Shown here piece after piece: positions 1 through 33,567 of a stretch of 33,567 bases of DNA. The DNA is from an uncultured Candidatus Melainabacteria bacterium (GTDB lineage: Bacteria > Cyanobacteriota > Vampirovibrionia > Gastranaerophilales > Gastranaerophilaceae), in the NCBI GenBank assembly GCA_949741915.1, contig CATJOM010000036.1, positions 1-33,567 of the forward strand, in the 5' to 3' direction. A model generated the notes under the pieces. The model had not been told where the DNA came from. It did no database searches and worked only from the letters and a program-made list of their open reading frames with translations. How positions within the stretch are numbered: position 1 is the first letter of the stretch; the number at the start of each line of letters is the position of its first letter. A program made the position numbers and the translations under genes.

Positions 1-217
1 CAGTTTTATCTCTTTTAAAATCAATAACACGGTATTGTCTTTTGTGACCTCCGCCTATATGCCTTGTTGTTATTCTACCAGTGTTGTTTCTGCCACCAGT
101 TTTATTTAATGGTTTTAATAATGTTTTCTCTGGTTTATCAGTAGTAATTTCTGAAAAATCAGGTCTTGTCATGCCTCTTTGTCCCGGAGACGTCGGATTA
201 ATTTTACGAGTTGCCAT
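1..217 (-). CDS. rplB: 50S ribosomal protein L2, N-terminal part (cut by window edge)
   Basis: The first 72 residues of L2 read on the minus strand; the rest lies beyond position 1. The start [15 protein letters not shown] and the later stretch [19 protein letters not shown] are typical of the L2 N-terminal RNA-binding region. L2 binds 23S rRNA near the peptidyl transferase centre. The start at 217 is supported by AGGAG about 10 bases upstream. It follows rplW by 5 bases, the normal S10-operon order (L23 then L2). Confidence 0.97.
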
Positions 218-222
218 TTTTG

Positions 223-531
223 TTATACTCCTGTTAGTTCTTCAATAGGATCGCCCTCGATAGTAACGATGGCTTTCTTCCCTGATTGTGTTCTGCCAAA
301 TTTCATGCCGAGCCTCTTCTGATGCGATGGCATATATACAGTTCTAACCTTCTTTACTTTGCGATTAGGATAAGCTAATTCAATTGCCTGAGCAATTTCA
401 ACTTTTGAAGCATCCTTGTTAACTTCAAAAGTATATTGGCCGATTTGAACAGCCATCATAGATTTTTCGCTAATTAAAGGTTTTTTAATAATATCATATA
501 ATTTTTCTTTGTTGGTTCTAGTTTTAGCCAT
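223..531 (-). CDS. rplW: 50S ribosomal protein L23
   Basis: A 102-residue protein of the usual L23 length. It contains the family pattern KPLISEKSM near the N-terminus, then [19 protein letters not shown] and a basic loop around VKKVRTV. L23 sits at the polypeptide exit tunnel and docks trigger factor and SRP. Its ATG overlaps the rplD stop by one base (TAATG), so translation is probably coupled. It is part of the S10 operon, minus strand. Confidence 0.97.
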
Positions 532-1166
532 TATTTCGCCAACCTTTCAGTTATTTCATTAATTGCATTCTCAGTCGCAACAATCGAATCGGCTTCAATT
601 AAATCTTTAACATTTAAATTTGAAGGATATAAGAGCTTAACAGAAGCAATATTTCTTGCAGACTTTTCAAGATTTTTATTTTCTTCAGCCTTAAGATCAG
701 CTACAATTAACACTTTACCTTCAGCTTTGATGTCTTTTAGAATATTTGCAACAGCCTTTGTCTTTATGCTGTCTAATTCTGAAAAATCTTTTACAACAGT
801 GATTGCCTCTATTTTAGCTGAAAGAGCACTTCTCAATGCAAGCTTTCTAACCTTCTGCGGAAGATTTGTAGCATAATCTCTAGGTTTAGGCCCAAAAGAT
901 ACACCACCACCTGCAAATAAGGGGCTTCTTATGGAACCAGCACGTGCTCTGCCTGTTCCTTTTTGCTTCCACGGTTTCCTTCCACCGCCAGATACCTCAG
1001 CTCTAGTTTTAGTATTATGAGAGCCTTGTCTTGCATTGTTTAATTGTCTCTTTAGTGCAAGATGCATAACATGGATATTTGGTTCAACACCAAAAATATT
1101 GTCATCCAGGTTAAGTTCACCAAGCTCGCTACCCTTTGTATTTAATAATTTAACTGTCTGTGTCAT
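531..1166 (-). CDS. rplD: 50S ribosomal protein L4
   Basis: L4 of 211 residues from the start chosen here. The conserved loop GGGRKPWKQKGTGRARAG (after about residue 60) and SPLFAGGGVSFGPKPRDY are unmistakable. An upstream in-frame ATG at 1187 would add seven residues (MELEVQE) and overlap rplC, but the ATG at 1166 has GAGG eight bases upstream and begins MTQTVKLL, so I prefer it. L4 lines the exit tunnel. In E. coli it also represses its own S10 operon; whether that holds here is unknown. Confidence 0.95.
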   Translation of the reverse strand: MTQTVKLLNTKGSELGELNLDDNIFGVEPNIHVMHLALKRQLNNARQGSHNTKTRAEVSGGGRKPWKQKGTGRARAGSIRSPLFAGGGVSFGPKPRDYATNLPQKVRKLALRSALSAKIEAITVVKDFSELDSIKTKAVANILKDIKAEGKVLIVADLKAEENKNLEKSARNIASVKLLYPSNLNVKDLIEADSIVATENAINEITERLAK

Positions 1167-1177
1167 TTCTTGTACCT

Positions 1178-1813
1178 CTAATTCCATTTTGTTCTTGAAG
1201 GTCTAATTGTAACCAATTTACCTTCAGGACCCGGAACTGAGCCCTTAACTAATAACAAATTTTTGTCGCTTACAATTTTTACAACACTTAATTTGGAAAC
1301 TGTAACTTTTTCATTACCCATGTTTCCTGCCATTCTTTTGCCTTTTAATACACGGCCTGGTGTTGTACCAGCACCTATAGAACCGGGTTCTCTATGATTT
1401 TTAGAACCATGGCCCATAGGACCTCTTCCAAAGTTGTGTCTTTTAACTGTACCCTGAAAACCTTTACCAATTGATTTTCCTGATACATCAACTTTTGATA
1501 TTTCATTTAAAACACTTACATCAATTTTCTGGCCTACTTGATATTCAGAAGGATTATCTACTCTGAATTCCTGTAAATGTCTAAAATTTTCTAAATTATT
1601 TTTCTTAAAGTGACCAATTTGTGCTTTAGTTAAATGTTTTTCCTTTGCAGGAATAACACCAACCTGAATAGCATTATAGCCGTCAGTCTCTACTGTTTTC
1701 ACTTGTGTAACGGTTAGAGGGTCAACTTTAATCACGGTAACAGGGATACACAAACCTTCTTCGTTGTATACCTGTGTCATTCCGAGTTTTTCTCCAATAA
1801 CACCTAATGTCAT
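1178..1813 (-). CDS. rplC: 50S ribosomal protein L3
   Basis: A 211-residue L3. It opens with GVIGEKLGMTQVY and carries the long-loop signature GKGFQGTVKRHNFGRGPMGHGSKNHREPGSIGAGTTPGRVLKGKRMAGNMG (described here by its key parts GHGSKNHR and PGRVLKGKRMAG), which approaches the peptidyl transferase centre. AAAGGT lies nine bases upstream of the start. It is separated from rpsJ by 178 bases, an unusually wide gap for this operon. Confidence 0.97.
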   Translation of the reverse strand: MTLGVIGEKLGMTQVYNEEGLCIPVTVIKVDPLTVTQVKTVETDGYNAIQVGVIPAKEKHLTKAQIGHFKKNNLENFRHLQEFRVDNPSEYQVGQKIDVSVLNEISKVDVSGKSIGKGFQGTVKRHNFGRGPMGHGSKNHREPGSIGAGTTPGRVLKGKRMAGNMGNEKVTVSKLSVVKIVSDKNLLLVKGSVPGPEGKLVTIRPSRTKWN

Positions 1814-1991
1814 TCGATTTTTACCTTTCTGTTGTGAGAGCTATTTTTTAACTCTTATTTTGTTTCTACATTTTAGCTTTGTTTGTTTGCCATCTTTACA
1901 GGCAGCCCCGACAATTTATCCGGCCAAACTCTGCTTTTTCATAGTTCACATTACTTATGAAATTGTCAATGTAAATCTTTACAAAGATATC

Positions 1992-2312
1992 TTATAGTTT
2001 AACTTCAATATCAACACCAGCTGGCAAATCCATTCTTGAAAGCTCTTCTGTGGTTTGCTGTGTAGGATCATAGATATCTATAACTCTTTTATGCGTTCTC
2101 ATTTCAAAATGCTCGCGTGATTTTTTATCAACGTGCGGTGATCTTAAAACGCAATAAACTCTGCGTCTTGTAGGAAGAGGTATGGGGCCGGAAACTGATG
2201 CGCCGGTTCTCTTTGCTGTTTCTACAATTTTAACTGCAGATGTATCAATAAGCTTGTGGTCATAAGCTTTTAAGCATACTCTGATTCTGGGTCTCTTATT
2301 TTTACTGTCCAT
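1992..2312 (-). CDS. rpsJ: 30S ribosomal protein S10 (NusE)
   Basis: A 106-residue S10, first gene of the S10 operon on the minus strand. The sequence has the family core [20 protein letters not shown], then [20 protein letters not shown] and [18 protein letters not shown]10 is in the 30S head and doubles as the antitermination factor NusE. The protein starts [13 protein letters not shown] 39-base imperfect palindrome lies about 30 bases upstream in its leader. Confidence 0.97.
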
Positions 2313-2341
2313 TTTGTCTTGTTCCAGTTCTTTTATTAGTC

Positions 2342-2380
2342 ACATTAATCACCCGGTAATACGCCGGTATGATTAAATGT
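2342..2380 (-). promoter_or_regulatory. Hairpin in the rpsJ (S10 operon) leader
   Basis: The segment is an imperfect inverted repeat. TTAATCA at 2345-2351 pairs with TGATTAA at 2370-2376, and inside it CCGG at 2353-2356 pairs with CCGG at 2364-2367 around a seven-base loop. The outer ACATT/AATGT bases extend the stem. It lies in the transcribed leader, about 30 bases before the S10 start. It may be an autoregulatory ribosomal-protein leader element or simply the terminator of an upstream transcript; there is no T tract on the minus strand. Confidence 0.5.
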
Positions 2381-2529
2381 AATATAAACAAATTTTATCG
2401 TCAACACCTAAATTAGAATTACATATCAAACTTTGTTACAAAAGTTAAAATTTAATAAATTCATCTGAGATTTCATCTTACAACATTCTGTTGATTTAAA
2501 AATACTGTTCTTTTGTGTAAAATAACAGT

Positions 2530-2901
2530 ATGCTAAAAATATTTGCAATATTTATAGGTGGAGGCCTTGGTGCCTCTTTAAGATGGTTTTTTGGAGAATA
2601 TTTCTTCAAAATTGCAAAAACGTTCCCTTTTTCCACATTGTTTGTAAATATTTTAGGAAGCTTTATTTTAGGATTTTTAGCGTACTATTTTGCGAATAGA
2701 ATATATATAAGCAACGAACTGAAATTATTATTAACAACAGGATTTTGCGGGGGTGTAACTACATTTTCAACATTTGCATATGAAAATTATTCGATGTTTG
2801 AAAATGGGGAAATTACAAAAAGTCTGTCTTATATATTTTTAAGCATCGTTTTATCTCTTGTTGGAATTTTTGCGGGGGTGTATCTTGCAAAACAATGTTA
2901 A
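2530..2901 (+). CDS. crcB: Fluoride ion channel CrcB/Fluc
   Basis: A 123-residue, four-helix membrane protein of normal family length. The signatures are GGGLGASLRWFFGEYF at the N-terminus, NILGSFILGFL in helix 2, and TTGFCGGVTTFSTFAYEN in helix 3, which holds the conserved Gly-Thr-Ser/Phe region of the pore. CrcB exports fluoride as a dual-topology dimer in the inner membrane. I found no fluoride riboswitch in the 150 bases upstream. It is the first gene of an operon; its end overlaps the next gene. Confidence 0.93.
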   Translation: MLKIFAIFIGGGLGASLRWFFGEYFFKIAKTFPFSTLFVNILGSFILGFLAYYFANRIYISNELKLLLTTGFCGGVTTFSTFAYENYSMFENGEITKSLSYIFLSIVLSLVGIFAGVYLAKQC

Positions 2902-3826
2902 CATTAGCAAACCCAAAATATTATTCCTTGGGATGCCTGATATGGCTGTTGTCTGTCTAAATAAACTCATAAGTTTAAACATGGATATAGCTGCTGTGGT
3001 TTTGCCAGATAAGACTAATGTTTCACGCGAAAGCATTGCAAATATTGCAAAAAAAGCAAATATAAATATTATTGAATACCAAAACACTCCGAATGAGCCC
3101 GAGTTTATAAATAAAGTCAAAGAATTAAACTGTGACATTGGAGTTATCTGCTCTCTTAATCATAAGTTATGCAAAGAACTGCTTGAATCTACAAGGGATG
3201 GTTTTATAAACTGCCATCCATCGCTTTTACCAAAATATAGAGGTGCAAACCCCTATTTTCATATAATCAACAATGGCGAAAAAGCCTCAGGCATAACTCT
3301 TCACTTTGCAGATGAAAGCTTTGATACAGGAAATATAATTATACAAGAAAACTTTCCCCTTATGGAAAAAGAAACAATGGGAATGCTTTTTTCAAGAACA
3401 AACTTTATGACTGCAGACTTGCTTGCAAAAACACTCTTAAGGTATCAAAGAGAAGGCGAAATCCAGTCCTGGCCACAGGGAGAGGGCGAATACCCAACAG
3501 CGCCTGGTTTAAAAGGAGACTTATTTATCAATTGGAATGACAGCATAATAAAAACAGAAAGATTAATAAGAGCCTCAAACCCGTTCTTTAACGTCCTTAC
3601 AAATTTCAGAGGCGGGTACATAAGAATCGTTACTGGTGATTACAAAATCGAAAAACACAATAAAACCCCAGGCGAAATTACAAAAGCAACCAAAGATATG
3701 TTAAAAATTGCAGCTAAAGATGGTTTCTACATGCCAAATGTAATACAGGCTGGAACCTGGGGTATATATTCAATAAAAGAATTTATAGAAAAATTCAATC
3801 CACGTGAAAAAGAACTTTTAAGGTAA
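2885..3826 (+). CDS. Formyltransferase, methionyl-tRNA formyltransferase-like
   Basis: A two-domain protein of about 313 residues. The catalytic N-terminal domain begins PKILFLGMPDMAV and contains INCHPSLLPKYRGANP (Asn and His of the catalytic site) and ESFDTGNII (the Asp). The C-terminal part, IRASNPFFNVLTNFRGGYIRI onward, looks like the FMT_C domain. No ATG precedes the core. A TTG at 2885 has GGGGG six bases upstream and is the best start; it overlaps crcB by 17 bases. It could be the Fmt that formylates initiator Met-tRNA, or a sugar/amino N-formyltransferase: the stretch YRGANPYFHIINNGEKASG is less Fmt-like than usual (AAPI expected). Confidence 0.75.
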   Translation: MQNNVNISKPKILFLGMPDMAVVCLNKLISLNMDIAAVVLPDKTNVSRESIANIAKKANINIIEYQNTPNEPEFINKVKELNCDIGVICSLNHKLCKELLESTRDGFINCHPSLLPKYRGANPYFHIINNGEKASGITLHFADESFDTGNIIIQENFPLMEKETMGMLFSRTNFMTADLLAKTLLRYQREGEIQSWPQGEGEYPTAPGLKGDLFINWNDSIIKTERLIRASNPFFNVLTNFRGGYIRIVTGDYKIEKHNKTPGEITKATKDMLKIAAKDGFYMPNVIQAGTWGIYSIKEFIEKFNPREKELLR

Positions 3827-3840
3827 AAAGGCAAATTAAT

Positions 3841-4659
3841 ATGGAAAAACTAAACTTTTTAACAGCTGGCATCCCGCTTAGGGCAAAAGATTACAAAACA
3901 GGCTTTGAAGCCCTGAATGCACTTGGCTTAAATGGATTGGAGCTTGAATTTGTCCATGGAGTCAGAATGAGTGATACTTCAAGAGAATTTATAAAAAACA
4001 ATAAAGAAGATTTCATATTAACAGCCCATGCGCCATTTTATATAAATCTAAATTCCAAAGAAGAAGAAAAGGTTCAGGCAAGTATCAATAGAATAATCGA
4101 AGCAGCAATGCTTGCAAATGAACTTGGCGGCTATTCTGTAACATACCATGCGGCATTCTATCTAAAGGAAGATAAAGATATTGTATTTAAAAAACTTATC
4201 AAAAGACACGAAAAAATATTTGACGCACTAAAAAAAGAAAATAATAATATATGGATAAGGCCTGAAACCACAGGCAAAGGTAGCCAATGGGGCGATATTG
4301 ACGAAATCATAGAGTTATCTAAAATCTTTCCTAATATGCTTCCCTGTGTTGATTTTTCACACATCCACGCAAGAACGGCAGGGAAATTTAATACATATGA
4401 TGAATTTTCATCTATATTTGAAAAAATAGGAAAAAATCTTGGCGATGTTGCACTCAATAACTTTCACGCCCACATTGCAGGCATAGAATATTCTGACAAA
4501 GGTGAAAAGAAGCATCTTAATCTAGAAGAAAGTGATTTCAATTATAAAGATTTATTAAAAGCCTTCAAAAATTTTAACATCAAAGGTGTAATTGTCTCAG
4601 AAAGCCCCAATATTGAAGAAGACTGCAAATTATTAAAAGATTATTACAATTCGCTTTGA
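3841..4659 (+). CDS. Endonuclease IV-like TIM-barrel protein (AP endonuclease family 2)
   Basis: A 272-residue TIM barrel. The likely metal ligands sit in family positions: LTAHAPFYIN (His), VTYHAAFY (His), IRPETTGKG (Glu), CVDFSHIHAR (Asp and two His), FHAHIAGIEY (His) and VSESPN (Glu). This set resembles zinc-dependent endonuclease IV, which cuts DNA at abasic sites, more than the sugar-phosphate isomerases of the same fold. It begins 14 bases after the formyltransferase, in the same operon. Endonuclease IV is usually about 280 residues, so the length fits. The exact substrate is not certain. Confidence 0.75.
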   Translation: MEKLNFLTAGIPLRAKDYKTGFEALNALGLNGLELEFVHGVRMSDTSREFIKNNKEDFILTAHAPFYINLNSKEEEKVQASINRIIEAAMLANELGGYSVTYHAAFYLKEDKDIVFKKLIKRHEKIFDALKKENNNIWIRPETTGKGSQWGDIDEIIELSKIFPNMLPCVDFSHIHARTAGKFNTYDEFSSIFEKIGKNLGDVALNNFHAHIAGIEYSDKGEKKHLNLEESDFNYKDLLKAFKNFNIKGVIVSESPNIEEDCKLLKDYYNSL

Positions 4660-4685
4660 TATTTGTTTAAAGATACCAAGATAAA

Positions 4686-4694
4686 TGGTATAAT
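4686..4694 (+). promoter_or_regulatory. Extended -10 promoter of the prepilin-like gene
   Basis: TGGTATAAT is a perfect -10 box (4689-4694) with the TGn extension. A weak -35-like TTTAAA lies 17 bases upstream. Transcription would start about 40 bases before the pilin-like gene. Confidence 0.55.
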
Positions 4695-4742
4695 AGAAAA
4701 TGTAAGGTTATATTTTATTTTTATAATTTTTAGAAGGATAGT

Positions 4743-5444
4743 ATGTTTATGAAAAGTTTTCAAGAAACATCCAAAAGAGGTGGTTTTACGATTGTTGAAA
4801 CCTTAATAGTGTTGACAACAATTGGAATTGTGGCTGCACTGGTTATACCTGGAATGGTAACAAATACACAGAAACAAAGGCTTGTTGCAGCACTTCAAAA
4901 ATCAAATGCTGCATTAGCAAGTGTAGTATACCATGCACAAGCAAGAAATCTCAGAATGGAAGACTGGAACTATTCAGCTGATTCAGAAACGTTTGCAACC
5001 AGCTATATTATGCCTTTTGTAAATGCTGCTAAAAGTTGTGGTGCAGATGGGGATGACTGCTTTGCAAAAAAATACACATATAGAGACGGTTCCGATGCTG
5101 CATCAGCTATATCAGAAGACTATTACAAGGCAACTCTTTCTGATGGTTCCGCCATTGCAATAAAAAGTGGCGGGTGCACAGATTCAAACCCAAGCATTTG
5201 TGCTTCTTTCATAGTGGATACTAACGGTACTGATGGCCCGAATCAATGGGGCAAGGATGTTTTTGAATTTCAAATACTTGGAGGCCTACATGCTATTGTG
5301 CCTGAAGGAACATTTAGCAGCTACAACGCGGATACAAAAAGATGGGAGTTTAGCGAGCCTGAAAAAATAACTCAGGACTGTATCGCAAAAGGCACTTCCT
5401 GCGCAGCCAAAATTATAAGCGATGGTTGGGAAATAAATTATTAA
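4743..5444 (+). CDS. Type IV prepilin-like protein (N-terminal methylation motif)
   Basis: A 233-residue protein with a short basic leader, a prepilin peptidase site (SKRGG before FTIVETLIVL, with the conserved Glu at +5) and a hydrophobic helix to about residue 40. The rest is a soluble head with paired cysteines (SCGADGDDC, GGCTDSNPSIC, DCIAKGTSC), probably disulfides, so it acts outside the cytoplasm. It would be processed by PilD and join a type IV pilus or type II secretion-like filament. No pilus assembly gene lies nearby. AGAAGGA is 4 bases before the ATG at 4743 and 10 before a second ATG at 4749, so the start is uncertain by two codons. It is monocistronic, with its own promoter and terminator. 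Confidence 0.85.
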   Translation: MFMKSFQETSKRGGFTIVETLIVLTTIGIVAALVIPGMVTNTQKQRLVAALQKSNAALASVVYHAQARNLRMEDWNYSADSETFATSYIMPFVNAAKSCGADGDDCFAKKYTYRDGSDAASAISEDYYKATLSDGSAIAIKSGGCTDSNPSICASFIVDTNGTDGPNQWGKDVFEFQILGGLHAIVPEGTFSSYNADTKRWEFSEPEKITQDCIAKGTSCAAKIISDGWEINY

Positions 5445-5461
5445 AACAAATTAAACTGAAT

Positions 5462-5500
5462 AAAAGTGCTGCATCTTTAATTTATCAATGCAGCACTTTT
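5462..5500 (+). terminator. Rho-independent terminator after the prepilin-like gene
   Basis: A perfect 13-base stem, AAAAGTGCTGCAT at 5462-5474 and ATGCAGCACTTTT at 5488-5500, with a 13-base loop. The flanking A and T runs make it usable on both strands. Confidence 0.9.
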
Positions 5501-5560
5501 AATATTAAAATATTTATGCTATAAAGATTTTAACTAACATAAATTTTTAAGGAAACAACA

Positions 5561-5785
5561 ATGACAAACTTTTTCTTTATTCTGCAGATGATTTCAGGTG
5601 TGCTTCTTATGATTTTAGTACTACTGCATTCCCCAAAAGGCGATGGAATTGCTGCCATAGGCTCTGCAAGCCAATTATTTTCATCGCAAAAATCAGCAGA
5701 AAAAGGGCTTAATAAAGTAACCTATATTATAGGCGGCATATTCATTTTGTCTACATTAATTTTAGGATTTTTTATAAAGGGATAA
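5561..5785 (+). CDS. secG: Preprotein translocase subunit SecG
   Basis: A 74-residue protein with two membrane helices (about residues 3-22 and 52-71). Between them is the SecG core HSPKGDGIAAIGSASQLFSSQ, followed by EKGLNKVTYIIGGIF. SecG is the small subunit of SecYEG and assists SecA-driven export at the inner membrane. AAGGAAAC precedes the ATG. It stands alone, with a terminator 60 bases upstream. Confidence 0.92.
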   Translation: MTNFFFILQMISGVLLMILVLLHSPKGDGIAAIGSASQLFSSQKSAEKGLNKVTYIIGGIFILSTLILGFFIKG

Positions 5786-5888
5786 TTACAAAAATACATC
5801 AGGCAAAGTTTTAATACCTTGACTTTGTATAAAATATTATTAAATATTTTATACTATGAAAAATATATTTTTGTATTTTATATCCATA

Positions 5889-6317
5889 ATGAATAATTGC
5901 AAAAAATGCCGTCACACCAAAGCATTATTGAATACAAATGAAGGTTACTGCCCTGATTGTGGTGAATATTTAAAAAAATATTACTATGTTTTAAGATGCA
6001 GCTGCTGCCTACACAAAAGAGAATCCGCACGAACCGTAATCGGAGCACACAATGACATTATACCAGTATCCAATTTTTGTCCTGTTTGCGGAGAAAAAGA
6101 ATTTTATATAGAAAAATATGAAAAGCTTAATCTGGTTGATATTAATTATGCAATCGAGGTAAAAGAAACCTTTGATATAACAAAATGCAATATATCAAAA
6201 ACAAGCGTGTGGGTTGAAATACCAGATAACACAGAAGACAATAGAAACAATACAGAGACAGACTTAATAGCTATACCTGTAAATGAAAATCACTTACTAA
6301 AAATAATTCAGGCATAA
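5889..6317 (+). CDS. Zinc-ribbon protein of unknown function
   Basis: About 142 residues from the ATG at 5889, which begins MNNCKKCRH; an upstream in-frame ATG at 5856 would add a short hydrophobic MKNIFLYFISI. Four cysteine knuckles are visible: CKKC, CPDC, CSCC and CPVC, consistent with two zinc ribbons in the first 80 residues. The remaining 60 residues are acidic with no motif I know. A TTGACT box at about 5819, with an A/T-rich -10 region, could be its promoter and would put the transcript start near 5856, which favours the inner start. No function can be given. Confidence 0.6.
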   Translation: MNNCKKCRHTKALLNTNEGYCPDCGEYLKKYYYVLRCSCCLHKRESARTVIGAHNDIIPVSNFCPVCGEKEFYIEKYEKLNLVDINYAIEVKETFDITKCNISKTSVWVEIPDNTEDNRNNTETDLIAIPVNENHLLKIIQA

Positions 6318-6510
6318 AAATAAAACAATTATTCTGCACAAAAAATTAATTCTTTTTTTCTTCATATAATGTGGTGTTATATACAAAAAAAATAAGCTAT
6401 TTACAACTTTAGACTTCACAAAAACCTACTTGAATGGTCATTTTTATACATATAACACAAAATGAAAAATATTTAACAAGCAAATATAAATTATATTATA
6501 ACCACCAACA

Positions 6511-6545
6511 TATATAGAGCGGCATATATAATACCACTCTATATA
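6511..6545. repeat. Inverted repeat between convergent genes
   Basis: TATATAGAG at 6511-6519 pairs with CTCTATATA at 6537-6545, extended by GG/CC across one mismatch. It lies in the 301-base gap (6318-6618) between two convergent genes and could end either transcript, though no clear T tract follows. The rest of the gap is very AT-rich and shows nothing else. Confidence 0.45.
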
Positions 6546-6618
6546 TCAAATAAAGCCTTTAAAACCTTATTGCTTCAAAAAACACAACAATTAAAAGATA
6601 CACAACTATAATGCATTC

Positions 6619-7269
6619 TTAAAGCCCATCGTCCTCAAACCCTGGAGACCTTGATGGTAATCCCTGATATCCAGCATTTGAAATCACTGACTTTCTAATG
6701 TATTTATTTGTATAGTTGCCCTTTACAAACATCTTTTTAATCGTATTTTCCCTATCAACAAGAACATGGCTTACCTCGGCAACTTCAGGATTATCATCAG
6801 TCAATTGTGTCCAAACGGCAGCTTCAAGGGTCCAACAATAAACTTCTTCATTAATGGAATTCAATTCATCCTGATGAATAGCCTCATGAGCTAGGACTGC
6901 AGCAAGTGCCTCCTTTGGCGCATTTTGGTGTTTAATATTTATAAAAATATGCAGCCTGCCTCTCTGTTTCCAGCCAAGAGCATCAAAATTCGCATAGGCT
7001 GGATTCAAAACAGAAAGATCCTTAAATTCTACCTTTATAGGTTTGCCTGACAAATTATCCCCTAAAATCGCCCGTCTTGAATAATCAGCAACTGTTCCTT
7101 TTAGTGTTTCTGCAGCCCGGATAAGCCTTATGTCCTTCGTTGAGCTCTTATACTGTTTCATAACAGCATCACTTACAGGTACTTCCACAATGGCATTTGC
7201 GCTTTGAACACAAAAAGCAAACACCAGCAATGTAAATAAATTCCTAAAATTCTTCCAAAAATGTTTCAA
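6619..7269 (-). CDS. Secreted zincin-like metallopeptidase candidate
   Basis: A 216-residue protein with a signal peptide: basic start, hydrophobic run to about residue 20, then a predicted cut after Ala-Asn-Ala at 26. The central motif is LAHEAIHQDE, an HExxH zinc site (His128, Glu129, His132), followed by NSINEEVYCWTLEA with candidate third ligands Glu141/142 or Glu149. This layout fits a gluzincin-like peptidase. The start is TTG, with AGGA seven bases upstream. Its substrate is unknown. The protein has one cysteine after the signal peptide, so no disulfide. It is transcribed alone, away from the small gene at 7456. Confidence 0.7.
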   Translation of the reverse strand: MKHFWKNFRNLFTLLVFAFCVQSANAIVEVPVSDAVMKQYKSSTKDIRLIRAAETLKGTVADYSRRAILGDNLSGKPIKVEFKDLSVLNPAYANFDALGWKQRGRLHIFINIKHQNAPKEALAAVLAHEAIHQDELNSINEEVYCWTLEAAVWTQLTDDNPEVAEVSHVLVDRENTIKKMFVKGNYTNKYIRKSVISNAGYQGLPSRSPGFEDDGL

Positions 7270-7455
7270 TAATCTATCCTCATCTTCCCAATATTTTATA
7301 CAAACATTATTACATACTTTTTTATTAAGAAAAGTTTATAAAAAAGAAAACACTATTTGTTAATTTTTGTTACAAAAACAAATACGGCTGACAAATTATT
7401 TTTTATGCGTTTTTTATATGCAAACACTTTTATAATTTATTTTGGGAGGAAAAAA

Positions 7456-7638
7456 ATGAAAATTGGAGCAAATGCATCTCAAACAGTACAAGAACAAAGA
7501 AAAACAAAATTGGTCAATAGTGCAATTGGCGGCGCAGCAGGTGTTGCAATAGGTCTTGGAACAGTTTATGCAACATCAAACATAGCGCACAGAATAGAAT
7601 TAAAAGATGAATTCAAGAGTGCAAAAAAAAGCAGTTAA
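7456..7638 (+). CDS. Small membrane protein, 5' part before a frame break
   Basis: A 60-residue ORF with a very good ribosome site (GGGAGGA, six bases before ATG). It begins MKIGANASQTVQEQRKTK and has one glycine/alanine-rich hydrophobic stretch, SAIGGAAGVAIGLGTVYA. It ends with SAKKSS just after a run of eight A at 7623-7630. In the +1 frame the reading continues as a second ORF to 7879. Dropping one A would join both into a 142-residue protein with two hydrophobic segments. I think this is the 5' half of one gene, either frameshifted or decoded by slippage. Function unknown. Confidence 0.65.
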   Translation: MKIGANASQTVQEQRKTKLVNSAIGGAAGVAIGLGTVYATSNIAHRIELKDEFKSAKKSS

Positions 7639-7879
7639 AGACGCAAAAAATAATAATATCGCAAAAGAAGGAATAAAAGAATTTAAAAAAGGATTGAAAG
7701 ACCTAAAATCAAAAGTTAGAAAAGATTCACTAAAAGCAGTAAAGCAAGCTGCCCTTCCAATATTAGTAACAGGTGCAACAATTATTGCAGCAAGAGATTT
7801 GATTATTCCTGCAGTAAAAGAATATCTTTCAAACAAAGAAACAACCAAAGCTGACAATAACGGCGAACAAAAACAGTAA
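7607..7879 (+). CDS. 3' part of the frame-broken small membrane protein
   Basis: This +1-frame ORF overlaps the previous one by 32 bases. After the A run it reads KAVKDAKNNNIAKEGIKEFKK, a lysine-rich helical linker, then a hydrophobic segment LPILVTGATIIAARDLIIPAV and a polar tail. The ATG at 7607 has no ribosome site, so independent starts look poor; expression by frameshift from the ORF at 7456 is more likely. It may also be the remnant of a gene broken by loss or gain of one A. It is followed by a bidirectional terminator. I do not recognise the family. Confidence 0.55.
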   Translation: MNSRVQKKAVKDAKNNNIAKEGIKEFKKGLKDLKSKVRKDSLKAVKQAALPILVTGATIIAARDLIIPAVKEYLSNKETTKADNNGEQKQ

Positions 7880-8001
7880 GCAAAAATGAGCCGTAATCTT
7901 TGTCAGAGCAACATTCTGAATTCAGGCAAAAATTTAACCAAAATCAAAAAACGCTCATAACTTTACCCGAGCTGTAAAATAGATAAATTATAGAATACAC
8001 A

Positions 8002-8033
8002 AAAAAGACAGTCATAAAGCAGACTGTCTTTTT
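8002..8033. terminator. Bidirectional terminator between convergent genes
   Basis: AAAAAGACAGTC (8002-8013) and GACTGTCTTTTT (8022-8033) form a perfect 12-base stem with an eight-base loop. It has A and T runs on both sides, so it serves the plus-strand small gene and hisS on the minus strand. Confidence 0.9.
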
Positions 8034-8071
8034 AAAAATTTAAACATAATAAAATCCCAGAAAAGCAAGTA

Positions 8072-9295
8072 TTACAAGCTTTCAACCCTGGTTTGTTCGC
8101 CTGAAATCAAATCCTTAACAGTGTAATATCTGCCCTTAACTTCATCTTCTCCTATAATCAAAGCCTTTTTAGCTATCTTTCCTGCCTTTTCCAGCTGCTT
8201 TGCAAATTTTCTGCACTGGAAATCAAAATCAGCGCTATGGCTCTTCTCCCTTAATTCATTTACAGCCAATAAAGCTTGCTCTGGCATTGTAGAGACAACA
8301 AAATAATCAAGTTTTTCTTCATCCTGATGCTGAACTAATTCGTATAACCTCTCAACCCCGAGTGCAAAGCCCACAGCAGGAGTCTTGTCACCACCAAGCA
8401 TCTCAACAAGCCCATCATAACGACCACCACCAGCAACAGCACTTTGCGCACCAAGCGCATCGCTTTTTATTTCAAAAACAGTTCTGTTATAATAATCAAG
8501 CCCTCTTACAAGCATCTTATTTTCAGAATACTTTATACCAAGGTTATTCAGATATTCTTTCACCTTTTCATAATGCTCCTTGCATTCTTCACAAATGAAA
8601 TCACCAACAACCGCATCTTTGATGCCATCTTTTTCAAAAATTGAAGCACAATGTTCATTCTTGCAATCAAGCATCCTAAGAGGATTTTTTTCATACCTAA
8701 CCTTACAGTCCTCACAAAGTTCATCAAGATATGGTCTCAAAACATCCTTGATTTTTTCCTTGTATTCCTGCCTGCATTTAGGACAACCCAGAGAATTTAT
8801 TTCTGCCTTAAGGTTATCTAGCCCCATTTTGCTTAAAAACTTAATAGCAAGAGCAATAACTTCGCTATCCGCAGTGGGTTCTGATATGCCAAACATCTCA
8901 ACCCCTATCTGATGAAATTGCCTTTGTCGGCCCTTTTGCGGCCTTTCATATCGAAACATAGGCCCAAAATACCACAACTTTACGGGCGCACTCTTTCTAT
9001 TAAATCCATGTTCAATATACGCCCTAACTACCCCTGCTGTATTTTCCGGCCTAAGAGTGATTGAATTTTCATCCTTATTAACCCCGCCCACAGAAAAAGT
9101 ATACATTTCTTTATTTACAATATCAGTAGAATCGCCAACCCCTCTTTTAAAAAGTTCAGTTGCCTCAAACACAGGAGTCCTTATTTCCTTATAATTTGCA
9201 GCCTGAAACAAGTCTCTTGCCGTTTTTTCAATTTGTTGCCAGGTTAAAACATCCTCAGGCAGTATATCCTTGCAGCCTCTCTGCACTTTAATCAT
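8072..9295 (-). CDS. hisS: Histidyl-tRNA synthetase
   Basis: A 407-residue class II synthetase that charges tRNA-His. It starts MIKVQRGCKDILPEDV. Motif 2 is GPMFRYERPQKGRQRQFHQIGVE, the histidine-specific loop is VRGLDYYNRTVFEI, and motif 3 is AVGFALGVERL. The middle has a cysteine-rich insertion (CPKC, CEDC, CKNEHC, CEEC) that is common in HisRS of anaerobes and probably binds zinc. The C-terminal anticodon domain is complete. GAGGA is six bases upstream of ATG. prfB lies upstream in the same direction with a 240-base gap in which I see no clear feature. Confidence 0.97.
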   Translation of the reverse strand: MIKVQRGCKDILPEDVLTWQQIEKTARDLFQAANYKEIRTPVFEATELFKRGVGDSTDIVNKEMYTFSVGGVNKDENSITLRPENTAGVVRAYIEHGFNRKSAPVKLWYFGPMFRYERPQKGRQRQFHQIGVEMFGISEPTADSEVIALAIKFLSKMGLDNLKAEINSLGCPKCRQEYKEKIKDVLRPYLDELCEDCKVRYEKNPLRMLDCKNEHCASIFEKDGIKDAVVGDFICEECKEHYEKVKEYLNNLGIKYSENKMLVRGLDYYNRTVFEIKSDALGAQSAVAGGGRYDGLVEMLGGDKTPAVGFALGVERLYELVQHQDEEKLDYFVVSTMPEQALLAVNELREKSHSADFDFQCRKFAKQLEKAGKIAKKALIIGEDEVKGRYYTVKDLISGEQTRVESL

Positions 9296-9535
9296 AAAAA
9301 ATCCTCATCAATAATTTTCACACATATTTTACTATAAAAATTTTAAAGCAGCCCAAAGCGGCAAGAAAGCGTAAAGAAATGTAAAACAACATAAAGCATA
9401 TTTTTAAAATAAGGATTTAATGCTATCTAAACTTTACTTGTCGACAATTTAAAACATGCAAGCTTTTGGAATATAATTTCTGCGTACAAATGCTCACTAA
9501 AACTTAAAACACCTTATACAAAAAACAATCATAAC

Positions 9536-10640
9536 TTATTTCCCGGATGATGCTTTTAAATACTCATCAATGAACTTATCAATTTCGCCATCCATAACAG
9601 CATCCACATTACCTATTTCAGCATTAGTCCTGTGATCCTTAACAAGTTTGTAAGGATGAAAAACATAAGAGCGTATCTGTGAGCCAAAATTTATGTCCAT
9701 GTTCTCACCCTTAATATCTGAAAGTTTTTTTTCATGTTCCATCTGCCGCATCAATAAAAGCTTTGAAGCAAGCATAGAAAGTGCCGTTTCCTTATTCTGC
9801 AGCTGAGACCTCTCCTGCTGACATTTAACCACAATCCCTGTGGGCTTATGATAAATCCTAACAGCTGTCTCCACCTTATTGACATTCTGTCCGCCAGCCC
9901 CGCCTGAGCGCATTGTTTCCACCTCAATATCATCCGGCGGAATTGTAATCTTTTTTTCAAAATCATCTATAACAGGCATAATTTCAACACTGGCGAAACT
10001 CGTCTGCCTTTTGCCGTTTGCATTAAATGGTGAAATTCTAACAAGCCTGTGCACACCTTTTTCAGCCTTCAAATAACCGTATGCAAATTTTCCTTCAATT
10101 TTAACAGATGCCGATTTTATCCCAGCCTCATCTCCGTCTGATTTATCCACCAACGATGCTTTATAGCCGTGCTTTTCAGCCCACCTCAGATACATACGAA
10201 GCAGCATATTGGCCCAGTCCATAGCATCCACACCGCCAGCCCCCGCATTAATGCTTAAAATCGCACTATTGGTGTCATATTCGCCTGAAAGCATTTTTTG
10301 AATCTCAAATTTATCAAGCTCCTCATTAAGTAAAGCGAGGTTCCTAAATCCCTCTTCCATAAGTGTATTATCATCAAGCTCCAGGCTTATTTCAGCATCA
10401 TCCAGGGCCCTCTGCCACGATGCTGTAGTCTCAATTAATGATTTAATCTCCTTCTGTTCCCTTAAATATTTTGAAGCCTCATCCTGATTGTCCCAAATTG
10501 ATGGATTTTCAAGCTTCTTAGATAAATCATTAAGTCTAATTTTAAGACTATCAAGGTCAAAGAAACCTCACAGACTGCATCACGCGCTCTTTAAGCTTAT
10601 TGAGTTTTTCTTTTAATAGTTCTTTAATATCTTCCTGCAT
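9536..10640 (-). CDS. prfB: Peptide chain release factor 2, programmed +1 frameshift
   Basis: RF2 terminates translation at UGA and UAA. The gene is in two frames. The first frame starts at 10640 with [12 protein letters not shown] and runs 27 codons to an in-frame TGA at 10559-10557, in the context GTGAGG-TTT-CTT-TGA-C. This is the classical autoregulatory site: an internal Shine-Dalgarno-like AGG three bases before CUU, which slips +1 at UGA-C. The second frame (10558-9536) gives [16 protein letters not shown] onward, for a total of about 367 residues. The recognition tripeptide SPF ([10 protein letters not shown]) and the hydrolytic GGQ ([11 protein letters not shown]) are both present. 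An annotation starting only at the later Met (10360) would lose the N-terminal domain. Confidence 0.96.
10556..10568 (-). promoter_or_regulatory. prfB programmed +1 frameshift site
   Basis: On the minus strand the site reads AGG, TTT, CTT, TGA, C. The slip codon CTT is at 10562-10560 and the stop TGA at 10559-10557; the new frame resumes with GAC at 10558-10556. The spacing of AGG to CTT matches the known RF2 autoregulatory site, where low RF2 favours the shift. Confidence 0.93.
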
Positions 10641-10735
10641 AACAAAATTTTACTATAAATATTATTTGTTAGTATATTTTTTAGTGTGTTTTTGATAAAA
10701 TTATCTAGGTTTTAAGCATAATTTTGGAGCACACA

Positions 10736-11251
10736 ATGGAAGATATTAAAAAGATGATTAGAGATATTCCTGATTTTCCCCAAAAAGGAATAATTTTCAG
10801 GGACATTACAACAGCAGTAAAAGACCCTGCAACAATGAAAAAAATAATTGACTATATCGTTGAACAATTCAAGGATGATGAAATTGACTATGTTGCAGGA
10901 ATTGAATCAAGAGGCTTTATATTCGGCATGCCAGTTGCATACTCTCTTGGCTGTGGTTTTATTCCTATAAGAAAACCTGGCAAGCTTCCTGCAGAAACTA
11001 TTTCAATGGAATATGAATTAGAATACGGCAAAGATAAAATTGAGATTCATAAAGATGCAATTGAAAAAGGCAAAAAAGTTCTGTTGATTGATGATTTACT
11101 GGCAACAGGTGGTACTGCAGCTGCAGCAGCAAAATTAATTCAACAGGTAGGAGAACTCAAGGGCATTGGTTTTGTAATAGAACTCAGCGACCTTAATGGA
11201 AGAAAAAAGCTCCCAAAAGACGTTAAACTTGTCTCCATGGCAAAATATTAA
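10736..11251 (+). CDS. apt: Adenine phosphoribosyltransferase
   Basis: A 171-residue purine-salvage enzyme that makes AMP from adenine and PRPP. It starts [19 protein letters not shown], contains [11 protein letters not shown] and [10 protein letters not shown], and the PRPP-binding loop [14 protein letters not shown]. The ATG at 10736 has GGAG six bases upstream; an in-frame TTG at 10724 lies inside that ribosome site and is unlikely. It is divergent from prfB, with 95 bases between. It is followed by an inverted repeat before the glycosyltransferase gene. Confidence 0.95.
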
Positions 11252-11265
11252 GACATCTTTACAGT

Positions 11266-11305
11266 GCAGGCTGCAGACACAACAAAGAACTTAAAGGCAG
11301 CCTGC
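11266..11305 (+). repeat. Inverted repeat after apt
   Basis: GCAGGCTGC (11266-11274) is the exact complement of GCAGCCTGC (11297-11305), with a 22-base loop. It starts 14 bases after the apt stop. There is no T tract, so it may be a factor-dependent end, an mRNA stabiliser, or a leader structure for the next gene. Confidence 0.5.
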
Positions 11306-11404
11306 CTACATTAAACATTTAAATCTTTAAACAGTCAAACTTTGACCGCCAAAATTAATCTTAAAAAGCCCCAAAAATCAAAAGAAAGGAATATTTAGGC
11401 ACAA

Positions 11405-12382
11405 ATGCTTGTAAGACTGATATACCCCACAGATTGGAGCTTATCATTTAAACAGATACCTGGGTTTGAAACAACTTCAAAAAGAGTGATAGGAAAAGTG
11501 ACATTTACTACAGACGCCGTTAATGAGGCGGATTTAGCCGTAATTGTAAACTTTAGCCCATATAATCTTAAAATGAAAGCAAAAGAAGTCTGGATATTTC
11601 ACCAAAAACCCGGAAACTGCAAATACTTTGGGCATTGGCAAAAAGCCTATCCATTTGCTGACAGAGTTTTTGGAAGTTGGAATCCTCTGAATGAAAGAAA
11701 AAAAGGCAGCCTAAAAAACCTTTCCAGAGAACAGGCCTCCATTTTCTGGCAGTGCCCGAATTCATATGATTATTATAAAAACCTCCACCACCCTGAAAAA
11801 ACCTTTGCGCTTTCAGCTATCACAAGCTCCAAAAAAAATTTTGAAGGTCACAAAGAAAGGCTCGAGTTCTTATTTAATCTAAAAGAGGAGCTCAAAAATA
11901 CAGAATATAATTTTGAAATAAAAGGCAGAGGAATTTCAGAATTCAATTCAAAGGATGAAATATTAATACCATCAAGATATACTCTCGCCATTGAAAACAC
12001 ATCAGAGCCACATTATTTTACAGAAAAAATAACAGACGCATTTTTGTGTAACACAATGCCAATATACTTTGGCGCTCCGAATATTTTTGAATATTTTCCA
12101 AAAAATTCTCTTATCCAGCTTGAAGATTTAGATGTCAAAAAAGCTAAAGAAATAATAAAATTCACAATCGATAATAATCTATATGAAAAAAATTACCAGA
12201 ATATTTTAATGGCAAAAAATATGGTGCTCAACAAGTATAATTTCTTTATGAATTTGATTGAAAAAATCGCAGAATTTGATATCCAAAATAAGCCTATGAA
12301 AGAAATTTTTATCCCAAAAAGACACCAAATGAAGCACCCTGTCTTATCAAAGATTAAAAACAAAATAAGAGGAATAAACTAG
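11405..12382 (+). CDS. Glycosyltransferase family 10 (fucosyltransferase-like)
   Basis: A 325-residue protein with the GT10 C-terminal signature YTLAIENTSEPHYFTEKI followed by TDAFLCNTMPIYFGAPNI, where the Glu-Asn and Glu-Lys pairs bind the GDP-sugar. Upstream are the acceptor-side features of the family: WIFHQKPGN and a Gly-Ser-Trp stretch. The usual activity is transfer of fucose (alpha-1,3/1,4) from GDP-fucose to glycans, often surface polysaccharide; the sugar here is inferred. No membrane segment is visible; the C-terminus is basic (PKRHQMKHPVLSKIKNKIRG), as in membrane-attached bacterial members. It abuts flhB with no gap, so the two are co-expressed. Confidence 0.85.
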   Translation: MLVRLIYPTDWSLSFKQIPGFETTSKRVIGKVTFTTDAVNEADLAVIVNFSPYNLKMKAKEVWIFHQKPGNCKYFGHWQKAYPFADRVFGSWNPLNERKKGSLKNLSREQASIFWQCPNSYDYYKNLHHPEKTFALSAITSSKKNFEGHKERLEFLFNLKEELKNTEYNFEIKGRGISEFNSKDEILIPSRYTLAIENTSEPHYFTEKITDAFLCNTMPIYFGAPNIFEYFPKNSLIQLEDLDVKKAKEIIKFTIDNNLYEKNYQNILMAKNMVLNKYNFFMNLIEKIAEFDIQNKPMKEIFIPKRHQMKHPVLSKIKNKIRGIN

Positions 12383-13453
12383 ATGGGTGATGAAGATAAA
12401 CAATTTGAAGCCTCCCAGCAAAAACTGCAGAAGGCAAGAAAAGAAGGTCAGGTTGTAAAATCAAAAGACTTCTCAACTGCAATCGCCCTTATTGTTATGT
12501 TTTCAGCCATTTATGCACTTGGGCCATTTATTTGGAATCAAATCTCCCTCCTGTATGCTAAATTATACGAACAAATCCCAAACGCACACCTTGAAAAAAT
12601 AGGCTATATGTACATTTTAACATCCACCCTAATACCAACATTTTTAATCATCCTGCCAATCCTTGTCCTTGCAGGAATAATGGGAATTATGGGAGATCTA
12701 ATTCAGGTTGGCCCCTTGTTTACAATGACACCCCTTATGCCAAAACCTGATAAACTAAATCCGACAAAATATTTTAAAAACCTAATTAGCCCAAAAACAA
12801 TGTTCGAACTAGTCAAAAATATCGCAAAAGTAGCAATATTGGGACTAATTGGCTGGGTTGTTTATTTAGAGCATTTTCCTGAAATCCTACTCCTCGCTGC
12901 GGTTGATAACCAATTTGCAACCCTTATCGCATTCGGTAAATTAATTGTTGATTTTATTATAAAGGCAGGAATTGCATTTTTGATAATTGCAGCAGCAGAT
13001 TATGGTGTCACAAAATGGAAATTCATGCAGGATCAAAAAATGTCATTCAAGGAGGTTAAAGATGAATACAAAAACTCAGAAGGCGACCCCCATGTTAAGG
13101 CTGCACTAAGACAAAAAAGACAGCAATTACTACAAAAATCAATGATGGATATGGTTCCTGAATCCGATTTTGTAGTCACAAATCCGACACATATTGCCTG
13201 CGCTCTTAAATATGATGCAGAAACAATGGAATCACCTAAGCTTTTAGCCAAAGGTACAGAGCTTTTTGCCAAAAAAATTAAAGAAATAGCACAAGAACAC
13301 GACATTCCTGTCATCGAAAACCCGCCTGTTGCAAGGGCAATTTTTAGAATGGTTGAAATAAACCAGGAAGTTCCGCCTGATTTATATAAAGCTGTTGCTG
13401 AAATTCTCATATTTGTTTATAACCTGAAAAAGAAAAAAGATAGCACAAAATAA
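12383..13453 (+). CDS. flhB: Flagellar/type III export protein FlhB (SctU family)
   Basis: A 356-residue export-gate protein. The cytoplasmic start EASQQKLQKARKEGQVVKSKD, four membrane helices (about 30-50, 75-105, 145-162 and 185-207), and the linker KEVKDEYKNSEGDPHVKAALRQ are all typical of FlhB. The autocleavage motif Asn-Pro-Thr-His is at 267-270 (VVTNPTHIACALKYD), so substrate-specificity switching is likely intact. It resembles flagellar FlhB slightly more than virulence SctU. The start follows the GT10 stop directly, with AGAGGA inside the GT10 end. No other flagellar or injectisome gene is in the window. Confidence 0.88.
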   Translation: MGDEDKQFEASQQKLQKARKEGQVVKSKDFSTAIALIVMFSAIYALGPFIWNQISLLYAKLYEQIPNAHLEKIGYMYILTSTLIPTFLIILPILVLAGIMGIMGDLIQVGPLFTMTPLMPKPDKLNPTKYFKNLISPKTMFELVKNIAKVAILGLIGWVVYLEHFPEILLLAAVDNQFATLIAFGKLIVDFIIKAGIAFLIIAAADYGVTKWKFMQDQKMSFKEVKDEYKNSEGDPHVKAALRQKRQQLLQKSMMDMVPESDFVVTNPTHIACALKYDAETMESPKLLAKGTELFAKKIKEIAQEHDIPVIENPPVARAIFRMVEINQEVPPDLYKAVAEILIFVYNLKKKKDSTK

Positions 13454-13663
13454 TTTTATACAATTTTTATACAAAAAGGCTGCTTTTTACTTGCTCTTGA
13501 GGATAAGCATATAATACAAAACATATTCAAAGATTCCTCTAAACAACCACAACATTCATCTGTGCAACACAAGGAAGGATATACAGATTTATCTCAAATT
13601 TTTCAGCTTAATTACCTAAAGGTCTAACGCAATCATCAAGCATTTTTATGCTAATATTTTTAT

Positions 13664-14938
13664 ATGAACAATATAGAACTTTTAATGCCTGCAGGCAACA
13701 TTGAAAAAATGCGCTATGCCTTCACATACGGTGCAGATGCAGTATACCTGGGTATGGTTGATTATTCCCTTAGAACAATGCGCAAGGGTGAACTTATAAC
13801 AAGAGATAATCTAAAAATCGCAGTGAATGAAGCAAGACGTATAAATAAAAAAGTTTATCTCACCCTCAATATCTTCGCCTATGATGACGATATAAAAAAG
13901 CTTTATGAAGACATACAAATAATACAAGATGCAAATCCGAATGCAATAATATTGAGCGACTTTGGCATATATAATACAATCAAAAAAGAATTGCCAAACA
14001 TAGATATTCATATCTCCACCCAAACAAACACATTAAATTCAGAAGCCGTAAAATTCTGGAGAGATTTAGGCGCAAAAAGAGTAATTCTAGCCCGCGAATT
14101 ATCATTAAGACAAATCGAAAACATAAGAAAAAATGTGCCGGATATTGAGCTTGAATGCTTTGCGCATGGCTCCCAGTGTATGAGCTATTCAGGTCGTTGC
14201 CTATTATCAGACTATATGACAGGTCACAATAGAAAAGCAAATCACGGCGGTTGTGCTCAGCCATGTAGATGGAGTTATAAACTTGTTGAAGAAACACGTC
14301 CTGGACAATATTATGAAATTCTGGAGGACGAAAAAGGCTCTCATATCTTATCCCCTAAGGATTTATGCCTCATTGAATATGTAAATGACCTAAAAAATAT
14401 CGGCATAGATTCGATAAAAGTAGAAGGCAGAACAAAAAGCCTTTACTACGCTTCAGCTGTATCAAAAGCCTACCGCGACGTTTTAGACGGCAAAATAACC
14501 GCAAAAGAAGGTTACTTAGAGCTCTTAAAAGTCGGAAACAGAGGCTATACAAAGGGTTTCTTCCTTGGCGATAATAACTCTGACAGCTACAGCTATGATA
14601 TATCCAAAGGCCTTGCAGGAGCTGATTTTCTTGGTATCGTCCTTGAAAAAAAAGGCAGTAAATACAGGGTAATTTTCAAAAACAAAGTATATATTAATGA
14701 TGAACTTGAAATAATCACCCCTTCATATGCTGCAAAAGCAACTGTCACGAGTATTTTAAACGAATCAAGGGATGACAGCACCCTTGCAAATACAAACGAC
14801 GAAGCATGGATAGAGCTTAAAGAAACAGAAAATAGCCTTGAAGCATCCCTATGGCAAAAAGAATACAACTGGGCACTTTTAAGAACCACCGGCATTAAAA
14901 ACTGTAAACTAGAAGGAAAATGTACTATATGCGAATAA
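13664..14938 (+). CDS. Peptidase U32 family protein (TrhP/YegQ-like)
   Basis: A 424-residue protein starting IELLMPAGNIEKMRYAFTYGADAVYLG, the common U32 opening. The signature at about residues 160-200 is ECFAHGSQCMSYSGRCLLS, then GGCAQPCRW; its four cysteines are the likely iron-sulfur ligands in this family. Characterised members hydroxylate tRNA U34 or rRNA (TrhP, RlhA) or act in ubiquinone synthesis; older members were called collagenases. By length and by the C-terminal small beta domain it is nearest TrhP, but which RNA it acts on cannot be read here. No Shine-Dalgarno is visible; a small hairpin (AGCAT/ATGCT) sits at 13640-13653 instead. It overlaps the next gene. Confidence 0.85.
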   Translation: MNNIELLMPAGNIEKMRYAFTYGADAVYLGMVDYSLRTMRKGELITRDNLKIAVNEARRINKKVYLTLNIFAYDDDIKKLYEDIQIIQDANPNAIILSDFGIYNTIKKELPNIDIHISTQTNTLNSEAVKFWRDLGAKRVILARELSLRQIENIRKNVPDIELECFAHGSQCMSYSGRCLLSDYMTGHNRKANHGGCAQPCRWSYKLVEETRPGQYYEILEDEKGSHILSPKDLCLIEYVNDLKNIGIDSIKVEGRTKSLYYASAVSKAYRDVLDGKITAKEGYLELLKVGNRGYTKGFFLGDNNSDSYSYDISKGLAGADFLGIVLEKKGSKYRVIFKNKVYINDELEIITPSYAAKATVTSILNESRDDSTLANTNDEAWIELKETENSLEASLWQKEYNWALLRTTGIKNCKLEGKCTICE

Positions 14939-15408
14939 AACCTGATTATAATCTTAATTCAGTATTTGAAATAAATGATGAAGAATTATTATGCCGCGGC
15001 ATTAAATGCATATTTTTTGACCTTGATTCCACATTAATGCAATCAAAAAGCGGAAAGTTTACAGAAAAAACATTGAATTTCTTAAACAAATTATCACAAA
15101 ACTTTAAAATAGCCATAATTACAAACAATTGTAAAAAACACTACATAAATAAAGCAGAAGAACAGTGCAGTATAAAAATCTATTCAAATGCAAAAAAGCC
15201 CGACACCAGAGTCTTAAGGCAGGCATTAAATGATTTTAATATAAAAGAAACAGAAGCCGCAATGGTAGGTGACAGGCCCTTAACAGATATTTTAGCTGGC
15301 AAAAAAGCCAACATGACAACTATCCTGGTTGATTCAATCTCAAAAGACAAAGAATGCAAAATAGTACGCTTTGTTCGCTGGCTTGAAAGACTTACAATAA
15401 AAAGATAA
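14929..15408 (+). CDS. YqeG-family HAD phosphatase
   Basis: About 159 residues of the HAD superfamily, subclass IIIA. Motif I is FFDLDSTL (nucleophile Asp), motif II ITNN, motif III the Lys of AKKPDTR, and motif IV MVGDRPLTDILAGKKANM. The N-terminal PDYNLNSVFEI matches the YqeG opening. In B. subtilis this gene neighbours ribosome-assembly genes; yeast and plant relatives dephosphorylate phosphatidylglycerol phosphate, so that role is possible. The start may be ATG 14929 or ATG 14920; AGAAGGA lies 11 or 2 bases before them. Either way it overlaps the U32 gene, which implies coupling. Confidence 0.85.
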   Translation: MRIKPDYNLNSVFEINDEELLCRGIKCIFFDLDSTLMQSKSGKFTEKTLNFLNKLSQNFKIAIITNNCKKHYINKAEEQCSIKIYSNAKKPDTRVLRQALNDFNIKETEAAMVGDRPLTDILAGKKANMTTILVDSISKDKECKIVRFVRWLERLTIKR

Positions 15409-15527
15409 CTTTCTTATGAAAAAAAATGCCAAAACCAAAGAAGCTAACAACTAGCAGTCTGTCAAAAGTAAACAATTGTAGCAAATCACAAAATAATATC
15501 AAATACAAGAATAAAGGTATAAAATAA

Positions 15528-16328
15528 ATGATAAATGCAACATCTGCGCTAAACCCTAAAACCAGCCCCAAAATAGCTAATTATCCACAATTGCAATATC
15601 ATATAAAACAACCCTTCCCTGCCTTATACAAAAATATATTGCCTGCTACAAATACTGGCATCATAAACAATAAAGAAGCTAAAGACGGTGATACTGTTAT
15701 CATTAATGGCAAAAAGAAAACACTTGCTGGCATTAAAAAGAGACCACAGGACATAAAGGTAGAAAAAGCAATTCAAAAAATTACAGCCAACGCAGATGAT
15801 ATGATAAAACGGGCAATAAAAAAAGCCAATGAAGTTAGCGAATCACTCAAAAAAGGTGATGGGCAGATTACTTCAAACAATAAAAATTATACAAAACTAA
15901 CAGAAACCCTTGCAGGCGGCATTACAAGAAAAAGCACTTTTCTAGACAGTAAAATATCAACAATTGAAGAAACCCTGCCAGATAATAAAAAAAATGTTTA
16001 TAGTTTTTCTGATGGCAAACTATTTAGCTGCAAAGAAGGAGTTGAAACCTTGGCTCAAAATTGCGAGCTGATAGCAAAAAATCTACATTTAGAAAATGGC
16101 AAGCCAGCACTATATACAGCAGACGACAAGCATTTTACGGATAACAGCGCCTTTGAATGCCTTGAATCAGTAGTTTTTGAAGATGGCAAACCCTTAGAAT
16201 ACATAACAGACCTAAAAGGCACGGCCGACTATGAATATATATCAGGCATATGGCTGGAATTCAAAAATGAAAAGTGGCAACTTATAGGAGCAAGTACAAA
16301 AAATTTGACATTCTTTAATCACCCCTAA
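15528..16328 (+). CDS. Hypothetical protein with repeated Gly-Lys turns
   Basis: A 266-residue protein I do not recognise. No signal peptide or membrane segment is visible. Residues 1-60 look disordered; about 70-130 are helical and lysine-rich (KAIQKITANADDMIKRAIKKANE); from about 150 there are repeated short units of the type FSDGKLFSC, LENGKPALY, FEDGKPLEY and FKNEKWQLI, suggesting a small beta-repeat or MORN-like meander. AAAGGT lies nine bases before ATG. It sits among other lineage-private genes. No function can be assigned. Confidence 0.6.
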   Translation: MINATSALNPKTSPKIANYPQLQYHIKQPFPALYKNILPATNTGIINNKEAKDGDTVIINGKKKTLAGIKKRPQDIKVEKAIQKITANADDMIKRAIKKANEVSESLKKGDGQITSNNKNYTKLTETLAGGITRKSTFLDSKISTIEETLPDNKKNVYSFSDGKLFSCKEGVETLAQNCELIAKNLHLENGKPALYTADDKHFTDNSAFECLESVVFEDGKPLEYITDLKGTADYEYISGIWLEFKNEKWQLIGASTKNLTFFNHP

Positions 16329-16416
16329 TACAGATTTTAGGGCCCCAAGAAAATCAACATATTGGCTAAAAAATTTAGCAAATATTGAAATTCTAACACA
16401 AAAAGGGCAAATTTTT

Positions 16417-16794
16417 ATGCAGATAAATTTTAAAGGAAACAGCTAAAAACCTCGCGGAGAAACCCAAAAGGGCCCGCTGACAGAGGCAAATAATGCCATT
16501 ATGTACATAGCACACAATGAAAAACTGCAAGCAGGCGTCATTGCAGGGTTAGCGGCCGCAGGCGAAAAATTTTTAGAACGCCTGAATGACATCGATTCCT
16601 TTGAAAAAAGCAGCCCCGTGCTATCAGAAGGCAAAAAGGGCAAAGCCCTGGTAAAATCCTTACAAGAGAAGGGATACATCGACAGCCTGCCAAAAACATT
16701 ACTCTTGCCCTTCATCACAGTAGGAGGCATAACTGCCCTGTTTTTATATATTTTGAGCAAAACTTTCCCGAAAAATAAAGATACACAAGGCTGA
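16417..16794 (+). pseudogene. Small membrane protein gene with an in-frame TAA at codon 10
   Basis: An ATG at 16417 with AAGGG upstream begins MQINFKGNS and stops at TAA 16444-16446. The same frame is then open for 115 codons to 16794, ending with a hydrophobic helix (TLLLPFITVGGITALFLYIL) and a basic tail. The open part includes EKLQAGVIAGLAAAGEKFLERLND. An internal ATG at 16501 could start a 97-residue product, but its only purine run, GAGG, is about 14 bases away. I read this as a gene inactivated by a stop, or one expressed by reinitiation. No family recognised. Confidence 0.5.
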
Positions 16795-16925
16795 TAGTCA
16801 AAATTGGCAGCAAGTCCCAAAAAACACTTGTCGCGCCAAAAGTACCGTGTGAGTATGGCCAAAATCATTACACTGCAAGAATTTTAGGCATATAGCGCTA
16901 AACACTGTTTCAGGCGGATTACAAG

Positions 16926-17666
16926 CTATTTGTCATTAGACGGGTTAAAAAAATCACCGCCAAATACGCTATTATCCTTGTTATCATTAGCCTTAGCACC
17001 GTCATTACGGCCAAAAGGCCCTCTTGGCCTATTATTTAAAAATTTTGCTTTTCCCTTGGGTTCGAAATCATTGCCAAAAGGCTTGTCCTTACTGGCAAGA
17101 AACACGCTATCAGGGGTTTCTGGCGAAATATTAACACCGTTTTTAATTGTCTGCTCAGTCTTTGGTAAAATTTTATCAGCCTGCTTTGCAATTTTATCAA
17201 AAAACCCAAAAAATGTGCCATTACCAGTGTTTTTAGATGTATTTACGCCTTTAGATGTGCTTTCTGACTGGTTTTTAGACGTTTTTGCGGTATTATCAAA
17301 AGAGTTTTTAATCCCGGCAGAATTCGAAAAAACATCCGAAACTTCGTTGTTATCAGCATTTGAAGAGCTCTTAACGTCCGTATTATTGCAAAAATCACCA
17401 GTTTCAAGAAACGAATCGCCAGAATCCATACTATCAGAGGCGATTCCGTAATAATCATCGTCATCCTCGTATTCTTCTTCTTGATATTGAAATTTATCTT
17501 CAGCTTCTCCATCAAGGATTTTAGGGTCAATTTCTATCTCGCGCTTTTTCTTCTTTTTCTTGCCTTGGGCCATATAGCCAGTGTTTCCGCCACCGCCATT
17601 ATTCATCATGCCCTTAGCGCCGGATATTTGAGGACTATTTGGAGAGCCAAAATTAAACGAAGCCAT
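16926..17666 (-). CDS. Acidic, mostly disordered hypothetical protein
   Basis: About 246 residues from ATG 17666 (AAAGGTG just upstream; GTG 17672 is less likely). It opens MASFNFGSPNSPQISG, has a run of six lysines and an arginine near residue 40, then an acidic region rich in Glu, Asp and Tyr (EEEYEDDDDYYG), a Ser/Asn/Thr-rich middle, a short amphipathic helix FFGFFDKIAKQADKIL and a Gly/Asn/Arg-rich end. There is no signal peptide or membrane helix. Low complexity suggests a flexible scaffold or nucleic-acid-associated protein, but function is unknown. A TATAAT box lies on the minus strand at 17710-17705. Confidence 0.6.
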   Translation of the reverse strand: MASFNFGSPNSPQISGAKGMMNNGGGGNTGYMAQGKKKKKKREIEIDPKILDGEAEDKFQYQEEEYEDDDDYYGIASDSMDSGDSFLETGDFCNNTDVKSSSNADNNEVSDVFSNSAGIKNSFDNTAKTSKNQSESTSKGVNTSKNTGNGTFFGFFDKIAKQADKILPKTEQTIKNGVNISPETPDSVFLASKDKPFGNDFEPKGKAKFLNNRPRGPFGRNDGAKANDNKDNSVFGGDFFNPSNDK

Positions 17667-18537
17667 AAACACCTTTATTTTTTACAAAAAAGTACCCTAA
17701 TCTAATTATAACATTTTTTGATACAAATGTAGTAATTTATTTAAATAAAAATATTACAAATGTTACGAATACGTGCAAATTTTTCTTCACAATACCATCA
17801 CACGACAACCGTCCAAAAGAAGTAAAATTACCGTAAAAAGCCTAAAAACAAGATATTTCAGCCTTGATAAAGCCTACAATGGTGTTGTTACAAGCATTTT
17901 ATACTTTCATACAAGTCGAAATACTCTTTTTACAATGGCTGCACGCAGAAGTATATCCAAAAATCATACAGAGAGGCATTCTACAAGATGTTTAGTAAAA
18001 AATACAGTCTATAAAATTATTTTTCATACCCCCATAAAGTAGAAATATCAATAATTTGCAGATATTCGCACGAAACAAATTCAATAGTGAAGCTTATTTT
18101 GGGTATTCAAGTTATAATTTTAGTAAAAATAAGCCTACAGCAAGGGTTTTGAGCATAATCTAGCCTAAAAATAAGCGCCAATGATGCATTTTCACGCTTA
18201 GTTGCAGCCAAGATACACTTATATCCCTATTTTTATAATTCATCTGGAAAGATAATGCACTATTTGCAATAACTTTCACATATACAAATGCCCAAAAAAC
18301 ACTCATATCAAGCTTTTTAAATTCAAGTTTATTTTAACGTGCATATATTTAAAAATATATTTAAATAGCAAATCCCGATGAATCATACCACAAAAGGATT
18401 TCAACGGTCAATAATCCGCCTTCACGGTGAAAACTAAGGTTTTTAACACCTTAAAGTCAAGTCAATAAATATTACAGCTCATTTTGAAGCTTAAGCAGGC
18501 ACTTTGAAAACAACAAAATGCACTTCATATAAGGCTT
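17667..18537. other. 871-base stretch without recognisable genes
   Basis: Both strands carry frequent stops; the one longer ORF (17773-18042, plus, GTG start) lacks a ribosome site and has no coding character. I see no tRNA, RNase P, tmRNA or SRP RNA signature. Minor structures are AAAAATAAGC repeated at about 18126 and 18167, an inverted GCTTATTTT upstream of the first copy, and TAAGGT/ACCTTA near 18436-18450. It separates two minus-strand units and may hold a decayed gene. Confidence 0.6.
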
Positions 18538-19443
18538 TCAGGCCAATTGCAGGGCAAGTTTTATTGCTTCCGCCATACCTGTAGCATCCGCAATCCCTTG
18601 CCCTGCAATGTCATAAGCTGTTCCAGATGATGGCGATGTACGAATAACCTTGAGCCCAATTGTTGTATTCACAGCTTTTTTAAAGCAAAGTGCTTTAATA
18701 GGACACAAACCCTGATCATGATAGGCTGCCAAAATACAGTCATAGTACTGCTTTTCGCCATTAAGATATTTTTCGCCAACCCCCGCAAAAAGCCCGTCAG
18801 CACTGAGCGGAAAAGTAATATCAACCCCCAAATCCCTGAGCTCAAGAACCGCGGGCGTCATTATCTCTATCTCATCATCTCCTAGAATTCCATTCTCGCC
18901 AGCATGTGGATTTAGCGCACAGAGAGCGAGTTTCGGGCTCTCTATACCACATTTTTGAACTAAAAATTTACAAACTCTCAAACTCTTCTCTATGATTAAA
19001 TTCTTAGATAATTTAACCTGATTTAAAGGAATATGCCGGGTTAAAAGAAGTACCCTGAGGTCGTTTGCAGCAAAAAGCATCTCAGCTTTAGAATCTTTAT
19101 TCCCTAAAAGCTCCTGTAAAATTTCTGTCTGACCCGAATAATGAAACCCCGACTTAAATAGAGCCTCTTTAGATACCGGAGCTGTAACTATAGCCTGAAT
19201 TACACCCTCATTGGCAAGATCAGATGCAGTCTTTAAAGTATTAAAGCAAAAACGCCCATTATCGCTAGTATCAAGCTCTATTGTATCGTAGGTATCCAAA
19301 AGGCAATCGTTGAGATTTTTTCCGATTATTAAAACCTCCTCGGAAGGCAACTTCAGGGCATTTAGAGCCTTTATTGTAATTTCTTCACCAATTCCAAGTG
19401 TATCACCCGTCGTTATTGCAATTTTATACTTTTTTTCAGCCAT
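18538..19443 (-). CDS. PdxA-family dehydrogenase (PdxA2-like, 4-phosphothreonate type)
   Basis: About 301 residues from ATG 19443, chosen for the strong AGGGGGCGG just upstream; an in-frame ATG 13 codons earlier lacks one. Family motifs are TTGDTLGIGEEI, VTAPVSKEAL, HYSGQTEIL, LNPHAGENG, AYHDQGLCPIK and RTSPSSGTAYDIAGQG; the His residues in TRHIPL, NPHAGE and YHDQG are the metal ligands. Classical PdxA oxidises 4-phosphohydroxythreonine for vitamin B6. The directly upstream DUF1537 kinase instead suggests PdxA2, which oxidises 4-phospho-D-threonate or erythronate and decarboxylates it to dihydroxyacetone phosphate. A vitamin B6 role is not excluded. Confidence 0.85.
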   Translation of the reverse strand: MAEKKYKIAITTGDTLGIGEEITIKALNALKLPSEEVLIIGKNLNDCLLDTYDTIELDTSDNGRFCFNTLKTASDLANEGVIQAIVTAPVSKEALFKSGFHYSGQTEILQELLGNKDSKAEMLFAANDLRVLLLTRHIPLNQVKLSKNLIIEKSLRVCKFLVQKCGIESPKLALCALNPHAGENGILGDDEIEIMTPAVLELRDLGVDITFPLSADGLFAGVGEKYLNGEKQYYDCILAAYHDQGLCPIKALCFKKAVNTTIGLKVIRTSPSSGTAYDIAGQGIADATGMAEAIKLALQLA

Positions 19444-19505
19444 TATCCGCCCCCTGATTGTATTTCTATTATGCAAATACATTAATTAGTACCCTATTAA
19501 GGCTT

Positions 19506-20819
19506 TCAAGCATTTATGTGATGTTCAAAATATTTTACAATATCCACCAAAGTGCTTGAGGTGCCAAAGTTTCCAGATTTTGTAACCACTAATTGAGCAT
19601 TAGAATCCATACAAAGAGGTATGGATGGCAAAATTGCATCAACAACCTGTAAATACGCACAGTTTAAAGCTTTTGAACATTTATAAGAAGTTTCACCGCC
19701 TAAGGTTATCAAAATAAATTCAGAACGAAGCTTAATCTTATATGCAAGCTCTGATAAAAAGTCTGTAATCCTTGTGGCGAGCTGTTCTTTGGTAATACCT
19801 TCGTCTATGAGCCTGTTATTTGCAGCCTCGCTAGCAAGCTCTTCGCCTAAATCAGAAACATGAATTATCACAATGTAGTCCTTAACAAGATTGGAGGCTA
19901 TTCTGCCAAGAAAATTGTCATTAATACCAGCTAGAATATCGTTCAAAGTAAGCGAAATAAAATAGGTATTTTCAATATCAGTATCCATTTCAAGTTTTTT
20001 AATTTGCAGCGCTGTTAAAGAAGTTGCAGAGCCTGACAATATAAGCTTTGGCAGATATGGCACTTTTTTTTGGACAGGAGGTTTAATTTCTGAAAGCCAA
20101 GCAGCACCAAGCGCATGAGCAAACCCCGCAGAACCTGCAGGCAAAATATTATAAGTACTTTTTTGCATAGCAAGCACAATCTGTTCAAAATCTATAGTGG
20201 AAACGGCATCAGTCACTATCAATTTTTTTCCTGCAGCTATCAATTCATTAAGCTTCAAGGCAATTGGGCCCGCCCCCTTTGTAATTGTTTTCATCTCAAT
20301 TGAACCGACAAGGCTCGCTCCATCTTCACTTAAACCTCTTTTTAAAATATCAGGAATATAAGAATCGTAAATCGGCGCCTTAGGGTCTCTTGCCGCATCT
20401 GTCCTTTCAATGGGAACGCCCTTCAGCAGCTGATATCCACCAATTGTAATTCTGCCTTCCTGAACATATGCCGGAGCAACAATTGCAGCATCATATTCTG
20501 TAGCTTCAAGCATAGCAAGAATTTCAACTGCAATATTCCCTCTTAGAGTTGAATCGATTTTTTTATAAAAATATTCTATCCCAAACTTTTCCTTTAAAAT
20601 TTTTGTGGTGTCATACACGATTTTACCAGCATCAAATGGTGCAATATTGCGGGTTTCATTACAAACAGCCCATGTTTCCACATTTAAATGATTTTCATTC
20701 AAAGAATTTATATCAAGGACAATTTCGGCGTTTGAACCCTTCATAAAAAACTGCAAAGCCGTATCATTTGCACCGGTTAAATCATCAGCAATTATCCCGA
20801 TAGAATTTGAAATCAGCAT
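19506..20819 (-). CDS. Four-carbon acid sugar kinase (DUF1537 family)
   Basis: A 437-residue protein. The N-terminal domain begins IGIIADDLTGANDTALQF, the substrate-binding signature, and contains YKKIDSTLRGNIAVEI. The C-terminal nucleotide-binding domain has LILSGSATSLTALQI, LITLGGETSYKC and VTKSGNFGTSSTLVDIVKYF. Members phosphorylate D-threonate, D-erythronate and similar acids at O-4. The next gene is a PdxA-family dehydrogenase, the usual partner in that route. AGGA is nine bases upstream of ATG. The start is only 18 bases after ssb, so all three may be co-transcribed. No transporter or epimerase for the pathway is seen in the window. Confidence 0.88.
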   Translation of the reverse strand: MLISNSIGIIADDLTGANDTALQFFMKGSNAEIVLDINSLNENHLNVETWAVCNETRNIAPFDAGKIVYDTTKILKEKFGIEYFYKKIDSTLRGNIAVEILAMLEATEYDAAIVAPAYVQEGRITIGGYQLLKGVPIERTDAARDPKAPIYDSYIPDILKRGLSEDGASLVGSIEMKTITKGAGPIALKLNELIAAGKKLIVTDAVSTIDFEQIVLAMQKSTYNILPAGSAGFAHALGAAWLSEIKPPVQKKVPYLPKLILSGSATSLTALQIKKLEMDTDIENTYFISLTLNDILAGINDNFLGRIASNLVKDYIVIIHVSDLGEELASEAANNRLIDEGITKEQLATRITDFLSELAYKIKLRSEFILITLGGETSYKCSKALNCAYLQVVDAILPSIPLCMDSNAQLVVTKSGNFGTSSTLVDIVKYFEHHINA

Positions 20820-20837
20820 GAATTAAATCCTAAAAAT

Positions 20838-21164
20838 CTAATTATCGCCCTTAGACCCCAAAAGTCTTACATTTGTGCATCTCACAAGATATCTTTCAGC
20901 CGTCTCGCCATCTGGTGTCTGCCATTTATTCACAACAAGACGCCCTTCAACCGCAACCAATCTGCCTTTTTTTACCCATTCGCCTGCAACCTCAGCCTGT
21001 TTATCCCAAACTTCAATATTAAACCAGTCGGTTGCTTCCTCCTTAGTCCTTGAATCCCAACGATTTACAGCAAGTGAAAAGTTTGTTTTTACTTTTCCGC
21101 TGTCAAAATATTTCATTTCAGGATCTTGACCTACGCGCCCGACCACAACTACTGAATTTACCAT
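20838..21164 (-). CDS. ssb: Single-stranded DNA-binding protein, short form
   Basis: A 108-residue OB-fold protein: MVNSVVVVGRVGQDPEMKYF, then KVKTNFSLAVNRW, DWFNIEVWDKQAEVAGEWVKKG and EGRLVVNKWQTPDGE. It coats single-stranded DNA in replication and repair. It ends LLGSKGDN right after the OB fold. The glycine-rich linker and acidic tip (DDDIPF type), by which most bacterial SSBs recruit partner enzymes, are missing. AAAGG is seven bases before ATG. It is the first gene of a unit with the sugar-acid kinase. Confidence 0.92.
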   Translation of the reverse strand: MVNSVVVVGRVGQDPEMKYFDSGKVKTNFSLAVNRWDSRTKEEATDWFNIEVWDKQAEVAGEWVKKGRLVAVEGRLVVNKWQTPDGETAERYLVRCTNVRLLGSKGDN

Positions 21165-21388
21165 TTTATTGCCTTTCTAGCTGGTTTAATATTTTTCTTC
21201 ACAGACTATTTATAAAAATTATATAATTAACAAAATTTAAGTGCAAATAATAAATTGTGCCTTGCTGGACAAAACAATTTTTCATATAAAAAACGCAAGG
21301 TTTGGCTTAAAAGTTGCAAAATCAGTGCTAATTTTCAGAATTTTACACAAATAATGAGTTTTTTAGAGCAGCTGGGCTCAATTCTTTT

Positions 21389-23200
21389 TTATTCTGCTGG
21401 CATATCCGGCAAAACCTCTGATACCACCTGGTTTCTACCATTTCCTTTTGCAATGTAAAGACACTTATCGGCATATTCTATTAATTTTTCAGTAGTATCG
21501 CCATCTTTCGGCATAGAAGCCACCCCAAGACTTATAGTAACATGGGTCCAATCACCCGTTGCAAGCTCAAATTCACGATTTCTTACAGCCTCGCAAATTT
21601 TCACGGCAGTTTTAATAGCATCTTCCTTGTTTGTATTTGTTAAAATAACAGACATCTCCTCTCCGCCATATCTACAGGGAATATCCGTTGCTCTTATATT
21701 TTTTTTGATAGTTTGGGCCACTTGTCTTAAAACAGCATCGCCGCTTTGATGTCCGTATGTATCGTTAAACTTCTTGAAGAAATCAATATCAATAAGAATC
21801 AGTGAAAATACACTATTATACCTTTTTGCGGTTTGAATATTTGCACTCATTTGCTCCTGAAAATATCTATGATTAAACATATCAGTCAAACCATCTGTCA
21901 CAGCAAGTTTATAAGTGTGCTCATAATCTCTTGATGTAATAAGGTATTTTGCAATATAGGATGCAGCAAAAACAAAAACACCGAATAAAAACGGCAAAAT
22001 AAGCCCAATCCATATGTTAAAGAATAACATCAAAACAATGGATAAAATAAAATAGCTTATATATAATGCAAAAAACAAAATAACAGACCTTGCCGGAGAT
22101 TTAAGCCTCATAACCCCGTATCCTACAATAAAAGCAAGTAGAAAGGCCATTGAAATGTCAAAGAAAGGATTGGCTTTCCTGATAAAATTATTATCAAGAA
22201 TATTATTTAAAAACGTGGCTTGCACCTCAACACCAGGAAACATATAAGAAACTGGCACACTTTTAATATCAGAAAGGCTGTTTGCAACAACGCCTATAAA
22301 TACAATCTTATCCTTAAAATTACTATCCAAAAACTCACGGTTGTTCTTTTCTATGGCAGAAGAAACCTCCCATAAGGGCACATATTTAAAACTCCATTCG
22401 GGCCCATACCAGTTTAAAATGAGCCTGCCATCAGAATTTAGAGGCAAAATATGATTTTTATCAAGAATAATTTCGCCATTATTATTCAGCTTAAAATCAT
22501 TTCTATCAAGGTTTAGATAGTTTAATGCAGACAAAAGTGTACTATGCTTATAATATGCCCCATCATAATACAAGAAAGGAAGCATAGTACGGATTGTACC
22601 ATCTTTATCCCGGTGAACATTAATAAGACCAATATTTTTTGTGCCAGTTAATATTTCATCAATTATACTCCTGCAGTTTGAATAAACAAGATCAGGATTT
22701 GTTTTTATTAAATAATCATTTTCAATGCTGTTTTGCAGTGCCACAGGAAGCTTTGGCGGAGTCCTTACTTCCTTTGAATAATTATCAAAATTTATTGAAA
22801 CATAAACATTTTTGTTCTTGTTGACTGCCTGAATGAGTTCGCTGTCTGAATTTCCATCAGCAGTAAATCTTTTTAGGAATAATAAATCAAAAATTAATTC
22901 ATTTGGTTTTGATGGCTCAAGATTTGTAATTAATTTTGCCCAATAAGAGCGCGGCACAGGCCAACTGCCATATTTATCAACAATGTATTCATAACTTGCA
23001 TCGTCAACAGCAATAATCACAATTTTATTACTGATTTTTCTATATTTGGAAACTATTGACTGCCTTAAATCAAAAGTTTTATTTTCAACACCAGACAAAA
23101 AACCCAAAAATGAAGGGATTTGAATTAAATATAAAAATACCCCCAATACCATTATGGAAGCCAATATATAGCTAAGTTTAATCCAATTTTTCTTCTTCAT
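21389..23200 (-). CDS. CHASE2-GGDEF diguanylate cyclase
   Basis: A 603-residue membrane protein. An N-terminal helix (about 8-30) leads into an extracytoplasmic CHASE2 sensor (FDLRQSIVSKYRK, IIAVDDASYE, WPVPRSYWAKLI, GVVANSLSDIKSVPVSYMFPGVEVQA), then three membrane helices and a C-terminal GGDEF domain from about residue 435. The active loop is CRYGGEEMSVIL, a functional GGEE variant, and RATD five residues upstream fits an inhibitory I-site, so it should make c-di-GMP and be product-inhibited. There is no EAL domain. The start lacks a Shine-Dalgarno and overlaps a small upstream ORF by 23 bases, suggesting translational coupling. Confidence 0.9.
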   Translation of the reverse strand: MKKKNWIKLSYILASIMVLGVFLYLIQIPSFLGFLSGVENKTFDLRQSIVSKYRKISNKIVIIAVDDASYEYIVDKYGSWPVPRSYWAKLITNLEPSKPNELIFDLLFLKRFTADGNSDSELIQAVNKNKNVYVSINFDNYSKEVRTPPKLPVALQNSIENDYLIKTNPDLVYSNCRSIIDEILTGTKNIGLINVHRDKDGTIRTMLPFLYYDGAYYKHSTLLSALNYLNLDRNDFKLNNNGEIILDKNHILPLNSDGRLILNWYGPEWSFKYVPLWEVSSAIEKNNREFLDSNFKDKIVFIGVVANSLSDIKSVPVSYMFPGVEVQATFLNNILDNNFIRKANPFFDISMAFLLAFIVGYGVMRLKSPARSVILFFALYISYFILSIVLMLFFNIWIGLILPFLFGVFVFAASYIAKYLITSRDYEHTYKLAVTDGLTDMFNHRYFQEQMSANIQTAKRYNSVFSLILIDIDFFKKFNDTYGHQSGDAVLRQVAQTIKKNIRATDIPCRYGGEEMSVILTNTNKEDAIKTAVKICEAVRNREFELATGDWTHVTISLGVASMPKDGDTTEKLIEYADKCLYIAKGNGRNQVVSEVLPDMPAE

Positions 23201-23390
23201 ACGAAAGATTATAGTTTAATTCTGACAAAAATTCCATCTCATCAATTATATTTAATATCGGATTTAAATTATTAAAATGCATTTTGATTTTATGGGCAGA
23301 TAAAAATCCAATAAGCTGTTCACCCGCGCCCATAGCAGCGCTTGAGTAATTAGATAAATAATTTAAAAGACATTTCTCATTTGTGTTCAT
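23178..23390 (-). CDS. Small ORF overlapping the start of the diguanylate cyclase
   Basis: A 70-residue ORF starting MNTNEKCLLNYLSNYSSAAMGAGEQLIGFLS, of unknown family, with no clear signal peptide. It has a weak start region with no evident ribosome site. Its last eight codons overlap the start of the CHASE2-GGDEF gene, which itself has no ribosome site; this is the best argument that it is translated. It might be a regulatory partner or only a leader for coupling. Confidence 0.45.
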   Translation of the reverse strand: MNTNEKCLLNYLSNYSSAAMGAGEQLIGFLSAHKIKMHFNNLNPILNIIDEMEFLSELNYNLSYEEEKLD

Positions 23391-23651
23391 ATATTAGATT
23401 TTGCACTATTCTGCAAAATTATAAATCAACCATAAGAATAATTTTAACCCATATTAGCTAAACCATACGATGGATATTTAAAGTTTTGTAAACAAATTAA
23501 GAAATATATGCCCATTTATTTATTTTATAAAAGTCAGGCGTTATGCAGCTTTATTCCACTCAAGATTAATTTTTGTAAATTTCTACTTGAGAATTAACAA
23601 ATTTAAAAATTCACGGGTTTTAAAATAACCCCAAAGGAATGAGACAGGAAT

Positions 23652-25049
23652 ATGATAATAAACAATTTTAGAAGCAATTACAGGAATATTACATTTCAAT
23701 CAAAAATCACAAAAAAGGAAATAATAGATGGAAAAACAGTTCCATACTTTAAAACACCAGAAGGACAAACAGCAGTAGCACTAAATCTACAGGCAATTTA
23801 TAATATAAAAACAAATCAAAATTTTACACCAAAGGCACTTGAAGAGTGTGACAGAGAAATACTAGAATCAAACAAGCCAGAAGATTGTAAAAAATGGACA
23901 AACTGGGTTGATCCATCATCGGGCAGATTCTATACAATAATAAAAAAATCAGACAATCCCGACGGCACAAAAACTGTCAGGATTTTAGGTAAAAACGGTG
24001 AACTTATAAAAGAATGCGATATAACCCCAAAAAAAATTATCATAATAGATAATCCAAATTTCAAGATTGATGACAGTTTACACTCAAAAACAAGTAATCT
24101 TATGGGCCATGGTCCACTTGTAAAACTTGTAGCTGAGAGAACAAATCCGATTGCAGATGTTGAAACGTTATTACTTAATGATAAATCTATAGAAAAAGGT
24201 GTTGTTAAAAAATTACAAGAAGTCTTAAAAAGACTAAAACATGGTGAACAGATAGATGCTATCAATTTATCACTTGAAACCATCAAAATAATACAGCCAG
24301 AAGAAGCAAGCACAAATCGCAAGTCATTATCATCTGCAGAAACAACTGAGATACTAGCCAGAGCCTCTAAGACATTGCGCTTCCCAGATAAACACTATAT
24401 TAAGAAAATACCAGATTTAATGACAAAAATAAATCAATATGGCACAAGAATCATTATTTCTGCAGGAAATGCTGGTGCAAATGGACACAACATTCTTTCT
24501 GCCATCGATTGTACAGAGCCTGTAGGGGGACTTGGTACTGATGGAAAAATTGCAAAAGATTCCTCATCAAGAAACCTTACTACCCATTATGAACAATATA
24601 ATTTTCCAATAACATTTACAGAAGATGGTTTAAGAATTACAGAAAATAAGGGAGTTGACATCCCGTATCCAAAACACTATGCAAAGCTTGTTGGACAAAA
24701 GGCAGAAGGAAACATAATAACAAAAGAAAAACTGGAGCAATTATGCAAAGAAATCAAACCTGGCGATGAAATATATATAGATAAAATTAAAAACGGCCTT
24801 CTGCTTCTAAAGAAAGATGAAATTGAAATAAAAGGAGTTCTTTATCCTATTTATGCAAACCTTGCAGATGAAGAATCAATCAAGGCAGAACAATACCTCA
24901 CCGCAACCCCAAATGGTACATTAATCCCACTATCTTATCTTCTAAGTCCAGTTACGGAAATATCAGGCACATCACTTGCAGCACCAAAAAGAGCGGCAAA
25001 GCTTATGTTGAACGATGCCATACAAGAAATTTTACATTCAGATAATTAG
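23652..25049 (+). CDS. Subtilisin-like serine protease (S8), no signal peptide
   Basis: A 465-residue protein carrying a complete but divergent subtilase triad: Asp133 in IIIIDNPNFKID, His153 in MGHGPLVKLVAE, and Ser441 in ISGTSLAAPKRAA. The oxyanion Asn273 is in IISAGNAGANG, and INLSLE at about 205 is the usual strand. Insertions separate the motifs, notably about 150 residues between Asn and Ser. The N-terminus reads MIINNFRSNYRNITFQSKITKK, with no hydrophobic signal peptide, so it is either cytoplasmic or exported by another route. There is no obvious inhibitor propeptide. AGGA is close to the ATG. It is convergent with the LCP gene. Confidence 0.82.
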   Translation: MIINNFRSNYRNITFQSKITKKEIIDGKTVPYFKTPEGQTAVALNLQAIYNIKTNQNFTPKALEECDREILESNKPEDCKKWTNWVDPSSGRFYTIIKKSDNPDGTKTVRILGKNGELIKECDITPKKIIIIDNPNFKIDDSLHSKTSNLMGHGPLVKLVAERTNPIADVETLLLNDKSIEKGVVKKLQEVLKRLKHGEQIDAINLSLETIKIIQPEEASTNRKSLSSAETTEILARASKTLRFPDKHYIKKIPDLMTKINQYGTRIIISAGNAGANGHNILSAIDCTEPVGGLGTDGKIAKDSSSRNLTTHYEQYNFPITFTEDGLRITENKGVDIPYPKHYAKLVGQKAEGNIITKEKLEQLCKEIKPGDEIYIDKIKNGLLLLKKDEIEIKGVLYPIYANLADEESIKAEQYLTATPNGTLIPLSYLLSPVTEISGTSLAAPKRAAKLMLNDAIQEILHSDN

Positions 25050-25171
25050 ACTAAATCATACAAAAAGTTTTGCTTTATAAAGATACAGTTTTACATACAC
25101 CTTGCAAAACATTATCAAAAAACAAGAAAGAGCAAAAGGCACAATACACCATAAACTCTACCATTACGAAC

Positions 25172-26470
25172 TTACGAACCTGCTAAAACTATTGTAAAAT
25201 CACGCCCTGCCTTATTTAAGCCTATAGGATCATAAACTGTTTGTTTTTCCTTTATATCAGGAATTTCTTTTTTTAAGATAGCAATGGTATCGTTTGGCAA
25301 ATCAAGATTATGTATTGCAATATGATCATGTCCAAGCTTTGTTGCGGACCGCAAATTTACACTAAAACCATTACTTTCTAAAGCAGCCTTAAGATCTTTT
25401 GCCTTTGATTCCATATTGGAAGTATACAAAATACCAACTGTAATCGGCCCCTCAAGCACTTTTGGCTTATCTCTGTACACAAGCCTGTTTATGATTTCCT
25501 GCGTCTTTTCAGGGTCTAGTATCCAATAGCTTATACTGCCTCTCTGTGATGGAGAGCCTGGCAATGTTGCAACTTGAACAGTCGACATATCAACACTTTT
25601 TGCAAGGGCAGCATATTGAGACAATTCATACACAGATAAATCAGTCAAAATATACTTGGGCAAAATCTTTAAAACTTCAGGAATTTTGACCAAAACCTGC
25701 GGATCTTTAAGCCTTTCGCCAAGCGCATTAAAGAACCACTGCTGACGTCTTATTCTGCCTATATCACCAAGGGCGTCTTTTCTAAACCTCATGTATCCTT
25801 CAGCCTCTTTGCCGCTTAGGATTCTATCACCCTTAGGAAGATTTATATGAAGCCCGCCAGCAGAATCATGATAGTACATATCTTTTTCAATATATATAGG
25901 AAGCCCGCCAATTGTATCGATAAACTTAACAAACGCAAGGTTTGACAAAACAATGTAATGATCAACCCTGATTCCAAAAGTTTCTTCTACAGTTTTAACA
26001 GTAAGATTTATGCCGCCGTAAGCAAAAGCATGATTAATTTTATCAGGCTTTGTCCTGTCTGCTATATAAACCTTGCTATCCCTTGGAATTGAGATGACAT
26101 TCACATTTTTTCCATGAGGCGCAATACTTACAATTAGCATGGCATCTGATCTGTTTCCCTTAAAAGCATCCTCGCCTTTTTCTGTGGCATCTATCCCAAG
26201 CACAAGAATATTTTGTCTTTTGGCTGAAAATGGAAGTGAAAACTCCACTCTTTTTTCAGGGTCTGCAACCTTTCCAGCGAATGATGAAACATCCCCAACA
26301 AAAGTTACAACTTCACTTCTATACAAAACAACGGCAACAACTATTAAGATTAATAAACTTCCAAAGAAAGATTTAAAAAAACTACCTGCAATATTTTGAT
26401 TTGAATTTTTTCTTCTAACCGGTTTTATGGCCGGCTTGTATGCATTTCTTGGATCATATAACTGATTCAT
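25172..26470 (-). CDS. LytR-CpsA-Psr (LCP) family protein
   Basis: A 432-residue membrane-anchored protein: a basic cytoplasmic tail, one helix at about 34-51, then an extracytoplasmic LCP domain with NILVLGIDATEKGED, RSDAMLIVSI, VISIPRDSKVYI, DKINHAFAYGG and MRFRKDALGDIGRIRRQQ. The Asp and Arg residues in these motifs bind the polyprenyl pyrophosphate head. A LytR_C-type domain follows (VGILYTSNMESKAKDLKAALESNGF). LCP enzymes move glycopolymers from undecaprenyl carriers to peptidoglycan; cyanobacteria-like lineages also have them. The start has only a weak ribosome site. It is divergent from the TPR gene. Confidence 0.92.
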   Translation of the reverse strand: MNQLYDPRNAYKPAIKPVRRKNSNQNIAGSFFKSFFGSLLILIVVAVVLYRSEVVTFVGDVSSFAGKVADPEKRVEFSLPFSAKRQNILVLGIDATEKGEDAFKGNRSDAMLIVSIAPHGKNVNVISIPRDSKVYIADRTKPDKINHAFAYGGINLTVKTVEETFGIRVDHYIVLSNLAFVKFIDTIGGLPIYIEKDMYYHDSAGGLHINLPKGDRILSGKEAEGYMRFRKDALGDIGRIRRQQWFFNALGERLKDPQVLVKIPEVLKILPKYILTDLSVYELSQYAALAKSVDMSTVQVATLPGSPSQRGSISYWILDPEKTQEIINRLVYRDKPKVLEGPITVGILYTSNMESKAKDLKAALESNGFSVNLRSATKLGHDHIAIHNLDLPNDTIAILKKEIPDIKEKQTVYDPIGLNKAGRDFTIVLAGS

Positions 26471-26597
26471 AATTGATTACTCATGGTTTATAAATAAACT
26501 TTACTTATACGCAAAAATTATACTTTAAAAATTTTAAGTTGCAAAACAAATTAAATAAATGTTACCATTTTAATATAAACAGAGGAAATTAAAATTT

Positions 26598-27176
26598 ATG
26601 AAAAAGATAATCTTTACCTTCTTGCTTCTGATATCAGCACTGATAATTTTCAGCCCAAATAAAGCCTCTGCTGATGAATTAAGCATTAAATCTCAGGCGT
26701 ATGTACTTTATAACACTAACAATTTAGATGAAACCCTAAAACTTTTAAATAGCCTGCCTGACGATGAGAAAGATGAGGAGGTTTATGTCATAATCGCAAA
26801 CGTTTATGAGGATAAAAATAACGTTGATAAAGCCGTTGAAAACCTTAACCATTCTTTAAGAATAAACCCCGAGTATTACAAAGCATATTATAATCTTGGA
26901 TGTATATTTCTAAGCAAAAAGGCTTACAATCTTGCTGAAAAAAATCTGCTCCTGGCAATCAAATACAATAAAGATTTTGCGCATTCCTATTATAATCTCG
27001 GAACACTCTATATAAAAACAGGTGATTTTGACAAGGCAAAGAAAAACCTCCTAAAGGCAATTTATCTAAAAAATGATGAAAAAGACTTTTACTTAAACCT
27101 TGCCTATGCATATAAATTCTTAGGAAAAGAAAAGGATGCAAAAAGATTTTTAGAGATTTATAACAGCAGTAAATAA
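26598..27176 (+). CDS. Exported TPR-repeat protein
   Basis: A 192-residue protein with a signal peptide (MKKIIFTFLLLISALIIF, likely cut after Ala-Ser-Ala near 26), followed by about four tetratricopeptide repeats. The clearest are DKAVENLNHSLRINPEYYKAYYNLG, then YNLAEKNLLLAIKYNKDFAHSYYNLG, then FDKAKKNLLKAIYLKNDE, given here by their key cores NPEYYKAYYNLG and DFAHSYYNLGTLY. TPRs bind proteins; the partner is unknown. GAGG lies upstream of the ATG but at a long spacing. It is monocistronic and divergent from the LCP gene. Confidence 0.85.
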   Translation: MKKIIFTFLLLISALIIFSPNKASADELSIKSQAYVLYNTNNLDETLKLLNSLPDDEKDEEVYVIIANVYEDKNNVDKAVENLNHSLRINPEYYKAYYNLGCIFLSKKAYNLAEKNLLLAIKYNKDFAHSYYNLGTLYIKTGDFDKAKKNLLKAIYLKNDEKDFYLNLAYAYKFLGKEKDAKRFLEIYNSSK

Positions 27177-27352
27177 GTTACTTTGTTTTATTTAAACGGG
27201 GCATCCTACATCTACTTACTTCAAAAATAAAAGAATCAATAAATGCGGGCGCAAATTTACTGAAAAATTTAAAAAATACTTGAATACCAAATTTTGCCAA
27301 AATGTAACAAAAAATTAACAAATCCATAGCTATGCGGTTAAATTTTTGCACT

Positions 27353-27358
27353 ATAATG
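27353..27358 (+). promoter_or_regulatory. -10 box upstream of bioB
   Basis: A perfect TATAAT, 34 bases before the bioB ATG, in a conserved A/T-rich context. No good -35 box is seen, and I see no BirA-type operator palindrome. Confidence 0.4.
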
Positions 27359-27392
27359 GTTTTGTAAAAAACTTTATAGAGGCAGTTTAAAT

Positions 27393-28316
27393 ATGCTTAA
27401 TACAAAAATTGATAACAAAACGCTTTTAGAACTTTACAATGTACCACTCGAAGAACTATTAGTGGAAGCCAAAAAATATAATTCAGATACGGTCGAATTT
27501 TGTTCCCTTATTAGCGCACGAACCGGAAAATGCTCTGAAAGCTGTAAATATTGTGCTCAAAGCTCTTATTATATGACAGATATATACACACACCCGCTTG
27601 TTAAGGTGGAAGATGTTATAAACACTGCAAAAGAAGCTAAAAAGAACGGCGCAACCCGCTTTGCTATCGTAACATCAGGAAGAGGCCCAAAACAAAGTGA
27701 TATGCCAATTATGTGCGAAATGATAAGAGAAATCAATAATCTTGGCTTAAAAAGCTGTGCATCTTTAGGCCTTTTAAACAAAGAAATAGTTAATCAATTT
27801 AAAGAAGCAGGCCTTGTCCGCTATCATCACAACATTAACACTTCAAGAAGCTATCATCCCAATATCACAACAACTCACGCATTTGATGATAGAATAAACA
27901 CAATCAATCTGATAAAAGAAGCAGGAATTGAAATATGCTCAGGCGTTATTATAGGGATGGGCGAAACTATTGAACAAAGAGTTGAAATGGCATTGAATTT
28001 AGCTGAAATTCACCCAAATTCCATTCCTGTAAACTTTTTAACCCCAATAAAGGGTACTCCGTTTGAATCTTACGAAGATAAAATTAACGAAGAACATATT
28101 TTAAGAACACTCGCTATAATTAAAATTGCCAACCCTGACTCTGTTGTACGATTTGCCGGAGGACGAAAATTAAGATTAATCAAAGAAAATATGGAAACGG
28201 CCCTAAAATACACGGTTAACGGTATTCTTATCGGCAATTACCTTACAACCATAGGAATTGAGCCCGATGAAGATTTAAAAACACTTGAAAAATTAGGAAA
28301 AAAACTCTATGTATGA
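27393..28316 (+). CDS. bioB: Biotin synthase, anaerobe-type
   Basis: A 307-residue radical SAM enzyme that inserts sulfur into dethiobiotin. The radical SAM cysteines are Cys47, Cys51 and Cys54 (GKCSESCKYCAQSS). Family motifs RYHHNINTSRSYHPNITTTH, CSGVIIGMGE, PVNFLTPIKGTP and RFAGGRK follow. Cys122 and Cys182 match two cysteines of the second cluster, but the first is replaced: FAIVTSGRGP has Ala91 where E. coli-type enzymes have Cys. An extra Cys37 lies in EFCSLISARTGKC. This pattern fits the anaerobe class reported to use an auxiliary [4Fe-5S] cluster. AGAGG precedes ATG; it overlaps ruvA by eight bases. No other biotin gene is in the window. Confidence 0.93.
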   Translation: MLNTKIDNKTLLELYNVPLEELLVEAKKYNSDTVEFCSLISARTGKCSESCKYCAQSSYYMTDIYTHPLVKVEDVINTAKEAKKNGATRFAIVTSGRGPKQSDMPIMCEMIREINNLGLKSCASLGLLNKEIVNQFKEAGLVRYHHNINTSRSYHPNITTTHAFDDRINTINLIKEAGIEICSGVIIGMGETIEQRVEMALNLAEIHPNSIPVNFLTPIKGTPFESYEDKINEEHILRTLAIIKIANPDSVVRFAGGRKLRLIKENMETALKYTVNGILIGNYLTTIGIEPDEDLKTLEKLGKKLYV

Positions 28317-28935
28317 TTACATAAAAGGCACACTTATTTTTAAAAATTTAGACACTGCAGTGGTTGAAAACAATGGTATTGGCTATAAATTTTTAATTAA
28401 TTCTAGAACATCAGCGCTCTTGGGTGAAATCAATGAAGAAGTCAAAGTTTACACAAAACTTATCCATAAAGAAGATACAATGTACCTTGCGGGTTTTAAA
28501 CAAAAAGAGGACAGGGCTATTTTTGATATCCTGACATCTGTTTCAGGCATAGGCACAAAGGTTGCAATGGTTCTTTTAGATGAATTTTCAGGTTCTGAGC
28601 TGATAAATGCAGTGCTTGAGGGCGACTACAAATTAATTTCAAGAGCAAAAGGCGTCGGGCCAAAGCTTGCACAAAAAATAATTCTAGAATTAAAGGGCAA
28701 ACTTACTAATCAGGATATAATCTCAAACATTATGGAAGACAAGGTTTCTAGTCTCTCAACATCCAAAAACCACATCTCAAAAGAAACAATCAAAGAAGTA
28801 CAGGCTATCCTTCAATCCCTTGGCTACAGCCAAAATGAATATATGGACGCAATTGAAAAATGCGCCAGTACAATAGAAAAAGATAATAGCGAAGAATTAT
28901 TAAAAGAAACACTTAAAATATTGTCGATGGAGTAA
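28309..28935 (+). CDS. ruvA: Holliday junction DNA helicase subunit RuvA
   Basis: A 208-residue protein of usual length. The OB-fold domain I starts MYDYIKGTLIFKNLDTAVVENNGIGYKF; domain II has two helix-hairpin-helix motifs (SVSGIGTKVAMVLL and RAKGVGPKLAQKIILELKGKL); and domain III, the RuvB-binding end, is at the C-terminus (KEVQAILQSLGYSQNEYMDAIEKC). RuvA tetramers hold the four-way junction for RuvB-driven migration. It overlaps bioB, so translation is coupled. RuvB and RuvC are not nearby. Confidence 0.96.
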   Translation: MYDYIKGTLIFKNLDTAVVENNGIGYKFLINSRTSALLGEINEEVKVYTKLIHKEDTMYLAGFKQKEDRAIFDILTSVSGIGTKVAMVLLDEFSGSELINAVLEGDYKLISRAKGVGPKLAQKIILELKGKLTNQDIISNIMEDKVSSLSTSKNHISKETIKEVQAILQSLGYSQNEYMDAIEKCASTIEKDNSEELLKETLKILSME

Positions 28936-28951
28936 AAGAATCATGCCCATC

Positions 28952-28980
28952 TTGACAAACCACATACTATAGTAAATAAT
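28952..28980 (+). promoter_or_regulatory. Consensus-like promoter reading into the tiny-peptide locus
   Basis: TTGACA at 28952-28957 is a perfect -35 box; 17 bases later AATAAT (28975-28980) matches the -10 consensus at five of six positions. The predicted start is about 28987, exactly at the left arm of the hairpin that ends the minus-strand peptide transcript. It would produce RNA antisense to that transcript. It could instead be a distant promoter of glgA. Confidence 0.6.
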
Positions 28981-29044
28981 AAAAATGTAGGGCGAAGCTC
29001 CTGAAAAGTAAAGTATACATCAAGAGCTTTTCTTCACACCCTAC
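28974..29044 (-). terminator. Terminator of the tiny-peptide transcript
   Basis: Read on the minus strand, GTAGGG (29044-29039) pairs with CCCTAC (28992-28987), and the inner AAGCTC/GAGCTT arms (29029-29024 with 29000-28995) extend the stem. ATTTTTATTATTT follows (28986-28974). The stem begins five bases after the peptide's stop codon. On the plus strand the same stem is followed by a weaker T-rich stretch. Confidence 0.7.
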
Positions 29045-29048
29045 GGTT

Positions 29049-29114
29049 TTACAATTTTGATGCTATTACTGCAATTGCAAAGGCCAGTAATAGCACTATT
29101 ATTTGCTTCACCAT
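29049..29114 (-). CDS. Tiny hydrophobic peptide, type I toxin-like
   Basis: A 21-residue ORF beginning MVKQIIVLLLAF and ending VIASKL: one membrane-length hydrophobic helix with a lysine near each end. The ribosome site is the best in the window, AAGGAGGTG at 29128-29120, six bases from ATG. A leader ORF of eight codons (start 29145) ends with a TGA inside that ribosome site. The transcript has its own terminator, and a plus-strand promoter faces it. These traits fit a type I toxin of the Hok/Fst/Ibs kind or another small membrane protein. There is no recognisable family name. Confidence 0.6.
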   Translation of the reverse strand: MVKQIIVLLLAFAIAVIASKL

Positions 29115-29304
29115 AGTTTCACCTCCTTCCATCCAATTTCTTCATAAATTGCGTGTGACAGAAGTTTGGCTTGCATAAAGCCCTACAGACTTATTCTGCA
29201 AGATTTGTTTCGATTTTTAAAATATATAATTTTCCTTAACATTCTATTTAAAACAAATTTTGCAAATGATAAGATAAATAAAACAGGATGGATAGAGGAA
29301 AATT

Positions 29305-30735
29305 ATGACACAGAATAAATTAAAAGTTTTAATTGCAAGTGCTGAAATGGCACCATATTCAAAAGTTGGCGGCCTGGCGGATGTTGTTGGCGAATTGCCT
29401 CCTTATTTAGAAAAGGAAGGAGCTGAAGTCTGTGTATTTACACCACTCTATGGCTGCATTGATGAAGAAAAATGGGGAATAGAAGAGCTCCCGAATTCTG
29501 AACTAACTCTTGATATGGGAAATTCGCGCCATGTATTCAAACTAAAAATAGCAAAACACCCAAAATCAAAAAACGTAAATATTTTCTTTGTCGACAACCC
29601 TAAGTATTACTCCTGCTTTAATGTAGTTTATCCAATGTGGTGCGATGAAATGTATGAAATGCAAAGATATGTTTCATTCTCACTTGCTGTCTTAGAATAT
29701 GCAAAGCTTTTAAATTTTAAAGCAGACATAATCCACGCCAATGACTGGCATACGGCAATGCTTCCTGTTTATTTAAAATCAAACTACAAATATGATGAAT
29801 TCTACAAAAATACAAAATCAATCTTCACTATCCACAATCTCGCCTATCAGGGTTCTTGCGATAAGGCAATCATTGATTTTTCAAATATGCGCTGGGATAA
29901 TGTTTACCATGACAACTGTGTTGAACACTATGGCAGAGTAAACTGGTTGAAAGGCGCACTATATTGTGCCGATAAAATCACAACGGTTTCGCCAAGGTAT
30001 GCAAGAGAAATCCTAGGCGGAGAATTTGGCGAAGGAATGGACTACACCCTAAGGGGTCAAACCTACAAACTTTGCGGAATCTTAAACGGCACAACGTATG
30101 ATAAAAAAGATTTCAAAAAATCTGAAAAGCCAAAATTTAAAGAAGAAGTCCAAAAAATGTTCGGCTTGAGTCTAAACCCGGATAGACCGCTTATTTCAAT
30201 GATTTCAAGACTGACATATCAAAAAGGGCTTGATTTAATTGACTTTGCAAAGTTTGACTTAATGAGTCTGCCGGCAGACTTTGTATTCCTTGGCACCGGC
30301 GAAAACGGGTATCAGAATATGCTTATCTGGAGCAGTAATAATTCATCTAATATCCGCGCCTGGATTGATTTTAAACCCGAATTATCTGAATTAATATACA
30401 AAGGCTCAGATATGTTTTTAATGCCATCCCTCTTTGAACCATGCGGCATAAGCCAGATGATAGCCTTAAAATATGGTACTCTACCAATAGTGCGTGCAGT
30501 AGGCGGCCTGGATGATACAATTATTGCTTATCCAAATGAAAAAGCAAACGGCTTTAAATTCTTAACATATGATGCTAAATCAATGGTTGATGAAATCAAA
30601 AAGGGCGTATGGACCTATATTGACAGACGGGATGAATTTAACAAAATGATAGATAACGCAATAAAATGCAGATTCACCTGGGATGATTCTGCCAAATGCT
30701 ACATCGCATTATATAAAGATGCACTTGGAATATAA
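29305..30735 (+). CDS. glgA: Glycogen (starch) synthase, GT5
   Basis: A 476-residue GT5 enzyme that extends glycogen from ADP-glucose. The ADP-glucose loop SKVGGLADVVGELP (Lys20) is at the N-terminus, with HANDWHTAMLPVYL, FTIHNLAYQG, and TVSPRYAREI in the first domain. The second domain has SMISRLTYQKGLDLI and the catalytic Glu motif MPSLFEPCGISQMIALKYG, then RAVGGLDDTI. AGAGGAAA is upstream of ATG. The gene is alone; a strong hairpin follows. The 369-base gap to ruvA holds the tiny-peptide locus. Confidence 0.96.
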   Translation: MTQNKLKVLIASAEMAPYSKVGGLADVVGELPPYLEKEGAEVCVFTPLYGCIDEEKWGIEELPNSELTLDMGNSRHVFKLKIAKHPKSKNVNIFFVDNPKYYSCFNVVYPMWCDEMYEMQRYVSFSLAVLEYAKLLNFKADIIHANDWHTAMLPVYLKSNYKYDEFYKNTKSIFTIHNLAYQGSCDKAIIDFSNMRWDNVYHDNCVEHYGRVNWLKGALYCADKITTVSPRYAREILGGEFGEGMDYTLRGQTYKLCGILNGTTYDKKDFKKSEKPKFKEEVQKMFGLSLNPDRPLISMISRLTYQKGLDLIDFAKFDLMSLPADFVFLGTGENGYQNMLIWSSNNSSNIRAWIDFKPELSELIYKGSDMFLMPSLFEPCGISQMIALKYGTLPIVRAVGGLDDTIIAYPNEKANGFKFLTYDAKSMVDEIKKGVWTYIDRRDEFNKMIDNAIKCRFTWDDSAKCYIALYKDALGI

Positions 30736-30752
30736 AATTTTGAAATTTATAA

Positions 30753-30795
30753 TGCCAAAATGCGGGCTTCCCATATACAAGCCGGCATTTTGGCA
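30753..30795 (+). terminator. Strong hairpin after glgA
   Basis: Seventeen-base arms, 30753-30769 and 30779-30795, pair at 16 positions with a single G-G mismatch and a nine-base loop; the outer core is TGCCAAAATGC/GCATTTTGGCA. There is no T tract, so it may act as a 3' barrier or factor-dependent terminator. It lies between glgA and a convergent HTH gene. Confidence 0.7.
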
Positions 30796-30856
30796 AATAT
30801 ATGAAATCAAAAACTCCGAAGATGCGCACAAAATATTTATATAAGAAAAATATATT

Positions 30857-31063
30857 TTACCTTTTCTCCACCCATCTTATCTCATACCCGAGTATGTCCG
30901 CTATTTGTAAAATTTCATTATACTTAAGCGTTTGACGGTTAACCTTTGTTGTAAAATTTTGAATTGTATCATTTCTATTATATTTTTTAGATAATCTTGA
31001 ATGCACTTCTTTAATAGTGGTATTACACTGTGCTATGTATCCCTTAATAAAATTTTTCTCCAT
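30857..31063 (-). CDS. Small helix-turn-helix protein, copy A
   Basis: A 68-residue protein beginning MEKNFIKGYIAQCN. Its second half, TLKYNEILQIADILGYEIRWVEK, is the typical end of small XRE-like HTH proteins (helix 4-5 and a short strand). It is about 68% identical to copy B just upstream, with the last 24 residues almost unchanged and the putative recognition helix (about 30-43) altered. GAGG lies four bases before the ATG. It probably binds DNA as a dimer. Its own 147-base upstream region shows no copy of the TTGAAAGTAAA repeat. Confidence 0.7.
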   Translation of the reverse strand: MEKNFIKGYIAQCNTTIKEVHSRLSKKYNRNDTIQNFTTKVNRQTLKYNEILQIADILGYEIRWVEKR

Positions 31064-31210
31064 AAAACCTCAGATTATTTTATTCTAACAAATGCTCAAC
31101 ATAATAAAACAAATAATTTATAATAATGACAAATATTTAATTACAAGTATCATTTAATAGTAATATAAAAATATTCAAAACATCAAGTTTGAAATTTTAT
31201 GCAGCAAAAA

Positions 31211-31417
31211 CTAACTTTTCTCTACCCACCTTATCTCATAGCCTAAAACATCTGCTATTTGCAGTATTTCATTGTATTTAAGTGTTTGTTTATTTATCTT
31301 GCCGCCAAGGTTTTGAACGGTTGTCGCGATATTATATTTTTCCTGCAAAAGCTTATGCAGTTTGGTTAACGTACAATTACTCTGTGCTATATATCCTTTG
31401 ATTAAATTTTTTTCCAA
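31211..31417 (-). CDS. Small helix-turn-helix protein, copy B
   Basis: A 68-residue paralogue of copy A, starting at TTG with GAGG seven bases upstream. The segment TVQNLGGKINKQTLKYNEI is the likely recognition helix and following turn. It is divergent from the unit at 31593; the shared region holds two direct copies of TTGAAAGTAAA that overlap both putative promoters. I infer it controls itself and the divergent unit, but binding is unproved. Confidence 0.7.
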   Translation of the reverse strand: MEKNLIKGYIAQSNCTLTKLHKLLQEKYNIATTVQNLGGKINKQTLKYNEILQIADVLGYEIRWVEKS

Positions 31418-31430
31418 AATAACCTCAATA

Positions 31431-31481
31431 TTGAAAGTAAAACAATAATATACAAATTATTTCTTGACTTTTGAAAGTAAA
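31431..31481. promoter_or_regulatory. Direct repeats TTGAAAGTAAA, candidate operators
   Basis: Identical 11-base copies at 31431-31441 and 31471-31481 are exactly 40 bases apart, about four helical turns. A third, inverted copy with one change (TTAACTTTCAA) is at 31561-31571 in the leader of the 55-residue ORF, within a small hairpin. The second copy fills the spacer of the plus-strand promoter; the first is in the leader of the minus-strand HTH copy B. Confidence 0.6.
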
Positions 31482-31492
31482 TACTTTATAAT
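31464..31492 (+). promoter_or_regulatory. Consensus promoter for the 55-residue ORF unit
   Basis: TTGACT (31464-31469), a 17-base spacer and a perfect TATAAT (31487-31492) make the best promoter in the window. The spacer contains one TTGAAAGTAAA copy, so a bound regulator would block the polymerase. The start would be about 31499. Confidence 0.8.
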
Positions 31493-31592
31493 TAAATCAG
31501 AAAAATAATTTATACATATTTTAAGTTCATATTAAAATAAGACGCCCAAATTATCAAGCGTTAACTTTCAATACGCTAATTAAGGAAAACAG

Positions 31593-31760
31593 ATGGACAC
31601 AGATAAAATAATTCAAAGCAGGCTGAATGCCGTTGATGATAGTCTGAAACAAATATTTGAAACCGTTCTTGAGCTATACGCAGAAAAGAAATTCATTTCA
31701 TATCTTTTGCTTTTAAAAGAAGATGAAGAGCTGGAAAAGCAAATAATACATACAGATTAA
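31593..31760 (+). CDS. 55-residue helical protein, unknown
   Basis: A short ORF with AAGGAAAAC before the ATG, beginning MDTDKIIQSRLNAVDDSLKQ. It is predicted to be mostly helical and rich in Leu, Glu and Lys (LELYAEKKFISYLLLLKEDEELEK), with no membrane helix or motif. It is the first gene behind the consensus promoter with the TTGAAAGTAAA repeat and lies 82 bases before the Hcp-like gene. A weak terminator separates them. It could be a small binding or regulatory partner. Confidence 0.6.
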   Translation: MDTDKIIQSRLNAVDDSLKQIFETVLELYAEKKFISYLLLLKEDEELEKQIIHTD

Positions 31761-31787
31761 TGCAATACCGGCGTATTCCCCATCTTT

Positions 31788-31814
31788 AATTACCCGCCTT
31801 GGGAATTTTATTTT
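31788..31814 (+). terminator. Weak terminator or attenuator before the Hcp-like gene
   Basis: AATT-A-CCC (31788-31795) pairs with GGG-AATT (31801-31807) around a five-base loop and is followed by TTATTTT. With a bulge and only seven pairs it would be partial, letting some transcripts continue into the next gene. Confidence 0.5.
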
Positions 31815-31842
31815 GCAATATACCAAATACAATATTTGTATT

Positions 31843-33348
31843 ATGTCAAACTTTTTTAATGAATTTTCGGATAAATCCAGCTGCCGAAACTCCGGCATGT
31901 GTTCTATAGACCCTTCTTCATACGCCCTTGAAGAATTACTGCTAAATGAAATAAAGCAAATCGCGTTCTATATAGTAAAGCTCTCTGATTTTAAAGACCA
32001 GTTCCCGCTTTGCGGCAAAAATATGCAAAGTGACAAACCAGACGATGAAATCAAAATCATGCAAGATGCCATAAGGGCGCTTTCTGTAATCATTGTAAAT
32101 ACAGCATTCAGACTTGATGATTATACAAAACTCATCTATGGTCTTGAAGAGCAAAAACAAATTATAAAGACAAAATATCTTGATTGCTGCAAAGAAAGAA
32201 AAATTAAATACGAGCTTGTTGAAAACGCAGACAAACTGCCTAAAAGCCCAGAACTTACAAACCTTTTAAAGGCAGGAGAAGTCATTGTTGTTGAAAAACA
32301 AAAACACTATGAACCCAAAAAGCTTGATTTGATTGAGCTTATCATAATATTTGCAAAAACAACATCAATAAATATAGAAAAGTTACGCCACCTCGGGTAT
32401 ACAAATCCAGAGTGGAACTTTAAAATTTTAAAATTCTTAAACTATGCAAATTTTTCATCAAGAAAAATCGACAAAATAAAGAAAAAAATCTGCGATTTCT
32501 CAGAAGTTTCTATACAAATTTGGAAAAAACTTATAGAAAAACTTGAAGAAAAATACGGCAAAAGAATTGAAAACACTATAAACCTTGAAATTAAAGAAGG
32601 AAAATCCATCCTTGTCTCAGGCTCTGACCTTGATGAATTAGACAAACTTCTTGATGCCTTGCAAGATAAGGATATTAATATCTACACAAATTCAACCCTT
32701 TTTAGTGCATTCGGTTATCCGCATTTTTCAAAATACAAAAATCTTATAGGACATTTTGGCGCAGAAAATGCAGAGGCTGATTTTACAAAATTCAAGGGCC
32801 CCATTTTTACAACACAAAATTTCCTTCAAAAAATGGATTATTTAAGGCATGGTACAATTTACACAACAAAAATTGTAGCACCTGAAAGAATGATAAGAAT
32901 AGACAACTATGATTTTAAACCATTGATTGAAAGCGCCATAAATTCTGAAGGTTTCAGCAAAAACGATGAAAAATTTATCGAAAAAATAACACTTAAATAC
33001 AACAAAGAAAAAATTGATGATATTATAAAACAAGCACAGGGCAAAGAACTTTCTGTTATAGTAGGCTCATACAAAAAAGATGAAATAATAAAAAGATTCT
33101 CTACTGGCGAAATCATTGAATTGGAATCCCCTGTTGAAATAGAACTTTTGATACATATTTTAGAACATGCACAGTGTGATAATCTTAACCTTATATTTAC
33201 ACACTGCGGGCCAAACACTATTAATATACTTCTTAGTACATTATATGCAAATCCTAAAAAAATCTATTTTGCAAAATGCCCGAATTCATTAATTAATCCC
33301 CATACAACAAGTGCTATGACAGAAGAATTTGATGTTGAAATAATATAA
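31843..33348 (+). CDS. Degenerate hybrid-cluster-protein (Hcp/prismane) homologue
   Basis: A 501-residue protein from ATG 31843 (a TTG at 31813 would add 10 residues). Its layout follows Hcp: CRNSGMC at the start; ILVSGSDLDELDKLL; IYTNSTLFSAFGYPHFSKYKNLIGHFG, KGPIFTTQNFL, IVGSY; and a C-terminal end THCGPNTINILL with PNSLINPHTTSAM. The residues that bind the hybrid Fe-S-O cluster in Hcp are changed: His to Ser261, Glu to Thr285, Cys to Phe327, Cys to Ser409, Glu to Gly456; the segment carrying two more cysteines seems deleted. Of the N-terminal 4Fe-4S ligands only Cys14 and Cys20 remain. Hydroxylamine reductase/S-nitrosylase activity is therefore unlikely. It lies in the HTH-regulated unit; start region weak. 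Confidence 0.72.
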   Translation: MSNFFNEFSDKSSCRNSGMCSIDPSSYALEELLLNEIKQIAFYIVKLSDFKDQFPLCGKNMQSDKPDDEIKIMQDAIRALSVIIVNTAFRLDDYTKLIYGLEEQKQIIKTKYLDCCKERKIKYELVENADKLPKSPELTNLLKAGEVIVVEKQKHYEPKKLDLIELIIIFAKTTSINIEKLRHLGYTNPEWNFKILKFLNYANFSSRKIDKIKKKICDFSEVSIQIWKKLIEKLEEKYGKRIENTINLEIKEGKSILVSGSDLDELDKLLDALQDKDINIYTNSTLFSAFGYPHFSKYKNLIGHFGAENAEADFTKFKGPIFTTQNFLQKMDYLRHGTIYTTKIVAPERMIRIDNYDFKPLIESAINSEGFSKNDEKFIEKITLKYNKEKIDDIIKQAQGKELSVIVGSYKKDEIIKRFSTGEIIELESPVEIELLIHILEHAQCDNLNLIFTHCGPNTINILLSTLYANPKKIYFAKCPNSLINPHTTSAMTEEFDVEII

Positions 33349-33389
33349 AACCTGCTCAAATTATGGTCCAAATTAAATATTCAATAAGG

Positions 33390-33430
33390 ATTGCGGTTTG
33401 AATTGTCTCTAAAAGATTTCAAACTGCAAT
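33390..33430 (+). terminator. Hairpin terminator after the Hcp-like gene
   Basis: ATTGCGGTTTGAA (33390-33402) and TTCAAACTGCAAT (33418-33430) pair over 13 positions with one G-U. TTCTTGT follows, a modest T tract. The final 137 bases to the window edge show a GGGGG run before a five-codon ORF at about 33517 but no gene I can support. Confidence 0.6.
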
Positions 33431-33567
33431 TTCTTGTATCTAAATCATAGATATTGGCATACCTTTTTTGTTACAACACTTTACATAGTTGCCATTGTTA
33501 AGGATTGGGGGATATTATGAATGGAGTTAAATAGTCCTTAGAGTGTTAAGGTTTACGGATTTTAACA

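What the first reader, a model, noticed from the sequence alone, without database searches (positions are those of the whole stretch)
28952..29190. Candidate type I toxin-antitoxin locus: tiny membrane peptide facing an antisense promoter
Seen: a 21-residue hydrophobic ORF (29114-29049, minus) with the strongest Shine-Dalgarno in the window, its own terminator, and a plus-strand promoter (perfect TTGACA, 17-base spacer, AATAAT) whose predicted start (about 28987) lies at that terminator. Its RNA would be antisense to the peptide mRNA's 3' part. Known: convergent toxin mRNA and antisense RNA sharing a terminator is the layout of par/Fst loci; short peptides with one membrane helix are typical toxins. 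Inference: this is a new type I system in the lineage. I could not find a strong minus-strand promoter, and the plus promoter could belong to glgA.
Basis: partly seen in the sequence, partly recalled or inferred. Interest (0 to 1): 0.78.

Follow-up and report, generated by a model that had tools for sequence, protein, structure and literature searches.

The report
Dispersed gut-bacterial toxin-like peptide/antisense-RNA modules
The tiny gene and its facing RNA promoter are one copy of a widespread, previously unnamed family of small membrane-peptide genes, each apparently silenced by its own antisense RNA through a private matching sequence, in gut relatives of cyanobacteria (Gastranaerophilales).

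Summary
The 21-residue hydrophobic ORF (29114-29049, minus), its Shine-Dalgarno, its terminator and the facing plus-strand promoter form one ~235-bp module. A sequence profile of it finds copies in 158 of 191 genomes of the same family (up to 11 per genome) at unrelated intergenic sites; named records are nearly all Gastranaerophilales/Melainabacteria. Across 99 copies the antisense promoter is almost invariant. The ORF stays open (95/97) while the peptide varies (two classes on one chassis). A short repeat in the mRNA's 5'-UTR loop recurs in the 3' arm, so the antisense RNA carries its complement; the two copies co-vary strongly (z=16, 0/10,000 permutations; 39 of 40 near-relative pairs), and this repeats in a second module type with another peptide (z=12.9). 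A 5'-3' clamp, the loop hairpin and a hairpin inside the ORF show compensatory changes. Best reading: a new type I toxin-antitoxin family that works like par/Fst without being Fst. Correction: the two RNAs do not share a terminator; the antisense RNA starts in the toxin mRNA's terminator and probably ends inside the ORF. Transcription and toxicity are untested.

The parts
29049..29114 (-). Peptide ORF (21 aa, MVKQIIVLLLAFAIAVIASKL, with stop), putative membrane toxin, class I of the family
29120..29130 (-). Shine-Dalgarno GGAAGGAGGTG, predicted sequestered by upstream ACUUCU
29134..29151 (-). 5'-UTR hairpin CAATTT-ATGAAG-AAATTG whose loop is the proposed antisense-RNA target
29137..29144 (-). 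Recognition repeat, copy 1 (TGAAGAAA) in the 5'-UTR loop
29029..29036 (-). Recognition repeat, copy 2 (TGAAGAAA) in the 3' arm; its complement lies in a predicted bulge of the antisense RNA
29180..29186 (-). 5' end of the toxin mRNA (GTAGGGC), one half of the 5'-3' clamp; predicted start near 29186
28987..28993 (-). 3' half of the clamp (GCCCTAC) and right arm of the mRNA terminator
28974..29045 (-). Toxin-mRNA terminator hairpin (CGTAGGG...CCCTAC) with T-rich tail
29193..29220 (-). Weak toxin promoter TTAAAA-N16-CAGAAT (8 of 12); stronger in most relatives
28952..28980 (+). Antisense-RNA promoter TTGACA-N17-AATAAT, the most conserved block of the family
28987..29105 (+). Predicted antisense RNA (about 110-120 nt): 5' hairpin with recognition bulge, 3' hairpin within the ORF
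   Evidence: prediction
29061..29095 (+). Hairpin TGCTATTACTG...CAGTAATAGCA inside the ORF followed by CTATTATTT: proposed antisense-RNA terminator

Best explanation
This is one copy of a chromosomal, dispersed type I toxin-antitoxin family of the Gastranaerophilaceae. The minus strand makes a ~200-nt mRNA for a 21-residue hydrophobic peptide that probably inserts in the cell membrane and stops growth when over-made. The mRNA is born mostly inert: its 5' end is clamped to its 3' end and its SD and start codon are paired. A strong promoter facing it makes a ~110-nt antisense RNA that begins in the mRNA's terminator and ends at a hairpin encoded by the ORF's own codons. The antisense RNA carries in a bulge the complement of the loop just upstream of the SD; loop-bulge pairing starts duplex formation and blocks translation. 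Each copy has its own short recognition sequence, so each antisense RNA prefers its own mRNA. Supported by sequence evolution: module, clamp, hairpins, antisense promoter, loop-arm coupling. Inferred: that both RNAs are made, that pairing represses translation, that the peptide is toxic, and what releases it.
For: Recurrence: 158/191 family genomes, all 41 genera, up to 11 copies, E to 1e-45, at unrelated intergenic sites (79/85 copies); taxon from named records. Antisense promoter >=17/18 in 87/95 copies; sense promoter in 77% versus 12% of shuffles. ORF stop-free in 95/97 copies versus 0 and 25 in the other two sense frames; ATG start in 91/97; median 24 aa, mean hydropathy +1.85. Loop-arm repeat: own match 6.57 versus 4.70 nt, 0/10,000; nearest-relative pairs 39 of 40; replicated in type B, 8.45 versus 4.78, z 12.9. 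5'-3' clamp z 11.5, predicted in 93% of 86 copies; loop unpaired in 85%. Compensatory changes: 57 cells versus 17 in shuffles, score 0.206 versus 0.113. ORF hairpin stronger than synonymous recodings, mean z about -3.2. Antisense-RNA recognition site less paired than the rest, 0.61 versus 0.36 unpaired.
Against: No transcript, peptide or toxicity data. The pN/pS test does not separate coding from RNA constraint (class I: 0.69 in frame, 0.48 in frame +1). This copy's own ORF hairpin is only moderately unusual (40 of 1000 synonymous recodings as stable) and its sense promoter is weak. Removing the 3' arm does not open the SD in folding predictions, so the release step is unexplained. Recognition codes within one genome are not more different than between genomes (11% versus 7.6% identical). 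Copies were found with a profile that includes the promoter, which inflates its apparent conservation.
Confidence: 0.8

Rival explanations
1. A non-toxic small membrane peptide (stress or regulatory peptide) controlled by the same antisense-RNA mechanism; it works like a type I module but the peptide is not a toxin.
For: Toxicity untested; peptides vary widely and two unrelated classes share one chassis; neighbours are ordinary genes.
Against: Multi-copy, tandem, tightly silenced hydrophobic peptides with SD, start codon and 5' end all locked are typical of known toxins; tight multi-layer silencing is hard to explain for a harmless peptide (inference).
Confidence: 0.15
2. A purely non-coding mobile structured RNA or repeat element; the ORF is incidental.
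For: Strong RNA constraint; pN/pS frame control inconclusive; dispersed copies and an empty site at ruvA-glgA in G003.
Against: SD plus ATG in 91/97 copies and frame 0 open in 95/97 versus 0 and 25 in the other sense frames; hydrophobicity kept in two unrelated peptide classes and a third peptide in type B.
Confidence: 0.04
3. The plus promoter is the glgA promoter and the minus ORF is chance; a single plus-strand transcript runs into glgA.
For: Promoter is 11/12 and lies upstream of glgA on the same strand.
Against: The same promoter accompanies the same module at dozens of sites without glgA; a hairpin with T-rich tail follows in the ORF; a relative has ruvA and glgA abutting with no module.
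Confidence: 0.01

Closest known systems
par/Fst family (pAD1 RNA I/RNA II; SprA1/PepA1)
   Same: Convergent promoters; direct repeats that let the antisense RNA pair with the toxin mRNA's translation-initiation region; stem-loop hiding the SD; helix hiding the 5' end; repeat sequences poorly conserved between paralogues, to which lack of cross-protection is attributed (PMC7472228).
   Different: Peptides are 20-26 aa without the PXXXG motif or charged tail; no shared bidirectional terminator: the antisense RNA starts in the mRNA terminator and ends inside the ORF; repeat sits in a hairpin loop and an antisense-RNA bulge; different lineage.
TxpA/RatA (and BsrG/SR4), Bacillus
   Same: Convergent genes with overlapping 3' parts.
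   Different: TxpA is 59 aa and RatA has no complementarity to the initiation region, acting mainly by RNase III decay (PMC4147584); here complementarity to the 5' UTR is the most strongly coupled feature.
Ibs/Sib, E. coli
   Same: Several copies per genome, very short hydrophobic peptides, antisense RNA over the ORF with recognition domains.
   Different: Sib covers the whole ORF and RBS (PMC4147584); here it is predicted to stop inside the ORF and reaches the 5' UTR only through a repeat.
Hok/Sok and AapA/IsoA
   Same: Toxin mRNA born inert through folding (for hok: PMC7472228; 5'-3' clamp from general knowledge).
   Different: Peptides not alike; 3' trimming does not free the SD in the prediction here.
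msoT1/msoA1, Microcystis (first cyanobacterial candidate, 2025)
   Same: Cyanobacteriota in the broad sense; cis antisense RNA over ORF end and 3' UTR (PMC12390103).
   Different: MsoT1 is 63 aa with two predicted membrane helices; no repeat code found in the passages read.

Membership tests
Type I toxin-antitoxin (general) | Small hydrophobic peptide with its own SD and start | tested here: met
   91/97 ATG, median 24 aa, mean hydropathy +1.85
Type I toxin-antitoxin (general) | Antisense RNA promoter opposite the toxin gene, with complementarity to the mRNA | tested here: met
   sequence level only: promoter conserved, recognition repeat co-varies
Type I toxin-antitoxin (general) | Both RNAs are made | not testable with these tools
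   no RNA data available
Type I toxin-antitoxin (general) | Peptide toxic when over-expressed, relieved by the antisense RNA | not testable with these tools
   needs a growth assay
par/Fst | Fst-like peptide (PXXXG motif, charged C-terminal tail) | tested here: not met
   no motif in the peptides; no Pfam or NCBIfam match, though power is low at this length
par/Fst | Direct repeats giving antisense-RNA pairing near the SD | tested here: met
par/Fst | SD-sequestering 5' stem-loop and helix hiding the 5' end | tested here: met
   predicted; compensatory changes:
par/Fst | Shared bidirectional terminator at both 3' ends | tested here: not met
   antisense RNA starts at the mRNA terminator; its own terminator-like hairpin is inside the ORF
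TxpA/RatA | No complementarity of antisense RNA to the initiation region | tested here: not met
   loop-arm repeat
Ibs/Sib | Antisense RNA spans the whole ORF and RBS | tested here: inconclusive
   terminator predicted inside the ORF, end not mapped
msoT1/msoA1 | 63-aa two-helix toxin | tested here: not met
   20-26 aa peptides versus paper; sequences not aligned
Any Rfam RNA family | Match above gathering score | tested here: not met

The most novel reading that the evidence does not exclude
A lineage-wide superfamily of type I modules that share one RNA chassis (clamp, SD hairpin, antisense promoter, recognition loop) but carry interchangeable peptide cargoes, each copy wearing a private, co-evolving loop-bulge code, so a genome holds about ten parallel and largely separate peptide/antisense pairs.
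Probability: 0.55. Interest if true: 0.82.

Novelty: new variant of a known kind. Interest (0 to 1): 0.72.

Why it matters
Type I systems were reported only from Proteobacteria, Firmicutes and Tenericutes until a 2025 candidate in Microcystis (PMC12390103). This family puts them in bulk into the uncultured gut relatives of cyanobacteria. Its natural variation gives an evolutionary map of which bases the antisense RNA uses to recognise its mRNA, which makes antisense specificity among paralogues directly testable with loop and arm swaps.

Tried and rejected
tblastn-type search with the 21-aa peptide alone found only two relatives, so a DNA profile was used. Viral contigs (two exact patterns), phage and plasmid collections: no match; no sign of phage or plasmid carriage at that sensitivity. 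Rfam, Pfam, NCBIfam: nothing. pN/pS as a coding test: confounded by the RNA hairpin. G.U asymmetry: mismatches between loop and arm are mostly of the pairing-compatible kind (in the type A core 7 distinct G/A versus 1 A/G; in type B 6 transitions versus 0), but if flanking positions count it is 13 versus 5, so only suggestive. 3'-trimming activation as in hok: not supported by folding. Selection for different codes within a genome: not seen. glgA promoter: rejected. First regular expression for type B was too strict and was replaced; the first right-arm extraction for the clamp test was faulty and was redone.

Full report
What is there. The minus-strand ORF 29114-29049 encodes MVKQIIVLLLAFAIAVIASKL and has GGAAGGAGGTG just upstream; the plus-strand promoter TTGACA-N17-AATAAT lies at 28952-28980. 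Promoter-like matches in the 2-kb region are not above shuffled expectation as a count, so the case rests on conservation, not on the match itself.

It is a family. The 369-bp ruvA-glgA gap matched several genomes of the same family at other sites. Nine copies, read side by side, had the same parts in the same order: 5' GTAGGG(C), a small hairpin, SD, ORF, CGTAGGG...CCCTAC terminator, and the facing promoter. A sequence-only profile (R1) found copies in 158 of 191 genomes of the family at E<=0.1, in all 41 genera, with up to 11 copies in one genome; in the order sample almost all hits at E<=1e-4 stay in this family, with one good hit in another family; in the phylum sample all but one weak hit do.

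The gene. Of 99 copies at >=70 bits, 97 have an ORF next to the SD and 91 start with ATG. The reading frame is free of stops over 63 nt in 95/97 copies, against 0 and 25 for the other two sense frames (one antisense frame is also mostly open, 88/97, a by-product of the palindromic hairpin). Two peptide classes use the same chassis: MVDKIIMLLLAFSIAVIALKL-like and MTKEIIKTVITVIITVLKIIIIWL-like. A pN/pS test is below 1 (0.69, 0.61) but its frame control fails for class I, so coding rests on SD, ATG and the open frame.

The antisense RNA and its recognition site. The antisense promoter scores 17-18 of 18 positions in 87/95 copies; part of this is circular, since the profile contains it. A 5-10 nt word in the loop upstream of the SD recurs in the left arm of the 3' terminator, so the antisense RNA carries its complement. 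The word changes from copy to copy (TACTAAG, AGTGAAG, TACGAAG, CGTAG, CAGAG, TGGAG, TACGCAG...) but both ends change together: own loop-arm match 6.57 nt versus 4.70 when arms are dealt to other copies, 0 of 10,000, z = 16, against z between -2.7 and 2.8 for control pairings. To limit the effect of relatedness, nearest relatives with different words were paired off: 39 favour their own partner, 1 does not, 4 tie. In this window the word is TGAAGAAA (29137-29144 and 29029-29036). The loop is predicted unpaired in 85% of 86 mRNAs, and the site in the antisense RNA is less paired than the rest of that RNA (0.61 versus 0.36).

Replication. A second module type with the peptide MDNFNISLLLIFLILYILKNGSYLNR and a different 5' UTR also occurs in this genome (five copies). 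Its scaffold is 81% identical across ten copies, yet the word upstream of CGGGTT differs and again co-varies with the 3' side (8.45 versus 4.78 nt, z = 12.9, 0 of 10,000).

RNA folding. The mRNA folds far better than shuffles (z -5.2). The 5' end pairs with the 3' end; this clamp co-varies (GTAGGGC/GCCCTAC, GTAGGGT/ACCCTAC, GCAGGGT/ACCCTGC; z 11.5) and is predicted in 93% of copies; the SD is mostly paired in 78%. On 39 aligned class I copies, clamp, 5' hairpins and ORF hairpin pair in 90.4% of cells with 57 double changes (shuffles 17; slid structures 3-14). The ORF hairpin is stronger than synonymous recodings preserving the peptide (mean z about -3.2; this copy alone is modest, z about -1.5) and on the antisense strand is followed by a T-rich stretch, so the codons probably also encode the antisense RNA's terminator.

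Site and mobility. The copies are intergenic (79/85) and often between convergent genes (40/81). In G003 ruvA and glgA abut with no module. No phage, plasmid or viral contig matched.

Mechanism and place among known systems. The logic is that of par/Fst as reviewed in PMC7472228: convergent RNAs, direct repeats near the SD, SD-hiding stem-loop, hidden 5' end, and variable repeats between paralogues. It is not Fst: the peptides lack its motif and the shared terminator is absent. It also differs from TxpA/RatA, Ibs/Sib and msoT1/msoA1. No paper found by full-text search links type I systems to Gastranaerophilales; five papers name both Melainabacteria and toxin-antitoxin, and none has a title or shown abstract about such a system.

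Shown by sequence evolution: module, conserved parts, coupled recognition words, clamp, hairpins. Inferred: transcription of both RNAs, repression by pairing, toxicity, and the release step. Folding does not support release by simple 3' trimming.

Noticed in passing
G000: C126:44-298, C51:125-389, C19:21981-22239, C121:2309-2572, C123:24612-24846: Five type B modules in the same genome (MDNFNISLLLIF...-like peptide) with the same clamp idea and a variable recognition word.
   Followed up: partly
L104, L106, L107 (G000 C103, C45, C22): A third module type (MIFSITEKALIIILLIILALKFIK-like peptide) with a hairpin-coded ORF; recognition repeat not clear in all copies.
   Followed up: no
L105:1501-1771 (G000 C119:13490-13760): A decayed type A copy: the peptide ORF is broken by an early stop and extra sequence.
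   Followed up: no
L051 (G102:C28:18419-20606): Tandem array of about seven modules: five type B, one ordinary type A, and one type A-like with another cargo (MDLLIYLFLDYLIQKYKKKVPDLELLELFIKS); recognition words differ among those read.
   Followed up: partly
L059:364-532: Module with yet another peptide (MTKQQVLVIIKAVLWMLGQLLLVISNNL) and an 8-nt repeat GCTATGTA in 5' UTR and 3' arm.
   Followed up: no
L066 (ONYB01000123, named Brachyspira), L083 (JAMPCZ010000016, named Muribaculaceae): Matches in records named for other phyla; possibly misnamed or misbinned contigs, not checked.
   Followed up: no
L024:1501-1736, L051:1501-1735, L115:372-604, L132:1501-1733: In some copies the apparent start codon is ATA or GTG, possibly decayed or weak-start modules.
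   Followed up: no
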